Shown here one piece after another: positions 1-64,000 of a stretch of DNA of 64,000 bases. The translations under genes were made by a program, and so were the position numbers. Location of the stretch: contig NSKG01000012.1 in the NCBI GenBank assembly GCA_002287035.1, forward strand, positions 1-64,000, in the 5' to 3' direction. Source of the stretch: Pseudomonas sp. WN033 (lineage in GTDB: Bacteria; Pseudomonadota; Gammaproteobacteria; Pseudomonadales; Pseudomonadaceae). Positions within the stretch are counted from its first letter, which is position 1, and each line of letters begins with the position of its first letter. The notes beneath the pieces were generated by a model. The model did not search any database and was not told the origin of the DNA. It worked only from the letters and a program-made list of their open reading frames with translations.

Positions 1-15
1 AGCTTTCAAAACCGC

Positions 16-21
16 TGTCAA
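16..21 (-). promoter_or_regulatory. Third -35 element (TTGACA) at left edge
   Basis: A consensus TTGACA on the minus strand with only 15 bases left before the window ends, so its -10 would fall just outside. Position and sequence suggest a third tandem rrn promoter. Only the -35 hexamer is actually seen. Confidence 0.45.
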
Positions 22-104
22 CACCTTCCGTCAAACTCGATTCGAAGCACAAATCCAACCCCGAACCACCACCGGAAAGAACCGATCACTCCGCCCTTCC
101 GAGG

Positions 105-139
105 CCGGCGCATTCTACGCCGTTTCGCTGACCTGTCAA
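105..139 (-). promoter_or_regulatory. Sigma70 promoter P2 reading left, probable rRNA operon promoter
   Basis: A consensus TTGACA (134-139) and a TAGAAT (112-117) are separated by 16 bp on the minus strand, again with a GCGCC discriminator just after the -10. It lies about 109 bp downstream of P1 and points the same way, giving a tandem arrangement as in known rrn leaders. Confidence 0.75.
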
Positions 140-213
140 CCGGTTATTTCACCCCGAGAGACTCATAACCCATTGATCCTAAAGCACTTTAAGCAAAGCG
201 CCGCGATCAGCGA

Positions 214-248
214 GAGGCGCATTATAGGCACTTTCAAAACACCGTCAA
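214..248 (-). promoter_or_regulatory. Sigma70 promoter P1 reading left, probable rRNA operon promoter
   Basis: On the minus strand a TTGACG -35 (243-248) and a perfect TATAAT -10 (221-226) are 16 bp apart and followed by a GC-rich GCGCC discriminator. The -35 overlaps the tyrS stop codon. GC-rich discriminators are typical of stringently controlled rRNA promoters. In P. aeruginosa, as I recall, the 16S gene follows this tyrosyl-tRNA synthetase gene; the rRNA gene itself lies outside the window, so the assignment is inferred. Confidence 0.75.
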
Positions 249-1444
249 GGCTTTTTCAAACGAATACGGGCAAATTTTTTCTTGCCCGCCTGGCAGACAT
301 GCTCACTTCCCAGAGCGAATACAAAATCCTTGTCCACTACCTGGCCATCGACCTTGACCGAGCCCGCGCTCAACAGGTCGCGCGCCGCCGCGGCATTCTT
401 GGTCATGCCCGCACGATTCAGCACCGCCGACACCGGCAGATCCTCAGCCGACTCCAGCTCGATCTCCGGCAGATCCTCAGGCAGCTCACCATCCTGCAAA
501 CGATTGCCTGCCGATTTGTGCGCCGTTGCTGCAGCTTCTTCGCCATGGAAGCGCGCCACCAACTCTTCGGCCAACTTGATCTTGATGTCACGCGGATTGG
601 CTCCAGCCTCGACATCAGCCTTGAACGTCTCGATCTCTTCCAGACTACGGAAGCTGAGCAGCTCGAAATAGCGCCACATCAAACTATCTGGCATGGAAAC
701 GATCTTGTTGTACATCTCGCCAGGACGATCATCGATACCGACGTAGTTACCCAGCGACTTGGACATTTTCTTCTCACCATCCAACCCTACCAGCAGCGGC
801 ATGGTGATGATGACCTGAGACTCCTGACCATACTGACGCTGTAACTCTCGCCCCATCAACAGGTTGAACTTCTGATCGGTACCACCCAGCTCGACGTCGG
901 CACGCATCGCCACGGAGTCGTAGCCCTGAACCAGCGGGTAGAGGAACTCATGAATGGCAATTGACTGCCCGCCCTTATAGCGCTTGTCGAAATCATCGCG
1001 CTCAAGCATCCGAGCCACAGTGTATTTGCCGGCCAACTGAATCATGTCAGCAGAGGTCAGCTTGTCCATCCAGGTGGAATTGAACATCACCTGCGTCCTG
1101 GCCGGATCGAGAATCTTGAACACCTGCTCTTTATAGGTCTCGGCATTGGCCAACACCTGCTCGCGGGTCAGCGGCTGGCGAGTAATGTTCTTGCCCGAGG
1201 GATCACCGATCATGCCGGTGAAGTCACCAATCAGGAACAGCACCTCATGCCCCAGATCCTGAAACTGGCGCAGCTTATTAATAAGCACGGTATGCCCTAG
1301 GTGCAGATCGGGAGCGGTCGGATCGAAGCCAGCCTTGATGCGCAACGGCGTCCCGCGCTCAAGCTTGGTTCGCAACTCACTCTCGACAAGAATTTCATCC
1401 ACTCCGCGCGCAATCAGCGCCAACTGCTCATCAACCGGCTTCAT
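245..1444 (-). CDS. tyrS: Tyrosyl-tRNA synthetase
   Basis: Charges tRNA-Tyr with tyrosine in the cytoplasm for translation. The 399-residue protein has the class I signature HLGH at residues 48-51, a [13 protein letters not shown] segment near 78-90, the KMSKS loop near residue 225, and a C-terminal S4 RNA-binding domain from about residue 335. The length and the PT.PDLHLGH context fit the TyrS/TyrZ group found in Pseudomonas. Its start at 1444 is divergent from the M23 peptidase gene. Its stop codon overlaps the -35 of a strong promoter firing further left, so transcription probably continues into an rRNA operon region. The family is certain; which paralogue (tyrS or tyrZ) is not. Confidence 0.97.
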
Positions 1445-1604
1445 AACTCAAGGAATCCTGTTATCGGGGTCTCACGAAAGGGAACCAAACATACAACATT
1501 GCGGACCAATTACAAGTTTGGCCGCCACTGGGGGCAGAGTGTCGTCACGCCATAAAGCTGACGAGCACAACGCTGTAAAACTGACGGGCGGCAACACCGA
1601 AAGC

Positions 1605-1631
1605 TTGCCATGAGGCACTTTCGGTTATAAT
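1605..1631 (+). promoter_or_regulatory. Probable promoter of the M23 peptidase-anmK unit
   Basis: A perfect TATAAT (1626-1631) lies 46 bp before the M23 start codon. A TTGCCA -35-like hexamer (1605-1610) stands 15 bp upstream, shorter than the ideal 17. The -10 is convincing, the -35 less so. Confidence 0.5.
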
Positions 1632-1677
1632 TTAGCAAGTTAGTTCACTTTTTTCAGATTCGAGCATAAGAGCGCTT

Positions 1678-3132
1678 ATGGGTAACCACAAGTCAAAAGC
1701 ACCGCGCTACCCGAAGAGTCACCTCGTGGCGGCCAGCGGTATCGCAGCAGCGCTGAGCATTTTCCTGCTCGTCATTCCCACCACCGACGTTGAAGCCAAA
1801 AAGACATTAATCCCTCTGGAACTGGAGGTGCCGCCAACGCTTGACGCCAATGTCAGCGGCTCGCGCTTCTCTGAACAGTTGGACGCGCTGATCAACGAAA
1901 CCGTCACACTCCCCGCAGCACCACTAGAGGTACGCAAACGCAACGAGCCACTGGTTACCGTTGACGCGTCTTCTGGCGGGGACATGAACCAGGACTACAG
2001 AGGCGATACCGCCAGCCAGCCAGCCAAAAGCGATTGGCTAAGTATCACCGTGGCCAGCGGCAACACGCTGTCGGTACTGTTCAGCCAAGTCGGCTTGTCG
2101 GCCGGCATCATGCATTCCGTCTTGAACAGCAGCAAGGACGCCAAGCGCTTCACCCGCCTCAATGTCGGCCAGGTCCTTGAGTTCAAGCTGGACGACCAGG
2201 GCGAACTGCTCAGCCTGCGCAGCAAAATCAGCGACCTGGAAACCATTCGAGTCGATCGCGCCGAGCAGGGCTACGCCTTCAGCAAGGATGTGATTGAGCC
2301 AGAAGTGCGCACGCGCTTCGCCCACGGCGAGATCAGCAGCTCGCTGTTTCTGGCAGCACAGCAGGCTGGCATGTCGCATAACCTGACCATGCAGATGGCC
2401 AACATCTTTGGCTATGACGTGGACTTTGCCCGGGACATCCGTACCGGCGACAACTTCGAGGTGCTGTTCGAGGAGCTGCATGTCGGCGACAAGCGTGTCG
2501 GCACCAACAACATTCTTGCCGCACGCTTCACCAATCGCGGAAAAACTTTCACCGCCGTGCGTTATACCGATCGCCAGGGTCATACCAGCTATTACCGCGC
2601 AGACGGCACTAGCATGCGCAAGGCGTTCATCCGCACGCCAGTCGAGTTTGCCCGGATCAGCTCGCGCTTCAACCCCAACCGTCGGCATCCGGTACTCAAC
2701 AAGATCCGCGCCCATAATGGCGTCGACTATGCAGCCCCGACCGGCACGCCAATCAAGGCCACCGGTGACGGTCGCATCGTTCATATCGGCCGCAAGGGTG
2801 GCTACGGCAACACCATCATCGTGCAACACGGACAGAAGTACAAAACCCTGTACGCTCACATGAGCCGCTACGCCAACGGCCTGCGCAATGGCAGCAACGT
2901 ATCTCAGGGCCAAGTGATCGGTTACGTTGGCATGACCGGCCTGGCTACCGGCCCACATCTGCACTATGAGTTTTTGGTCAACGGCCGCCATGTTGACCCA
3001 CTGCGAGTCGACCTGCCGGTTGCCGATCCTATCCCGCAAAGCGAACGTGCGGCCTTCATGAGCATCAGTAACCAACTCATGGCCAGCATGGATCAGAATC
3101 GCGAAACCCAAGTCGCGCTGCTGGACCGGTAA
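1678..3132 (+). CDS. M23 family murein endopeptidase with OapA domain
   Basis: Predicted periplasmic, inner-membrane-anchored peptidoglycan hydrolase of the LytM/MepM type, cutting peptide cross-links during wall growth. The 484-residue protein has an N-terminal membrane segment at about residues 16-40, an OapA/LysM-like region from about 120 to 200, and a C-terminal M23 domain with the zinc ligands His and Asp in HNGVDY (about 346-350) and HLH near 427. All catalytic ligands are present, so it should be active rather than a LytM activator such as EnvC. Its stop overlaps the anmK start by one base, so the two are translated together: a wall-cutting enzyme paired with recycling of the released anhydro-MurNAc. 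The substrate bond is inferred from the family. Confidence 0.92.
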   Translation: MGNHKSKAPRYPKSHLVAASGIAAALSIFLLVIPTTDVEAKKTLIPLELEVPPTLDANVSGSRFSEQLDALINETVTLPAAPLEVRKRNEPLVTVDASSGGDMNQDYRGDTASQPAKSDWLSITVASGNTLSVLFSQVGLSAGIMHSVLNSSKDAKRFTRLNVGQVLEFKLDDQGELLSLRSKISDLETIRVDRAEQGYAFSKDVIEPEVRTRFAHGEISSSLFLAAQQAGMSHNLTMQMANIFGYDVDFARDIRTGDNFEVLFEELHVGDKRVGTNNILAARFTNRGKTFTAVRYTDRQGHTSYYRADGTSMRKAFIRTPVEFARISSRFNPNRRHPVLNKIRAHNGVDYAAPTGTPIKATGDGRIVHIGRKGGYGNTIIVQHGQKYKTLYAHMSRYANGLRNGSNVSQGQVIGYVGMTGLATGPHLHYEFLVNGRHVDPLRVDLPVADPIPQSERAAFMSISNQLMASMDQNRETQVALLDR

Positions 3133-4235
3133 TGACCAATCTGTATGTCGGTATCATGTCAGGCACCAGCCTGGATGGTATCGACATCGCTTTGACCCGC
3201 TTCAACGCAGGGCGTCAAGCCGAACTAGTCGACGCCCTGTGCCTGCCTTTCCCCGCTCAACTCCGTGAAGAACTCCTAGGCCTGTGTCAACCCGGCGACG
3301 ATGAACTACGCCGCGCGGGCCTGGCGGGTCAAGCCTGGGCTCGACTGGCAGCCGACGGCATCCTGCGCTTACTGCGGCGCAACCAACTGGCAGCCGACCA
3401 GATTGAAGCCATTGGCAGCCACGGTCAAACCCTGCGACATCACCCCGAACTTGGCTTCAGTTGGCAGGTTGGCGCCCCAGCTCTCTTGGCCGAACTGAGC
3501 GGCATCCGCGTGATCAGCGATTTTCGCAGCCGCGACCTGGCCGCTGGCGGTGAAGGCGCCCCCCTGGTTCCGGCCTTTCATGACTGGCTGCTGCGCGACG
3601 ACCAAGCTTGCCGCACACTGGTCAATGTCGGCGGTTTCGCCAACCTGACGGTCATGCGCCCAGACGAGCCGGCCGTAGGCTTTGACAGCGGCCCCGGCAA
3701 CGTATTACTCGACGACTGGATCAACCTGCACCTGGGCAAAAGCTTCGACAGCAATGGTGACTGGGCACGCAGCGGACAAATCCAGCCAGAACTGCTGCGC
3801 AGCATGCTTGACGACCCCTACTTTCATCGCCAGGGCCCCAAGAGCACCGGCCGCGAATACTTCCATCGCACCTGGCTAAACGCTCGACTCAAACAGCTTG
3901 ACCACGTACCAGAGCCCCAGGACGTGCAAGCCACGCTACTGGAGCTGACTGCACAATCCATTACCCATGCCGTGCGCTCCCATGCCGCCGACAGTGACGG
4001 TGTATTCATTTGCGGCGGCGGCGCTAACAACACTCGCCTACTGGAACGCCTGCAGAACCTGCTGGCTCCCATCACAGTGAGTACGACCGCCAGCCTGGGC
4101 GTCCATCCGGACTGGATGGAAGCGATCGCGTTTGCCTGGCTAGCCTGGCGCTGCCAGCAAGGACTGCCAGGCAACCTGCCGGATGTCACCGGTGCCAAGG
4201 GGCCACGCATTTTAGGGGCAATCTATCCGGCCTGA
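3132..4235 (+). CDS. anmK: Anhydro-N-acetylmuramic acid kinase
   Basis: Phosphorylates and hydrates 1,6-anhydro-MurNAc to MurNAc-6-phosphate in the cytosol, the entry step of murein sugar recycling. The 367-residue length is typical. The N terminus carries the family phosphate-binding motif MSGTSLDGID at residues 9-18; later blocks include the GSHGQT and GFDSGPGN segments and the GGGANN motif near residue 295. The ATG lies on the stop codon of the upstream M23 gene (1-base overlap), showing translational coupling. It ends 13 bp from the stop of convergent erpA, with a short perfect hairpin across the junction. The same M23-anmK-erpA order is known from P. aeruginosa. Confidence 0.96.
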   Translation: MTNLYVGIMSGTSLDGIDIALTRFNAGRQAELVDALCLPFPAQLREELLGLCQPGDDELRRAGLAGQAWARLAADGILRLLRRNQLAADQIEAIGSHGQTLRHHPELGFSWQVGAPALLAELSGIRVISDFRSRDLAAGGEGAPLVPAFHDWLLRDDQACRTLVNVGGFANLTVMRPDEPAVGFDSGPGNVLLDDWINLHLGKSFDSNGDWARSGQIQPELLRSMLDDPYFHRQGPKSTGREYFHRTWLNARLKQLDHVPEPQDVQATLLELTAQSITHAVRSHAADSDGVFICGGGANNTRLLERLQNLLAPITVSTTASLGVHPDWMEAIAFAWLAWRCQQGLPGNLPDVTGAKGPRILGAIYPA

Positions 4236-4244
4236 ACGGCCGGA
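4226..4244. terminator. Short hairpin between convergent anmK and erpA
   Basis: A perfect 7-bp stem TCCGGCC/GGCCGGA with a 5-base loop that contains the anmK stop codon. There is no T-run on either strand, so it may only be a weak bidirectional terminator or an RNA-stabilising end. Confidence 0.4.
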
Positions 4245-4248
4245 CAGT

Positions 4249-4602
4249 TCAAATCGAGAAGGAGGAACCGCACCCACAGGTCGTGGTGGCGTTGGGGTTG
4301 TTGATGACGAACCGCGAGCCCTCAAGCCCCTCTTGGTAATCGACCTCCGAGCCCGCCAGATACTGGAAACTCATCGGATCAACCACCAGCCGCACACCGT
4401 CACGCTCGACCACGGTGTCATCCTCGGCCAGCTCATCATCGAACGTGAAGCCATACTGAAAGCCGGAACAGCCGCCACCAGTAACAAAGACCCGCAGGCT
4501 CAAACGCTCGTTGCCTTCCTCCTCGATCAGCGAGCGCACCTTGCTCACGGCGCTGTCGGTAAAGGCCAGGGGGGTGGGGATAAAGACTTCAGCAGTGGAC
4601 AT
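4249..4602 (-). CDS. erpA: Iron-sulfur cluster insertion protein ErpA
   Basis: A-type carrier that passes Fe-S clusters to apo-enzymes, including those of isoprenoid synthesis and respiration. The 117-residue length is that of ErpA. The three cluster-ligand cysteines are visible: Cys45 in VTGGGCSGF and the C-terminal CGC pair at 109 and 111. It is the last gene of the minus-strand run argC-DUF6776-bactofilin-erpA, about 66 bp after the bactofilin stop. The ErpA identity rather than IscA or NfuA is supported by the N-terminal extension before the core domain and by the Pseudomonas gene order. Confidence 0.95.
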
Positions 4603-4668
4603 ACAACCTCCGGCGGCCGGATGCCGCGCACATCAAGGATGTATTATCGTTTTCCCCGAGTCTTTTGG

Positions 4669-5109
4669 TCAACTATTGTCCGCGGGCTCGGACTCCTCCG
4701 AGGCAAACGCCGGAGCAGGCAAGGGCGTCGAAGCCACCACAGGGTCGGACTGAAAATGCAACTGGCCACAAACCTGCGCCCCCATCACCATTTCCATAAA
4801 CCGGTAGTACACATCACCACTGATACGCGCTTTGGCGTCCAGTTCCAAATGTTCCGGGGCATGCACATCGCCAACCACTTCGCCGTTGACCAGCACATTG
4901 GGAGCGCGAATGACGCCCTCGACATAGCCGTGCTCACTGATTCGCACCAGGCCCTGCTCCGCATGGATATTGCCAATCACCCGACCATCCACCTGCAGCG
5001 CGCCGGTAAACCGCAGATCACCTCGAATCTCAGCGTCCTGAGCGATAATCGTGGTCTTGCCATTGAATTGGCTGAGATCGGCTTTCTTGTGCTTGTCAGC
5101 TCCCCACAT
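4669..5109 (-). CDS. Bactofilin family polymer-forming protein
   Basis: Bactofilins self-assemble into nucleotide-free filaments that scaffold cell-wall enzymes or position proteins. This 146-residue protein has the hallmark right-handed beta-helix core, seen as repeated short hydrophobic strands with V/I and G spacing (roughly residues 15-110), and flexible Pro/Ala/Glu-rich ends. The start chosen is the ATG at 5109, which overlaps the upstream TGA by one base; an alternative start 27 bp upstream would bury it inside the preceding gene. Such tight coupling with the coiled-coil membrane protein upstream suggests that the two act together, perhaps as filament and membrane anchor; that partnership is inferred. 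Confidence 0.88.
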   Translation of the reverse strand: MWGADKHKKADLSQFNGKTTIIAQDAEIRGDLRFTGALQVDGRVIGNIHAEQGLVRISEHGYVEGVIRAPNVLVNGEVVGDVHAPEHLELDAKARISGDVYYRFMEMVMGAQVCGQLHFQSDPVVASTPLPAPAFASEESEPADNS

Positions 5110-5873
5110 CAGGGTCGTACTCCTGTCACTGTCCAATCAAAAGTCTGCTCAACCAGGGTCTTGCCATTCTGCTGCGCACTCAACAGCACGCGCTCAGGCT
5201 CAAAGTCTTCGGGCAGCGTCAGTTCCGCCGCACGGCTGTTGCCAGGTACTACCTGAAAGTACCGAAAATCCAACTCAAGCCCTTCATCATTCTCAAGTTC
5301 ACTCAGGGCCGACAACGGCAAGGTAACACTTCTGCCGCCCTGCTTTCCTTGCAGGCGTACCAACAACCGGGCCTGCACGGTATCGCTTTCGCTGCCCACC
5401 CTGCTGACCATGACTTTGTACCGGAAAACCTGCGGCGATTCTGTGGCGTGCAGCTCAAATGCTTGAATCCGCAACCCAGGAGTCAGAGCACTGGGCGCCA
5501 GCGCGCCCTGATACTGAGCCAGATCCTGCTGCAGGCGAAACAGTTGTTGCTCAAGGTCATGAATGACTTCTCGCCCCTCGCTGACCGATTCGCGAGCCAC
5601 CAACAAATCGACTTCGAGCTGCTGGTAACGCTGCCGGTTGCCGTCCAGCTCCTGCAACAACTCGGACTGGCGCTGCAGCAGTTCGGCATGGTCCTTGAGC
5701 AGTTCGCGCTGGGTTTCCAGCGCCAGACGCCAGCCCAGCAAACCGCTAATCGGTACCGCGAGAAACAGCAGCGCAAGCAGAATCCCGCGCCACAGCCGGG
5801 CGTACTTGCCATTACGTGGCATGAACACCACGTCCTGTTCACGCAGCGGCGCCCGTTTCTTGAAGTTGACCAT
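5109..5873 (-). CDS. DUF6776-type membrane-anchored coiled-coil protein
   Basis: Protein of unknown function found at this locus in Pseudomonas. The 254-residue sequence has one transmembrane segment at about 29-50, then a long coiled coil (about 55-125) rich in Leu, Gln and Glu heptads, and a beta-rich C-terminal domain of about 115 residues, most likely periplasmic. Its start codon shares a base with the argC stop, and its stop shares a base with the bactofilin start, so argC, this gene and the bactofilin gene form one translationally coupled unit. A role in bridging the cytoplasmic filament to the wall is a guess; no catalytic motif is visible. Confidence 0.8.
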   Translation of the reverse strand: MVNFKKRAPLREQDVVFMPRNGKYARLWRGILLALLFLAVPISGLLGWRLALETQRELLKDHAELLQRQSELLQELDGNRQRYQQLEVDLLVARESVSEGREVIHDLEQQLFRLQQDLAQYQGALAPSALTPGLRIQAFELHATESPQVFRYKVMVSRVGSESDTVQARLLVRLQGKQGGRSVTLPLSALSELENDEGLELDFRYFQVVPGNSRAAELTLPEDFEPERVLLSAQQNGKTLVEQTFDWTVTGVRP

Positions 5874-6907
5874 CAGGGCATCAGCGCCGGATGCGACAAT
5901 CCCAGGGTTTCTTCCAGCCCCATGGCGATGTTCATGTTCTGCACAGCCTGACCAGATGCGCCCTTGACCAGGTTATCAATCACCGACAGTACGACCACCA
6001 GATCGCCCCCTTGCGGGCGATGCACAGCAATTCGACAGGTGTTGGCACCCTTGACGCTTCGTGTTTCGGGGTGGCTGCCTGCCGGCATCACGTCCACGAA
6101 CGGCTCAGCGGCATAACGCTGCTCGAACAGCGCCTGCAGATCGACCGAGCGATCCTTGACGTTGGCATAGAGAGTGGCATGGATGCCACGAATCATCGGA
6201 GTCAAATGCGGGACAAAGGTCAGCCCTACCGGCTGACCCGCTGCCAGATTCAGGCCCTGACGAATTTCCGGCAAGTGGCGATGCCCAGCCACGGCGTAGG
6301 CCTTCATGCTCTCGGAGGCTTCGCACAGCAGCGAGCCGACGCTGGCGCCACGCCCGGCGCCACTGACGCCGGACTTGCAGTCGGCAATCAGTTGAGCCGG
6401 ATCTGCCAACCCTGCCTCCAATAGCGGAATCAGGCCAAGCTGCGTGGCAGTTGGGTAACAGCCCGGTACCGCAATCAGCTGGGCACTGCGAATTGCCTCG
6501 CGATTGACCTCCGGCAAACCATAAACTGCCTGCTCCAGCAGTTGCGGCGCCCCGTGCGGCTGGCCGTACCAACGGCTCCACTCCTCGGCATCGCGCAGAC
6601 GAAAATCCGCCGACAGGTCGATGATCCGCGTCCCGGTCGCCAGCAGTTCACCCGCCAGAGCATGGGCAACACCGTGCGGCGTGGCAAAAAACACCACATC
6701 GCAGGCACCGAGGCGGTTCACATCCGGCACGCTGAATGCCAGCCCGTCATAGTGACCACGCAGGTTCGGATACAGGTCGGCCACCTTGACCCCGTCCTCG
6801 GAGCGCGAGGTAATGACCTCGACCCGAGCCTGCGGATGCTGCGCCAACAGTCTCAGCAACTCCACTCCGGTGTAACCGGTACCTCCGACAATGCCGACCT
6901 TGATCAT
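5873..6907 (-). CDS. argC: N-acetyl-gamma-glutamyl-phosphate reductase
   Basis: Third step of arginine biosynthesis: NADPH-dependent reduction of N-acetylglutamyl phosphate to the semialdehyde. The 344-residue protein begins with a Rossmann motif [14 protein letters not shown] (residues 8-21), carries the catalytic cysteine in VPGCYPTA near residue 150, and has the C-terminal His-containing HLTPM segment typical of the ArgC family. It heads a four-gene minus-strand run and is divergent from hemJ with about 120 bp between. No arginine-operator palindrome was recognised in that gap. Confidence 0.96.
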
Positions 6908-7030
6908 GACTGCTTACCCGCCTATTTCCGAAACTTGAGTTGAAGGTGAATGGTTTATGATAAGAGCGCTAGCGAAAATTACCAGCGCGCATCCCCCGGG
7001 AATACCTATCGACCTGTCTGGAGCCTGTCC

Positions 7031-7453
7031 GTGTATCTATGGATCAAAGCCTTTCACATCATCGCCGTCGTCACCTGGTTCGCCGGGCTGTTCTACCTCC
7101 CGCGCCTGTTCGTTTATCACGCCATGAGTGAAGACCACGCCAGCCAGGAACGGTTCAAGGTCATGGAGCGCAAACTGTACCGCGGCATCATGATACCTTC
7201 GATGCTGGTCGCGGTAGGGCTGGGTATCTGGATGCTGTACCTGGTGCCAGCCTGGCTGCAGCAGGGCTGGATGCACGCCAAGCTGGCACTGGTGGTCGCC
7301 CTGATCGGCTACCACCACGCCTGCGGCGCCATGGTCCGGCGCTTTGCCAATGACGCCAATCGCCGCTCCCATGTGTTCTATCGCTGGTTCAATGAAGCGC
7401 CGGTACTGGTCTTGGTTGCAGCCGTCATTCTGGTGGTAGTCAAACCGTTCTAA
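7031..7453 (+). CDS. hemJ: Protoporphyrinogen oxidase HemJ
   Basis: Oxidises protoporphyrinogen IX to protoporphyrin IX in the inner membrane, the penultimate step of heme synthesis. Starting at the GTG at 7031 gives 140 residues, the usual HemJ size; a GGAG 7 bases before it supports this start over the ATG at 6950. Four membrane helices can be traced. The conserved His of KAFHIIAVVTWFAGLFYLPR (about residue 8) and later Lys/Arg residues of the family are present. The stop overlaps the stop of the convergent AAA ATPase gene by 3 bases. Confidence 0.92.
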   Translation: MYLWIKAFHIIAVVTWFAGLFYLPRLFVYHAMSEDHASQERFKVMERKLYRGIMIPSMLVAVGLGIWMLYLVPAWLQQGWMHAKLALVVALIGYHHACGAMVRRFANDANRRSHVFYRWFNEAPVLVLVAAVILVVVKPF

Positions 7454-8931
7454 CCGGCCATCACCGCCCGCTCACGCGCCCATTCGCGCAGCGCGTGCAA
7501 GCGCTCGGCCATGACTACCGATAGCGGCGAGGTCTGGCCAAGCGCTTCCAGCACATGCTCATTGCCGACCGGCTGCTGACGTGCGGCCCCGGCATAGACG
7601 GCCGTGACCACTGCCTGCTCGATTTCCGCCCCGGAAAAGCCCTCGCTGGCCGCCGCCAGGGCCGGCAGGTCGAACTGCTCGGGCAGCAATTCTCGCCGAG
7701 CTAGATGAATACGGAAAATATCGCCACGCACCGCCGAGTCGGGCAAATCGACGAAGAACATTTCATCCAGCCGGCCCTTGCGAATCAGCTCTGGTGGTAA
7801 CTGACTGACATCGTTGGAAGTCGCCACCAGAAATACCCGGGTCTGACGCTCGGCCATCCAGGTCAGCAGACTGCCAAGCAGGCGCCGGGAAACGCCCTGA
7901 TCTGCCGAATCCGGAGCAATGCCCTTCTCGATTTCGTCAATCCACAGCACGCACGGCTCCATGGCGTCGGCCATCTGCAATGCTTCGCGCAGGTTCTTCT
8001 CGGTTTCACCAATGTACTTGTTGTACAACGCCGCAAAGTCCAGGCGCAGCAGCGGCAAACCCCAGAGCCCGGCTACCGCCTTGGCCGCAAGGCTCTTACC
8101 GGAACCCTGCACACCAACCAGCATAACCCCCTTGGGCACATCCTTGAGCGCCCCGGACTGGGTGAAAGCTACCTGCCGGTCCGCCAGCCACTGCTTGAAG
8201 CGTCCCAGACCGCCAACGTCGGCGAACCGCGCGGTATCCTGCTCGAAACTGAGTACGCCCTGCATGTCGAGCAGCTCGAACTTGGCCTGATTCAGAGCCG
8301 GCAGATCTTCCTGGGTAATCGCCCCATCGTCGACGATCAGGTTACGCGCCAGCCGCCGCGCCTCAGCCTGGGTGGTACCGCGCAGGTTACGCACGACCTG
8401 TTCCAGGGTCCGGTTATCGGTCCGCACCCTACGCCCCTGGTTCTGCTGACTCCAGAGCGCCGCCTCTTCCCGCACGATGGCGGCCAACTGGTCATCGGAC
8501 GGCATACGGAGGCTGAAGCGGGCCGCCAGACGGCTAAGCTCGGCCGGCAGGTTCAATGCATGACTGACCAGAATGATGGTCGGTGCTTGCTCGCCAGTCT
8601 CCATGGCCAGCGCCTTGAGCTGGCGTACCAGGCGCGAAGAATCCAGAAACGGATGCAGGTCGCAGAATACGTAAAGGCCGGGAGCGGCATCACGCCGAAT
8701 CTGCTCCAACGCAACCTCCGGGTCACAGGTCTTCTGCCCCGGATCGACATCCGCCCCAAACCCCAGGCGCGACAACCCATCGACCTGATTCCAGGTGTAC
8801 CAGCTCAACGCCCGCTTGATCGCCAGTGAACCAATGGTTTCCAGCACCCGGCGCTCTTCCCAGGACTCGATCACCACCAGCTTGACCTTCGAATCCAGCA
8901 CCAGCCCGAGATCATGTATATCGTTCTTCAA
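7450..8931 (-). CDS. AAA family ATPase (Ycf46-like)
   Basis: Cytoplasmic AAA+ ATPase of the Ycf46 group, role unknown, possibly linked to stress or carbon-use responses as in cyanobacterial homologues. The C-terminal half holds the AAA core: Walker A GVQGSGKS, Walker B CVLWIDEIEKG, a sensor with ATSND, and an arginine pair before the second helical region; the N-terminal half is a degenerate P-loop-like domain. The TTG at 8931 is preferred because an AGGGAGG lies 5 bases before it, giving 493 residues; an ATG at 8961 lacks a ribosome-binding site. It is divergent from the HIT gene and convergent with hemJ. Confidence 0.88.
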   Translation of the reverse strand: MKNDIHDLGLVLDSKVKLVVIESWEERRVLETIGSLAIKRALSWYTWNQVDGLSRLGFGADVDPGQKTCDPEVALEQIRRDAAPGLYVFCDLHPFLDSSRLVRQLKALAMETGEQAPTIILVSHALNLPAELSRLAARFSLRMPSDDQLAAIVREEAALWSQQNQGRRVRTDNRTLEQVVRNLRGTTQAEARRLARNLIVDDGAITQEDLPALNQAKFELLDMQGVLSFEQDTARFADVGGLGRFKQWLADRQVAFTQSGALKDVPKGVMLVGVQGSGKSLAAKAVAGLWGLPLLRLDFAALYNKYIGETEKNLREALQMADAMEPCVLWIDEIEKGIAPDSADQGVSRRLLGSLLTWMAERQTRVFLVATSNDVSQLPPELIRKGRLDEMFFVDLPDSAVRGDIFRIHLARRELLPEQFDLPALAAASEGFSGAEIEQAVVTAVYAGAARQQPVGNEHVLEALGQTSPLSVVMAERLHALREWARERAVMAG

Positions 8932-9018
8932 CGGAGCCTCCCTGTGAGCGGCGGATGCCATTCCGGCCGCGGACGGTTACACTGGATGCACTATATAGCC
9001 AATGATGAGGAGCACACA

Positions 9019-9357
9019 GTGGATTGTCTGTTCTGTAAGATCGTCGAGGGCAAAATCCCGGCGAAAAAAATCCATGAAGATGATCAGGTAGTGGCCTTTC
9101 ACGACATCAATCCGCAGGCCCCGGTACACTTCCTGGTGATTCCGAAAAAGCATATCGCCACGCTCGCCGAACTGACTGAGGCCGACAACGCCCTAGTGGG
9201 TCATATGGTCTTCACCGCTCAGCGCCTAGCCCGGGAACTGGGTTGTGAAGCGGGCTTTCGTACCGTATTCAACTGCAATGAACAGGGCGGGCAGACCGTC
9301 TACCATATCCACCTGCACGTCCTCGGTCAGCGCCAGATGACCTGGCCGCCAGGTTGA
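9019..9357 (+). CDS. hinT: HIT family nucleotide-binding hydrolase
   Basis: Histidine-triad purine-nucleoside phosphoramidase, a small cytosolic hydrolase of AMP-lysine-like adducts. The triad HIHLHVLG is near the C terminus and CLFCKI at residues 3-8 is the usual N-terminal segment. The GTG at 9019 with GATGAGGA upstream gives 112 residues, the normal HinT length; earlier in-frame starts would reach back into the divergent ATPase gene. It is followed by a MITE that separates it from coq7. Confidence 0.92.
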   Translation: MDCLFCKIVEGKIPAKKIHEDDQVVAFHDINPQAPVHFLVIPKKHIATLAELTEADNALVGHMVFTAQRLARELGCEAGFRTVFNCNEQGGQTVYHIHLHVLGQRQMTWPPG

Positions 9358-9367
9358 TCTCAATCAA

Positions 9368-9507
9368 GGAACCTCTGAAAAACGTAGGCGAGGCAGGCAA
9401 GACAAGGCAAAAACAGCCGAAAAAGCGCAGTTTACGTGGTGTAAATGAGCATTTTGAGGCTGTTTTTAACGCCGTATTGCCAACGCAGGTAGTTTTTCAG
9501 AGGTTCC
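9368..9507. mobile_element. 140-bp MITE with perfect 16-bp inverted ends and TCAA duplication
   Basis: Perfect 16-bp terminal inverted repeats, GGAACCTCTGAAAAAC at 9368-9383 and its complement at 9492-9507, enclose a non-coding core that is itself an imperfect palindrome (AAAAACAGCC pairs with GGCTGTTTTT, with a small TTTAC/GTAAA hairpin in the middle). The element is flanked by a direct TCAA at 9364-9367 and 9508-9511, consistent with a 4-bp target duplication. There is no transposase; it must be moved in trans. The ends resemble those of IS5-like elements, which is from memory. The folded RNA could also serve as a terminator between the HIT gene and coq7. Confidence 0.85.
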
Positions 9508-9565
9508 TCAACCCCCGAATGGCCCGGCTGCAGGTATACTGACCGGGCATTTTCAGGAGTACTCC

Positions 9566-10210
9566 ATGAACAGCCGCCATTACAGTTTGCTCGACCGCCT
9601 GCTGACCCAGGCCGATCAGTCCCTGCGCACCCTGGTTCCCGGTGCTGCCCAAGCTCAGCGGCCATCGCCCGCCGCCCAACTGGCCAATGTACCCATGGAT
9701 GATGAAGAGCGCCGCCATATCGCCGGCCTGATGCGCATCAATCACACCGGCGAGGTCTGTGCTCAGGCGCTCTATCAGGGCCAGGCGTTGACGGCCAAAT
9801 TGCCGGATGTTCGGGAAAAGATGGAGCATGCTGCGGCCGAGGAAATCGACCACCTGGCCTGGTGCGAGCAGCGCCTGCGCGAACTCAACAGTCAGCCCAG
9901 CGTCTTCAACCCACTGTTCTATGGACTGTCATTCGGTATTGGCGCAGCTGCCGGATTGATCAGTGACCGGGTCAGCCTCGGCTTTGTCGCCGCCACTGAG
10001 CAACTGGTTGAGCGTCATCTGGACGATCACCTGGCCCAGTTGCCGGAAGAAGACATCAAGTCGCGGGCGATCCTCGAACAAATGCGCGAAGACGAAATTG
10101 AGCACGGCAATCAAGCCCTGGATGCCGGAGGGGTCGTGTTCCCGCCTCCGGTCAAGGCGGCCATGGTACTGCTGTCCAAAGTCATGACCAAGGCCACCTA
10201 CCGGACCTGA
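9566..10210 (+). CDS. coq7: 3-demethoxyubiquinol 3-hydroxylase (Coq7)
   Basis: Di-iron monooxygenase that hydroxylates demethoxyubiquinol in ubiquinone biosynthesis at the inner membrane. The 214-residue protein shows the carboxylate-bridged di-iron ligands: E in HTGEVCAQ near residue 60, EEIDH near 92-96, and a second E..ExxH in EDEIEH near 178. Bacterial Coq7 of Pseudomonas has this length. The promoter region begins only about 60 bp after the MITE, whose insertion may affect its expression. A perfect 11-bp hairpin at the stop codon separates it from the convergent OsmC gene. Confidence 0.95.
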
Positions 10211-10221
10211 GTCCGGTAGGT
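10196..10221. terminator. Hairpin between convergent coq7 and osmC-like gene
   Basis: An 11-bp perfect stem ACCTACCGGAC/GTCCGGTAGGT with a CTGA loop. The coq7 stop codon lies in the loop. No T-run follows on either strand, but the perfect stem at a convergent junction fits a bidirectional terminator. Confidence 0.6.
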
Positions 10222-10225
10222 GCGC

Positions 10226-10648
10226 TCAGTCGACCTCGACGATTTCGTAGTCGTGGCTGATCTCGACGCCGCCACGCCCGAGCATGATCGAAGCCGAGCA
10301 GTACTTTTCCGCCGACAACTCGACCGCACGCTTGACATGGGCTTCCTTGAGCCCCTTGCCACGAACCACGAAATGCACGTGAATACGGGTGAACACCTTG
10401 GGTTCACTATCGGCACGCTCGGCGTCGAGCAGGGCATGCACATCGCGAATGTCCTGGCGGGCCTTTTTCAGGATGCTGACCACATCGTAACTAGCGCAAC
10501 CGCCCAGACCGATCAGCACGGTCTCCATCGGACGAACGCCCATGTTGCGGCCACCGGCGTCTTCCGGCCCGTCCATGACCACGGTATGACCACTGCCGGA
10601 CTCACCAAGGAACATGGCTCCGTCAACCCATTTGATATGCGCTTTCAT
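10226..10648 (-). CDS. OsmC family peroxiredoxin-like protein
   Basis: OsmC/Ohr-fold protein expected to reduce peroxides with cysteine thiols in the cytosol. The 140-residue form starts at the ATG at 10648, preceded by GGGAGAAA; a start 21 bp upstream has no such site. The two family cysteines are seen in GLGGCASYDVV (about residue 49) and EKYCSASIML (about 112), the second followed by the usual hydrophobic stretch. It belongs to the YhfA-like subgroup found next to vfr/crp in Pseudomonas. It is divergent from crp; the roughly 190 bp between them holds no operator that I recognise. Confidence 0.87.
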   Translation of the reverse strand: MKAHIKWVDGAMFLGESGSGHTVVMDGPEDAGGRNMGVRPMETVLIGLGGCASYDVVSILKKARQDIRDVHALLDAERADSEPKVFTRIHVHFVVRGKGLKEAHVKRAVELSAEKYCSASIMLGRGGVEISHDYEIVEVD

Positions 10649-10835
10649 CGTATTTCTCCCGCCAGACACCCATTGTTCGAGGTTGCGCAGAATACCACAG
10701 TCGTCGACCCCACCATGGCATACTGGCCATCACCGGCAAAACTGGACATAATCGCGATTGGTCTCAGCACGAGGCTTTTAATACCACTCTGCCATCACAA
10801 CATACCCGACACAAGAATCGGCCAGGATATAGCTA

Positions 10836-11480
10836 ATGGTTCCTATCACCTTGACCCCTAAAATAAAAAATCTCGATGCATTCCTGACCCACTGCCACCG
10901 CCGTCGCTTCGCCGCCCGCAGCACCATCATCCATGCCGGAGACAGTTCTGACAGCCTGTTCTATATCGTCAAGGGCTCAGTCACGATCCTGATCGAAGAT
11001 GATCAGGGCCGCGAAATGATCATTGCCTACCTCAACCAGGGTGACTTCTTCGGGGAAATGGGGCTGTTCGATCTGGAGCAAAGCCAGCAGGACCGCAGTG
11101 CCTGGGTGCGCACCAAGACCGAGTGCGAAGTCGCAGAAATCGGTTACAGCAAATTCCGGGAAATTACCCAGCACGATCCGGAACTACTGTACTCGGTAGG
11201 CCGGCAGATGGCTGAGCGGCTGCGCAACACCACTCGCAAGGTCGGCGACCTGGCCTTTCTCGACGTCACTGGGCGGGTTGCCCGCACCCTGCTGGACCTG
11301 TGCAAACAGCCTGACGCCATGACCCATCCCGACGGCATGCAGATCAAGATCACCCGCCAGGAAATCGGTCGCATTGTCGGCTGTTCACGGGAAATGGTCG
11401 GGCGGGTACTCAAGGGCCTGGAGGATCAGGGCCTGATCGAGGTCAAAGGCAAGACCATGGTGGTCTACGGTACCCGCTGA
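10836..11480 (+). CDS. vfr: cAMP-responsive regulator (Crp/Vfr)
   Basis: Global transcription factor binding cAMP and DNA as a dimer; in P. aeruginosa Vfr controls virulence and metabolism. At 214 residues it matches Vfr. The N-terminal cyclic-nucleotide domain contains [10 protein letters not shown], the phosphate-binding cassette, and [16 protein letters not shown] with the conserved Arg-Ser; the C-terminal helix-turn-helix reads [20 protein letters not shown] (about residues 169-188), identical in pattern to Crp's recognition helix. A GC-rich hairpin follows 20 bp after the stop. Vfr rather than Anr is supported by the lack of N-terminal Fe-S cysteines. Confidence 0.95.
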
Positions 11481-11499
11481 GATCGGGCTGTCATTGATG

Positions 11500-11519
11500 G
11501 GGCCGCCTGACGGCGGCCC
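11500..11519 (+). terminator. Hairpin after crp/vfr
   Basis: Perfect 8-bp stem GGGCCGCC/GGCGGCCC with a TGAC loop, 20 bp after the crp stop and before bioA. It lacks a T-run, so termination strength is uncertain. Confidence 0.5.
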
Positions 11520-11567
11520 ATGGCCTCAGGTACAATCGCCGGACATTTTCCTGCCTGCGAGGTGAAC

Positions 11568-12920
11568 ATGGGCCTGAACAACCAGTGGATGCAGCGTGAC
11601 CTGTCGGTACTGTGGCATCCCTGCACCCAGATGAAAGACCATGAACACATGCCGATCATCCCGATCCAGCGCGGCGACGGGGTGTGGCTGCATGACTTCG
11701 AGGGTAACCGCTACATCGATGCGGTCAGCTCCTGGTGGGTCAACATCTTCGGCCACGCCAACCCTTATATCAATCAGAAGGTCAAGGATCAGCTCGATCA
11801 GCTCGAACACGTGATCCTGGCTGGCTTCAGCCATACCCCGGTAATCGAGTTATCGGAAAAGCTGGTAGCCATGACCCCCGCGCCGCTGACTCGCTGCTTC
11901 TACGCCGACAACGGCTCCTCATGCATCGAAGTGGCGCTGAAAATGAGCTTCCATTATTGGCTCAACAGCGGCAAACCGCAGAAAAAGCGCTTCATCACCC
12001 TGAGCAACAGCTACCACGGCGAGACCCTGGCGGCATTGGCGGTCGGCGATGTCGGGCTGTACAAGGAAACCTACCAGCCACTGCTGATGGATGTGATTAC
12101 CGTCCCCTCGCCGGACTGCTATTTCCGCGAGTCAGGGCAAAGCTGGGAAGACCACAGCCGCGCCATGTTCGCGCATATGGAGCAGACCCTGGCCGAGCAC
12201 CATGAAGAAGTCGCAGCAGTGATCGTCGAGCCGCTGATCCAGTGCGCCGGTGGCATGCGCATGTATCACCCGGTCTACCTGAAACTGCTGCGTGAAGCCT
12301 GCGATCGTTATGGCGTACACCTGATCCACGACGAGATTGCGGTCGGCTTCGGTCGCACCGGCTCACTGTTCGCCTGCGAGCAGGCCGGCATTGCTCCGGA
12401 CTTTCTGTGCCTGTCCAAGGCGCTGACCGGCGGCTACCTGCCGATGGCCGTATGCCTGACCAACGACCGCATCTACCAGGCCTTCTACGACGACTACGAA
12501 ACCCTGCGCGCATTCCTGCACTCGCACAGTTATACCGGCAACCCGCTGGCTTGTGCTGCCGCACTGGCCACCCTGGAACTGTTCGAACAGAACAACGTGA
12601 TCGAGGCCAACCGCGCGCTCGCCGCACATATGACCAAAGCCACCGCGCACTTCGCCGAGCACCCGCACGTCGCCGAAGTGCGCCAGACCGGTATGGTCCT
12701 GGCAGTCGAGATGGTCAAGGACAAGACCAGCCGTGAAGCCTACCCCTGGCAGGAGCGCCGCGGCATCCGGGTCTACCAGCATGCGCTGAAGCACCAAGCG
12801 CTGCTGCGCCCGCTCGGCAGCGTAGTGTATTTCATGCCGCCCTACGTGATCACTCCGGAACAGATTGACCATCTGGCCAGTGTCGCCTGGGAAGGTATTC
12901 AACTGGCGACCCGGGACTGA
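11568..12920 (+). CDS. bioA: Adenosylmethionine-8-amino-7-oxononanoate transaminase
   Basis: PLP enzyme of biotin synthesis that converts KAPA to DAPA with S-adenosylmethionine as amino donor. The 450-residue form begins at the ATG at 11568 after GCGAGGTGAAC. Visible are the WHPCTQMKDH N-terminal segment of BioA, the SYHGET motif near residue 147, HDEIAVGFGRTG near 255, and the PLP lysine in LSKALTGGYLPMA near 285. Class III aminotransferase relatives are excluded by the BioA-specific N terminus. It stands alone, away from bioBFHCD, and is followed 3 bp later by rsmE on the same strand. Confidence 0.95.
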   Translation: MGLNNQWMQRDLSVLWHPCTQMKDHEHMPIIPIQRGDGVWLHDFEGNRYIDAVSSWWVNIFGHANPYINQKVKDQLDQLEHVILAGFSHTPVIELSEKLVAMTPAPLTRCFYADNGSSCIEVALKMSFHYWLNSGKPQKKRFITLSNSYHGETLAALAVGDVGLYKETYQPLLMDVITVPSPDCYFRESGQSWEDHSRAMFAHMEQTLAEHHEEVAAVIVEPLIQCAGGMRMYHPVYLKLLREACDRYGVHLIHDEIAVGFGRTGSLFACEQAGIAPDFLCLSKALTGGYLPMAVCLTNDRIYQAFYDDYETLRAFLHSHSYTGNPLACAAALATLELFEQNNVIEANRALAAHMTKATAHFAEHPHVAEVRQTGMVLAVEMVKDKTSREAYPWQERRGIRVYQHALKHQALLRPLGSVVYFMPPYVITPEQIDHLASVAWEGIQLATRD

Positions 12921-12923
12921 GCC

Positions 12924-13646
12924 GTGCGGGTCTCGCGCTTCTACTGCAACCAGCCGCTGGCCAGCGGCGAACTAACGCTCGACGGCGACCTGGCCCACTA
13001 CATCAGCCGGGTGCTGCGTCTAGGGGCGGGAGCGCCAGTGCAATTGTTCGATGGCAGCGGCCAAGAGTGGCCAGGCACGGTGTTGGAAGCAGGCAAGCGC
13101 CAGGTTTGCCTGCGCCTGGACAAGCCGCTGGACGGCCAGCCCGAGTCGCCGCTGCATACCCACCTGGGCCAGGTAATGTCACGCGGCGAGCGCATGGACT
13201 GGGCGATACAGAAAGCGGTCGAACTGGGCGTCAACGAAATCACTCCGCTACTCAGCGAGCGTTGCGAGGTCAAGCTGCAGGGTGAACGCGCCGACAAGCG
13301 CCAGAGCCACTGGCAACAGGTGGCAATCAGCGCCTGTGAGCAGTGCGGACGCAGCCGGGTTCCGGTGGTACACGCCCCGCAGCCGCTGGAGGCCTGGCTC
13401 GACGGGCTTGCCGCCGAGCTCAAGCTGGTTCTGCATCATCGTACCGAACAGAGCCTGACCAGCCTGGATAAACCGGCAAGCCTGGCGCTACTGATCGGCC
13501 CTGAAGGCGGGCTCAGTAGCGGCGAAATTGCCCAGGCCGAAACCCGTGGCTTCATTGCGGCCAGCTTTGGTCCAAGGGTTTTGCGCACAGAGACCGCTCC
13601 GGTGGTTGCCCTGAGCGTTTGTCAGCATCTGTGGGGCGACTTCTGA
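12924..13646 (+). CDS. rsmE: 16S rRNA m3U1498 methyltransferase
   Basis: SPOUT-class enzyme methylating N3 of U1498 in 16S rRNA of the 30S subunit. The 240-residue protein starts with GTG directly after bioA. It shows an N-terminal PUA-like domain ([18 protein letters not shown]) and the C-terminal trefoil-knot motifs [13 protein letters not shown] (near residue 190) and [11 protein letters not shown] (near 217), which bind SAM. Its last 159 bp are overlapped on the other strand by the extended reading frame of the chemoreceptor gene. Confidence 0.95.
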
Positions 13647-15230
13647 CGAACCTCGGTGAGCAAGCCAGAACTCGCTGGCCAACAACTCCAGACGCAAAAC
13701 CAACTCGGCCAACTGCCCGGCATGGGCATCGTTACGCTGCATCGCCTCAGCACTCTGCTCGCTACTCTGGCGAATCCGCTGCAGACTGCAACTGATCTGC
13801 TCGCTGACCTGACTCTGCTGCTCAACCGCCGCGGCAATCTGTACGCTGGCCTGACTAATACCAGCAATGCGCCGCTCGATGCCATCCAGCGCCCGGGTTG
13901 CCTCGGTCACCCCCTCAACACATTGGTCGACCTGAACCAAACTGGCCTGCATGGCGCTGACCGCTTCGCGACTGCCCTGCTGAAGCGTTTCGACTGACTC
14001 GCGAATGCTGGCGGTCGACTGCTGGGTGCGCCCGGCCAATGCCCGTACCTCATCGGCAACCACGGCAAAGCCGCGTCCCAGCTCACCGGCCCGCGCCGCC
14101 TCGATGGCAGCATTGAGCGCCAGCAGATTGGTCTGTTCGGCAATCGCATTGATCACCCCGACCACTTCGCTGATCCGCTCACTCTGCGCGGCCAGCCGTT
14201 GCAGGCGTTCACTGGCCTCTCCGATCGCGACCGTCAGCTGCTGCATTTGCTGGCCGGTCTGCTCGACCACCCGATGCCCGTCACTGGTGGCCCGCTCTAC
14301 CCCCTCGGCATCATTGGCAGCCTGCTGGGCGCTGTGCGCCACCTCCTGAACGCTGGTGGCCATTTGCTCAACGGCGGCGGCCACCTGATCGGTTTCATCC
14401 TGCTGACAGCGATTGACCTGATTGCACTGACGCACCGCCTCGACCATCTCGCAGCTCTGTTCGGCCAATCGCCGGGCCGCATCACTGATACGCCCGACCA
14501 GCGCTGCAGCCTCAGCCTCCTGCATCGTGAAGGCAAACTCCAGCTGCCCGAACTCATCCCGGCGACCACTGTAAAGCCACTGACTGAGCGGATTGTCGCC
14601 CACCTGACGGGCACGCTGGACCAGCGCCCGCAACGGTCCAAGCTGTTGCCACAGACCCGCCAACAGCAGCAGGTAGACCAGGCCCAGCATAGCCAGCAGA
14701 CCGGCAGAGGCCAGCCCCAGCGCCAGCGCCGCCAGCCCGGCTCCGCCCAGCAGTCCGGCACCGCCCAACGCCAGCCGACCGAACAGACCCAGCACCGGCA
14801 GACGCATGGCCCTGGGCGCTTTGCCGGCCTGCAGGGCGGCGTAGCAATCCTCCGCCGCCGCAACCTGTTGGCGTGTCGGCCGCGTACGTACCGACTGATA
14901 CTCCACCACCTGACCATTCTCGTGGACCGGGGTAACGTAGGCGCTGACCCAGTAGCAATCACCCGACTTACTGCGGTTCTTCACCAGCCCCATCCAACTG
15001 CTTCCGCGCTTCAAGGTTTCCCACATCTGCCGGAACGCCTCGGGCGGCATATGCGGATGGCGAATGATATTGTGGTTCTTGCCTATCAATTCCTCGGCGG
15101 CATATCCGCTGATATGGACAAAGGTTGGGTTGGCATACGTAATAGCGCCTTTCAGATCCGTGGTGGTCAGAAGGTTGTCCCCTTCCTGCAACAGCACTTC
15201 ACGATCAGTAATCGGCAAGTTGATTTTCAT
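13488..15230 (-). CDS. Aer-type PAS chemoreceptor with long C-terminal extension
   Basis: Membrane chemoreceptor that reports redox or oxygen state to CheA/CheW. The 580-residue protein has an N-terminal PAS domain (about 20-110, with [16 protein letters not shown] typical of Aer), a hydrophobic hairpin (about 145-195), and an MCP signalling domain whose tip reads [20 protein letters not shown] near 360-380; the usual Gln after GE is Leu here. Homologues end around 520-530 residues. Here no stop occurs there and the frame continues about 53 residues in antisense to rsmE, giving a basic tail without a CheR/CheB pentapeptide. This looks like stop-codon loss, or an assembly error. Confidence 0.88.
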
Positions 15231-15255
15231 GCTGTCTCTCGAGTGCAGTTTATTG

Positions 15256-17475
15256 TTATTCAGCCCCTAGGCATCCCTGCAGCAACTGCTCCAGTGCTTT
15301 TCCGGACATGGGCCGTCCGAGCAGAAATCCTTGCCCAAGACAGCACCCCTCGCCCAGCAGCAGCTCAATCTGATCCTGTCGCTCAATACCCTCGGCCACT
15401 ACCTTGAGCCCCAGACTGCGACTCAGACCGATAATGGCCCGGCACAGACTCTGCTGCTTTGGATTGCTGTGGACTTCGTTAAGAAAGCTGCGATCGAGCT
15501 TGATCACGTGCAGCGGAAAGCGGTTGAGATAACCCAGGGAACAGTAGCCCGTACCAAAATCATCCAGGGCAATCTTGACGCCCATGGCAGCCAGCTCGCG
15601 CAAACTGGCCAGTGTGCTGCCCGCCTGATCGATCAGCAGGCTCTCGGTAATTTCCAGCACCAGTTTCCGGGCGGGCATTGCGGTCTTTTGCAGGATCTGC
15701 CGCAAACGCTCGACAAAGTCTGGCTCCTGTAACTGCAGACCAGACAGGTTGACCGAACAATACAGGTTGGGCGCACTCGCCTGCCACTGACGGACCTGGA
15801 GGCAGGCCTGCTCAAGCACCCAATAACCTACCGGAATAATTTCACCCGACTCTTCCAGCACTGGAATGAATGCAGCCGGAGCGACCACTTCCTCTCCATG
15901 CTGCCAGCGTAGCAATACTTCGACCGCTACTGGCTGCTCGCTCCGGTCAGGCCGCAGGTCAAACACCGGCTGAAAATGCAGCGTGAACTCATTGCGCTGC
16001 AACGCCTGCAGTACATTGCTTTCAACCTTCAGGCGCTGACGCACACGATCTTGCATGCTCTGGTCAAAGCGTTTGAAACGAGCCTTGCCGGCTTCCTTGG
16101 CACTGTATAGAGCCAAGTCCGCCGCCTGAAGGGCATCTTCCAGCCCTTGCTCGGGGAGTATTGGCGCCACACCGATACTGGCGCTGACCACCAGACTCCG
16201 TTCCCCAAGACACAGCGGCTGGCGCAGGGCAACCAGCACCCGTGCGGCAACCTCCTCGGCATCCTCAATGCAGGCCAGGTCATCGAGCAACATGACAAAC
16301 TCGTCACCACCAAACCGGGCCAGATGATCACCACCGCGCAGGCAGCCGCGCAGACGCTCTGCCACATGTACCAACACCCGATCACCAGCGGCATGGCCGA
16401 GACTATCGTTGATCAGCTTGAAGCGGTCCAGATCAATGAACAGCAAAGCCGCATGACGGGCCCCTGGGCGGCTCAAACGACGTGCAGCAGCCAGCAACTG
16501 CAGGTTCAATTGCTGGCGATTTATCAGCCCGGTCAAAGGGTCGTGTCGCGCGGCATATTCCAGCTGTCGCTGAAAGTGCTGACGTTCGCTGATATCAGTC
16601 TGCGACCCGGCAATGCGCCGTCTGCCTTCGGCATCGCGCTCCATAACACCACGGGTCAGAACCCAAAGGTAATCGTCGTCGAACTGACGAATTCGATATT
16701 CATGATGGATCCAGGGCTGACGTCCCTGGACATGTTCATCGATAGCCCGCCGCAACCCCGGCAGATCATCAGGGTGAACCCGCTCAAACCAGTGTGCCGA
16801 ACGTTGGCCAACCTGTTGCTGGGCAAGGCCGAGCATATTGGCCCAGCGCTCGGATACGTACAGCAAGTCATGCTCAAGATCCCAGTCCCAGATGCCGTCA
16901 TTGGCTCCTCTGAGTGCATGCGCATAGCGCGCTTCGCTGGACTCCAGCGCACGGTGTTCGGCAGCGATATAGGCCTCGGCGGCCAGGCTCATATCAAAGA
17001 ACACAATCTTCAACAGACTGTCAAAGGCTGCCAGAAGCTCCTGCCGAACTGGCTCACGAGGGTCATCCAGCCAGGCTTCAAGCACCCGGCTAAGGAATAA
17101 CCGGTAAGCTCCGAGATACCACTTCAGCTCGACCCCGACCCGCTCATGCACTTGCCCGATCTGCACTCGTTCGCGCAAGTAATCAATGCTGATACGCCCC
17201 TCAAACAAGCCTCGGTAGTAGGCCCGCTGCCGCCCCTTGAGTCGCCCCACAACCTCGGCATCACGCAAGATCGCTGCCGGCTCAGCATAACGCCCCAGAC
17301 GCTCGTACAGTTCCTCGACGAATCCAGCGCTGACTACTTCTGCTGCGCCGGCAAGGGCACGCAGACGCTCACCGTCCTGCTCACTCCAGTCAAGGTAGTC
17401 CAAGCGCTGCTGAAGTCCGGCACCCTCGAGCCCCAAGCGGTCGAGCAACTGGGTCAGCACGACTACTGCTTCCAT
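15256..17475 (-). CDS. Globin-coupled PAS-GGDEF-EAL c-di-GMP enzyme
   Basis: Predicted heme oxygen sensor that makes or degrades c-di-GMP. The 739-residue protein has an N-terminal protoglobin-type sensor (1-155) with the proximal heme ligand His110 in [10 protein letters not shown], a PAS domain (about 185-300) followed by [14 protein letters not shown], a GGDEF domain with intact RFGGDEF at about 387, and an EAL domain with EVLLRW near 517 and [13 protein letters not shown] near 637. Both catalytic signatures look intact. No transmembrane segment is seen, so it is cytosolic. It lies just upstream of and co-directional with the Aer-like receptor, suggesting two oxygen-responsive outputs in one locus. 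Confidence 0.92.
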
Positions 17476-17542
17476 GTCCGTATTACCTCGTGGATATAAC
17501 CGCTTGTCGTTATTGTTGACTGCTGAATTTCAGGCAATAAAA

Positions 17543-17589
17543 AAAGCGCCACCCCCGAGGAGAATATAAATCCTCGGGGATGGCGCTTT
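17543..17589 (-). terminator. Rho-independent terminator
   Basis: A 19-bp stem (arms 17543-17561 and 17571-17589, one mismatch) around a 9-base AT-rich loop, followed on the minus strand by a run of Ts. It lies after the small gene that ends at 17654 and before the start of the globin-GGDEF-EAL gene, so it isolates the copper cluster from the sensor genes. Confidence 0.92.
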
Positions 17590-17653
17590 GTCTTTCAGGC
17601 CCTTATGTCCTGACCGGCAAAGCCGTCAGCATTTCATAGAGCTTTAAGCTAGC

Positions 17654-17959
17654 CTAGCGTGCCGATACTGGCAAGCTTTCCAGCAATAGCTGAAGGCGCT
17701 TGCGCAAACCACCCAACTGCTTCGAGCGAAAGGCGTGACGGGTCTGCTCAAGGGTATGAATAGCCTCAAGCAGCTCACTGGCGATGCGGCCCACATCGTT
17801 CAGCCGCTCAGGCGCCAGCCACCGGCACAACGGCGCCTGGGCACAGTCTTCGGGCTGGCATAGCAACTCACAATCGAGCGCCGCCTCATCCAGCAACCGG
17901 GCAATGACCTGGCGTTGCCGGTTATCGGCACTAACGACAACTTTCAGCGGTTTGCTCAT
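17654..17959 (-). CDS. Conserved hypothetical protein, 101 aa
   Basis: Not recognised. The first 30 residues (KVVVSADNRQRQVIARLLDE) look like the first beta-alpha unit of a receiver-like or ANTAR-type fold, and the C-terminal part is helical and basic with TRHAFRSKQLGGLRKRLQ, a pattern I associate with small Pseudomonas proteins of unknown role. Two or three cysteines occur mid-protein (CELLCQPEDCAQAPLC), which could bind a metal. The start at 17959 lacks a strong ribosome-binding site; an upstream ATG at 18016 is possible. It is the last gene on the minus strand of the first copper cluster and is followed by a good terminator. Confidence 0.6.
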   Translation of the reverse strand: MSKPLKVVVSADNRQRQVIARLLDEAALDCELLCQPEDCAQAPLCRWLAPERLNDVGRIASELLEAIHTLEQTRHAFRSKQLGGLRKRLQLLLESLPVSAR

Positions 17960-18056
17960 GAAGAAAGGACCAATATGGCATTCATTTGATATCACATTAA
18001 ACCACACATTTATCATGGCTTTATAGTCTTCCCAGAGATAGACAATCGCCTGAAAT

Positions 18057-18350
18057 TCACTCCACTTTTTCCAACTCTGTCACTACATAGCCACTATCCT
18101 GCTGCTCGGCCCTGAAGCGCACCTTGTCACCTGGGGCCAGTGACTCCAACTGCTCGGCCACAGTAACGCGAAACACCATGGTCATCGGCGGCATCTTGAG
18201 GTTGTCGATCGGACCGTGGCGCAGAGTGATGCGCTGACCGGCCTGATCGATGCGGCGCACTTCGCCCTCGCTGAAGTCGTGGCTAGTGGCAAATGCGCTG
18301 GAGCCCAGCAGCAAACCCAGACCAAGTACGATGGTTTTGATCAGTTTCAT
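18057..18350 (-). CDS. CusF-like periplasmic copper-binding protein
   Basis: Predicted periplasmic Cu(I)/Ag(I) chaperone handing metal to a Cus-type pump. The 97-residue protein has a signal peptide (about 1-21) and the CusF-fold motif KMPPMTMVF (residues 52-60) preceded by His45, giving a His plus Met metal site. The tryptophan that caps copper in E. coli CusF is not at the matching place. It is the sixth gene of the first copper cluster, 20 bp after the cupredoxin stop, and is probably in one operon with the oxidase and TolC genes. Confidence 0.88.
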   Translation of the reverse strand: MKLIKTIVLGLGLLLGSSAFATSHDFSEGEVRRIDQAGQRITLRHGPIDNLKMPPMTMVFRVTVAEQLESLAPGDKVRFRAEQQDSGYVVTELEKVE

Positions 18351-18370
18351 AGGAATGTTCCTCGTTGTAG

Positions 18371-18886
18371 TTAATGGTTGTGTCGAGCCAGTTTTGGCTC
18401 GCTGACTTGAAGCGCTCCCAGCATGCCGGCCTGGTAATGGCCAGGCAGCAGACAGGCGAATTCAAAGCGTCCGCTGCGGTTGAAGGTCCAGATCAAAGTC
18501 TGACTCTGGCCTGGGTCGACATGCGCCATCCACGGCTCGTCATGCTCCATGTCCGGGAACTGGGCCATCATCTCGGCATGTTTGGCCAGTTCCTCGGCGC
18601 TCCCCAGCACCAACTCATGTAGCAACTGGCCCTCATTGCGAATGACCAAGCGCAGGGTTTCACCTTCACGGACCTCCAGGTGGTCGGGATAAAAACGCAT
18701 GCGATCATCCATGCGTATCACCACTTCACGATCAACTGCAGACTCATCTCCAGCGATACCCCAGGCGGTTTGTTCGGGCGGCAACTGCGGTCGCTCGCCA
18801 TGGTGGGCCGGGCCGTGAGCCAAGACGTTCAGACTGGCCAGACTGATCGCCATGGCCAGACCAGTGCTCAGCAGAGAATTGTGCAT
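18371..18886 (-). CDS. Secreted cupredoxin-like copper protein (CopI-like)
   Basis: Predicted periplasmic type I copper protein used in copper tolerance. The 171-residue chain has a signal peptide (about 1-23), a His-containing linker (AHGPAHHGERP), and a plastocyanin-like domain with ligand His in LLHELVLG (about 95) and the Cys-His-Met set in ACLLPGHYQAGM (about 143-154). The acidic insert with MMAQFPDMEHDEPWM adds Met/His residues that may gather extra copper. Its start lies 18 bp after the multicopper oxidase gene, so the two are probably co-translated. CopI of Rubrivivax is the nearest described protein that I know; the match is by pattern only. Confidence 0.88.
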   Translation of the reverse strand: MHNSLLSTGLAMAISLASLNVLAHGPAHHGERPQLPPEQTAWGIAGDESAVDREVVIRMDDRMRFYPDHLEVREGETLRLVIRNEGQLLHELVLGSAEELAKHAEMMAQFPDMEHDEPWMAHVDPGQSQTLIWTFNRSGRFEFACLLPGHYQAGMLGALQVSEPKLARHNH

Positions 18887-18904
18887 ATAAGTCTCCTGTT
18901 CGGT

Positions 18905-20290
18905 TCAATGGCCAGCATGGCCGGAAGGTTTACGCACTTGCACATCGACCGCCGGGGCGGCAGTTTCAGCCTTGAAACGTGCAGGCTCCGGGAGCGGCCC
19001 GGTCCATTCATAGGCCTGGGTGCCCACTGGCTGGCGATACCAGCCCGGATCGCGATAATCGTCGGCGGCCAGCCCCTCACGCACCTTGAGCATGGTGAAC
19101 ATGCCGCCCATTTCCACCGAACCATAGGGGCCATCGCCGCTCATCATCGGCAAGGTGTTGTCCGGTAGCGGCATTTCCATTTCGGTCATATCGGCCATAC
19201 CGCGCTCACCCATGACCATGTAATCCGGAATCAGCCGGCTGATCTGGGTAACCACCTTGCGGTGGTCAACGCCGATCATGGTCGGCACGTCATGCCCCAT
19301 GGGGTTCATCACGTGGTGACTCTTGTGGCAATGGAACGCCCAGTCGCCCGGCTCATCGGCGATGAACTCGATCTGGCGCATCTGCCCGACGGCGATATCG
19401 GTGGTCACTTCCGGCCAGCGCGCCGACTTTGGCACCGGGCCACCGTCGGTACCGGCTACCTCGAACTCATGACCATGCAGATGGATCGGGTGATTGGTCA
19501 TGGTCAGGTTGCCGATTCGCACCCGAACCCGGTCACCCTTGCGCGCCACCAACGGGTCGATGCCGGGGAAGACCCGGCTGTTGAAGGTCCACAAATTGAA
19601 GTCGAGCATTTCCATGATCTTCGGGGTATAGCTGCCCGGCTCGATTTCATAGGCGTTGAGCAAAAAGCAGTAATCCCGGTCGGCCTCGTCGATATCCGGG
19701 TGCGGCTGGCGTGGATGAGTAATCCAGAAACCCATCATGCCCATAGCCATCTGTACCATTTCGTCGGCATGCGGGTGATACATGAAGGTGCCGGGCCGTT
19801 TGGCCTCGAACTCATAAACGAACGTCTTGCCGGCCGGAATCGCTGGCTGGTTGAGGCCGGCAACCCCGTCCATACCGTTGGGCAGGCGCTGACCGTGCCA
19901 GTGGATACTGGTGTGCTCCGGCAGCTTGTTGGTGACGAAGATCCGCACCCGGTCCCCCTCCACCACCTCGATGGTTGGCCCTGGCGACTGGCCGTTGTAA
20001 CCCCACAGGTGCGCCTGCATACCGGGCGCCAGTTCACGGACCACCGGCTCGGCTACCAGATGGAACTCCTTGACCCCATTGTTCATCCGCCAAGGCAGCG
20101 TCCAGCCATTGAGGGTGACCACCGGGCGGTACGGCCGACCATTAGCCGGTTCAAGCGGTGGCGCGGTATCCGGGCGGGTTTGAATCACAGGCTCCGGCAA
20201 ACCGGCTAGGGCGACCCGGCTGACGGCCGAGCTGGCGACGGCGGCGGTCAGCGCCCCGGCACCCAGAAAAAAATCACGTCGTGAAACCAT
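18905..20290 (-). CDS. Multicopper oxidase, Tat-exported (CopA/CueO type)
   Basis: Periplasmic oxidase expected to turn Cu(I) into less harmful Cu(II). The 461-residue protein starts with a twin-arginine signal (SRRDFFLGAGALTAAVA). All four copper-binding blocks are visible: HWHG near 128, HPHAD near 171, HPIHLHGHEFEV near 268, and HCHKSHHVMNPMG near 320 with the type 1 Cys, His and Met. Unusually, about 110 residues follow the last block, containing a Met-rich stretch (MTEMEMPLPDNTLPMM) that could collect Cu(I), as in CueO's Met-rich insert. Oxygen is its co-substrate, so it would not protect cells in anoxia. Confidence 0.92.
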   Translation of the reverse strand: MVSRRDFFLGAGALTAAVASSAVSRVALAGLPEPVIQTRPDTAPPLEPANGRPYRPVVTLNGWTLPWRMNNGVKEFHLVAEPVVRELAPGMQAHLWGYNGQSPGPTIEVVEGDRVRIFVTNKLPEHTSIHWHGQRLPNGMDGVAGLNQPAIPAGKTFVYEFEAKRPGTFMYHPHADEMVQMAMGMMGFWITHPRQPHPDIDEADRDYCFLLNAYEIEPGSYTPKIMEMLDFNLWTFNSRVFPGIDPLVARKGDRVRVRIGNLTMTNHPIHLHGHEFEVAGTDGGPVPKSARWPEVTTDIAVGQMRQIEFIADEPGDWAFHCHKSHHVMNPMGHDVPTMIGVDHRKVVTQISRLIPDYMVMGERGMADMTEMEMPLPDNTLPMMSGDGPYGSVEMGGMFTMLKVREGLAADDYRDPGWYRQPVGTQAYEWTGPLPEPARFKAETAAPAVDVQVRKPSGHAGH

Positions 20291-20292
20291 AT

Positions 20293-21714
20293 TCAGTGTC
20301 CTTTGGCAGGCGTACTAGCAGGAGCGGCGGCAAGACCGGGGGCACTGGGGCTGACCGGCCCAAAGCGCACCAGATCCAGCTCGGCCTGGGCCACCCAGAA
20401 ATCACGCTGGGCCTGGAGATAGCGGTTGACCGTGGCGATCTGCTCACGAGCATCGGCCAACAGATCAAAGACCCCGATAAACATGCCGTTGTAACGCAGC
20501 AGCTGTTCTTCGCTGATACGCTGGCGCAGCGGCACTATTTCGTCACGATAGTGCGCTGCGACATCCCAGGCATTGCGGTAGCTCAGGTAGCTTTCACGCA
20601 CCTGCGAGCGGGCATTGACCGCCACCTCGGCGGTACGCTGTACGGTCTGCATGTACAACGCCTCGTTGCGAGCCATGCGCGCACCACTCCAGTCAAACAG
20701 GGGCAGTTCAACGCTGATCTCGACCCCACGCTGGACCGGGTCCTGGTTCGAGCTGTTATGTTCCAGCCCCAGTTCCAGCACATTGATAAAGCGGGTCGCG
20801 CGGCCCAGCTTGAGGTTGTCGGCCATGCGCTCGGCTGCCAGCCTGGCCGCCTGCACATCCAGCCGGCTGAGCATGGCCAGACGCTCGATCTCTGGTTGAT
20901 CGAGCGGGGAACCTGGCAGTTCCGGCATTCGCGCGGGCAAGCTGAACGCCAGTTGTTCACCCCATACGCCGAGCTGGCGGATCAGGGCTTCGCGACTGGC
21001 CATCCGTTCCCGCTCAGCTTGCAGTTGGCCCAACGCCGCCTCGGCATAGAAGCTCTGCTCGCGGGCCTGCTGCAGAGTGTTGTAGTTGCCGACAGCAGCC
21101 ATGCGCCGGGCCAGCTCAGCGGCGGCTTCGGCAGCCTCCATGACCTGCTTGCTATAGGCCAGGCTCTGCTCGGCCGCTACCGCCCGATACCAGGCAATGC
21201 GGGTTTGGGTCGCCAGCCGGATAACCTCCAGGCTGACCTCCTGCTGCACCTGTTCGGACTGGCCTTCGGCAATCCGTCGAGTCATCGGCAGGGCAATCAG
21301 CCGGGCCAGGTTCAGATGCAGACCCCGCTCCCATTCCACCTCATTGCCCCGGCTGACCCGACCGATCGAAAACCCGGGATTGGGCACGCGACTGGCCTGA
21401 ACCCGCTCAGCATCGGCAATGCCCAGATCGAACAGTCGAGCCTGCAAGCCAGGGTTATTCAGCAACGCCACTTCCACAGCCGCCTCCAGACTCAGCGGCT
21501 CGGCCAGCAATTCATCGACCCGCTGACGAATCGCAGGGTCAGCTTGCTCGCTCCTGGCCCAGTGCAGTTGCGCCTGTCCAGTCACCTCGACACTGTTCTG
21601 CTCGACCGCCTGCAATGCCTGCTGCGGCGCCAGACTGGCACAGCCGGCCAGCATCAGCAGCCCAGCCAGCAGTGACCCCACGCGTAGCACGGAGCCAGAC
21701 ATGCGTATAGACAT
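20293..21714 (-). CDS. TolC family outer membrane lipoprotein
   Basis: Outer membrane efflux channel. The 473-residue protein has a lipobox (LLMLAGCAS, Cys near residue 25) and the two-fold OEP repeat of long helices with beta segments (for example PLFDWSGARMARNEALYMQT, about 315-335). It ends 2 bp from the multicopper oxidase start and lies in the first copper cluster, but no RND pump or adaptor gene is in that cluster. It might pair with the CusBA-like pump of the second cluster, or export by another route. A second TolC-family gene stands next to that pump, so this one is redundant or specialised. Confidence 0.9.
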   Translation of the reverse strand: MSIRMSGSVLRVGSLLAGLLMLAGCASLAPQQALQAVEQNSVEVTGQAQLHWARSEQADPAIRQRVDELLAEPLSLEAAVEVALLNNPGLQARLFDLGIADAERVQASRVPNPGFSIGRVSRGNEVEWERGLHLNLARLIALPMTRRIAEGQSEQVQQEVSLEVIRLATQTRIAWYRAVAAEQSLAYSKQVMEAAEAAAELARRMAAVGNYNTLQQAREQSFYAEAALGQLQAERERMASREALIRQLGVWGEQLAFSLPARMPELPGSPLDQPEIERLAMLSRLDVQAARLAAERMADNLKLGRATRFINVLELGLEHNSSNQDPVQRGVEISVELPLFDWSGARMARNEALYMQTVQRTAEVAVNARSQVRESYLSYRNAWDVAAHYRDEIVPLRQRISEEQLLRYNGMFIGVFDLLADAREQIATVNRYLQAQRDFWVAQAELDLVRFGPVSPSAPGLAAAPASTPAKGH

Positions 21715-21726
21715 GATCTCGACTCC

Positions 21727-22041
21727 TCAATGGGCGTGATGCTGGTGACCGGGGTGGGGCGCAGGGGCGGCAGCGTCCTCAGACTGGGACTGACTCGCCT
21801 CCCAGACTTCAGCGGCATAAGCTTGCCAGCCGCCAATGCGGCCCACCTCATCATTGGCCTGACGCCAGTCGCCCGGAGCCTGGGGCTTCCAGCCGTGATA
21901 CTGGCTCAGGGGGGAATGATAGTTCTGCGCTGGGACCGATATATCGGCCCAGGGCTCAGCCTGGGCGAGTGACTGCGCTGAAAGCACGAGCCAACCGCAG
22001 CCCAGGGCTGTGGTCAACAAATAACGAGTGAACATGGTCAC
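21727..22041 (-). CDS. Small secreted protein with His-rich tail
   Basis: Not a family with a known function that I can name. The 104-residue chain has a signal peptide (about 1-28), a middle part rich in Trp and Tyr (SQYHGWKPQAPGDWRQAND), and a C-terminal tail HPGHQHHAH that could bind Cu or Ag. It lies 12 bp before the TolC start on the same strand. The context argues for a periplasmic metal buffer or an efflux accessory. Homologues beside TolC genes in Pseudomonas copper regions are recalled only vaguely. Confidence 0.7.
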   Translation of the reverse strand: MTMFTRYLLTTALGCGWLVLSAQSLAQAEPWADISVPAQNYHSPLSQYHGWKPQAPGDWRQANDEVGRIGGWQAYAAEVWEASQSQSEDAAAPAPHPGHQHHAH

Positions 22042-22102
22042 CTCTCAATGGTTGAACGCCCGTTTTACGGGCAACAGCTCGGCCACCAACGGGCCGGCAC
22101 CA

Positions 22103-22483
22103 TCAGAGCAGGTGGTTGCGGGGAGGTCGTCGCGGAGTATCGCCGACATGACCGGCGAAGTAGGCGTACAGCAGCGCAGTGGGCGCCACCGGAGACAGGG
22201 ACAAGCCCAGTTCAGAAGGTGAAGTCAAAGCCCCGGTGGCATGGCAACTACCGGCACACAGCGGGCAGTCGAGATGCAGCGCTGGCGCTGCATCACCAGC
22301 GTCATGCCCGGCATGCATGCCATGCCCTGCCGCATGAGCAGGCGCATGATCAGCCCGATCCAGGTTTTGCTCATGTGCCTGACTAGCCAGACACAACGGC
22401 AGCAGCGCGTTGGCCAGCGCCTGCGTCGGCAGGAGCAGCATCAGCAACCACAGCATGATTGTGCGCGTCTGGGGTAACAGCAT
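22103..22483 (-). CDS. Small secreted Cys/His protein, DUF2946/CopL-like
   Basis: Predicted exported 126-residue protein. A signal sequence (MLWLLMLLLPTQALA) is followed by a cysteine, a His-rich stretch (HAPAHAAGHGMHAGH), then LDCPLCAGSC and an RRPPRN tail. This layout is like DUF2946 proteins and CopL, which opens the copLAB operon in Xanthomonas and is needed for copper induction there. The ATG at 22483 is chosen because the TTG at 22513 would place the start inside a palindrome. It is the first gene of the minus-strand copper unit (22.5 to 17.7 kb). A sensing or leader role is inferred only. Confidence 0.65.
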   Translation of the reverse strand: MLLPQTRTIMLWLLMLLLPTQALANALLPLCLASQAHEQNLDRADHAPAHAAGHGMHAGHDAGDAAPALHLDCPLCAGSCHATGALTSPSELGLSLSPVAPTALLYAYFAGHVGDTPRRPPRNHLL

Positions 22484-22499
22484 TGGCCGGCCCGGAATA

Positions 22500-22513
22500 T
22501 TGATAATGGTCAA
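22500..22513. promoter_or_regulatory. Near-perfect Anr/FNR-type box at head of first copper cluster
   Basis: TTGAT-AATG-GTCAA: nine of ten consensus positions of the TTGAT-N4-ATCAA box, inside a 17-bp perfect dyad (GATAAT/ATTATC, 22502-22518). It begins only 17 bp before the preferred start codon of the minus-strand gene, too close for classical activation, so it might repress or belong to another regulator. Confidence 0.35.
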
Positions 22514-22620
22514 TTATCCTACACAGCACTGGGCCTGACGGCCAGTGCCACAGAGCAAATCCAGACAACCAGAGCGATTGTCGTATACTCGACGGCCGAA
22601 TTAAGTAGCCCGGTAATGAC

Positions 22621-23397
22621 ATGGAACTCTGGCACATCGCCCTGATCGCCCTGGGCGGCTTCGCCGGTGGCGCGATGAACGCCCTGGCCGGTGGCGGCAC
22701 TTTCTTTTCCTTTCCCGCACTGCTGGCCGCCGGGGTCACTCCGGTCAGCGCCAACGCCACCAACGCGGTGGCTCTTTGGCCCGCCAGTCTGGCCACGGCC
22801 TGGGCCCTGCGCCCGGAACTGCGACGCCTGCCCTGGCGCGATTACCTGCGCCCGCTACTGATCGCTGCCGCCGTCGGCGGCTTGCTTGGTGGGCTGCTGT
22901 TGCTGCTGACCAGTGATCAGGCCTTCTTTACCCTGATTCCCTGGCTACTGCTGATCGCCACCCTGCTGTTCACCTTCAGTCGTGTCATCGGTCAGGCCGT
23001 TGAGCGTCTGGCCCGGCGCCCGCGCGAGCCAGGCCGGCTGGGGCCGGTCGGCTTTATCTGTCAGTGGCTGGTCTCTGTGTACGGCGGTTTCTTTGGTGCC
23101 GGCATGGGCATCATGATGATTGCCAGCCTGGCGATTGCCGGGCGCACCCAGGTGGTCGAAATCAACGCGATCAAGAGTCTGATGTCGTCGGTGATCTACA
23201 GTGTGGCGGCCCTGACCTTCATCATTGCCGGCGCGGTGCACTGGCCAGCGCTGGCGATTATGCTCGGCGGCACCCTGCTGGGCGGTTACTGCGGCGGGCT
23301 GTTCGCCCGCGCCCTGCCGGACGCTTGGCTACGCGCGCTGGTGATTCTGATTGGCTGGGGGCTGACGCTGTTCTACTTCTACGAGGTGTATCATTGA
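22621..23397 (+). CDS. TSUP (TauE/SafE) family membrane permease
   Basis: Inner membrane protein of the sulfite/sulfonate exporter superfamily, substrate unknown. The 258 residues form seven or eight hydrophobic helices, with the family's repeated glycine-rich motif near the start (GGFAGGAMNALAGGGTF, 13-29) and again at mid-protein (YGGFFGAGMGIMMI, near 158). A TATACT -10 lies at about 22583 upstream. It sits between the first copper cluster and xseB, transcribed towards xseB with a 68-bp gap. Whether it is linked to metals is unclear. Confidence 0.88.
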   Translation: MELWHIALIALGGFAGGAMNALAGGGTFFSFPALLAAGVTPVSANATNAVALWPASLATAWALRPELRRLPWRDYLRPLLIAAAVGGLLGGLLLLLTSDQAFFTLIPWLLLIATLLFTFSRVIGQAVERLARRPREPGRLGPVGFICQWLVSVYGGFFGAGMGIMMIASLAIAGRTQVVEINAIKSLMSSVIYSVAALTFIIAGAVHWPALAIMLGGTLLGGYCGGLFARALPDAWLRALVILIGWGLTLFYFYEVYH

Positions 23398-23465
23398 TTG
23401 ACCCTGTCCAGGCCCTTGGGTAATGTTCAGCCGATTCCCGTTCCGCCCCCGACCGAGGTAGCCAC

Positions 23466-23717
23466 ATGGCCCGGAAAAAGACCACCATTGATTTCGAGCA
23501 GTCGCTGACCGACCTGCAAGCGCTGGTCGAGCGCCTGGAAAGTGGCGAACTGAGCCTGGAAGAGTCCTTGACCGCCTTTGAGCAAGGCGTAGCCCTGACC
23601 CGCGACTGCCAGCAGGCACTGACCCAGGCCGAGCAAAAGGTCCAGCAACTGATCGAACGTAATGGCCAGGCCGACACCGTACCTTTTGACGCAGAGCGTG
23701 ACGACCAACCCGAATGA
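23466..23717 (+). CDS. xseB: Exodeoxyribonuclease VII small subunit
   Basis: Small subunit that wraps the XseA helical stalk of the single-strand nuclease. The 83-residue helical protein has the family motif [26 protein letters not shown] at its core (described here in two parts: the ExLxxLExIVxxLE-type helix and the SLEESL turn). The last bases overlap the ispA start by 4, as is usual in the xseB-ispA-dxs operon. In this window dxs has been separated from the pair by about 13 kb. Confidence 0.95.
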
Positions 23718-24601
23718 GCGATTTCAACCAGTATCTGAGCACCTGCCAGCAACGCATCAACAGCTTCCTGACCGACCAGTTGAACAATGACCAGGCGCGT
23801 CTGGAGCGGCTGTTCAGCGCCATGCGTTACAGCGTCACCATCGGCGGCAAACGGGTACGCCCGCTATTGGCCTATGCCGCCTGTGAAGCGCTGAACGGTC
23901 AGCCGGCCCAGGCCGATGCGGTAGCCGGCGCGGTTGAGCTGATTCATGCCTACTCACTGATTCATGATGATCTGCCGGCCATGGACAATGACGATCTGCG
24001 CCGTGGCCAGCCGACCTGTCACAAAGCCTTTGACGAGGCCACCGCCATTCTCGCCGGTGACGCCCTGCAAGCCCTGGCGTTCGGCTGGCTGGCCAGCTTG
24101 GGCGAGTATGCCCCAGCCACCCGGCTGCACATGGTGCAGATACTGGCGCACGCCGCCGGCCCGCAGGGCATGGTCGGCGGTCAGGCCATTGACCTGGGCG
24201 CTGTCGGGGAAAAGCTCGATCTGGCCACCCTGGAAAGCATGCACCGGCACAAGACTGGAGCGTTGATCAGCGCCAGCGTCCAGCTCGGCGCACTGGCCAG
24301 CGGCCAAGCCAGCGAACCCCAGCTCAAGGCCCTGGCCCAATATGCCGAGTCCATAGGCCTGGCCTTCCAGGTTCAGGACGACATTCTCGATATCGAAAGC
24401 GATACCAGCGTGCTGGGCAAGCGCCAGGGCGCCGATCTGGCCCGCGACAAACCCACCTACCCAGCATTGCTTGGACTGCAGGGCGCCCGCGACCTGGCCA
24501 GCCAGCTACGCGATCAGGCCCTGGACAGCCTGAGCGGGTTTGGCACTGGCGCAGAGCGCCTGCGCCAGTTGGCTGACTATATCGTCCAGCGCCGCTTCTG
24601 A
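23714..24601 (+). CDS. ispA: Farnesyl diphosphate synthase
   Basis: Condenses IPP with DMAPP and GPP to farnesyl diphosphate for quinones and undecaprenyl phosphate. The 295-residue protein has the first Asp-rich motif [10 protein letters not shown] (about 84-93) and the second DDILDIESD (about 222-230), with the GGKRVRP segment near 43. The start codon overlaps the xseB stop. The gene that normally follows, dxs, is not there: ispA ends 8 bp from the end of a convergent cusA-like gene, marking the left edge of the inserted copper region. Confidence 0.96.
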
Positions 24602-24609
24602 ATCAGCTG

Positions 24610-27600
24610 TCAGCTCGCCTTCAGCTGCCGACGCCGCAACAACCACCAGGCTGGCGGCAATACCAGCATCGACAGTAACGGTGCGGTTACCATGCCGCCG
24701 ATCATCGGCGCGGCGATACGACTCATGATCTCACTGCCGGTCCCGGAGCCCAGCAGAATCGGCAATAAACCGATGACCAGGACCAGAACCGTCATGGCCT
24801 TGGGCCGAACCCGCTGCAAAGCGCCCTCGTGGATCGCCACCAGCAGCGCGGTTTCCCCGTGCTCGCCCTGTACCAGCCGTTGCTGCCAGGCATTGCGCAG
24901 ATACAGCAGCATGATCACTCCAAACTCGGCAGCTACTCCGGCCAGAGCAATGAAGCCAACCGCCGAAGCCACGGACAGGTTGTAACCCAGCAGGTACATG
25001 AACCAGAGCCCGCCAGTCAGCGCGAACGGCATGGTCACCATGATCAGCAAAGCCTCATCAACCCGGGAAAAGGTCAGATACAGCAGCACGAAGATAATCA
25101 TCAGGGTGGCAGGCACCACCAGCATCAAGCGCTGATTGGCACGCTGCATGAATTCGAACTGGCCCGAGTAGCTCAGGCTCATGCCGGGGTCCAGCGTAAC
25201 CTCGGCCGCAATCCGCTGGCGCAAGTCGCGTACCAGCGAGCCCATGTCGCGTCCGCGCGCATCAATATAGACCCAGCCCGAGGGGCGTGCATTTTCACTG
25301 CGCAGCATCGGTGGCCCTTCACTGATACCGATCCGTGCAACACTACCCAGGGTGATCTGCGCACCATCCGGCGTCAGGATCGGGAGTTGTTGGAGGGCTT
25401 GTGGCGAGTCACGCCAATCGCGGCCGTAACGCAGACTGATTGGGTAGCGAGCCAACCCTTCAACCGTCTCACCGATGTTCATCCCACCCACTGCGCCAGC
25501 CACCAGATCCTGCACATCGGCGATATTCAGGCCATAGCGCGCGGCGGCAAAGCGATCAATCTCAACATCCAGATAGCGTCCACCGGTAAGCCGCTCGGCA
25601 ATCGCCGAGGTGACGCCGGGCACCGTTCTGGCCACCTGTTCGATTTCGCGGGTCAACGCGTCGATGCGAGCCAAATCAGAGCCGGCCAGTTTGATGCCGA
25701 TCGGGCTTTTGACCCCGGTGGCCAGCATATCGATACGATTGCGGATCGGTGGAATCCAGAGATTGGCCAGCCCCGGTACCTGCACCGCCCGGTCAAGCTC
25801 CTCAATAAGCTTTTCCGTGGTCATCCCCGCTCGCCATTCGGAGCGCGGTTTGAGCCTGATGGTCGTCTCGAACATTTCCAACGGCGCCGGGTCGGTAGCA
25901 GTGTCAGCCCGCCCAGCCTTGCCAAAGACCCGTTTGACCTCGGGCACAGTCATGATCATCCGATCAGTCTGCTGCAGTAGTTCTGCTGCGCGCTGGGCCG
26001 ACAAGCCCGGCAGAGCGGTCGGCATGTAGAGCAGATCACCCTCATCCAGCGGCGGCAGGAACTCCCCACCCAGGTGCGACAAGGGCCACAGGCTGGTCAG
26101 AAACACCAGTAGAGCAACCAGCAGGGTGGTTTTCGGCCAGCGCAACACCGCCTGCAACCAGGGTCGATACAACCAGATCAGCCCACGATTGAGCGGGTTA
26201 TGCTGTTCGGGACGAATGCGTCCACGCACGGCATACAGCATCAGCACCGGGATCAGGGTAATCGAGAGCCCTGCCGCGGCGGCCATGGCCCAGGTTTTGG
26301 TCCAGGCCAGCGGGCTGAACAGCCGCCCTTCCTGCGCTTGCAGGGTAAATACCGGGATGAACGACAGGGTAATGATCAACAGACTGAAGAACAGTGCCGG
26401 GCCCACTTCAGTGGTAGCCTCGAGAATCAGGCGCCGGTGCTCGCCCTGGTCTGGTTCACGTCCGCCGTGGGCCTGTTGCCAGGCTTCGAGCTTTTTGTGC
26501 GCATTCTCGATCATCACCACGGCGGCATCGACCATGGCACCAACCGCAATGGCAATCCCGCCGAGCGACATGATGTTGGCGTTGATACCCTGGGCCTGCA
26601 TGATGATAAAGGCCAGCAGCACCCCCAGCGGCAGGGAAATGATCGCCACCAGCGATGAACGCAGGTGCCAGAGGAAGGCCGCGCACACCAGAGCGACAAC
26701 AAGGAACTCCTCGATCAGCTTGCGGCTGAGATTGGCAATGGCACTGTCGATCAGCTCGGCCCGGTCGTAGGTGGTTACAATCTCCACCCCTTCCGGCAGG
26801 CTGGCACCCAGTTCAGCAAGGCGTTGGCGCACCCGGTCGATGGCTGCCCGGGCATTGCCGCCGCTGCGCAGCACCACCACGCCACCCACGACCTCGCCCT
26901 GACCATCCAGCTCGGCGATCCCTCTGCGCATCTCCGGCCCCAACTGGATACGCGCCACATCGCCCAGCAAGACTGGAACCCGGGCATTATCCAGACGCAA
27001 CGGAATCTGCCGGAAGTCCTCCAGCGTCTGCAGATAGCCGCTGGCGCGCACCATGTATTCCGCTTCGGCTAACTCCAGCACACTGCCGCCGGCTTCCTGG
27101 TTGGCACGCCCGATGGCCGCCTGCACCTGCTGCTGAGTTACCCCCAGGGTCGCCATGCGCACAGGATCAAGAATGACCTGATACTGTTTGACCATACCGC
27201 CAACGGTGGCCACTTCCGCCACTTCCGCCAGGGCCTGCAGCTCAAATTTCAGGAACCAGTCCTGCAGGCTGCGCAGCTCAGCCAGATCATGCCGGCCACT
27301 GCGATCCACCAGGGCATACTGGTAGATCCAGCCAACCCCCGTAGCGTCTGGGCCAAGCGCCGGCGCAACCCCTTCCGGCAGCCGCCCCTGAACCTGGTTG
27401 AGGTACTCCAGTACCCGTGAGCGGGCCCAATACAGATCAGTGCCATCCTCGAACAGTACGTACAGGAAGCTGTCGCCAAAGAACGAGAAGCCGCGTACCG
27501 TGCTGGCCCCAGGCACAGCCATCATGGTCGTGGCCAGCGGATAGGTGATCTGGTTCTCGACGATCTGCGGGGCCTGTCCTGGCCAACTGGTACGAATGAT

Positions 27601-27741
27601 CACCTGAGTGTCAGACAGGTCAGGCAGGGCGTCGATCGGCATCCGCTGCATGGACCAGATACCCCAGGCCAGACCGAACAGGGTGGCCAGCAGCACCAGC
27701 AGGCGGTTATCCACAGCCCAGCGAATAATGGCGGCAATCAT
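24610..27741 (-). CDS. cusA: CusA-type Cu(I)/Ag(I) RND efflux pump
   Basis: Inner membrane proton-driven transporter that expels Cu(I) or Ag(I) through an adaptor and TolC channel. The 1043-residue protein has the HME-RND signature [19 protein letters not shown] near 400. Comparison with E. coli CusA shows the same GETVEG block near 738, the Met in [11 protein letters not shown] (about 808) and the Met in [10 protein letters not shown] (about 857). These match two of the CusA metal-site methionines, arguing for monovalent Cu/Ag rather than Zn/Co (CzcA). It is the last gene of the cusCBA run; cusB ends 4 bases into its start. Its stop lies 8 bp from the ispA stop, so it closes the island on the left. 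Confidence 0.94.
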
Positions 27742-29174
27742 GGCTGCACCTCACGCTTCTCGATCCGCACGATCGGCAGGCCGTCCGGGTCCTCGCGGAC
27801 CCAGACCCGTACCGCATCGCCCTCGGCGATATCACTCAGATCCAGGGCCGGATCAACCGCAAACTGCATGCTCATGCCAGCCATACCCAGAGTCTCGAAC
27901 GGGCCGTGTTCAAGCATCACCCCGTCCTCGTCAAAGTACAGCACCACCGCATCCGCCGGGTGCAAGACCTCAGCCTCAGCGCTGCCACGGGCGACAATAC
28001 CCCGCAAACTGGCTTCGGAGTCGATCAGGAACTGGGCGGCGATGACCACCTGCTGCCCTTCCTCAAGTCCATCCAGCACCTCGACTCGCTCACCACTTTC
28101 CCGCCCGAGCCGGACCCGTTGTGGTCGAAACCGGCCATCGCCCTCGGCCAGCATGACCAGATCCTCCTGACCACCCCGGATCACCGCACTGGCCGCGACC
28201 AGCAACTGCTCGCTGGCAACCCCATCCAGCAACTGCACCCGTGCACTCATGCCTGGGCGCAAGCGAGCATCGGCGTTATCCAGAACCGCACGCACCCGCA
28301 CCACCCGGGCACGCTCATCAGCTTCAGGCAATAGCTGCTCGACCTTGGCTTGCCAGACTTCCCCCGGCCAGGCCGGCAGATGCACCTCAAGCGGTTGCCC
28401 GGCCCGCAAGCTGGCGGCCTGCGCCTCTGGCACCGCGGCTTCCAGCCAGATGCGCTCGATCCCGTTGATCCGCGCCACCGTACTGCCGGCTGGCAGGCTC
28501 ATCCCGGCACGCACCGGCCACTCAGTCAGCACCCCTGCCACGGGGCTGCGCAGCGTCCAGCGCATCTGCACCCGTCCGGTCGTGCGCACGGCCCGCATCA
28601 GGTCTTCGGGCATACCGCTCAGACGCAGACGCTGCCAGGCCGCCTCGCTTAGCTGGGCATCCCCAAGCCGTCGTAAGGCCAGATATTCTTCCTGGGCAGC
28701 TACCCAGTCCGGCACCAGCAGTTCGGCCAAGGGCGCCCCAGCCACCAGCACATCTTCCGGCGCCAGCGCCGCGACCGACTCAACCCAGGCCTCAGCCCGG
28801 GTTTGCAGCACGCTGACCTGGCGCTGGTCATAACCCAGTACCGCGCTAGCCTGCAGGACCGGCTCAAGCCGGCCTCGCTCGACTTGGGTCAGGCGCATCC
28901 CAAGATTGCGGGTCAGTGAGGGGTCGATACGAATGCTGCTGCCATCATCGCCGGCATCGGCATAACGCGGCACCAGATCCATGTCCATGAACGGAGAGCG
29001 ACCCGGCGCATCGAAGTGCTGCTGCGGATACATCGGGTCATACCAGTAGAGAATCCGCCGCTCGGACTCGACAGCCGCCGTGGCATGCTCGCCATGCCGT
29101 TCGGCAGATGCCAGCACCAAGCCCGGCACCAGCAAAATCAGTAGTTGAGCAATCATCAGATGACGACCAGACAT
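27738..29174 (-). CDS. cusB: CusB-type adaptor with fused C-terminal CusF-like domain
   Basis: Periplasmic adaptor that links the CusA pump to the outer membrane channel. The 478-residue chain begins with a signal peptide and a heavy-metal-binding segment ([19 protein letters not shown], then [11 protein letters not shown]). The membrane-fusion-protein core with lipoyl-like and beta-barrel domains follows to about residue 400. The last 70 residues resemble CusF ([19 protein letters not shown]), so the metallochaperone seems to be built into the adaptor. The stop overlaps the cusA start; the start is 2 bp from the cusC stop, giving strict translational coupling. Confidence 0.92.
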
Positions 29175-29175
29175 G

Positions 29176-30420
29176 TCAGCGCTCTCCCCAGGTCAGGTGC
29201 AGGCGGGTGTGACTGATGGCTCGTGCGGCCACCAGCTCGATATGCTGCAAACGGGTTTCAATAAGTTCACGACGCGCTTCAATCAGACTGTCCAGCTCCG
29301 CACGTCCTCCGCGATAGTCCGCCAACGCCAGCTCAGCGCGCTGTTCAGCCAACGGCAGCATCTGCTGCATGCTACGCGCCTGGGCCAGTTCAAGCCGCCG
29401 GTATTGGCTCAGCTCGACCTCCAGCTCGTTTTCCAGGCGCAACCTAGCGCTGTCACGTTCGCGATCCAACGCCGCCAACTCTGCTTCGCGAGCGGCAATA
29501 CGGGGCTGTTGCCGCCGACCGGAAAAGAGTGGCAAGCCAACGCTGACCTGAACACTGAACATGTCATCCAGCCCCATGCCACGTCGCTGGTACGCCAACT
29601 CCCAACCCCAGTCCGGTCGCCGATCCGCCTCAGCCAGCCGCACGGCCGCCTCGCGCTCACGCGCCAGCGGCCGGTACTGTGCCAGTTCCGGCTGCAGGGC
29701 CAGACGCGCCCGATAACCATTGAGGTCGAGCGGCCACTGCGGCCAATTGCCCAGTGTCTGTGCCGGCGCCTGCGCCCCCAGCCAGCGCCGCAACTGCGCA
29801 CGCCACACCTCCTGCTCGCTCAACAACAGGTCTCGCCGCTGGTCCAGCCGGGCCCGTTCCAGAGCCGCCAGGGGTTGTACGGCCAATGGGCCGAGACCGC
29901 CCGCCAGGCGTGCGGCGATGGATGCCGCGAGCACATCGTTCTGAGCATAAAACTCGTCAAATAGCGCCAGTTGGCGCTGCAAGGCGTGCAAGCGCAGCCA
30001 GGCTTCAGCCACCTCCAGACGGACATTCAGGCGCTCCACTTCATACTCGGCCTGCACTCTTTCCACGGCGGCGCCAGCCAGTTCACGCTGGGCCTGGCGG
30101 CGGGCGCTATTGGGCACCTCCTGCATCAAGCCAATCATCTGCATGGTCATGCCGTCGGCGTTGAGACGACCGCGCCGATCGCCTTCGATCGGCACATTCT
30201 GCAGACCCAACGCCAGCTTCGGATCCGGTAACTGGCCGGCGGCCTGGGCCTCGCTACGCACGGCCAGTTCGTTCAGGCGCCAGGCCTGCAGACTGGGGGC
30301 CTGCTGTTCAGCCAGGCTCAGGGCCTGTTCCAGGGTCATGGCCTGCAGCGGCAGGCTCAGACAGAACACCAGGGCACTGCCAACAAGCAGACTCCGGCGA
30401 CAAAAAGAGGGATTCAACAT
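29176..30420 (-). CDS. cusC: CusC-type TolC family outer membrane channel
   Basis: Outer membrane exit duct of the Cu/Ag tripartite pump. Starting at the ATG at 30420 gives 414 residues with a signal peptide (RRSLLVGSALVFCLSLPLQA) but no lipobox cysteine, unlike E. coli CusC and unlike the TolC lipoprotein of the first cluster. The OEP repeat pattern is visible, for example QRRGMGLDDMFSVQVSVGLP near 280. It is the first structural gene of the cusCBA run and follows the small secreted Cys protein by 83 bp. Confidence 0.9.
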   Translation of the reverse strand: MLNPSFCRRSLLVGSALVFCLSLPLQAMTLEQALSLAEQQAPSLQAWRLNELAVRSEAQAAGQLPDPKLALGLQNVPIEGDRRGRLNADGMTMQMIGLMQEVPNSARRQAQRELAGAAVERVQAEYEVERLNVRLEVAEAWLRLHALQRQLALFDEFYAQNDVLAASIAARLAGGLGPLAVQPLAALERARLDQRRDLLLSEQEVWRAQLRRWLGAQAPAQTLGNWPQWPLDLNGYRARLALQPELAQYRPLAREREAAVRLAEADRRPDWGWELAYQRRGMGLDDMFSVQVSVGLPLFSGRRQQPRIAAREAELAALDRERDSARLRLENELEVELSQYRRLELAQARSMQQMLPLAEQRAELALADYRGGRAELDSLIEARRELIETRLQHIELVAARAISHTRLHLTWGER

Positions 30421-30503
30421 GATCGCAACTCTCTGGTGATCGCCGTGACAAGGCACGGCAGAACGTCAACGGTTAAGCCGTTGGTCCGGGGGTCACACAG
30501 GAG

Positions 30504-30863
30504 TCAGTGGCGCGGCGGGCGCCAGAGCGGGTAGTTCATGGCCGGGCTGGCGCCGGCATGAGTAGCGGGAACAAGTGTGTTCTTGGGCAGGATGCCGGAC
30601 AACTGGCCTCCGCCCACCAGGGCAGCGGCACTCAACTGGCAATCCAGCCCGCTGTCACACAGCAACTCGGCGGTACTGCTCAGCCAGTCAGCAGTGCCAA
30701 TGTCGGCACAGTCTTCATGCAGGCCGTGCATCATGACCGGCTCATCAACCAGGCACGCCTGGGCCGCAAGCAACGTCGCCGCCAGCGTATTGAACGACAG
30801 CAGCAAAGTCACCAGCAGAGCACCCAGGCAAGCACGCAAGGCAGGCATCAGCAGTCCGACCAT
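30504..30863 (-). CDS. Small secreted Cys-rich protein heading the cusCBA unit
   Basis: Not recognised with certainty. The 119-residue chain has a hydrophobic signal (LGALLVTLLLSFNTLAATLLAA), followed by CLVDEPVMMHGLHEDC and LLCDSGLDC, then a polar region and the tail YPLWRPPRH. The Cys, His and Met pattern suggests copper binding. The same general plan (signal, cysteines, RPPR-like tail) is seen in the first gene of the 22.5-kb cluster, so the two may be distant relatives of DUF2946/CopL. A perfect Anr/FNR box lies 52 bp before its start. Confidence 0.6.
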   Translation of the reverse strand: MVGLLMPALRACLGALLVTLLLSFNTLAATLLAAQACLVDEPVMMHGLHEDCADIGTADWLSSTAELLCDSGLDCQLSAAALVGGGQLSGILPKNTLVPATHAGASPAMNYPLWRPPRH

Positions 30864-30914
30864 TCGGGATTGAGTTTCATACGGTAAAGACTAGCATCTT
30901 CACCAATCAATGGT

Positions 30915-30928
30915 TTGATCAAGATCAA
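30915..30928 (-). promoter_or_regulatory. Perfect Anr/FNR box before the cusCBA unit
   Basis: TTGAT-CAAG-ATCAA matches the consensus at all ten positions. Its centre is 31 bp upstream (minus strand) of a TAGTCT -10-like hexamer (30888-30893), the spacing expected for a class II FNR-type promoter centred at -41.5. The start codon of the first gene lies at 30863. The gap between cls and this gene is only 76 bp and the box lies wholly within it. Confidence 0.75.
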
Positions 30929-30939
30929 CGCCAAGGCGC

Positions 30940-32400
30940 TCACAACACTGGCGCAAACAGATAGGCCGCCCGGGCCGCTACCCGGTACCACAACGACAGC
31001 GAATCCAGATCGTCGCGGTGCATCAAGCGGGAGCGAGCAAAGTCCTGCTCGAACATCAGCTCGACCTCGCGGGCAAAAGCCGCATCAATAACCAGCGCGG
31101 TGACCTCGAAGTTAAGCCGGAACGAGCGATTGTCCAGATTGACCGTGCCCACCCCGGCGCCGACGTTATCGACCAAAAAGCTCTTGCCGTGCAAAAAGCC
31201 GCCCTCATAGCGATAAACCTTGACGCCGGCCTCCAGCAAGGGGCCAAGGAAAGCGTAGGCGGCAAAATACAGCAAGGGATTGTCCGGACGCTGGGGGATA
31301 AGAATACGGACATCCACCCCATTGATCGCCGCCAGCTTGAGCATCGACTGGACGCTCTCATCGGGTACGAAATAGGGGCTGGAAATCCAGATCCGCTGAT
31401 GGGCCGAGTGAATCGCCTGCTGAACCATCAGACTGGCAGTGTCGAAACTGTCAGCCGGGCCAGAGGGCAGAATCAGCACCGGCGCGGCATGATGACTGGG
31501 CACGCTCGGCTCCCAGGGCAAATCGAGAATTTCCTCGGTTGCCCAGTGCCAGTCCTCACAGAAAACCAGTTGCAACGCCAGCGCGGCCGGCCCCTCGATC
31601 AACAGATGGGTATCCCGCCATGGGCCGAGCCGGGCATGCCCGTGCAAATACTCATCCCCGACATTGAGGCCGCCAACCCAGGCCCGCGCACCGTCGGCAA
31701 CGACAATCTTGCGGTGGTTGCGAAAGTTCAACTGCAACCGGTTGCCACGCCCCCGGGTCGAGTGAAAGCGATGCACCTGTACCCCGGCCTCACGCAAGGC
31801 CTGCAGGTAGTCGGCCGGCAACGCATAACTGCCGATCTCATCATAGAGAAAAAACACCTCAACCCCTTGCCGGGCCTTGTCAATCAGGCGGGCCTGCAGG
31901 GCCATACCCAGGTCATCGGCGCGCACGATGTAAAACTGCACCAGAAGGTAGCGCTCGGCCGCCTCGATGCCGGCAAACAGACTGGCGAACGTGGCTTCGC
32001 CGTCAACCAGCAATGACACCTGATTGGCTTCAAGAAACGGCAGTTTGGCCAACCGCTCAACACCCGCCAGATGTTTATTGTCGTAGGCCAGCGTCGCCCG
32101 CTGACTTCGCAACTCGGTCATTTTCGCCATCAAGGCCTGGCTCAGCTCAGAATCCTCATCGCGCCGGGCGTTGACGTACCCCTGAAATTTGGTCCGGCCA
32201 AACACCCAGTAGGCCGGGACCGCGACATAAGGCATCGCATTAAGCGAGACAATCCAGGCCACCGCCCCCGGCGCCGTGCGGGTCGACATCATCGCATCCA
32301 CCGATGAAACCAAGCCCATAATCTGAAACAGCGCCGCAACCATCAGCCAGCGGCGCCAGCGCCGACGTTTGGCTGGTGCTGTCACAAGATTCTCAGCCAT
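30940..32400 (-). CDS. cls: Cardiolipin synthase, phospholipase D family
   Basis: Inner membrane enzyme joining phosphatidyl groups to make cardiolipin. The 486-residue protein has two N-terminal hydrophobic helices (about 17-35 and 45-65) and the two HKD motifs HRKIVVAD near 231 and HGKSFLVD near 405, both intact. This is an accessory copy within the copper region; the chromosomal housekeeping gene should be elsewhere. It lies 10 bp after the SAM methyltransferase gene and is followed by a new promoter for the cusCBA unit. A role in adjusting the membrane under copper or silver stress is inferred from its neighbours. Confidence 0.93.
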   Translation of the reverse strand: MAENLVTAPAKRRRWRRWLMVAALFQIMGLVSSVDAMMSTRTAPGAVAWIVSLNAMPYVAVPAYWVFGRTKFQGYVNARRDEDSELSQALMAKMTELRSQRATLAYDNKHLAGVERLAKLPFLEANQVSLLVDGEATFASLFAGIEAAERYLLVQFYIVRADDLGMALQARLIDKARQGVEVFFLYDEIGSYALPADYLQALREAGVQVHRFHSTRGRGNRLQLNFRNHRKIVVADGARAWVGGLNVGDEYLHGHARLGPWRDTHLLIEGPAALALQLVFCEDWHWATEEILDLPWEPSVPSHHAAPVLILPSGPADSFDTASLMVQQAIHSAHQRIWISSPYFVPDESVQSMLKLAAINGVDVRILIPQRPDNPLLYFAAYAFLGPLLEAGVKVYRYEGGFLHGKSFLVDNVGAGVGTVNLDNRSFRLNFEVTALVIDAAFAREVELMFEQDFARSRLMHRDDLDSLSLWYRVAARAAYLFAPVL

Positions 32401-32410
32401 CGCTACTCAG

Positions 32411-33070
32411 TCAGCCAGGCTTGACGGCGCTATAAAGCGCCATGGTGCCGAACAGGGTATTGAAGGTCCTGGCCTGTGTTACCTCGACAAAGCCCGCTGC
32501 TTCAAACAGTGGTACCAGCCGGCCGGCCAGGTTGTCCCCGGTATTGTCAAAACCATCAAGCAACTGGATGAACAGGAACAGGCTACGCATCAGCGGGTTT
32601 TCGGGCTTGCCCCAGTCCGCGACATGCAACTGGCCGCCCGGCTTGATGATCCGAAACAGCTCCCGCGCAGTGCGCTGTTTTACCTCCCAGCTCAAGTGAT
32701 GAAAGAACAGACTGGAGAGCACCCGATCAAACCGGGAATTGGCATAGGGCAAGGCCTGGGACATGGCCTGAGCAAAGTCGACACTGATCCCCGCCTTGTC
32801 GGCCTTGCGTCTGGCCAAGGTTAGAATCGCCGGGTCGGCATCCACTGCGCTCATGCTGAGCCTCGGATACTGCCGCTTGACCCAGACCGCCAAGGTTCCG
32901 GTGCCACAGGCCAGGTCCAGCACCTCCAATCCGGGAGCCAGACCGGCTTGTGCGATCAGCGCCTGTTTGACGCGCTTCTCACGCGTTGTAAGTCCCACCA
33001 CAGCATCATAAAGTGGCGTCAAGCGATGAAACCCCAAAGCCGGGACAAACGTCGAGTCAGCGCGTTTCAT
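32411..33070 (-). CDS. Class I SAM-dependent methyltransferase (UbiE-like)
   Basis: Methyltransferase with unknown substrate, perhaps a lipid or quinone. The 219-residue protein has the SAM-binding motif LEVLDLACGTGTLAVWVK near 49-66, an acidic residue in SAVDADP near 75, and SSLFFHHLSWEVKQ near 117, as in UbiE/phospholipid N-methyltransferase relatives. It lies between cardiolipin synthase and a membrane methyltransferase in the copper region. Two methyltransferases and a cardiolipin synthase together suggest lipid remodelling, but nothing in the sequence fixes the substrate. Confidence 0.85.
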   Translation of the reverse strand: MKRADSTFVPALGFHRLTPLYDAVVGLTTREKRVKQALIAQAGLAPGLEVLDLACGTGTLAVWVKRQYPRLSMSAVDADPAILTLARRKADKAGISVDFAQAMSQALPYANSRFDRVLSSLFFHHLSWEVKQRTARELFRIIKPGGQLHVADWGKPENPLMRSLFLFIQLLDGFDNTGDNLAGRLVPLFEAAGFVEVTQARTFNTLFGTMALYSAVKPG

Positions 33071-33129
33071 CTACCCTCCTGGCGACACAAGAGCATGTCC
33101 TGAGCTTAGCCGAAATCCTCGTCATCGCT

Positions 33130-33789
33130 TCAGGGCTTGCCCTCCCCACGCCGACCGAGCTGCCAACGCGGCAGGAAGCGGGGCGTACGCGCCGCGTAGT
33201 CACGCCATTCATCCCCGAACTGGGCCGCTATTTCCGCTTCTTCAGCCACGGCCAAACGGGCATACATCCAGGCCAGGACCGGGAACATCGCCAAAGTAAG
33301 CAGTGTTGGCCACTGCAGCAGGAAGCCCAACATGATCAGCATAAACCCCAGGTACTGGGGGTGGCGAACATGGGCATACAGCCCACTGGTGGCCAACGCC
33401 TGCTGCTGTTGAGCGGCATAAAGAGTCCGCCATCCCTGGGCAATCAGGTAGAAGCCCAGGCCAATCAAGAGCAGACTGAGCAGATGAAATGGGCCGAAAT
33501 GGGGAGCGCTTTGCAACCCGAACAGCATTTCCAGCAAATGCCCGCTGTCATGGGCGAACCAGTCGATCCCCGGATAGCGGCTTTGCAACCAACCCGCCAG
33601 GAAGAACAGAGTCAGGGGAAAACCATACATCTCTGCAAACAGCGCGACTAGGAACGCACTGAACGCGCCAAAGGATCGCCAGTCACGCCGCGTTTTCGGC
33701 TTGAAGAAACTGAAGGCAAAAAAGATAAAGATTGCCGAGTTGATAATCACCAGCCCCCACAACCCATATCCAGACGCATCAGAGTGCAT
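33130..33789 (-). CDS. Isoprenylcysteine/PEMT-type membrane methyltransferase
   Basis: Integral membrane methyltransferase family protein. Starting at the ATG at 33789 after GGGAGAAGTGAC gives 219 residues with about five membrane helices. The C-terminal half carries the ICMT-like block GLYAHVRHPQYLGFMLIMLGFLLQW (the RHPQYLG motif is the SAM/substrate signature) and a later E near EEAEIAAQFGDEW. In other bacteria such genes travel with DUF2933 and Cu ATPase genes; the substrate is unknown. It ends 59 bp before the SAM methyltransferase start and begins 1 bp after the DUF2933 gene. Confidence 0.85.
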   Translation of the reverse strand: MHSDASGYGLWGLVIINSAIFIFFAFSFFKPKTRRDWRSFGAFSAFLVALFAEMYGFPLTLFFLAGWLQSRYPGIDWFAHDSGHLLEMLFGLQSAPHFGPFHLLSLLLIGLGFYLIAQGWRTLYAAQQQQALATSGLYAHVRHPQYLGFMLIMLGFLLQWPTLLTLAMFPVLAWMYARLAVAEEAEIAAQFGDEWRDYAARTPRFLPRWQLGRRGEGKP

Positions 33790-33790
33790 G

Positions 33791-34045
33791 TCACTTCTCC
33801 CTGGGCTTGTGGGTATCATGACCCGAGTGGCCGTGGCCGCGATGCATGAAAATATGCATCAGCGGACAGGCCAACAGAATCAGCCAAGGCAGCGCACCCA
33901 ATAGGTGGGCGCGATGTTCCTGCCATAAAAAAAACCCGGCGATCAGTGCAAATCCGGCAAACGCCAGCCAGTAACGCCTGGGACGAGGAAGGCCGGACAG
34001 CGCTCCGAGCTCGGACTGCTGACGACTAACAGGCTTATGCTTCAT
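33791..34045 (-). CDS. DUF2933 small membrane protein
   Basis: Short membrane protein of unknown role. The 84-residue chain starts at the ATG at 34045 after GGAGGTGTTC; it has two hydrophobic helices (about 25-42 and 48-62) and the DUF2933 tail LLACPLMHIFMHRGHGHSGH, rich in His with one Cys, which could bind Cu at the membrane surface. The start overlaps the copA end by 11 bp. It is regularly seen beside Cu P-type ATPases, so an accessory role in copper efflux is likely but unproven. Confidence 0.82.
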   Translation of the reverse strand: MKHKPVSRQQSELGALSGLPRPRRYWLAFAGFALIAGFFLWQEHRAHLLGALPWLILLACPLMHIFMHRGHGHSGHDTHKPREK

Positions 34046-36329
34046 GAACACCTCCGGCCTGCCCGATGCGTGCAAAGCGCCGCTTGAGCAGCAACGAGTT
34101 ACCGATGACCGACAACGAGCTGGCGGTCATCGCAATCACCCCGATCATTGGGTGCAACAATCCGACCGCGGCCATCGGAATGGCTGCGACGTTGTAGGCA
34201 CTGGCCCAGATCAGGTTCTGTACGATCTTGTCGAAGGTCGAACGGGACAACTGCATGGCTTCAACCACGCCGGTCAGCTCACCACGCACCAGGGTTACAT
34301 CGGCGGCCTCGATGGCCACGTCCGCGCCGGCCCCAATGGCAATACCGACATTGGCCTGTTTGAGCGCCGGCGCATCATTGATGCCATCTCCAACCATCGC
34401 GACATGGTTACCGTAGCGGGCCTGCAACTGGCGGATGGCATCGACCTTGCCCTCGGGCAGCACACCGGCCTGCACCTCATCGATTCCTACCTCCTCGGCT
34501 ACCGCCCGGGCGGCACGTTCGTTATCGCCAGTGATCATCACCACATGCAATCCCAGCTTGTGCATGCCCCTGACCGCTTCAGCCGACTCGCCTTTGACGG
34601 TATCGGCCACGGCTACCAACCCCAGGGCCGCGCCATCACAGGCCACAATCACCACCGTGCACCCTCGCGCCTCCAGCCGTTGCAGCGACTCATCCAGGCT
34701 CTCAAGCGCGGTTATGCCCTGCTCCGCGAGCAGCCGACGGTTGCCGATCAGAACCTCTGCGTCGCCGACCCGGCCTGCTACGCCCCGCGCGCCAATGGAG
34801 CGAAACCCGGTCACCCCGGCGACCGCCACCCCACGCTCACTGGCGCCATCGACGATGGCCCGGGCAATCGGATGTTCGGAGGCGTTTTCCACACTGGCGG
34901 CCAAGTGCAAAAGATGCTGTTCGGAAACCCCTGCCGCCGCCACAACCTCGGTCAGACGAGGCTCACCACGGGTAATGGTGCCGGTCTTGTCCAGCACCAT
35001 GACCTTGATGTCCTTGAAGGTCTGGATCGCTTCACCGGAGCGAATCAGGATGCCGCGCTCGGCCCCGATCCCGGAACCGACCATCAGTGCAGTCGGCGTA
35101 GCCAGGCCAAGCGCACAGGGGCAGGCAATGACCAGCACCGCAACGGCGGCGAGGATGGCCAGCACCGGGCCGTCGGCTTGCGGGTTGACCCAGGGCAGGA
35201 ATTGGGCACCCCAGTACAGGATCGGCCGCAGAGTTTCGGGAAACACTAGCCAGGCGGCCAGGCTGAGCAGCGAGATCAGCACTACCAGAGGCACAAAACG
35301 TCCGGTCATGCGGTCGGCGAACTCCTGGATCGGCACACGCGAGCCCTGGGCCTGATCTACCAGACGAATCACCTGAGCCAGGAAGGTATCGCGTCCTACC
35401 CGGGTAGCCCTGACTCGCAAGCGCCCCTCTTTGTTGATGGTTGCACCAATTACCGGGCTGCCAACTTCCTTGTAGACCGGAACCGACTCGCCCGTTGCAA
35501 TGGATTCGTCGACATGGCTTTCGCCTTCGACCACCTCACCGTCGGTGGGGACTTTGTCGCCCGGCCTGATCACCATGATGTCGCCAGGTTGCAGCTCTCC
35601 GACCGGCAACTCCAGCTCTGTGCCGTCACGCTCGACCCGGGCAGTCTTGGCGCCCAGGGTCAGCAGCCGACGAATCGCCTGCGAGGCCCGGCCCTTGGCC
35701 TTGGCCTCAAGATAACGCCCGAGCAGGTGGAAGGTCATGATGGTCGCCGCCATTTCCATGAACGAGGTCATGGGAAAGATGAACCCCACCAGCCCTATGA
35801 AGTAGGGCGGCAGGCTACCTAGCGAAATCAGGACATCCATGTTCAGGGTACGGTTGGTAAGCGAGCGCCACGCTGCCTTGTGTGTGGCCGCGCCACCGAA
35901 CAGAAAGACCACCGGAAAGGCCAGCACGGCCACCATGGCCAGATAGCCCGGCACTGGCTGCCAGAACATGTGCGGCACCATCAGCAACATGATCAGCGTG
36001 GCGGGAACCCCGGCAATCCACAACCGCCGACGCGCCTGCGCCAGATATTGCGCCTCAATCTCAGCCGCATCCGCCTCATCGGCCGCAGCCCCTCGGCGCA
36101 CGGCAGCCACGTCATAGCCGGCGCGCTCCACCGCCTGCCGCAGCCGCTGTGAATCGTCGGCCCCCGAGCGGACACTGACGCTAACGTGGTGACTGGCTAT
36201 GTTGGTCCTAACCTCGGCAACCCCCTCAAGCCGCTGCAGGGTTTGCCTGACGATCCCGGCACAGTGGTCGCTACCCATGCCAGGTACTGTCAACTCATAC
36301 TCGCTGATACTGCTCTCAATTGTGCTCAT
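34035..36329 (-). CDS. copA: Cu(I)/Ag(I)-exporting P1B-type ATPase
   Basis: Inner membrane pump that moves Cu(I) or Ag(I) from cytosol to periplasm with ATP. The 764-residue protein starts at the ATG at 36329 after GGAG. It has an N-terminal HMA-like domain (10-75) in which GMGSDHC replaces the usual GMxCxxC, so only one cysteine remains. The P1B core is complete: the CPC motif in IACPCALGLATPTA near 403, DKTGT near 444, the TGDN hinge and VGDGINDAP near 646. Helix motifs around YNVAAIPMAAVGLLHP and MTASSLSVIGNSLLL are those of P1B-1 pumps. It heads the DUF2933-ICMT-methyltransferase-cls run. Confidence 0.93.
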   Translation of the reverse strand: MSTIESSISEYELTVPGMGSDHCAGIVRQTLQRLEGVAEVRTNIASHHVSVSVRSGADDSQRLRQAVERAGYDVAAVRRGAAADEADAAEIEAQYLAQARRRLWIAGVPATLIMLLMVPHMFWQPVPGYLAMVAVLAFPVVFLFGGAATHKAAWRSLTNRTLNMDVLISLGSLPPYFIGLVGFIFPMTSFMEMAATIMTFHLLGRYLEAKAKGRASQAIRRLLTLGAKTARVERDGTELELPVGELQPGDIMVIRPGDKVPTDGEVVEGESHVDESIATGESVPVYKEVGSPVIGATINKEGRLRVRATRVGRDTFLAQVIRLVDQAQGSRVPIQEFADRMTGRFVPLVVLISLLSLAAWLVFPETLRPILYWGAQFLPWVNPQADGPVLAILAAVAVLVIACPCALGLATPTALMVGSGIGAERGILIRSGEAIQTFKDIKVMVLDKTGTITRGEPRLTEVVAAAGVSEQHLLHLAASVENASEHPIARAIVDGASERGVAVAGVTGFRSIGARGVAGRVGDAEVLIGNRRLLAEQGITALESLDESLQRLEARGCTVVIVACDGAALGLVAVADTVKGESAEAVRGMHKLGLHVVMITGDNERAARAVAEEVGIDEVQAGVLPEGKVDAIRQLQARYGNHVAMVGDGINDAPALKQANVGIAIGAGADVAIEAADVTLVRGELTGVVEAMQLSRSTFDKIVQNLIWASAYNVAAIPMAAVGLLHPMIGVIAMTASSLSVIGNSLLLKRRFARIGQAGGVHEA

Positions 36330-36401
36330 GACGGGCACTCCAGACACGGGTAGGGAACACCGACAGGCAGAGCCCAGCAGGCCCTGCCATGCGGTGTACG
36401 G

Positions 36402-36836
36402 TCAGTGATGCCCGGCGTGTTCGTCGTCTTCTGACGTCTCAGCCGCCGGCTCAACAGCCGTTACCGGACTGCCGCCACGCTCGCGCACACAATCGACCAG
36501 CATGTCGCGATGCGCTGCCGCCATCCGGTCATGCAGCGCCCCGACCTGCTCTGGATCAGGGCTATCCTGCGCCAGCAAGGCCTGCATCTGGCCCTTGAGC
36601 TCCCGCATCTCCTGCATCCGGGCCCGATGCTGTTCTGGCATGGCCGCACCGGCCATCCCGCCTTCCATCGGCATCTCGCCCATCATCATGCAGGGCCCCA
36701 TACCCTGCTTCATCATCCCGCCGTGCTTGTCGTGCATCTGGTTCATCATGCCTTGGGCCAAGGCCATGAACGACGCTCCCGCCAGCCCGATAGCCAAGCT
36801 CAGGCCAACCATACGCTTACGTTGCAAACTCATCAT
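36402..36836 (-). CDS. Met-rich periplasmic protein, Spy/CpxP-like
   Basis: Predicted exported metal-binding protein. The 144-residue form starts at 36836 with GGGGAGCG before it. A signal segment (about 8-30) is followed by a strikingly Met-rich stretch (MMNQMHDKHGGMMKQGMG then MMMGEMPMEGGM) and a helical region with QMQALLAQDSPDPEQVGALHDRM like Spy/CpxP LTxxQ repeats. The tail ends in EDDEHAGHH. Many Met and His residues indicate Cu(I)/Ag(I) capture, a role like that of PcoE, SilE or CopM. It lies between copA and the small secreted protein at the head of the unit. Confidence 0.75.
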   Translation of the reverse strand: MMSLQRKRMVGLSLAIGLAGASFMALAQGMMNQMHDKHGGMMKQGMGPCMMMGEMPMEGGMAGAAMPEQHRARMQEMRELKGQMQALLAQDSPDPEQVGALHDRMAAAHRDMLVDCVRERGGSPVTAVEPAAETSEDDEHAGHH

Positions 36837-36923
36837 GATCGCGCTCCCCACAGGCCTGCGCCTGCTAAATTACCTATGTGTGAAAACGCCCCGGACAGGG
36901 GCCAGCCGGTCCCGCGGTGCCAC

Positions 36924-37328
36924 TCAAGGCCGCAGGCGCTGGGTTAACAGGTAAAGGGGCCGCCTGGCGACGCGAGGGGATTGGCGCGCAATCGGCAGTA
37001 CGGACACCACCGACCATTGGCAGACAGGGTTAGCCATCGGGAAGTAGTGCCCCGCACCAGGCTCGGTACGTTCGGCACGCGGCAAGAGCGCAGGAGCTAA
37101 ATGCTCCGTGTCTTGATGATGGCAGGCGGGCCGCTCATCGCTCAGCCACAGCGCCGCCCCGGACTCGAGCCCGGCGGTCTCGGACAAGCGAGGCACATCG
37201 GCGTGGGAGCCGACATGGGCCAAGGTCATCGGCGACGCCAGCAGCAATATCAACCATAGCAACACCCTACCAACCCATGCCGGACAGGGTGAACGGGTAG
37301 TGCTGAAGACATCCAAAGACATGGACAT
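36924..37328 (-). CDS. Small secreted protein heading the copA unit
   Basis: Not recognised. The 134-residue chain has a hydrophobic export signal (VGRVLLWLILLLASPMTLAH) followed by HVGSHADVPR, a CHHQDTEH motif near 69 and a lone Cys in ANPVCQW. The C-terminal part is basic and Pro/Arg-rich (VARRPLYLLTQRLRP). Its place as first gene behind a perfect Anr/FNR box, and its general plan, resemble the small secreted proteins at 30504 and 22103. It may be a divergent CopL-like or DUF2946-like protein; this is inferred from layout, not sequence identity. Confidence 0.55.
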   Translation of the reverse strand: MSMSLDVFSTTRSPCPAWVGRVLLWLILLLASPMTLAHVGSHADVPRLSETAGLESGAALWLSDERPACHHQDTEHLAPALLPRAERTEPGAGHYFPMANPVCQWSVVSVLPIARQSPRVARRPLYLLTQRLRP

Positions 37329-37382
37329 AGGCGTCTCGCGGCTTAGTACAGATTCACTCTACAGCCTTGCACTGTCGGGCCC

Positions 37383-37396
37383 TTGATACAGATCAA
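37383..37396 (-). promoter_or_regulatory. Perfect Anr/FNR box before the copA unit
   Basis: TTGAT-ACAG-ATCAA matches all ten consensus positions. On the minus strand a TAGAGT -10-like hexamer (37356-37361) is centred exactly 31 bp from the box centre, the class II spacing, and the first start codon (37328) follows after about 28 bp. In the other direction no -10 fits, so it controls the copper unit rather than dxs. Confidence 0.78.
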
Positions 37397-37437
37397 GATA
37401 GCCGCATATCGCCCAGCCTGCCGATTCTGCCGGGCAG

Positions 37438-37466
37438 TTGGGCATCGCCAGCCAATCGGTTAAACT
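37438..37466 (+). promoter_or_regulatory. Probable promoter of dxs
   Basis: TTGGGC (37438-37443) and TAAACT (37461-37466) with a 17-bp spacer, 49 bp before the preferred dxs ATG. Since dxs is cut off from xseB-ispA here, it needs a promoter in this gap and this is the best candidate. Confidence 0.5.
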
Positions 37467-37514
37467 GTGCGCTTGATTTCCCGCCATGCCGAGTGGCACC
37501 CAGAGCACTGTTTA

Positions 37515-39446
37515 ATGCCTAGCACCTTCCACGAAATACCCCGTGAACGCCCCAGCACGCCCTTGCTGGACAGCATTGACGACACCGCACGCCTGCGTGA
37601 GCTGGACGAAGAACTGCTGCCGGTACTGGCCGACGAGCTGCGGGCGTTCCTGCTCTGGACCGTGAGCCAGACTGGCGGGCATTTCGGCGCGGGACTTGGC
37701 GTGGTCGAACTCACCGTTGCTCTGCATTATGTCTACCAGACCCCGGAAGACCGGCTGATCTGGGACGTTGGCCATCAGGCCTATCCACACAAGATCCTGA
37801 CCGGTCGGCGCGAGCAGATGGCGACCCTGCGTCAAAAGGACGGCCTGGCGGCCTTCCCGCGCCGCTGCGAAAGCCCTTACGACACCTTCGGCGTCGGTCA
37901 CTCCAGCACCTCGATCAGCGCCGGGCTGGGCATGGCTCTTGCCGCCCGCCTGCAAGGTCTTGACCGGCGGACTGTGGCGGTGATCGGCGATGGCGCACTG
38001 ACCGCCGGCATGGCCTTCGAGGCGCTCAACCATGCCTCCGACGTCGAACCCGACATGCTGGTCGTGCTCAACGACAACGACATGTCGATCTCGCGCAATG
38101 TCGGCGGCATGTCCAACTACCTGGCCAAGATCCTGTCCAGCAGCACCTACGCGCACATGCGTGAAGGCAGCAAGAAGGTCCTGTCGAAGATTCCCAAGGC
38201 CTGGGAGCTGGCGCGGCGCACCGAGGAACACGCCAAGGGCATGCTGGTGCCCGGCACCCTGTTCGAGGAACTGGGCTGGAACTACATCGGCCCGATTGAT
38301 GGCCACGACCTGCCGACCCTGGTCACCACCCTGCGCAACATGCGTGGCCTCAAGGGCCCGCAGTTCCTGCATGTGATCACCAAGAAGGGCAAGGGCTTCT
38401 CGCCAGCCGAAGCCGATCCGATCGGTTACCACGCCATTACCAAGCTCGAGCCCAAACCGGCCAGTAACGGCGTGAGCAAGCCAAAGTTCTCCAACGTGTT
38501 CGGCCAATGGCTGTGCGACATGGCCGCCGAGGACCCGCGACTGATTGGCATCACGCCAGCCATGAAGGAAGGCTCGGACCTGATTGCCTTCAGCGAGCGC
38601 TTCCCCGAGCGCTACTTCGATGTAGCGATTGCCGAACAGCACGCCGTGACCCTGGCCGCCGGCATGGCCTGCGAAGGCGCCAAGCCGGTGGTAGCGATTT
38701 ATTCGACCTTCCTGCAGCGGGCCTATGATCAACTGATCCATGATGTCGCCGTGCAGGATCTGGACGTACTGTTCGCCATCGACCGCGCCGGTCTGGTTGG
38801 CGAAGACGGCCCCACCCACGCCGGCAGCTTCGATCTGTCATATCTGCGCTGCCTGCCCAACATGCTGGTCATGGCCCCGGCCGACGAGAATGAAACCCGG
38901 CAGATGCTGACCACCGGTTATCTGCACAACGGCCCGGCGGCGGTACGTTACCCGCGCGGCACCGGCCCCGGCGTGGCGATTGACCCGGAGCTCAAACCCC
39001 TGCCGATCGGCAAGGGCGTGATCACCCGCCAGGGCAGCCGGGTCGCCATTCTGTGCTTTGGCACCCTGCACGCCAACGCGCTGCAGGCCGCCGAATCACT
39101 GGATGCCAGCGTCGCCAACATGCGCTTCGTCAAACCGCTGGACGGCGAACTGATCCGCCAACTCGCCAACAGCCATGAACTGCTGGTTACGGTCGAAGAG
39201 AACGCCGTGATGGGTGGCGCCGGCAGCGCCGTCAACGAGTGGCTGCACGCCGAAGGCCTCAACATCCCGATGCTCAACCTGGGCCTGCCGGACAGTTACG
39301 TCGAGCATGCCAAACCCCGGCAAATGCTGGCCGAGTGCGGACTGGATGCCGAAGGTATCGAACAGCGCATCCGCCAACGCCTGAGCACCCTGACCAGCCA
39401 CGACCAGCCATCGGCTGCGCTTGACCCGGTCAGCGCAAAGTCATAG
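37515..39446 (+). CDS. dxs: 1-deoxy-D-xylulose-5-phosphate synthase
   Basis: Thiamine diphosphate enzyme joining pyruvate and glyceraldehyde-3-phosphate, the entry to the MEP isoprenoid pathway. From the ATG at 37515 it has 643 residues. The thiamine-binding [17 protein letters not shown] block is near 160, the catalytic region [18 protein letters not shown] near 370-390 and [15 protein letters not shown] near 420. In other pseudomonads dxs follows ispA at once; here it stands alone behind its own promoter, with the copper region between. It is followed by the cobalamin riboswitch. Confidence 0.96.
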
Positions 39447-39464
39447 AGTCCCCCCGCTTCCAGA

Positions 39465-39655
39465 AGTACTGGGTGCCCGGCCTGGCTTGATCAAGCCGCC
39501 GGGTGAAACGGGAAGTCGGTGCAACCCCGACGCTGCCCCCGCAACGGTAAAGGATCGCAGGCCAACACCTGCAGGGAAACCACAACGCCACTGTGCTTTT
39601 ACGGCATGGGAAGGCGGTTTCTTCACATCCTGAGCCCGGAGACCGGCCCAGTATT
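39465..39655 (+). promoter_or_regulatory. Cobalamin (AdoCbl) riboswitch
   Basis: The conserved blocks occur in order: GGTGAAACGGGAAGTCGGTG, CCGACGCTGCCCCCGCAACG, then GCCACTG, GGGAAGGCGG and GAGCCCGGAGACCGGCC. A P1 closing stem can be formed by AGTACTGGG (39465-39473) and CCCAGTATT (39647-39655). These are hallmarks of the cobalamin aptamer with the B12 box GCCACTG. It precedes a btuB-like receptor, so binding of adenosylcobalamin should shut off uptake. Confidence 0.95.
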
Positions 39656-39659
39656 CCAG

Positions 39660-39680
39660 GGAACGCCCTTATGGCGTTCC
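39660..39680 (+). promoter_or_regulatory. Hairpin just after the cobalamin aptamer
   Basis: Perfect 8-bp stem GGAACGCC/GGCGTTCC with a CTTAT loop starting 5 bases after the aptamer. No T-run follows, so it is probably part of the expression platform rather than a terminator. Confidence 0.5.
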
Positions 39681-39767
39681 ACTGCTGAGGTGCCGCGGAG
39701 GGCGGCACTGGTCAGCGTGCGGCCGCCCCCGGTGCATTGCGCCGACAGCCCTCCTGACTTCCCGCCC

Positions 39768-39793
39768 TCCTCAAAAGCCTGACCTTTTGAGGA
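39768..39793 (+). promoter_or_regulatory. btuB: Hairpin sequestering the btuB ribosome-binding site
   Basis: A perfect 10-bp stem TCCTCAAAAG/CTTTTGAGGA holds the GAGGA Shine-Dalgarno sequence (39789-39793) in its 3' arm, 6 bases before the ATG at 39800. With the aptamer upstream this indicates translational control: B12 binding would favour this closed form. The switch mechanism is inferred. Confidence 0.7.
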
Positions 39794-39799
39794 CCGATA

Positions 39800-41659
39800 A
39801 TGAAAAAATTTCTGCCCCTGACTCCTGCCCTGCTGGCCGCCAGCATTGTCCAGGCCAATACCGCCATCGACCTGCCGGATACCGTGATCACTGCTTCGCG
39901 GATTGAGCAGCCTCGCGAAGCCGCCCTGGCGGCCAACAGCGTGTTTACCCGTACCGATATCGAGCGCCTGCAGGCCCGCAGCGTTCCGGAATTGCTCAGC
40001 CGGGTACCGGGCCTGCAGCAGAACAACAATGGCGGGATTCCGGCCTACTTCCTGCGCGGCAGCAACACCGCGCAAACGCTGGTTCTGGTCGACGGTCAGC
40101 GCATTGCCTCCACGACCAGCGGCATTGCCCGCCTGGACTACCTGAATATCGACAATATCGAGCGGGTCGAGGTCATTCGTGGCCCACGCTCCTCGCTATA
40201 TGGTGCCGACGCCATCGGCGGCGTTATTCAGATCTTCACCCGCCAGGGCGAGCCCGGTCTCAACCCCAGCGTGCGCCTGGGCTTTGGCAGCAACCATACG
40301 ATTGAGCGCAACCTGACCCTCAGCGGCGGTGACCAGCAGACCCGCTACCTGCTTGGCGCCACCCTGGATGAAAGCCGTGGCTTCGACCGCACCACCGACA
40401 AGCAGGGCAATGACCGTGACCGCGACGGCCAACGCAACAAGGCGCTGATGCTGCGTCTGGACCACAGTTTCAATGCTGACTGGCAAGCCGGGCTCAGCCT
40501 CAACGACCAGCGTGGCAAGAACGAATTCGACGATGCCTATGAATTGTTCCCCGGCTTCCCCGAAGACCAGTTCCGGGTCAGCAGCTATAACGGCCACCTG
40601 CAAGGTCAGTTGACCGAGATCTGGCAAAGCCGCCTGGAGCTCGGCCAAAGCTATGACCGCAACAAGACGGCTGGCTCCGGCAGTCCCTGGAACGATGGCC
40701 GCATCGAAACCACCCGGGATTCAGCCAGTTGGCTCAACCACCTGCAACTCAGCCCGGAACAGCGCCTGAGCGTTGGCAGCGACTGGCACCGCGACCGCCT
40801 GTCCTCGACCAACGCCTACAGCAAGACGCGCCGGGAGAATCTGGCCGGCTTCATCCAGCACAGCTGGACCCAGCAGAACTTTGCCACCGAATTGGGTGTG
40901 CGCCACGATGACAACCAGCACTTCGGCAATCACAACAGCTGGAACGCCGCGCTGGCCGTACCGGCTGGCGACCGCCAGCAATGGATTCTAAGCTACGCCG
41001 AAGGCTTCCGCGCCCCCACCTTCAATGACCTGTATGCGCCTCCGGGCTGGGGCGGCAACCCGGACCTTGATCCCGAGCGGTCAAAAAGCTGGGAACTGCA
41101 ATGGCGCGCCGAAGTGCTCGACAGCCAGCTCGAAGCCTCGCTGTATCGCAACGACATCAAGGACCTGATCACCTGGAATAGCAGCACCTTCCAGATGGAC
41201 AACATCAACAAGGCCCGCGTCAACGGCTTCGAGGCCGCCATCAGCCGCGATCTGTTCGGCTGGTCGAGCCGCACCGCCATCAGCTTCATCGACCCACGCG
41301 ACCGGGCCACTGGCAAAACCTTGCAACTGCGCGCCCGCCGGCACCTGAGCCTGGATCTGGATCGCAGCTTTGGCGACCTGTCCTTTGGCGGCACCTGGCA
41401 GCTGTTCAGCCAGCGTTATACCGATCCGGCCAACAGCGACACCCTGGCCGGTTACGGCACCCTGGACCTGCGCGCCAGTTGGCGAGCCAGCCCGGCGCTG
41501 CGCTGGGACCTGAAGCTGAGCAATGTGCTGGACCGCGACTACCACTTGGGCACCTACTCACGCCCCACCGGTTTCTGGCCGGCGCCGTCAATTGACCACC
41601 CCTACCGCGAACAGGGTCGCAGCGCCTTGCTGGCTGTAACCTGGACCCCACAGCTGTAA
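39800..41659 (+). CDS. btuB: TonB-dependent cobalamin receptor
   Basis: Outer membrane receptor for vitamin B12 driven by TonB. The 619-residue protein has a signal peptide (about 1-20), a TonB-box-like segment DTVITASRIEQP right after it, a plug domain with RGPRSSLYGADAIGGVIQI near 130-150, and a beta-barrel ending in LLAVTWTPQL with the usual aromatic/hydrophobic pattern. Identity as a B12 receptor is supported mainly by the riboswitch upstream. The matching ABC binding protein is 6.7 kb downstream; no ABC permease is seen. A 15-bp hairpin follows the stop. Confidence 0.92.
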   Translation: MKKFLPLTPALLAASIVQANTAIDLPDTVITASRIEQPREAALAANSVFTRTDIERLQARSVPELLSRVPGLQQNNNGGIPAYFLRGSNTAQTLVLVDGQRIASTTSGIARLDYLNIDNIERVEVIRGPRSSLYGADAIGGVIQIFTRQGEPGLNPSVRLGFGSNHTIERNLTLSGGDQQTRYLLGATLDESRGFDRTTDKQGNDRDRDGQRNKALMLRLDHSFNADWQAGLSLNDQRGKNEFDDAYELFPGFPEDQFRVSSYNGHLQGQLTEIWQSRLELGQSYDRNKTAGSGSPWNDGRIETTRDSASWLNHLQLSPEQRLSVGSDWHRDRLSSTNAYSKTRRENLAGFIQHSWTQQNFATELGVRHDDNQHFGNHNSWNAALAVPAGDRQQWILSYAEGFRAPTFNDLYAPPGWGGNPDLDPERSKSWELQWRAEVLDSQLEASLYRNDIKDLITWNSSTFQMDNINKARVNGFEAAISRDLFGWSSRTAISFIDPRDRATGKTLQLRARRHLSLDLDRSFGDLSFGGTWQLFSQRYTDPANSDTLAGYGTLDLRASWRASPALRWDLKLSNVLDRDYHLGTYSRPTGFWPAPSIDHPYREQGRSALLAVTWTPQL

Positions 41660-41667
41660 CTACCCTG

Positions 41668-41703
41668 CAACTGACGGCCCGATCTGACTCGGGTCGTCAG
41701 TTG
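41668..41703 (+). terminator. Hairpin after btuB
   Basis: 15-bp stem (41668-41682 and 41689-41703, one G-T pair) with a 6-base loop, 8 bp after the btuB stop. No T-run follows, but its position at the end of the unit fits a terminator. A CATAAT -10-like hexamer for mksF lies at 41741. Confidence 0.6.
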
Positions 41704-41778
41704 GTCGCCTGCGGCTTGCCGCGCCAAGCACCAGTTAAGGCATAATGCGCGTTTGGTTTTCATCGCATCGGATGCCGC

Positions 41779-43218
41779 ATGTTCTTCACCGACGAGCGCC
41801 AGCACTTCTTCCGCCCGCTCACCAGCAAATACCGCGAACAGATCGTCGAATGCCTGCGCCTGCTGCATGAGCGGCTGTACAGTGCCCGCGCCGACTATGG
41901 CGAATCACCCCGCCGCGAACAGGTCCTGGATATCTTCTGCGAGGCCCTGGAACGTGCGCCCTTGCTCGATGGCGACGACCAGGACAGCGGCCGGTTCAAG
42001 AACAACCGCGAGCAGGCCAACTGGATTCTCAACAGTCTGATCGAGCATGGCTGGCTGGAACGCCAGGTCGATCAGGCCAGCTTTCAGTCCAGCTACCCAT
42101 TCAGCCGCCTGGGCCGGTTGTTCACCCTGCCGCTGGTCGAAGCCGACGGCCGCAGTGTACGCACCCGCCACCGCAATACCCGCAACACCCTCAACGCCCT
42201 GAGCGCCTTCGCCGAGCATGGCGAGGTCTACGACCTGCTCGATGCCCATGAATACTCCGAGCGGATCATCGCCGACTTCAGCGACATCATTGCCGAGCTG
42301 GAAGAGCGCAAGCGCGAACTGGTGCGCGAGGTCGAAGCCCAGCAACTGGTACAGCAGGCCAGCGACCAGTTCTTCGAATTCATGGAGCGACGCTTTCAGC
42401 CCGACCTGGCCATTCGCCTGTCGGCCGACAGTGTCGAACGCCACCGCGAGCGCATCCTCGAGCTGCTCGAACGGATTCGGCGCAAACCCAGAGACTGGAA
42501 AGCCCATGCCGAACGCGAACTGCGGCGCCTGGCCCCCGACCTGCTGAGCGACGAGCGCAGCTCGGTGCTGTGGCAATTACTCGATGCGATCGACAGCCGC
42601 CTGCGCAATGCCTCGGACATCATGCTGCCAGCCCTGCGCAAGACCTTGCAGAGCTTTACCCAGCGCGCCGACCTGATCATCCGCCAGCTCAGCTACCTAC
42701 ACAGCCAGCAGCACAGCGACATCGTTGGCCTGTGCCGGGAGTTGTCCCATCTGCCCGAAGCCGAGCAAAGCGCCCGCCTGCAAGCCGCCGGCGAGCTCAT
42801 GGCCGGCGTCGGTCTGGGCCTGCTCGACCCCGGCCAATTGCGCCTGCGCGAGCGCCGCGAGCGGCCACCGGTGCAAAGCCTGATGAGCGACCCCGGCGCC
42901 CCGGATGACGACACCCTGCACGAACTGGCCGCCCAGCAGCGCCTGGACAAGGCCTTCAACATCAACGCCAGCGGCCTGCGCGACTACCTGCGCAGCGCCC
43001 TGGCCGGGCGCCAGCGAATCGACAGCCGTGACCTGCCGATCACCAGCGCCAGCGATCTGCTGGCACTCAGTCACCTGATCGAACTGGCCGGCGCCGAACA
43101 TGCCGCCCGCGGCCTGCAGGTACGCATCGAGCCCAGTGGCCAGACGATTACCGACGAAACCTATTTCAGCCGCCGCGACGGCTTCATTATCGAACTGGAA
43201 CACGACGACCATGCGTGA
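41779..43218 (+). CDS. mksF: MksF kleisin-type condensin subunit
   Basis: Kleisin-like subunit that bridges the SMC heads of the MksBEF condensin, a bacterial MukBEF relative acting in chromosome organisation or plasmid exclusion. The 479-residue protein matches the JetA/MksF pattern: an N-terminal winged-helix region (about 1-100), a helical middle with long charged helices (about 150-330), and a C-terminal winged domain. No enzyme motif is present. The mksE start is inside its last codons (8-bp overlap). The Mks family assignment is firm from the three-gene order; the subtype is not. Confidence 0.9.
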   Translation: MFFTDERQHFFRPLTSKYREQIVECLRLLHERLYSARADYGESPRREQVLDIFCEALERAPLLDGDDQDSGRFKNNREQANWILNSLIEHGWLERQVDQASFQSSYPFSRLGRLFTLPLVEADGRSVRTRHRNTRNTLNALSAFAEHGEVYDLLDAHEYSERIIADFSDIIAELEERKRELVREVEAQQLVQQASDQFFEFMERRFQPDLAIRLSADSVERHRERILELLERIRRKPRDWKAHAERELRRLAPDLLSDERSSVLWQLLDAIDSRLRNASDIMLPALRKTLQSFTQRADLIIRQLSYLHSQQHSDIVGLCRELSHLPEAEQSARLQAAGELMAGVGLGLLDPGQLRLRERRERPPVQSLMSDPGAPDDDTLHELAAQQRLDKAFNINASGLRDYLRSALAGRQRIDSRDLPITSASDLLALSHLIELAGAEHAARGLQVRIEPSGQTITDETYFSRRDGFIIELEHDDHA

Positions 43219-43858
43219 AGCCCTGAACGCCCAACTGGCCGAACGCGGCCTGAGCAGTGAGGAGTTTTCCGAGCTGATGATCCGCCTGCTTGATCGCGGA
43301 GTGCTGTGCCGTGACGACAGCAAGCGTGAGGCCGAGCTCTATGACCGCTTCCTGCAGGTACGCGAACTGGTCGAGGATTACCTTGAGATACTGCGCATCC
43401 GCCTGCTGCACGAGCCGCGCTTCAACCTGCTGCGGCTGTTCCCACCCGGTGCCGAAGTGCCCGGCCTGGCTGACAGCGACGACGATTTTCGCACCGGCCT
43501 GCGCCAGCGCCTGAACCAGCAGGAAGTGGCCCTGATCCTGGTGCTGCGCGCCGAATACGACAAGGCCCTGCGCGAAGGTCAGGTCGACGAGCAGGGTCAG
43601 GTGCTGCTGACCCTGGAAGCCCTCAACCTCAGCAGCCGCAACCTGCTGGGCAAGCCGCTGCCGGAAAGCCTCAGCGAGCGCCAGGCGCTGTTGCGCCGCC
43701 TGCGTCAACTGCGACTGATCCGCAGCCCCGGTGACAACAGCAGTGAAGAGGATGCCTGGCTGCTGATCCGCCCCGGCATTCTCAGCCTGGTCACCGACAG
43801 CGCCCTGAATCAACTGGCCAGCCCCGAGGCCGACGACCTGGACGAGGACGCGCCCTGA
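43211..43858 (+). CDS. mksE: MksE condensin subunit
   Basis: KITE-like dimer subunit that binds MksF and helps regulate the SMC ATPase. Starting at the ATG at 43211 gives 215 residues; the ATG lies inside the end of mksF and the TGA overlaps the mksB ATG by one base, so all three are translated in fixed ratio. It is acidic and helical, with tandem winged-helix character (for example QRLNQQEVALILVLRAEYD near 98-116). The match rests mainly on size and position. Confidence 0.9.
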   Translation: MREALNAQLAERGLSSEEFSELMIRLLDRGVLCRDDSKREAELYDRFLQVRELVEDYLEILRIRLLHEPRFNLLRLFPPGAEVPGLADSDDDFRTGLRQRLNQQEVALILVLRAEYDKALREGQVDEQGQVLLTLEALNLSSRNLLGKPLPESLSERQALLRRLRQLRLIRSPGDNSSEEDAWLLIRPGILSLVTDSALNQLASPEADDLDEDAP

Positions 43859-46800
43859 TGTATCTGAAACGCTCAATCACCGTGAACTGGGGCAATCTGC
43901 CGGTCGAGGAACTGGAGTACGGCCCGGTCAACCTGTTTTCCGGCGGCAACGGCTCGGGCAAGACCACCGCCGCCGATGCCCTGCAAACCCTGATGACCGC
44001 CGCCCACGACAACCTGTTCAACTACAACCCCGGACAGGACGAAACCACCCAGCGTGGACGCGGCGGCAAGCAGGTGCGGACCCTGGCCTCCTACGTGCTG
44101 GGCTGTGACGATGGCGCCTACGCCCGGCCCTGGGATACCGACGGCTACATCGCCGGCGTGTTCCACCCGACCCAGGGCGAAAGCGCCGAGCCCTTTACCG
44201 CAGTCATCGGCGTGCGCGCCCACCTCGACAGCGCTGGCAGCAGCCGCCAGGCTCGCCAGAACGAACTGCTGCTAATGATCGTTCCCGGTGAAATGCTGTC
44301 GCTGTCACATCTGGTACGCGAGGCCGACGACGGCCGCCACGTGGTCCCGGTTACCGAACTTCCGACCCTGTTGCGCCGCCAGTTCGGCAAGGCCGGCGTC
44401 GAACTCTACGAGCGCAAAAGCGCCTATCTGGCCCGGCTGTATGGCGCGCTGCGCGGCCGCCGTGATGCGGTATCGATACGCGAAGCCAAGAATGCCGCAC
44501 GCACCTTCGCCAACTTCATGGCCTACAAACCGGTCAAGTCGATCGACCAGTTCGTCGCCGAAGAAGTGCTGGAAGCCCGCGACTTTGGCGACACCATCCG
44601 ACGGATTCGCGAACTGCTGCGCACCGTGCACGGCATGGAGCAGGAAGCCGGCCGCTTGCGTGATGCCGTGGCCCTGCTCCAGCAGTCGCGCGATCAGGCC
44701 GACCAGTACCTGGAAGGCTGGCTCGAGCGCACCGGGCTCGACTATGCCGCCGCCGCCCAAACCTGGCGGCAGAATCAGAAACAGTATCTGGCGGCCAAGG
44801 ACGAACAGCGCCAACTGGCGGCGCGCCTGGCCAGCAATCTCGACGAGCAGCGCCTGACCAACGAGCGCCTGGAGCAGGCCCATCAGGAGCTGGTGCAACT
44901 GGAAGCCCGCCGTCAGGGCATCCCGGCCCTGCACAACAAGGACCAGCTGGAAAGTCGCCAACGCCAGCTGCATGAGCAGTTGCAGACCGGGGTCGCCCCG
45001 CTGCTGCAACAGGCCCGCCAGCGCGACCAGAACGTCGCAGCCCTGCGCAGCCTGCAGCAACTGCTCAGTCAGCACAGCCTGGGCCTGGAACTGCCGCAAC
45101 TGGCCAGCCGTGGCTGGCGGGAAACCAGCCAGGCGGTACTGGCCGCCGAACAGCAACCAGTGGCCGAACTCAACCAGTTGCTGGCGCGCGACTGGATCGA
45201 CCTCAGCCCGCTGGATGCCGGCCTGGACGCCATTCGCAGCCAACAGCACAGCCACAACCTGCTGGCCGAACACCTGTACGCCGAGGGCAGTGACGGCATC
45301 AGTCTGCTCCAGAAGGTTGACCGGCTGGGTCAGGAGCGCGCCGCCGCAGTCACCAGCCTGGAGCGCCAGGTCAGCCAGTGCGAACAACAGATCAGCACCC
45401 TGCGCGCCAGCCGGGTCAGCTATCCCGGTTATGTCGAAGACGCCCTGCGCGCCATTCGCCAGCAGTGCCCGCAGGCCGACCCGCGGGTCCTGTGCGATTA
45501 TGTCGAAGTGCTCGACCCGGACTGGCAAATGGCGATCGAGGGCTATATCGGCGGCAGCCGCTTCGCCATTCTGGTCGAACCGGCCTTCGAGGCCGAAGCC
45601 ATCCGTATCGTCCGCCAGCTCAGCAGCCGCGAACGCAACCGCGCCCGGGTGATTCAGGGCGACAAGGCCCGCCAGGATGCCGAACGGCTCAGCGTACCGG
45701 AGGATTCGATCCTCAAGGTCATGCGCTTTGGCCACAAGATTGCCGAGTACTACCTGCGCGCCTCCTATGCCGGGGTACAGCGCGTCGAGCATGCCGATGC
45801 GCTGCGCCAGACCCGCCGCGGCATCACCCGCGAAGGGCTGGGTTCGGGCAACTATGCGCTGTTCCGCTGTGATCTCGACGACAGCCAGCTGGTGTTCGGT
45901 GCCGAAGCCCGCGAGCGCAACCTGCGGGCCCAGGAAAGCCAGCTGGAGCAGCTGCACCTGCAGCGTCATTCACTGCGTCAGCAACAGCAGGCGCTGCAAC
46001 AACTGGCCCAGTTGCTAAACCAGATCAAACCACTGGACTACGCGGCCCGGGCCAGCGCCCTGCTCGACTGCCAGCGCCAGCTCCGCGAACTCGAACAGCA
46101 ACTGGACAGTCTCGATCTGGGCAGCCACGGCGATCTGGACGACCAGCAGTCACGGGTCAGCCAGCGCTACCGCGAACTCGAACAGCGCCAGCGCGAACTG
46201 CTCGAAGAACACGGCCGAGTGGACGAAAAACACCGCCAGCTCAGCCAGCGGATCAACCAGCTGGCCGACCAGAGCGACACCCTGCTGGAAGCCAAGGACG
46301 CTGCCGAACAGCATCTGCTGGAAGCCGCCAGCGGCCTGCCCGGCCTGGATCCGCAGCAGCGCCTGGAGCAGCTCGACGCCATGCTCGAACAGGCCCACAG
46401 CCCCTTCGACTTCGTCGCCGACAGCGCCACCCTGACCACGCGCCTGCACCAGCAGGCGATCAACCTGGAGCGCGCCATTGAGCAGTACAACCAGCAGGCC
46501 CAGCCGGCTGACCAGTTGCTGCACGACTGCGCCGACGAACTGCACAGCCTTGGCTTCTTCCGCCACATCGGCGGCCTGCAGCGCCAGCTCGACAACCTCT
46601 ACAACCGCCTGCGCAACAACGTCCTGCTGGAAAAGCAGAACCAGCTGGCCAGCCTGCGCGACAGCTTCAACACCACCTTCGTCAGCGACCTGTGCCATGA
46701 AATCCACCAGGCCATCAACGACGGCCGACGGGTTCTGGAACAACTGAACCTGGAGCTGGAACACCACCAGTTCGGGGCCGACCGCGAGCGCTTCCAGTTC

Positions 46801-47493
46801 GACTGGGATTGGCTGCCGGAGTACAAGGAATACTGGGATTTCTTCCAGGAAGTAATGCAGATGCCCAACCTGGGTGATGGCGCCAGCCTGTTCGACAGCA
46901 ATCTGTCCGAACGCGCCGCCAGCATCCGCGACCGGCTGCTGTCGCTGCTGCTCGATGGTGACGAGCAGCAGGCCCTGCGCGAGCTGGAGCGGCTCAGCGA
47001 CTACCGCCGCTACCGCCGCTACGACATTCTCAAGCACCCCCAGGGCAAGCCAGCGATCCGCCTCAGCGAATACGGCACCGGCTCAGGTGGCCAGCTGGAA
47101 ACCCCGGCCTACATCATTCGCGCCGCCGCCGTGACCAGCGCCTTTCGCTTCAATGAAGGCGACAGCCACCTGCGCATGGTGATCGTCGATGAAGCCTTCA
47201 TGCACATGGACGAAACCCGCTCACGCGAGGTGATCGGCTACCTGACCGAAACCCTGGGGCTGCAACTGATCTTCATCATGCCGACCAGCAAGGCCGGTCC
47301 CTTCCTCGACCTGATCAGCAACCAGTTCGTGTTCAGCAAGGTGCCCAGCCGCCAGCCGGTCGGCGAACTCAACACCCGGGTCCTGCTCGACCGGCAACAG
47401 CTCAACCGCGAACGGGTGGCCGAGCTGTGGGCCCAGCATCGGCGGGTCATCCGCCAGCAGGGGATGCTGGACTTTATGGAAGAACTGGTTTGA
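43858..47493 (+). CDS. mksB: MksB SMC-like condensin ATPase
   Basis: SMC-type ATPase that entraps or loops DNA. The 1211-residue protein has an N-terminal head with Walker A GGNGSGKTT (residues 29-37), two long Gln/Leu/Glu-rich coiled coils (about 260-540 and 690-950) around a hinge-like globular part near 540-690, and a C-terminal head with YGTGSGGQLETPAY near 1071 and Walker B MVIVDEAFMHMDE near 1107. The motif set is complete, so it should be active. No mksG (TOPRIM nuclease) follows; instead a NYN-domain gene converges 10 bp later. Confidence 0.94.
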   Translation: MYLKRSITVNWGNLPVEELEYGPVNLFSGGNGSGKTTAADALQTLMTAAHDNLFNYNPGQDETTQRGRGGKQVRTLASYVLGCDDGAYARPWDTDGYIAGVFHPTQGESAEPFTAVIGVRAHLDSAGSSRQARQNELLLMIVPGEMLSLSHLVREADDGRHVVPVTELPTLLRRQFGKAGVELYERKSAYLARLYGALRGRRDAVSIREAKNAARTFANFMAYKPVKSIDQFVAEEVLEARDFGDTIRRIRELLRTVHGMEQEAGRLRDAVALLQQSRDQADQYLEGWLERTGLDYAAAAQTWRQNQKQYLAAKDEQRQLAARLASNLDEQRLTNERLEQAHQELVQLEARRQGIPALHNKDQLESRQRQLHEQLQTGVAPLLQQARQRDQNVAALRSLQQLLSQHSLGLELPQLASRGWRETSQAVLAAEQQPVAELNQLLARDWIDLSPLDAGLDAIRSQQHSHNLLAEHLYAEGSDGISLLQKVDRLGQERAAAVTSLERQVSQCEQQISTLRASRVSYPGYVEDALRAIRQQCPQADPRVLCDYVEVLDPDWQMAIEGYIGGSRFAILVEPAFEAEAIRIVRQLSSRERNRARVIQGDKARQDAERLSVPEDSILKVMRFGHKIAEYYLRASYAGVQRVEHADALRQTRRGITREGLGSGNYALFRCDLDDSQLVFGAEARERNLRAQESQLEQLHLQRHSLRQQQQALQQLAQLLNQIKPLDYAARASALLDCQRQLRELEQQLDSLDLGSHGDLDDQQSRVSQRYRELEQRQRELLEEHGRVDEKHRQLSQRINQLADQSDTLLEAKDAAEQHLLEAASGLPGLDPQQRLEQLDAMLEQAHSPFDFVADSATLTTRLHQQAINLERAIEQYNQQAQPADQLLHDCADELHSLGFFRHIGGLQRQLDNLYNRLRNNVLLEKQNQLASLRDSFNTTFVSDLCHEIHQAINDGRRVLEQLNLELEHHQFGADRERFQFDWDWLPEYKEYWDFFQEVMQMPNLGDGASLFDSNLSERAASIRDRLLSLLLDGDEQQALRELERLSDYRRYRRYDILKHPQGKPAIRLSEYGTGSGGQLETPAYIIRAAAVTSAFRFNEGDSHLRMVIVDEAFMHMDETRSREVIGYLTETLGLQLIFIMPTSKAGPFLDLISNQFVFSKVPSRQPVGELNTRVLLDRQQLNRERVAELWAQHRRVIRQQGMLDFMEELV

Positions 47494-47503
47494 GTGACCG
47501 CGC

Positions 47504-48247
47504 TCAGGCTTTCTTGCCTGGGCGCTGGTCCTTGATCAGCAACTGATTGTTCTCGCGCTTGAGCGTGAACAGGCCGATACCCTCAAGCAGCCCGCTGAAC
47601 TTGCTGTAGCCATAGTTGCGCGGATCGAACTCGGGCATCTGCTTGGCCAACTGACTGCCCACAGGCCCCAGATTGGCCCAGCCCTCATCATCCGAAGCGG
47701 CCTCAATGGCCTGGCGCAGCTGATGACACAGCTTGGTATCCTGACGCAGCTCCTGCGCGCTCTTGCGCTTGATCGCCGCTTCTTCGGTTTCCGGGTTGCT
47801 GGTAAAGATTTCCGTGTAGATAAACCGGTCGCAGGCCGCCACGAACGGCTTGGGGGTCTTGCGCTCGCCAAAGCCGTAAACCACCTTGCCGGATTCGCGC
47901 AGGCGTGAGGCCAGACGGGTAAAGTCGCTGTCGCTGGAGACAATGCAGAAGCCCCCAAACTCACCGGTATACAACAGGTCCATGGCGTCGATGATCATCG
48001 CGCTGTCGGTAGCGTTCTTACCGCTGGTATAGGCGAACTGCTGGATCGGCTGAATCGAATGCTCAAGCAGCGCCGCCTTCCACTTGCCCAGCGCCGGCGT
48101 GGTCCAGTCTCCGTAGATGCGCTTGACGCTGGCCACTCCAAACTTCGCCACCTCAGCCAGCAACCCCTCGACGATCGCCGGATTGGCGTTGTCCGCATCG
48201 ATCAACACCGCCAGCCCCACATTGTGCCCATTGCTACCTGCACTCAT
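47504..48247 (-). CDS. NYN (PIN-like) domain protein with OST-HTH
   Basis: Predicted RNA-binding nuclease. The 247-residue protein starts at the ATG at 48247 after GGAG. The N-terminal NYN domain shows the acidic residues of the PIN fold: LIDADNANP (14-22), TDSAMIIDAMDLL near 79 and VSSDSDFTRLA near 107. The C-terminal part (about 165-240) resembles an OST-HTH/LOTUS RNA-binding domain: GWANLGPVGSQLAKQMPEFD. It follows btuF on the minus strand after a 67-bp gap and converges on mksB. The substrate is unknown; bacterial relatives (LabA/limkain type) are little studied. Confidence 0.85.
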   Translation of the reverse strand: MSAGSNGHNVGLAVLIDADNANPAIVEGLLAEVAKFGVASVKRIYGDWTTPALGKWKAALLEHSIQPIQQFAYTSGKNATDSAMIIDAMDLLYTGEFGGFCIVSSDSDFTRLASRLRESGKVVYGFGERKTPKPFVAACDRFIYTEIFTSNPETEEAAIKRKSAQELRQDTKLCHQLRQAIEAASDDEGWANLGPVGSQLAKQMPEFDPRNYGYSKFSGLLEGIGLFTLKRENNQLLIKDQRPGKKA

Positions 48248-48314
48248 AACCCGGCTCCTGCCCGTGATGGAAAGGTTCATGCTGGCATGCTTTGGCGGGC
48301 TTGAACAGCGGGCG

Positions 48315-49169
48315 CTATGGCCGGATCAGCGGGTCCGCATGCGGCGCACTGAAACCGCGCTGCTGCCAAACCAACTCACACAGCACCCTCACCCCCTCTA
48401 CCGCAGCCGGAGTAGGACGTACCAAGGTGTTGCTGTCGAGCACGAACAGCGCCTCATGACGCACCGCCCGCAGGTGTGGAAACTGACGCCAACGCTGGAG
48501 CCAGGGAGCGGCCAGCTTGCGCTCGTCAGCCAGCAGAATAATCACATCCGGATCGGCGGCGATGACACTTTCCCGACCGATCTGCGGGGCCAGAATAGCC
48601 AGGTCGGCGAAGATGTTGCGGGCACCGCAGTGGCGCAGGGCATCGCCCATCAACTGGGCGTCGCTGATGGTATACAGCGGGTCGTCCCAGAGCTGAATGA
48701 ACACCCTGGGAGAGTCCTCGGTCAGCGGCCGGTGCAGCTGCGCCAGTTGCTGGTGGTAGCTATCGACCAGTACAGCAGCACGGGCTTCGGTCGCGCTCAG
48801 AAGCCCCACCGCCAGGGTAACCTCGGCAATCTGCGCCAGGCTTTGCGGGTCAAAGCGCTCGACCCGCAGCCCCAACTGCTCCAGGCGTGCCAGCAACTCC
48901 GGCGGATTGCCGCTGGTCCAGGCCAGAACCAGATCGGGACGGGTCGCCAGAATACGTTCGAGCGGCAGGCTCTGGTGGCTGCCGACCCGGGTTACCGTGG
49001 CCAGCTCGGGCGGCAGGTTGCCATCGTCGAGTACGCCGACCAGGCGCTCGCCAGCGTCGAGTTGTACGATCAGATCAGTGAGAAAAGGGGCGAGGCTGAC
49101 GATCCGTTCGGCCGCCAGTGCTGGCAGGCTGACCAGCACCAGCAGTGTGGTCAGCAGCCAGCGCAGCAT
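48315..49169 (-). CDS. btuF: Cobalamin-binding periplasmic protein (BtuF-like)
   Basis: ABC-type substrate-binding protein for vitamin B12 or related corrinoids in the periplasm. The 284-residue protein has a signal peptide (about 1-20) and the class III PBP fold with RIVSLAPFLTDLIVQLDAGERLVG at the start of the mature part (described in two halves: RIVSLAP and the LDAGERLVG helix), typical of BtuF/HemT. The ATG at 49169 shares a base with the stop of the gene upstream. The ABC permease and ATPase are not in the window. Linked with btuB by location, 7 kb apart on opposite strands. Confidence 0.85.
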   Translation of the reverse strand: MLRWLLTTLLVLVSLPALAAERIVSLAPFLTDLIVQLDAGERLVGVLDDGNLPPELATVTRVGSHQSLPLERILATRPDLVLAWTSGNPPELLARLEQLGLRVERFDPQSLAQIAEVTLAVGLLSATEARAAVLVDSYHQQLAQLHRPLTEDSPRVFIQLWDDPLYTISDAQLMGDALRHCGARNIFADLAILAPQIGRESVIAADPDVIILLADERKLAAPWLQRWRQFPHLRAVRHEALFVLDSNTLVRPTPAAVEGVRVLCELVWQQRGFSAPHADPLIRP

Positions 49170-49606
49170 CACTGGTTGGCGGCCTGGACCCAGGCAGCCG
49201 GTGGGCGATACAGCAGCATCACGCCCTGGCTGGCCAGCACCAGCAGAATCAGCGGCACCAGTTCACCGGCACAGACATACTGCAGCATGCCGATCCAGCC
49301 TGGCAGCTTGGCATTGAGCAGGCCCAGCAACTGCTGATGATGCAGCCGCGCCCAGGCTGCTTCCGCTTCAGGCTGCTGCCCCTGACGATCCGCTTCGAGC
49401 AGTGCCTGCTTGTAATACCGAAAGCGCCGCAGGGTAAGGAACACGCTGGCAACCCCAACCACGAACAGCGGAATGGCCGCCTGCTCCCAGGCGCCTTGCC
49501 AACTGCCGAGGAACCAGACCAGGGCGATTGGCAGGCCCAGCGAAACGATGGTCTGCAAGCGCCAGTTGCGCTGCAGGGCTTTCCAGTGCGGACGCGTATC
49601 AAACAT
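49169..49606 (-). CDS. Hypothetical inner membrane protein
   Basis: Not recognised; it matches by position a conserved gene between ribA and btuF in Pseudomonas. The 145-residue protein has three hydrophobic helices (about 20-35, 43-60 and 112-132) separated by a basic, helical loop (LRRFRYYKQALLEADRQG). No catalytic motif is present. Both ends overlap neighbours by one base, so it is strictly coupled to ribA and btuF. Some databases label such proteins as MFS transporters, which the size does not support. Confidence 0.7.
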   Translation of the reverse strand: MFDTRPHWKALQRNWRLQTIVSLGLPIALVWFLGSWQGAWEQAAIPLFVVGVASVFLTLRRFRYYKQALLEADRQGQQPEAEAAWARLHHQQLLGLLNAKLPGWIGMLQYVCAGELVPLILLVLASQGVMLLYRPPAAWVQAANQ

Positions 49607-50217
49607 CAGTCGGCCTCGGCCTGATGGATGTTGCCCAGCATATGCCCCAGCTTGCCGGCCTTGGTCGCCAGGTACTTGCGGTTATGCGGGTTGAGACCAA
49701 ACTGCAGCGGCAAACGCTCGGCTACCGGCACCCCGAACTCTTCCAGCGCCTTGACCTTACGCGGGTTGTTGGTCAGCAGTTTGAGGGTCTTGATGCCCAG
49801 ATGCTCGAGCATCGGCTTGCAGATGCTGTAATCGCGCTGGTCGGCGCCAAAGCCAAGCTGCTCGTTGGCTTCGACGGTATCAGCACCGCCATCCTGCAGG
49901 TGGTAGGCGCGGATCTTGTTCATCAGGCCAATGCCCCGGCCTTCCTGGCGCAGATACAACAGCGCGCCACGACCTTCGTCGGCAATCGCTTTGAGCGCCG
50001 CCTCCAACTGGAAGCCGCAGTCGCAGCGCAGGCTGAACAGCGCGTCGCCGGTCAGGCATTCGGAATGCAGCCGGCCGAGGACCGGCTGGCCATCGGCGAT
50101 CTCGCCCATGGTCAGCACCACATGCTCCTTGCCGGTTTCTTCCTCGAAGAATCCGTGCATGGTGAAGGTGCCCCACGGGGTTGGCAACTTGGACGAAGCT
50201 ATGAAGGTGACTGTCAC
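49606..50217 (-). CDS. ribA: GTP cyclohydrolase II
   Basis: First step of riboflavin synthesis, opening GTP to a diaminopyrimidine. The GTG at 50217 is preferred because AGGAG lies 6 bases before it; the 203-residue product has the RibA N terminus [14 protein letters not shown]. Zinc ligands are intact in [16 protein letters not shown] (about 53-68), and [17 protein letters not shown] near 90-105 is the GTP-binding block. The catalytic Tyr near 104 is present. It is the only complete RibA here, since the RibA half of the RibBA protein lacks the cysteines. Confidence 0.96.
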
Positions 50218-50290
50218 ACCGGACTCCTGTACAGCCGCTGCACACAAAAAGGGCAGCTATATTAGCAGGTGCGGGGCTGGACGGCGACGA

Positions 50291-50929
50291 TCAATAACGG
50301 CGCTCGAGCACCAGACTACTACCCTGATCATCCATCCGCACCCGGCTGAGATAACTCATGCCCAGCAACACCTCCAGGGGAAAGCCGCCCTCCAGCACCA
50401 GTCCCTCGACGCCGGTCAGCTCGATATCACCGACCTTGACCCGCTCCAGCCGCACCCGGTAGCCGTTAGCCTGACCACTGGCGGTGGCGGCCTGCACCGG
50501 GGTGCCGGCAACCCGATAGTCCAGCCCCAGACGCCGGGCCTGAACCGAGCTCATGGCCACGCTGGTGGCACCGGTATCGACTAGAAACTGGACACCCTGA
50601 CCATTGATCGAGCCGGCGATACGGTAATGCCCGCCATCGCCGCGCGGGATACTGACCCGCTGGCGCTCCGGCTGGGCAAAGCCCTCGGTGTAATCGCGCT
50701 CAAGCCGGAACTGACGGGTCTGACCATTGACTCGCAGGGTCGCGCTGTGACTGTCGGCACTGAGCAGCTCGATACCCTGCGGCCCAGGCCGGCCGGCCCG
50801 GAGCATATGTCGCTGACCGTCGACGGTAATCACCGCCGCACCGGGAAACAAACCAACCACTCTGACCACCGGCTCGGCAAACGCCAGCGGGGCCAACAGC
50901 GCAACAGGCAGAATCAGCAAGCGTTTCAT
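50291..50929 (-). CDS. Retropepsin-like aspartic protease, secreted
   Basis: Clan AA single-domain aspartic protease (TIGR02281 type) of unknown target. The ATG at 50929, after GGGAGCCCCG, gives 212 residues with a signal peptide (about 1-18). The active-site motif VDTGATSVAMS is at 117-127, with Asp118; a second conserved Gly-rich block is LLGMSYLSRV near 192. A longer in-frame reading to 51223 overlaps pgpA and is not used. The protein would act as a dimer in the periplasm. It lies downstream of pgpA on the same strand. Confidence 0.85.
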   Translation of the reverse strand: MKRLLILPVALLAPLAFAEPVVRVVGLFPGAAVITVDGQRHMLRAGRPGPQGIELLSADSHSATLRVNGQTRQFRLERDYTEGFAQPERQRVSIPRGDGGHYRIAGSINGQGVQFLVDTGATSVAMSSVQARRLGLDYRVAGTPVQAATASGQANGYRVRLERVKVGDIELTGVEGLVLEGGFPLEVLLGMSYLSRVRMDDQGSSLVLERRY

Positions 50930-50960
50930 CGGGGCTCCCGAATTGATCGCATCGATGAAC

Positions 50961-51458
50961 TCAGAATAGCGGCAGCAGCGCCCACTCGGCCAGCCACAAC
51001 ACCGCCAGGGCCATGAACCCGGCGATGATATCGTCAAGCATGATACCCAGACCGCCGTGCACATGCCGGTCAATCCAGCGAATCGGCCAGGGTTTCCAGA
51101 TATCGAACAGCCGGAACAGCACAAAACCGGCGAGCAGCCACGCCCAGCCGGGCGGTGCCAGCCACAGGGCGATCCACAGCCCGACAAATTCATCCCAGAC
51201 GATCCCGCCGTGATCGTGCACACCCAGGTCGCGCGAGGTACGTCCGCACAGCCAGATACCGAGCAGGGTGCTGACGATCAGCACCAGGGTATAGCCTCCA
51301 GGCGGTAATTGCTGCCACAGCAGCACAAACGGCAGCGCCGCCAGGGTGCCCCAGGTTCCGGGCGCGCGCGGCATCGCGCCGCTGCCAAAGCCAAAGGCGA
51401 GAAAATGAATAGGGTTGCGCCACACCGATGCCGGGGTGGGTTCTCGGGACTCAGCCAT
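50961..51458 (-). CDS. pgpA: Phosphatidylglycerophosphatase A
   Basis: Inner membrane phosphatase that removes phosphate from phosphatidylglycerol phosphate. The 165-residue protein has four membrane segments and the PgpA motifs FGSGAMPRAPGTWGTLAALP (about 25-44), HDHGGIVWDEFVGLW near 80-95 and GLGIMLDDIIAG near 138-149, whose Asp residues bind metal. It overlaps the thiL end by 8 bp, as in many proteobacteria. A second copy of phospholipid metabolism, the cls gene, is 19 kb away in the copper region. Confidence 0.95.
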   Translation of the reverse strand: MAESREPTPASVWRNPIHFLAFGFGSGAMPRAPGTWGTLAALPFVLLWQQLPPGGYTLVLIVSTLLGIWLCGRTSRDLGVHDHGGIVWDEFVGLWIALWLAPPGWAWLLAGFVLFRLFDIWKPWPIRWIDRHVHGGLGIMLDDIIAGFMALAVLWLAEWALLPLF

Positions 51459-52440
51459 CCTGGGACTCCTTGAAGTGTTGGTAACCGGGTAATGCGCTGA
51501 CCCGCTCCGGCCCTTGGCCCTGATCGAGCCAGACGCCCTCGCCCGCTACCACTTCGCCGATTACCCGCAACCACCAGCCGTCAGCCTCCAGCCGGGCTCG
51601 GTGCCTGGCCGGCAGACTGAACAGCAAGACGTAGTCATCGCCGGCACCTAGCATCCAGTTCAGCCGCTGAGGTTCGGACCAGCAGGCCAGGGCGGCGGAA
51701 CAGGGCAGATCGGCGGCACGGATATGCACGGCAACGCCGCTGGCGGCGGCCAGATGCCCGGCGTCAGCCAGCAACCCGTCGGAAATGTCCAGCCCGGCAC
51801 TGGCAACACCGGCCAGTGCCATGCCCAATCCACACTGGGCTCGAGGTCGCCAGAAGCGTTGCAGCAGATAGTCGCGCCCGGCCGGATCAAGTGCTGGCGG
51901 GGCCGCCTGGCTCTGCACCAGCGCCAGCCCGGCACCAGCATCGCCCAGCGGGCCACCGACGCACAGCAGATCACCCGCCGCGGCGCCAGCACGACGCAGC
52001 GCCTGGCCGGCGGCAACTTGGCCGAATACGGTGAGTCCAAGATTCAGCGGGCCTCGGGTGGTATCGCCGCCGATCAAGCTGATCCGGTGATCAGCGGCAG
52101 CAGCGGCCAAGCCCTCGGCAAAACCGGCCAGCCAGTCCTCGCGGACAGCAGGCAGGGTCAGCGCCAGGGTAAAGGCAAGCGGGGTGGCGGCCATAGCCGC
52201 CAGGTCACTGACCGCCACCGCCAGGGCGCGGTAGCCAAGATCGGCAGGCAGGTAGTCGAGCGGGAAATGCACCCCTTCGACCAGGCTGTCGGTGGAGATC
52301 ACCAACTGCTGGCCGAGGGCAGGCTGCAGCAAGGCGGCGTCATCGCCGATGCTCTGGATGATGGCCGCCTGCGGGCCAGCCTTCTCCAGCGCTGCACTGC
52401 GAAAATAACGCCGGATCAGCTCAAACTCACCCAGCGCCAT
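51451..52440 (-). CDS. thiL: Thiamine-monophosphate kinase
   Basis: Makes thiamine diphosphate from thiamine phosphate, the cofactor needed by Dxs nearby. The 329-residue protein begins with GEFELIRRYF (4-13), followed by the metal-binding SIGDDAALLQP near 29-39 and STDSLVEGVHFPLDYL near 50. Later comes the GGDTTRGP block near 121 and DISDGLLADAGH near 216. All are AIR-synthase-type ATP-Mg sites in the ThiL pattern. It lies 25 bp after nusB and overlaps pgpA. Confidence 0.96.
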   Translation of the reverse strand: MALGEFELIRRYFRSAALEKAGPQAAIIQSIGDDAALLQPALGQQLVISTDSLVEGVHFPLDYLPADLGYRALAVAVSDLAAMAATPLAFTLALTLPAVREDWLAGFAEGLAAAAADHRISLIGGDTTRGPLNLGLTVFGQVAAGQALRRAGAAAGDLLCVGGPLGDAGAGLALVQSQAAPPALDPAGRDYLLQRFWRPRAQCGLGMALAGVASAGLDISDGLLADAGHLAAASGVAVHIRAADLPCSAALACWSEPQRLNWMLGAGDDYVLLFSLPARHRARLEADGWWLRVIGEVVAGEGVWLDQGQGPERVSALPGYQHFKESQDG

Positions 52441-52464
52441 GACAACCGACTCGAGTCAGGGGCA

Positions 52465-52944
52465 TCAACGCCCCTTGCGGGCCGCGTTGACCTCGACACT
52501 GCGTAGCCGGGGCGCCAGCTTGTCGAGAATGCCGTTGACGTACTTGTGTCCTTCGGTGGCACCGAAGGTCTTGGCCAGTTCGATGCCCTCGTTGATCACC
52601 ACCTTGTAGGGCACGTCGATGCGCTTGAGCAGCTCATAGACCCCCAGACGCAGGATCGACAGTTCGATCGGGTCGACCTCGGCCACCGGCCGGTCAAGCA
52701 CATCGGCCAAGGCTCCGTCGATCTCGTCGAGATGGCGTGGCACACCAGTCAGCAGTTCGTGGAAATAGGCCCCATCGACCTTGCTGAAATCGTTGTCGGT
52801 AAGGAACTGAGCCTCGATGTCGGACACTGGCTGATCGGCCATGTGCCAGGAGTACAGGGCCTGCATGGCCAGGCTGCGCGCCTTGCGCCGAGCCGATGGC
52901 TTGGGACCGGCCGCGCGGGCCGGTCGGGGATCATGCTCGCTCAC
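52465..52944 (-). CDS. nusB: Transcription antitermination factor NusB
   Basis: Binds boxA RNA with NusE (S10) to prevent early termination on rRNA operons. The 159-residue all-helical protein has [17 protein letters not shown] near 18-34, and [22 protein letters not shown] near 88 (quoted in part: [16 protein letters not shown]), plus KFVN-like [12 protein letters not shown] near 140. It follows ribH without any gap and precedes thiL, the usual ribH-nusB-thiL order. Confidence 0.96.
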
Positions 52945-53421
52945 TCAGGCCCCCAGTTGCTTGATGACGCTGACCATCTCGACCACCGACAGTGCCGCTT
53001 CAGCGCCCTTGTTGCCGGCCTTGGTGCCGGAACGCTCGATGGCCTGTTCGATGCTGTCGACCGTCAGCACACCAAAAGCCACCGGCACGCCGTATTCCAG
53101 CGATACCGAGCCCACGCCCTTGACGCACTCACCGGCGACGTACTCGAAATGCGGCGTACCACCGCGAATTACGGCACCCAGGGTGATGATGCCGTCGAAC
53201 TGCTTGAGCTCTGCGACCTTCTTGACCATCAGCGGAATTTCGAAGGCGCCGGGCACGCGGATAATGGTGATGTCCTCGTCCTTGACTCCGTGGCGCTTGA
53301 GCGTATCGACCGCACCAGCCACCAGGCTTTCCACCACAAAGCTGTTGAAACGGCCAACAACCAGTGCGTAGCGGCCCTGGACGGCGATGAAGTCGCCTTC
53401 GATATTACGGATAGCAGTCAT
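52945..53421 (-). CDS. ribH: 6,7-dimethyl-8-ribityllumazine synthase
   Basis: Penultimate step of riboflavin synthesis, joining the pyrimidinedione with dihydroxybutanone phosphate. The 158-residue protein has [18 protein letters not shown] (18-35), the [12 protein letters not shown] block near 56-67, [19 protein letters not shown] near 80-98 with the catalytic His, and [19 protein letters not shown] near 113-131. It is an icosahedral or pentameric enzyme in the family. It is followed directly by nusB and preceded by ribBA after 79 bp. Confidence 0.96.
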
Positions 53422-53500
53422 GGTCTCTCTCTCTTAAAGAACGGATGGCGCGCAGTGGCGCCATCATCGCGTGCCTCGCCGGCACATGGATTCGGTGCGA

Positions 53501-54598
53501 TCAGTCGCGGGGCAAGTATTCTACTACTTCCAGGTCGAAACCGGATATCGCATTGAATTTCATCGGCGTCGACAGCAGGCGCATCTTGCGTACTCCCAGA
53601 TCACGCAGGATCTGCGAGCCGGCGCCTACCGTATTGTAGGTGGTAGGCCGGCGCGGTTGCTGCTCACGAGTACCGCCCAACTGGCGAACATGCTCCAGCA
53701 GCGCATCGCCATCGATGTGGTTGCCCAGCAACAACACCACCCCGGAACCATCCTCGGCGACCTTGCGCATGGCGTCCTGCAGACTCCAGCGTCCCGACTC
53801 CTGCACCTGGAACAGATCGCGCAACGGATCGACGTTGTGCACCCGCACCAGTACTGGCTGCTCCGGGCTGATCTCGCCCAGGGTCAGGGCCATGTGCACC
53901 AGGCCGTCGGTACTATCACGATAGGCGACCAGGCGGAAGTTGCCCAGTTCACTGTTGATCTCCTGCTCGGCTGCGCGCTGCACGGTGCGCTCATTGAGCA
54001 GGCGATAGTGAATCAGGTCGGCGATGGTGCCGATCTTCAGGTTGTGTTCCTTGGCGAACTTTTCCAGCTCCGGCCGCCGGGCCATGCTGCCGTCGTCATT
54101 CATGATCTCGCAAATCACCCCAGCCTCGCCGAACCCGCCCATCCGGGCCAGATCGCAGGCCGCTTCGGTGTGGCCAGCCCGCGCCAGCACACCACCGGGC
54201 TGAGCCATCAGCGGGAAGATGTGGCCGGGGCTGACGATATCTTCAGCCACGGCATTAGGCGCAGCGGCGGCCTGCACGGTCCGCGCCCGGTCGGCGGCGG
54301 AAATGCCGGTGGTAACACCGGTGGCCGCCTCGATTGAAACGGTGAACTTGGTGCCGAAACCGGAGGCGTTGCGCTGGACCATCAGCGGCAGCTTGAGCCG
54401 TTCGCAGTGCTCCAGGCTCATCGGCATGCAGATCAGACCACGGGCGAAACGCGCCATGAAGTTGATGTGCTCGGCCTGGCAGGCTTCGGCGGCCATGATC
54501 AGGTCGCCCTCATTCTCGCGGTCTTCGTCATCCATCAGGATGACCATCTTGCCGGCGCGAATATCTTCGATGATTTCTTCGATACTGTTGAGTTTCAT
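53501..54598 (-). CDS. ribB: 3,4-dihydroxy-2-butanone-4-phosphate synthase with degenerate RibA domain
   Basis: Converts ribulose-5-phosphate to dihydroxybutanone phosphate for riboflavin. In the 365-residue protein the N-terminal RibB half (1-205) has DDEDRENEGDLIMAAE (23-38) and the catalytic HTEAACDLARM segment near 143-153 intact. The C-terminal half has the RibA fold but lacks the three Cys zinc ligands and the EGRG-type GTP motif (only SGVVLLLGNH remains), so it should have no cyclohydrolase activity; standalone ribA supplies it. This is normal for Pseudomonas RibBA-like proteins. Confidence 0.93.
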   Translation of the reverse strand: MKLNSIEEIIEDIRAGKMVILMDDEDRENEGDLIMAAEACQAEHINFMARFARGLICMPMSLEHCERLKLPLMVQRNASGFGTKFTVSIEAATGVTTGISAADRARTVQAAAAPNAVAEDIVSPGHIFPLMAQPGGVLARAGHTEAACDLARMGGFGEAGVICEIMNDDGSMARRPELEKFAKEHNLKIGTIADLIHYRLLNERTVQRAAEQEINSELGNFRLVAYRDSTDGLVHMALTLGEISPEQPVLVRVHNVDPLRDLFQVQESGRWSLQDAMRKVAEDGSGVVLLLGNHIDGDALLEHVRQLGGTREQQPRRPTTYNTVGAGSQILRDLGVRKMRLLSTPMKFNAISGFDLEVVEYLPRD

Positions 54599-54620
54599 GC
54601 GGCCCTCCCGGGCACCTTGA

Positions 54621-55289
54621 TCAGGACTTCAGATAGCCGTTTTCGGCCAGGAACGCCAGGCTCAGGCCGCCGTCACCGGCACCCGGCTCAGCCGCCTTGT
54701 CACCCAGCAGCAGGCGTTCCAGATAGCGGGCAATCACATCGACCTCCAGGTTGACCGGATGCCCGGGGCGGTAGTCGCCCATGATGGTTTCCTGCAACGT
54801 ATGCGGGACGATGTTGAGGTGAAACACCGCACCGTCCACTGCGTTGACGGTCAGACTGGTGCCGTCGACGGTGATCGAGCCCTTCTCGGCTATGTATTTG
54901 GCCAGCGCCGCCGGCGCCTCGATCCGGAAGTGCCAGGAACGGGCATCCTCATGCATCGACAGGACCTTGCCGACGCCGTCGACATGACCGCTGACCAGAT
55001 GGCCGCCCAGCCGCGAAGCCGGGGTCAGCGCCTTCTCCAGATTGACCCGGCTACCTTCCTTGAGGGTGGTGAATGCGGTACGGCGAATGGTCTCCTGACT
55101 GACGTCGGCCCAAAAGCCGTCACCCGGCAATTCCACGGCGGTCAGACACACGCCGTTGACGGCGATGCTGTCGCCCAGTTTGACGTCGGCCAGATCCAGT
55201 TTCCCGGTTTTCACGTAGACCCGCACATCGCCACCACGTGGCTGCATGCTCTGGATCCGACCCACGGCTTCGATGATGCCAGTGAACAT
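54621..55289 (-). CDS. ribC: Riboflavin synthase alpha chain
   Basis: Dismutates two lumazines to riboflavin, the last step of the pathway; also called ribE. The 222-residue protein has the two lumazine-binding repeats: MFTGIIEAVGRI at the N terminus and a second one beginning with SGHVDGVGKVLSM near 97-109, with matching SIAVNGVCLTAVEL (44-57) and SITVDGTSLTVNAV near 139-152. It ends 22 bp before ribB. Unlike the usual order it is separated from ribD by a sodium/proton antiporter gene. Confidence 0.95.
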   Translation of the reverse strand: MFTGIIEAVGRIQSMQPRGGDVRVYVKTGKLDLADVKLGDSIAVNGVCLTAVELPGDGFWADVSQETIRRTAFTTLKEGSRVNLEKALTPASRLGGHLVSGHVDGVGKVLSMHEDARSWHFRIEAPAALAKYIAEKGSITVDGTSLTVNAVDGAVFHLNIVPHTLQETIMGDYRPGHPVNLEVDVIARYLERLLLGDKAAEPGAGDGGLSLAFLAENGYLKS

Positions 55290-55319
55290 AGGATGCCTCT
55301 CGTTGCACGAAGTACGCTG

Positions 55320-56579
55320 TCAGCCACCGACCACCAGGCCGAGACCGTACACCGCCAGAAAGCCGAAGGCAAAAGCCAACAGCAGCAGCCCGAAGCTGCG
55401 AAGGTATGTCATGAAGGTCAGCCCCGGCACCTTGCTCATGGCCACGATACCGGCGGCGGAGCCAATTATAAGCAAGGAACCGCCCACTCCGACAGCATAA
55501 GTCAGCCCCATCCACTCGGCGACGCTCATCTTAAGATCAGACTTGAGCAGCGCGGCCGTCAGCGGCACGTTGTCGATCAACGCCGAGAGCAGCCCCATCA
55601 GGAAGTTGGCCAGCAGGGTCGGCATCATGCCATAGAGCGCGGTCAGGCCTTCGAGTACGCCGATGAACTGCAGCATGCCAACAAGCAGCAACACGCCGAG
55701 GAAGAACAGCAGCGTCTCGAACTCGATGGCCCGGATATATTCGAGAATCGGGTCGTTGTCGATGTCTTCGTTGAAGAACCGGGCCACCAGAAACATGATC
55801 GCCAGGCCGGTAAGAAAGCTCAGCACTGGCGGAATCGCCCAGAGCAGGCTGGCGAGGATGGTAAAGACGATGGTCGCCAGGAAAATCCCGGCAATCACCT
55901 GATCCACCCCACGGATCGGTCGCAACGCTTCTTTCTCGATCACCGCCTCGCCATTAAGCCCCCAGGATAGCAATCCGGCCAGCAGCATCACTGCCATGAA
56001 TGCCGGCAGGCTTAGCATCAGCAGATGGGTGATCTCGACCTTGTCAGCCAGGAAGATCATCAGCGTGGTGACATCCCCGGTGATCATCGCCACCCCGCCG
56101 GAGTTGACCGCAAACACCACCAGAGTCGCAAAACGCAAGGTCTTGCGCGCTTCCATCTTGAGACTGAGGATCAGCGCCACCGATACCAGAGTCGCGGTGA
56201 TGTTGTCGGCAATCGAGGAAAATACAAAGCAGAACAACGCAGTGAGAAACAGCAGCTTGCGCTCGGTAATCCGCCCCGGCAGCACCAGGTATATGAGGTT
56301 CTCGATCAGCCCCTTTTTGTTCAGGTAGGCAACAAAGGTCATGGTCGCCAGCAGAAACAGCCAGAGCCCGGCGATATCGGCAATATTATGGTTCAGGGCG
56401 GCCTGGACCTCGGCCCGGAACGCCGGATCCGGTGCAGCCATAAACATGACCAGCCAGGCCAGCGCACCGAACAGCAACACCACCTTGGCCTTGCTGACGT
56501 GAATGACCTCTTCCAGCACAACCCCCGCAAACGCTGCAATCGCCATGACGATCAGCAGCACCTCTACCGCGCTAGACAT
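55320..56579 (-). CDS. nhaD: Sodium:proton antiporter, NhaD type
   Basis: Inner membrane Na+(Li+)/H+ exchanger of the IT superfamily. The 419-residue protein has about 11-12 membrane helices. NhaD-like blocks include LLFGALAWLVMFMA near 34-47, NKKGLIENLIYLVLPGRI near 87-104, SSIADNITATLVSVALILSL near 121-140 and SALIDNVPLTAALLK near 345-359; the two S-x-x-x-D-N repeats carry the Asp residues likely to bind sodium. It lies inside the riboflavin strand between ribD (13 bp) and ribC (30 bp), on the same strand, so it is probably co-transcribed with them. This placement is not in P. aeruginosa and may suit a marine or saline habitat. Confidence 0.93.
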   Translation of the reverse strand: MSSAVEVLLIVMAIAAFAGVVLEEVIHVSKAKVVLLFGALAWLVMFMAAPDPAFRAEVQAALNHNIADIAGLWLFLLATMTFVAYLNKKGLIENLIYLVLPGRITERKLLFLTALFCFVFSSIADNITATLVSVALILSLKMEARKTLRFATLVVFAVNSGGVAMITGDVTTLMIFLADKVEITHLLMLSLPAFMAVMLLAGLLSWGLNGEAVIEKEALRPIRGVDQVIAGIFLATIVFTILASLLWAIPPVLSFLTGLAIMFLVARFFNEDIDNDPILEYIRAIEFETLLFFLGVLLLVGMLQFIGVLEGLTALYGMMPTLLANFLMGLLSALIDNVPLTAALLKSDLKMSVAEWMGLTYAVGVGGSLLIIGSAAGIVAMSKVPGLTFMTYLRSFGLLLLAFAFGFLAVYGLGLVVGG

Positions 56580-56591
56580 GTGACGTACTCT

Positions 56592-57722
56592 TCAGGAAGG
56601 AAAAACCGGGCGCGCCGTAACCCGCCAGTCGCGACCGACCGCGCGCAGGTCGGTAATCTCGACATCCATGGCCTCGGCCATGTGGGCAAACGGCAACTCA
56701 AGCAAGCCGCGGGCCTGGCTGCCCAGCAGCCGCGGTGCCATATAAATCACCAACTCATCGACCAGTTGCGCACGCCAGAAGGCGCCAGCCAGGCGGGCAC
56801 CGGACTCCACCAGCACCTCGTTGCAGCCACGCCCGGCCAGCTCGGCCAGCAGCGCCGCCAGATCCACATGCTGGTCCTGGCCCGGCAGCGCCAGCAGCTC
56901 ACTGCCCGCGGCCTGGTATTCGGCCTGACGGTTCGGGGCCTGATAACAGACCACCAGGGTCGGGCCTGGGGTCTGGAACAGCCGGCGCGTCAGCGGGACC
57001 CGCAGATGGCCGTCGATCAACACGCGCAGCGGCTGGCGTTCGGCGGCGGCACGGGCCTGGTCTTCCGGCAGGTCCAGCTCGGCGGCGCGCACGTTCAGGG
57101 CCGAGTCATCCAGCAACACGCTGTCGGCGCCGCTGATCACCGCGCCACTGCGGGCCCGCAGCCGCTGCACATCGGCGCGTGCGGCCGGGCCGGTAATCCA
57201 CTGACTTTCGCCACTGGCCATGGCCGTGCGGCCGTCCAGACTCATGGCCAGCTTGAGTCGTACCCAGGGCAAACCACTGCGCATACGTTTGATAAAACCG
57301 GGATTGAGCGCTTCGGCCTCGGCCTCCAGCACCCCACAGGTAACGGCGATGCCCGCCGCGCGCAAACGCTCCAGGCCGCGCCCAGCCACTTGCGGATTAG
57401 GGTCCTGCATGGCCGCGACCACCCGGCTGACGCCGGCCTTGACCAGCGCATCGGCACAGGGTGGCGTCTTACCGAAATGACTGCAGGGCTCCAGGGTGAC
57501 ATAGGCCGTTGCGCCCCGGGCCTGGGCGCCGGCCTGGGCCAGCGCATTGACCTCGGCGTGCCCTTGGCCGGCACGCACATGCCAGCCCTCGCCGACAATC
57601 TGCCCATCGCGCACCAGCACGCAGCCAACCCGCGGATTGGGCTCGGTGGTATACAGGCCGCGCGCCGCCAGTTGCAGGGCGCGAGCCATCATCTGCTGAT
57701 CGAGCACCGCCATTTCAGGCAT
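56592..57722 (-). CDS. ribD: Riboflavin biosynthesis deaminase/reductase
   Basis: Two-step enzyme: N-terminal pyrimidine deaminase and C-terminal reductase. The start at 57722, giving 376 residues, has AGGA 8 bases before it and overlaps the nrdR end; ATG 57713 is a second option. Zinc-binding motifs are [11 protein letters not shown] near 54 and [15 protein letters not shown] near 80-94. The reductase half begins with RPWVRLK-like [18 protein letters not shown] near 148-165. It follows nrdR, as is usual in proteobacteria, and precedes nhaD. Confidence 0.95.
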
Positions 57723-58188
57723 CGCCGGGTTCCTGATCGCCCCGCGACAGGCGCTCGATTTCCTCACGGAACTGATTGAGATCCTGGAACCGGCGATAGA
57801 CCGAAGCAAAGCGGATATAGGCGACCTCGTCGAGCTGCTTGAGCTCGTCCATCACCATCTCGCCCACCACCATGGCCTTGATCTCCCGCTCACCGGTAGC
57901 CCGCAACCGGTGCTTGATATGGCCGATCGCCGCCTCGATCTGTTCGACGCTGACCGGACGCTTTTCCAGCGCCCGCAGCAGACCAGCCCGGAGCTTTTCC
58001 TCATCGAACGGCTGACGCCGGCCATCCTGCTTGATCACCCGAGGCAGCACCAACTCGGCGGTCTCGAAGGTAGTGAAGCGTTCCTGGCAGGCCAGACATT
58101 CACGCCGTCGGCGCACCTGATCGCCATCGGCCACAAGCCGGGAATCAATCACCTTGGTGTCATGGGCACCACAGAACGGGCAATGCAT
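57715..58188 (-). CDS. nrdR: Transcriptional repressor NrdR
   Basis: Zinc-ribbon and ATP-cone repressor of ribonucleotide reductase operons. The 157-residue protein starts with [17 protein letters not shown], and [12 protein letters not shown] near 31-42 completes the four zinc cysteines. The ATP-cone ([20 protein letters not shown] near 48-67) senses nucleotides. It is the first gene of the nrdR-ribD run; no NrdR box is expected at its own promoter and none was recognised. Confidence 0.96.
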
Positions 58189-58263
58189 AGCTGGGTTCCT
58201 AGGGTCTTAAGCGCCGCCCATCTTACTCCCATGCCCGGCATGAATAAACGCCAGCGGCGAAAC

Positions 58264-59754
58264 TCAGCGTTGCGTGGCTAACCAGCTATCACGCAACCGA
58301 CGCTTGGCAACCTTGCCATTGTCATCGCGCGGCAACTGCTCGACCCACTCGATCACACGCGGCACCTTGTAGCCTGCCAGCCGTTCACGCAACTGCTCGC
58401 GCACCTGATCAGGCGTCGCCCGGCCAGCGTCCTGCCCGGCCAGCAGCGCCACCAGAGTCTCGCCATACTCCGCATCCGGCACACCGAAGACGGCGCAGTC
58501 GGCCACTCCGGGCATGGTCAGCAGAACATGTTCGATTTCAGCCGGGTAGATATTCACCCCGCCGGAAATCACCATATCCGAGGCACGATCGCAGATGTAC
58601 AGATAACCGTCATCGTCCAGATAGCCGATATCACCGACCGTCACCAGATCGTCCAACCCCGCATCAGCCCGGGCCTGCGGATTGTTCAGATAGGTGAAGT
58701 CGGTAACCGCTGGCTGGCGTACATAAACCACCCCCGGCACACCCACGGGGCAATCGTGACCATGCTCATCAACGATACGCAGCCGCGTACCGGTGATTGG
58801 CCGGCCGACACTGCCGGGCTTGTCCCGGGCCGACTGCGGGTCCTGCAGGGTAATCATGCCGGTTTCGCTGGAAGCGTAGGTCTCATAGATGACCGGCCCC
58901 CACCAATCCAGCATCGCACGCTTGACCTCAGGGGCGCAGGGCGCGCCGGTCGAGGCGACGAAACGTACCGATGACAGGTCGTAACGCGCCCGTACCTCGG
59001 CCGGCAAGCGCAACAGACGCACATACATGATCGGCACCAGAAACACCGTATCGATGCGGTGGCGCTCAATCAGCGCCAGGGTCTGCTCGGCATCGAAGCG
59101 GGCCATCAGTACCAGGGTTTCGGCCTGCTGCAGAGCCTGCTGGGCAAACGAGCTGGGGGCACTGTGATACAAAGGTGCCGACACCAGTGCCCGGACGCCC
59201 GGGCGGATACCCCAGGCCGTCGCTACCAGCTCGGCCATGCGCGCCAGCATCAACTCACGCTCCTGAGGCTGCGGGGCCATACGCTTGACCCCCTTGGGCC
59301 GCCCCGTGGTGCCCGAGGTGTAAGCCATGTGCGCACGCGGGGTACGCGGCGGCCCGGCATAAGGGGCCTGCAGCGCCAGCCATTGGCCATAGTCCTGGGC
59401 CTCGCTGGCAGCACCTGCCGCGCCCACCACCAGCAACCGGACACCCTCCGGAATCGCCTCCTGCACCTCAGCCAGCAAATCGGCCTCGATCAGCAACACC
59501 TTGGCCGCGCAGTCGCGCAGGATGAAGCCGACCTCTTCAGCCTTGAAGTGCCAGTTGATCGGGCAATAGAAGCAGCCGGCCGTCTGACAGGCCTGAATGG
59601 CATCGACGAAGGCCGGCCCGTTACGCAGCATCAGCGCCAGCACGTCACCATCCTCCACGCCCAGACGTGCCAGGCCGCCAGCCAGGCGCAGAGCCCGATC
59701 ATCAAGCTCGGCAGGGGGGTATGACTGTTCGGCAAAGATCAGTTCGGCGGTCAT
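58264..59754 (-). CDS. AMP-binding acyl-CoA synthetase family protein
   Basis: Adenylate-forming enzyme that makes acyl-CoA from a carboxylic acid. The ATG at 59754, with GGAG 7 bases before it, gives 496 residues; the longer frame to 60036 has no ribosome-binding site and overlaps the LysR gene. Motifs are AYTSGTTGRPKGVKR near 152-166 (P-loop), YETYASSETGM near 295 (adenine binding), and GDIGYLDDDGYLYICDR near 372; the catalytic Lys is in DDNGKVAKRRL near 480. The substrate cannot be read. Divergent from a LysR regulator, which probably controls it. Confidence 0.88.
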   Translation of the reverse strand: MTAELIFAEQSYPPAELDDRALRLAGGLARLGVEDGDVLALMLRNGPAFVDAIQACQTAGCFYCPINWHFKAEEVGFILRDCAAKVLLIEADLLAEVQEAIPEGVRLLVVGAAGAASEAQDYGQWLALQAPYAGPPRTPRAHMAYTSGTTGRPKGVKRMAPQPQERELMLARMAELVATAWGIRPGVRALVSAPLYHSAPSSFAQQALQQAETLVLMARFDAEQTLALIERHRIDTVFLVPIMYVRLLRLPAEVRARYDLSSVRFVASTGAPCAPEVKRAMLDWWGPVIYETYASSETGMITLQDPQSARDKPGSVGRPITGTRLRIVDEHGHDCPVGVPGVVYVRQPAVTDFTYLNNPQARADAGLDDLVTVGDIGYLDDDGYLYICDRASDMVISGGVNIYPAEIEHVLLTMPGVADCAVFGVPDAEYGETLVALLAGQDAGRATPDQVREQLRERLAGYKVPRVIEWVEQLPRDDNGKVAKRRLRDSWLATQR

Positions 59755-59862
59755 GGTGGGGCTCCGGGTGACAATGAGTGGATGGCTCTGAAACTGCACC
59801 CGACTATAGGTATCGCCCAAACAGTCGACAATTACCCATACAGCACTCAAACTGATTCCACT

Positions 59863-60792
59863 ATGGAAACAATAACCGATATCAAGACCCTGCAATTTCT
59901 GCTCGCCGTTGTCGAAGCGGGTTCGATGAGTGCAGCCGCCCGGCGCCTTGGTACGACCCGGTCCTACATCAGCCGGCGAATCAAGTCTCTGGAACAGCAG
60001 ATTCAGGCCCAGTTGTTCCGACGTACCACCCGCCAACTCGAACCGACCCAGATCGGCTGGGCGCTACATGCCCACGCGGTACGCATCAGCCGCGAGCTAC
60101 AGGCGTTGCAGGCCACAGTGGAAGATCTGGGCCAGAGTTTGCGCGGGCATATTCGCGTCAGCATGCCGACAGCCCTTGGCCAGATGGTCATTGGCCCCTG
60201 GCTGCTGGAATTCGGCCAACGCCACCCGGACGTCAGCCTGCAGGTGATTTTCAGCAACCGGATTACCGACCTGATGGCCGAAGAAGTCGACATTGCCATC
60301 CGGATCACCAGCTACCCGCCGGAGTCGGTAGTAGCGCGCGATCTGGGCCCCATCGACTGGGTATTGTGCGCCGCACCCGACTACCTGCAACGCCAGGGCC
60401 GACCGAACACCCCGGAGCAGTTGAGCCAGCACCCATTTCTCACCGCCCCGCTCAGTGGCAGCCGGCTGACCCTGCGCCTGAGTTCACAGGCCCAGCGCTT
60501 GGACCTGACGGTAACATCGCGCCTGCAGTCAGCCGAAGTACTGTTCCTCAAGCGCGCGGCCATCAGCGGGTTGGGTTGCGCCCTGCTCCCGGCCTACGCC
60601 GTCAGCGATGCCCTGCATGATCACCGGCTGGACGTGCTACTTGACGAATATCAGATCAGAGTCGATGACTGGGGCGACCGGTTGTACCTGATCACCGCCC
60701 CAACCCTCTACCCCACACCTGCAGCCAGGGCGCTGATCGAGTTTTTGCGTGAGCGGCTGGGAAGTCTGGACTGGAGTGAGCCCTGGCCGTAA
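59863..60792 (+). CDS. LysR family transcriptional regulator
   Basis: DNA-binding regulator responding to an unknown small molecule. The ATG at 59863 gives 309 residues, the usual LysR size. The helix-turn-helix is at about 20-45 (SMSAAARRLGTTRSYISRRI) and the effector domain, with two Rossmann-like lobes, follows from about 90. It is divergent from the acyl-CoA synthetase gene, with 108 bp between; such pairs usually regulate each other. I could not find a convincing T-N11-A palindrome in the gap. Confidence 0.92.
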   Translation: METITDIKTLQFLLAVVEAGSMSAAARRLGTTRSYISRRIKSLEQQIQAQLFRRTTRQLEPTQIGWALHAHAVRISRELQALQATVEDLGQSLRGHIRVSMPTALGQMVIGPWLLEFGQRHPDVSLQVIFSNRITDLMAEEVDIAIRITSYPPESVVARDLGPIDWVLCAAPDYLQRQGRPNTPEQLSQHPFLTAPLSGSRLTLRLSSQAQRLDLTVTSRLQSAEVLFLKRAAISGLGCALLPAYAVSDALHDHRLDVLLDEYQIRVDDWGDRLYLITAPTLYPTPAARALIEFLRERLGSLDWSEPWP

Positions 60793-60831
60793 GGTGCGAC
60801 CCTGACCCCAACGCGCCGCTCAAGCCCGATA

Positions 60832-61509
60832 ATGACCATGACTCTGAACCGCCTTGAACTCGCCCTGCATGCCGTCCTGCCCGATGCCCGCCTGAGCGCC
60901 ACGGCGCTGCCTGGTCTGCCGGAGCTGAAACTGTGGCTGCTGGACCCTGCCAATCTGGATCGCGCCTTCGCCAGCGACGAAACCTGCCGGCTGCTCGACA
61001 GCCCGCCGTACTGGGGCTTCTGCTGGGGCAGCGGCCTGGCCCTGGCGCGCTGGATTCTCGACAATCCGCAGCAGGTGCGCGGCCAACGCGTCCTGGATTT
61101 TGGCGCTGGCTCCGGCGTGGTCGCTCTGGCCTGCGCCCTGGCTGGGGCCCGCACCAGCATTGCCTGCGACCTCGATCAACCGGCACTGTGGGCCAGCGCG
61201 CTGAACGCCGAACTTAACGACCTAGAACTGGAGCTGGCTGGCGACTACTTTGCCGTGGCCGGTGAGCTGGACCTGATCATTGCCGCCGATGTGCTGTATG
61301 ACCGCGATAACCACCCGCTGCTGGAGCATTTCGCCGAGCGCGCGCCACGGGTGCTGATCGCCGACTCACGGGTCCGCCAGCTGGAGCATCCGCACTATCA
61401 GCGGCTGGCCACACTGACGGGGCAGACCTGGCCGGATCTGGGCGAGCCGCTGGAGTTTCGCCAAGTGGCGCTGTACAGCACGCGCCAAAGCCCCTCAGCG
61501 GCGGCTTGA
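60832..61509 (+). CDS. Class I SAM methyltransferase (ETFB-KMT-like)
   Basis: Predicted protein lysine methyltransferase related to PrmA-type enzymes; target not known. The 225-residue protein has PYWGFCWGSGLALARWIL near 63-80 and the SAM motif VLDFGAGSGVVALACALAGA near 86-105 with acidic CDLDQ near 110, then ADVLYDRDNHPLL near 154. The E-T-F beta-subunit methyltransferase family has this DVLYD motif. It ends a few bases before cnoX, and a promoter is not obvious. Confidence 0.82.
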   Translation: MTMTLNRLELALHAVLPDARLSATALPGLPELKLWLLDPANLDRAFASDETCRLLDSPPYWGFCWGSGLALARWILDNPQQVRGQRVLDFGAGSGVVALACALAGARTSIACDLDQPALWASALNAELNDLELELAGDYFAVAGELDLIIAADVLYDRDNHPLLEHFAERAPRVLIADSRVRQLEHPHYQRLATLTGQTWPDLGEPLEFRQVALYSTRQSPSAAA

Positions 61510-61568
61510 TTTCCCTACCCCCCGCCCCCACTATCGACCAATACCCCAGCCTTGAACGGATCAACCCG

Positions 61569-62444
61569 ATGAGTCAGTCGCCCTATATATTCGATGTAAC
61601 AGAAGCCGATTTTGACCGCTTTGTTCTGGAAAACTCGTTTCACAAGCCAGTGCTGGTCGACTTCTGGGCGGACTGGTGCGCCCCCTGCAAGGCACTGATG
61701 CCGGTACTGGCAAAAATTACCGAAAGCCTTGGAGGTGAGCTGCTGCTGGCCAAGGTCAACTGTGACGAACAGGCCGGGCTGACCCAGCGCTTTGGGATTC
61801 GCAGCCTGCCGACCGTGGTGCTGTTTAAGGATGGTCAGCCGGTCGATGGCTTTGCCGGAGTCCAGCCTGAGAGTGCCATCCGCACCCTGCTTGAGCCCCA
61901 TGTCGGCACCCCGCCGGAGACCTGCGACGCTGCCGATCCGGCCAGCCAGGCCAGCGAGCTGCTGGAGGCCGGCGATCCGGCAGCCGCGATTGCCCTGCTG
62001 CAACCACTGATCAGTCAGCAACCTGACGACCCGCTGCTGATTTTGCTGGCCCGCGCCCTGGCGCTCGATGGCCAGCTCGACGAGGCAGGCCAGGTACTGG
62101 AGGCGGTCAAGGACCGGGATAGCCACAAGGCGGCGCTGAACGGCGCCCGGGCGCAACTGACCTTCCTGCGTCAGGCCGCCGACTTCCCGCCCCGCCAGGT
62201 ACTGGAACAGCGTCTGGTCACAGCGACCAACGACAGCGAAGCGCTCTACCAACTGGCGGTCAGTGATCTGGCCGCCCAGCGCCATGAAGCCGGCCTGCAA
62301 ACCTTGCTGGAGCTGTTCCGCCAGGACCGCAGTTACGGTGACGGCGCCGCGCACAAAACCCTGCTACAGGTGTTCGACCTGTTGGGCAGCGACCACCCGC
62401 TGACCCTGCAGTTTCGCCGCAAGCTGTATCAGCTTCTCTATTGA
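61569..62444 (+). CDS. cnoX: Thioredoxin-TPR co-chaperone (CnoX/YbbN-like)
   Basis: Cytosolic protein with a thioredoxin domain and TPR repeats; CnoX protects oxidised proteins and passes them to GroEL. The 291-residue form starts at ATG 61569; the thioredoxin fold shows WADWCAPCK with Cys37 and Cys40, so a redox-active pair is present (E. coli CnoX lacks it). The C-terminal 160 residues contain TPR-like helices (SELLEAGDPAAAIALLQPL near 138-156). Next to zrgA, as in P. aeruginosa. Confidence 0.9.
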   Translation: MSQSPYIFDVTEADFDRFVLENSFHKPVLVDFWADWCAPCKALMPVLAKITESLGGELLLAKVNCDEQAGLTQRFGIRSLPTVVLFKDGQPVDGFAGVQPESAIRTLLEPHVGTPPETCDAADPASQASELLEAGDPAAAIALLQPLISQQPDDPLLILLARALALDGQLDEAGQVLEAVKDRDSHKAALNGARAQLTFLRQAADFPPRQVLEQRLVTATNDSEALYQLAVSDLAAQRHEAGLQTLLELFRQDRSYGDGAAHKTLLQVFDLLGSDHPLTLQFRRKLYQLLY

Positions 62445-62504
62445 TCGGTAACCGGGCTGCGGTTGAAACATACCGCAGCAAAGCTGCTTTTGGCCTTTGC
62501 TGGC

Positions 62505-62517
62505 GTTATAAGATAAC
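62505..62517 (+). promoter_or_regulatory. Putative Zur box before zrgA
   Basis: GTTAT-AAG-ATAAC, a 13-bp dyad, matches the GTTATANTATAAC core of gammaproteobacterial Zur boxes with one difference. It ends 36 bp before the zrgA ATG. The zinc-linked gene downstream makes zinc repression likely; proof would need Zur binding. Confidence 0.55.
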
Positions 62518-62553
62518 ATCATGCTTTTCACCGACTGCCAGGAGAACTTCCCG

Positions 62554-63225
62554 ATGCGCCTACTCCCCCTTGTAGCCGGTAGTCTGCTGACTACCCTGGC
62601 CTTCAGCCTGCATGCCCACAACCATGATCATCACCATCACGGGCATAACGGCCACGATCATGACCATGGACACAAGCATGAGCACGGCGACAGCCTGGGC
62701 GCCCATCAGCACGGGGTAGCCAACCTGAATCTGGTACTCGAGGGCAGCACCCTGGCCATTGAGCTGGAAAGCCCAGCCGACAATCTGGTGGGTTTCGAAT
62801 ACCTGCCCAGCACCGACGCCGACAAGGCCAAGGTACGCGAGGTCATGGCCAGCCTGCGCCAGGCCGACACCCTGTTCCAGTTCCCGGCCGCCGCCGGTTG
62901 CAGTCTGGACCAGGTGGAGCTGCAAAGCCCGCTGTTCAGCGCCGTCGAGCACAGCCACAAGCATGACCACGATCACGGCCACGCTCACAAGCACAAACAT
63001 GACCATGACCATGACCATGACCACAAACATGACCATGATCATGCCCACAACGACATCGAAGCGCACTATCACTTTACCTGCACCAACGTCGCGGCCCTGA
63101 ACCAGATTGAACTGAAGCTGTTTGAAAGCTTCCCGCGCACCGAAAAACTGCTGCTGCAGGCCATCACCCCGACAGGCCAGCAAGGTGGCGAGCTGAGCCC
63201 GGCTCAGAACCTGATCCGCTTCTGA
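62554..63225 (+). CDS. zrgA: ZrgA-type zinc uptake protein, His-rich (DUF2796)
   Basis: Periplasmic zinc-binding protein taking part in Zn acquisition in the ZrgA family. The 223-residue protein starts at ATG 62554 after GGAG. It has a signal peptide (about 1-20), an N-terminal His cluster (HNHDHHHHGHNGHDHDHGHK, 22-41), the DUF2796 core with HQHGVANLNLVLEG near 51-64, and a second long His-Asp/Lys run near 140-168. The run is built from repeated CAT-GAC codons. Downstream an ABC ATPase follows after a strong hairpin. Confidence 0.9.
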   Translation: MRLLPLVAGSLLTTLAFSLHAHNHDHHHHGHNGHDHDHGHKHEHGDSLGAHQHGVANLNLVLEGSTLAIELESPADNLVGFEYLPSTDADKAKVREVMASLRQADTLFQFPAAAGCSLDQVELQSPLFSAVEHSHKHDHDHGHAHKHKHDHDHDHDHKHDHDHAHNDIEAHYHFTCTNVAALNQIELKLFESFPRTEKLLLQAITPTGQQGGELSPAQNLIRF

Positions 63226-63234
63226 AACACCCCC

Positions 63235-63259
63235 GGCGTGCAGGCCCGCCCTGCACGCC
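63235..63259 (+). terminator. Hairpin between zrgA and the ABC ATPase gene
   Basis: Perfect 10-bp stem GGCGTGCAGG/CCTGCACGCC with a 5-base loop, followed by the T-rich CTCTTGTCTT. It stands 10 bp after zrgA and 64 bp before the next start, so it may let only part of the transcription through. Confidence 0.65.
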
Positions 63260-63322
63260 CTCTTGTCTTGCGTTAGCCCAAGCCTGTAGTTTGAACCCCT
63301 GCAATCTGTCAACGGCACGCCC

Positions 63323-64000
63323 ATGACCCAGCCTGTTATCCAACTGCACGACATGACCTATGCCTGGCCTGGCCAGCCAACCCTGCTGGATATCCATGAG
63401 TTCACCCTGCAAGCTGGTGAAAAAGTTTTTCTCAAGGGCCCCTCAGGTAGCGGCAAGACCACCCTGCTGGGCTTACTTGGCGGGGTCTACCTGCCAGCCA
63501 GCGGCCATATCCGCCTGCTCGGCCAGGATCTGGCCAGACTGTCGTCGGTACGCCGCGACCGCTTCCGCGCCGACCACACCGGCTACATATTTCAGATGTT
63601 CAACCTGCTGCCCTATTTGTCGTTGGTCGACAACGTCATCCTGCCCTGCCGTTTCTCACGAATCCGCCGCCAACGCGCGCTGGCCCGCCATCCCAGCCTG
63701 GAACAGGCCGCTTGCGAACTGCTCGCCCACCTCGGCCTGGCTGACCCAGCCCTGTTGCGGCGTCCGGTGACCGAACTATCGATCGGCCAGCAACAACGCG
63801 TGGCGTCGGCTCGCGCTCTGATCGGCAGCCCTGAGCTGGTCATCGCTGACGAGCCGACCTCGGCGCTGGATGCTGACAGCCGCGAGGCATTTCTCAAGCT
63901 GCTATTCGCCGAATGCCAGGCCGCTGGCAGCAGCCTGCTGTTTGTCAGCCATGATGCCTCGCTGGAACGGCTGTTTGACCGCGGTTTGTCGCTGCAACAA
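63323..64000 (+). CDS. ABC transporter ATP-binding protein, LolD/MacB-like (partial)
   Basis: ATPase of an ABC system beside zrgA; the gene runs off the right edge after 226 codons. Motifs are complete: Walker A GPSGSGKTT (39-47), Q-loop FQMFNLLP near 92, signature LSIGQQQRVASARAL near 152, Walker B LVIADEPTSALD near 172 and a switch His in FVSHD near 210. The type resembles LolD/FtsE partners of FtsX-like permeases. In P. aeruginosa, genes at this place (PA4063-PA4066, from memory) include ZrgA, this ATPase, a permease and a DUF3299 protein. A role in zinc homeostasis is inferred. Confidence 0.88.
   Translation, partial: MTQPVIQLHDMTYAWPGQPTLLDIHEFTLQAGEKVFLKGPSGSGKTTLLGLLGGVYLPASGHIRLLGQDLARLSSVRRDRFRADHTGYIFQMFNLLPYLSLVDNVILPCRFSRIRRQRALARHPSLEQAACELLAHLGLADPALLRRPVTELSIGQQQRVASARALIGSPELVIADEPTSALDADSREAFLKLLFAECQAAGSSLLFVSHDASLERLFDRGLSLQQ

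Follow-up and report, generated by a model that had tools for sequence, protein, structure and literature searches.

Perfect Anr/FNR-type boxes near class II distance ahead of two copper-export units in Pseudomonas sp. WN033 suggest an oxygen input to the copper pumps

Copper defence is usually described as metal-triggered. The cusCFBA genes of E. coli, which likewise encode a CusCBA-type pump, are controlled by CusRS and respond to copper through it, where the cus unit described here has an FNR-type site of its own; CueR-CopA systems share Cu+ export by an ATPase with one of the units described here. At FNR/Anr class II promoters, the textbook distance from the box centre to the -10 element is 32 bp. 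According to a review, E. coli cus mutants are copper-sensitive mainly without oxygen (PMC7558416), and a Rubrivivax study names HemN as a target of Cu+ when copA is mutated (PMC11591864). A Shigella FNR study tabulates copA among the genes influenced (PMC4229854). Another report states that ordinary copA is down anaerobically in Dickeya and Pectobacterium (PMC3349551); this decrease counts against the oxygen-switch explanation proposed below, the copA there being of the ordinary type. Among the matches listed, no direct FNR/Anr site at copA or cus was found in titles and abstract starts of the open-licence literature.

The DNA analysed here, called the window, is a stretch of 64,000 nucleotides from Pseudomonas sp. 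WN033 (contig NSKG01000012.1), and it carries a copA unit and a cus unit with the following features.

37383..37396, minus strand: perfect Anr/FNR-type box of the copA unit (from sequence; same place in genome G028, locus L166)
37356..37361, minus strand: -10-like hexamer TAGAGT near class II distance (from sequence and -10 scoring)
36924..37328, minus strand: 134-aa ORF with a hydrophobic N-terminus, first of the copA unit, without a Pfam or NCBIfam match
36402..36851, minus strand: 149-aa Met-rich protein (weak Metal_resist match, under the Pfam cut-off)
34035..36347, minus strand: Cu+ P1B-type ATPase CopA (CPC, YN and MxxSS motifs; HMA motif GMGSDHC)
33130..33819, minus strand: ICMT/PEMT-like methyltransferase; several relatives likewise have one close to copA
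32411..33070, minus strand: class I methyltransferase (family match)
30940..32400, minus strand: cardiolipin synthase, cls (family match)
30915..30928, minus strand: perfect Anr/FNR-type box of the cus unit (from sequence; same place in G028)
30888..30893, minus strand: -10-like hexamer TAGTCT near class II distance (from sequence and -10 scoring)
30504..30863, minus strand: 119-aa ORF with a hydrophobic N-terminus, first of the cus unit; relatives of it precede cusC at several loci
29176..30456, minus strand: CusC-like outer-membrane factor (family match)
27738..29174, minus strand: CusB-like adaptor with a C-terminal CusF domain (family match)
24610..27741, minus strand: CusA/CzcA-family RND pump (family match)

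Both boxes, TTGATACAGATCAA of the copA unit and TTGATCAAGATCAA of the cus unit, are read directly from the sequence and lie, as the first-pass annotation had it, in the gaps before minus-strand copper-export units. The copA box stands between the ATG (37328) of the 134-aa ORF and the divergent dxs (ORF from 37467), and the cus box lies within the 76-bp gap from the end of cls (30940) to the ATG (30863) of the 119-aa ORF that heads cusCBA. The same annotation had put each box centre 31 bp from a -10-like hexamer, and this distance, measured to the hexamer centre, is borne out at both units (offset 35); since it is 31 bp against the textbook 32, the boxes fit about -40.5. A scan of the window that allowed up to one mismatch gave five matches, with a shuffle mean of 0.63 and five reached in 1 of 100 shuffles. 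The box at 22500-22513, before a TauE-like gene, was considered as a further member and rejected, as no -10 stands at class II distance from it. The window has one more perfect box, at 9354-9367, which the first-pass annotation does not list; it runs into the end of a HIT-like gene and does not mark an obvious promoter.

On the rarity of perfect boxes, which the first-pass annotation proposed to check over the whole genome, the count is 11 in 4,155,219 bp, against 1 for the pattern read backwards, a control that differs in dinucleotide make-up. The genome encodes Anr, a regulator of the FNR subfamily (NCBIfam Fnr, 322 bits, cut-off 228) with the iron-sulfur cysteines Cys15, Cys18, Cys24 and Cys117 and the recognition helix ETVSR. 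In this genome, the boxes of hemN and narK (genes named by NCBIfam models, with the NarK score just under its cut-off) have TAGGCT and TAGCGT at offset 36. These class II promoters and the predicted copper promoters share the palindrome type and, within one base, the box-to--10 distance; they differ in their targets, haem synthesis and nitrate respiration in the one case and copper pumps in the other. CopA itself carries the CPC, YN and MxxSS transmembrane motifs of Cu+ P1B-1 ATPases. CueR adjoins another Cu-type ATPase elsewhere in the genome, away from the copper units of the window. Unlike in CueR-CopA systems, no MerR gene is present among the ORFs within 3.5 kb upstream of the window copA, its promoter has no MerR-type dyad of the relatives' kind with up to three changes allowed, and the HMA motif reads GMGSDHC.

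Upstream of copA, the exact pattern TTGAYN4RTCAA recurs in 12 of 29 CopA relatives (mean 0.5 and maximum 3 in 60 simulations), with 2/29 downstream (one being the window cusC box), 0/29 inside copA and 0/21 before ordinary CopA. At an equal length of 1.5 kb, a box is present at 7/29 subfamily loci and 0/21 ordinary ones (Fisher p 0.017); as the loci are related, such counts are not independent trials. Among 20 permuted half-sites with up to one mismatch allowed, TTGAT ranks best (13/29 loci; the next reaches 4). Over 15 boxes, a set to which locus L228 (near-box) was added and in which the merR direction was chosen by hand for L024, the mean -10 score is highest at offsets 36 and 35 of 80, and TAnnnT occurs at offsets 34-37 in 10 of the 15. 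In one CopA clade of eight rows (seven different proteins), each row shows a box or near-box, and the upstream regions fall into four layouts. The exact box is missing at 17 of the 29 loci, among them the three syntenic same-genus loci treated below, L169 and L228 with near-boxes and L224, readable only 760 bp upstream. Three of the 12 boxed loci are doubtful for copA: at L232 no -10 stands at class II distance from the box, and the sister locus L231, whose CopA is identical, has no box; the L024 box faces a merR gene pointing away from copA; and the box of L170 (genome G011) matches a -10 only toward cus. On the CopA tree, presence of the box shows no significant clustering (9 changes, equally low in 109 of 500 shuffles).

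The 29 leave out L166 (same species or nearly) and the sister copies L226 and L231; no region was taken for L200, which a contig start truncates, or for L215, the second copy in G623. In the genome scan, with at least 80 loci listed, the 3 over 65% identity were used and 77 at 54% or less were left out. Plasmid carriage of the CopA subfamily was considered and rejected: 52 plasmid records match at E 1e-100, and since all are under 60% identity, there is no close subfamily member among them.

At cus loci, the box is limited to the window, G011, and G028, which is of the same or nearly the same species. It is absent at all 20 other CusB loci, sampled as separate regions besides those within copA regions, and also in L167, L171 and L173; beyond G028 and G011, an upstream box in relatives, by which FNR-type control of cusCBA in general would be recognised, was not found. 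The earlier proposal of FNR-type class II drive at both units is partly supported. For copA it gained from the regulator gene, the hemN and narK spacing and the recurrence before the same CopA subfamily, and control of this type is well supported by sequence, while for cus, with 0/20 among the others, it is less so.

In our view, both boxes are probably class II activation sites for Anr, which would raise a second, non-CueR-linked copper-export set at low oxygen. The arrangement suggests that falling oxygen, besides copper, may turn on the pumps. As oxygen falls, Anr would bind each promoter at about -41 and recruit RNA polymerase; transcription of CopA, exporting copper from cytoplasm to periplasm, would be raised together with its companion genes, and so would that of CusCBA, exporting copper from periplasm to outside, giving a set distinct from the CueR-linked one. 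The likely benefit would be that Cu(I) is lowered before it damages the iron-sulfur enzymes of anaerobic metabolism. Anr binding, activation, the oxygen response and the benefit are what we infer for both boxes.

Anr and Dnr boxes are barely distinguishable from sequence, which leaves some room for Dnr, the NO-responsive relative of Anr, as the main user of the boxes, the pumps then following nitrite/NO respiration rather than oxygen itself. The genome does encode a Crp/FNR-family protein that lacks the N-terminal Cys cluster (C1:33.7 kb), whose gene adjoins that of NnrS and has its own box, TTGATGGCCGTCAA; however, no NCBIfam model names it Dnr, the sole match at E 1e-20 being FtrB, under its cut-off, and we regard this explanation as unlikely. 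It is considerably less probable still that the pumps supply copper to periplasmic anaerobic cuproenzymes, with Anr timing supply and not defence. Anr/FNR-type control is known for the copper-delivery ATPase of the cbb3 oxidase, but here the same box precedes CusCBA, an exporter to the outside of the cell, and CopA scores above the cut-off of TIGR01511, a model for copper translocation (among the best 25 of 35 families); supply to NosZ in particular was rejected, as NosZ was not found in the genome.

About equally improbable are boxes that are chance or leftover sequence without function. Some of the 11 perfect genome sites do fall within genes or at the end of one, and the box is absent at the syntenic dxs-copA loci of three same-genus relatives (G018, G029 and G024), of which G018 has the closest CopA apart from the window's own pair; against this, two perfect boxes head both units, 6.5 kb apart and with identical spacing, and both the box and its -10 phase recur in relatives. 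A sigma-70 -35 element was rejected as a general explanation for TTGAC, with the -10-like hexamer about 30 bp away. A MerR/CueR operator misread as an FNR box was also rejected for the window, since the window is without the relatives' dyad, and dyad and box are separate in the relatives.

Those relatives include the MerR-ICMT-CopA units (L022, L168, L225 and L228), which have the same CopA subfamily and an FNR-type box or near-box as well as, unlike the window, a MerR gene and a dyad (ACCTGTGT-N5-ACACAGGT) upstream of the box. Nine relatives carry the added MerR gene and dyad, so that metal and oxygen inputs can be combined in tandem; L217 and L230, two of the 29 loci, are not counted in the nine: their MerR is of another type, closer to CueR, and they have no dyad and no box. 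The window copA unit has the oxygen-type site only. A tentative scenario, to which we give rather low confidence, is that the ancestor of a moving CopA export module had tandem promoters, MerR for metal and FNR for oxygen, and that the metal sensor was later lost in the lineage of the window, leaving both CopA and CusCBA under the control of oxygen alone, as an anticipatory defence before copper rises.

If activation by Anr at the two boxes is true, a Cu+ ATPase and a Cus pump would both take direct input from an oxygen sensor. This would put the stronger dependence on pump-based defence in anoxia on a genetic footing, and anticipatory copper defence would become testable through simple promoter mutations.

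The two perfect TTGAT-N4-ATCAA boxes reported in the first-pass annotation are present as written, at the same coordinates, and both are intergenic, each ahead of the ORF that opens a minus-strand unit. The class II-like spacing proposed there was also reproduced, as the centre of a -10-like hexamer is 31 bp from the box centre in both cases. The features concerned are as follows:

37383-37396, minus-strand unit: box of the copA unit, 54 bp from the ATG of the first ORF
37356-37361: -10-like hexamer TAGAGT of the copA unit
copA part, gene order: 134-aa small protein, Met-rich 149-aa protein, CopA, two methyltransferases, cardiolipin synthase
30915-30928, minus-strand unit: box of the cus unit, 51 bp from the ATG of the first ORF
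30888-30893: -10-like hexamer TAGTCT of the cus unit
cus part, gene order: 119-aa small protein, CusC, CusB, CusA

Genes from 37328 down to 24610 run in a single direction. CopA (34035-36347) carries the CPC, YN and MxxSS motifs of Cu+ ATPases, with an unusual one-Cys metal-binding motif (GMGSDHC versus the usual GMxCxxC), and CusB has a CusF domain at its C-terminus. The CopA N-termini inspected in relatives have GMGSDHC or GMGSNHC, some with two such domains. Between the pump sets (30940-33819) lie ICMT-like, methyltransferase and cardiolipin synthase genes; ICMT or cls is near copA in several relatives too. Since CueR (above the model cut-off) is encoded elsewhere in the genome, adjoining another ATPase above the Cu-type cut-off, the copper set of the window looks like a second system.

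Anr, as we name it here, is a 243-aa FNR-subfamily protein encoded in the same genome; it scores 322 bits (cut-off 228) and has Cys15, 18, 24 and 117. A Crp/FNR-family protein lacking the N-terminal Cys cluster adjoins an NnrS gene and has its own box; we call it Dnr-like, a label given in this analysis and not by a library model. A Crp/Vfr-like regulator, above the CRP model cut-off, is encoded at 10836-11480.

The genome scan suggested in the first-pass annotation found 11 perfect boxes in 4.16 Mb, and the pattern read backwards occurs once. Seven or eight of the 11 appear intergenic, as called from mechanical ORFs with start codons judged by eye, and the others are within genes or at a gene end. 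One of the boxes is flanked by narK-like and narX/narQ-like genes, a classical kind of target. As internal yardsticks from the same genome, the hemN box is followed by TAGGCT and the narK box by TAGCGT, both at offset 36 (bp from the box start); hemN scores above its model cut-off and NarK below (277 bits versus 312). The canonical narX and Dnr-like gene sites are without a clear TAnnnT at offset 36 in the sequence inspected. A third perfect box of the window (9354-9367), not an obvious promoter, overlaps a HIT-like gene at its end and abuts a hairpin-like repeat of roughly 140 bp (about 9368-9510), which lies upstream of a coq7-like gene, both gene names being assigned by eye. Additionally, TTGATAATGGTCAA at 22500-22513, 107 bp ahead of a TauE-like gene, is kept in G028, a genome of the same or nearly the same species (locus L166), and no -10 was found at class II distance from it.

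Recurrence was examined for CopA relatives of at least 65% identity. They were collected from four overlapping genome sets (116 relatives, 37 members of the genus, 369 genomes of the class and 390 of the order) and from three named records, giving 29 non-redundant copA loci read up to 3.5 kb upstream, less at contig ends. TTGAT boxes with at most one mismatch occur in 13/29 loci (runner-up among 20 permuted half-sites, 4/29). Exact TTGAYN4RTCAA occurs in 12/29; 60 first-order simulations average 0.5 such loci and never exceed 3, and the runner-up among 60 permuted degenerate half-sites has 5. The other 17 loci are without the exact box, among them those of G018, G029 and G024, genomes of the same genus with the same dxs-copA neighbourhood. 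The exact box was found downstream of copA in 2/29 loci (the window's cusC box among them), inside copA in none of the 29, and before ordinary CopA in 0/21, where only 1.5 kb upstream was read. At equal upstream length the comparison was 7/29 subfamily loci versus 0/21 ordinary CopA (p 0.017), the 29 loci being mutually related and thus not 29 independent trials. Without L232, L024 and L170 (copA side), the count falls to 9/29. In one clade of the CopA tree (7 distinct proteins in 8 rows), every row has a box or near-box. Over the whole tree, the label is patchy, with 9 changes for the rows with the box (equally low in 109/500 shuffles) and 7 for the rows without it (equally low in 12/500).

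Over 15 boxes, a set that includes the near-box of L228 and in which L024, L172 and L234 have kindred upstream sequence in common, the best mean -10 scores among 80 offsets tested fall at 36 and 35 (2.5 and 2.4; average across all offsets, -0.8), and TAnnnT is inside offsets 34-37 in 10/15; judged from sequence, this peak is the putative class II phase.

Nine non-redundant loci (L022, L024, L168, L172, L225, L228, L232, L233, L234) carry a MerR gene of a single type near copA (Pfam MerR_1 in L022, as an example), and all nine have a ACCTGTGT-N5-ACACAGGT dyad with at most two changes. Seven of them have an exact FNR-type box, located 46-61 bp past the dyad in the direction of merR in six loci and upstream of the dyad in L232; L228 has a near-box and L233 no box. 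In L024, merR points away from copA, with an ORF taken for a transposase between, so that the L024 box is not at the head of copA. A box or near-box with no adjacent MerR gene is present in six loci (the window, L023, L169 with a near-box, L170, L222, L223). In L217 and L230 the MerR is of another type, and dyad and box are both absent.

Together with the observed box, spacing, regulator gene and recurrence, we infer as the most likely reading, and a fairly probable one, that Anr would bind and activate both copper units in response to low oxygen. A more novel reading, in which the lineage of the window lost a metal sensor and runs both pump sets on oxygen alone, is rather unlikely. Both readings are slightly discounted, given the weak tree signal of the box label and the orientation of L024, which faces away from copA. 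For cusCBA, the window, G028 and G011 (the genome of L170) are the only places with the box, with 0 among 20 CusB loci and none in L167, L171 and L173, L169 being readable only 262 bp upstream; therefore, of the earlier claim that the boxes drive both units, conservation supports the copA part better than the cus part.

Passages of one study (PMC3349551) give Cus transcripts under anoxia as up in two plant-pathogenic enterobacteria and down in E. coli, with copA down in the same two pathogens, and part of a Shigella study has copA in a table of FNR-influenced genes (PMC4229854). Neither Anr nor 'anaerob' occurs in a P. aeruginosa copper review that was searched for these words (PMC7922089), and the portion consulted of a comparative study of nitrogen-oxide regulons names no copper efflux gene (PMC1274295). 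A benefit of low-oxygen copper export is plausible, as mutation of cus makes E. coli sensitive to copper mainly under anoxia, according to a section of a review (PMC7558416), and Cu+ inhibits HemN in a Rubrivivax copA mutant, according to an extract of PMC11591864.
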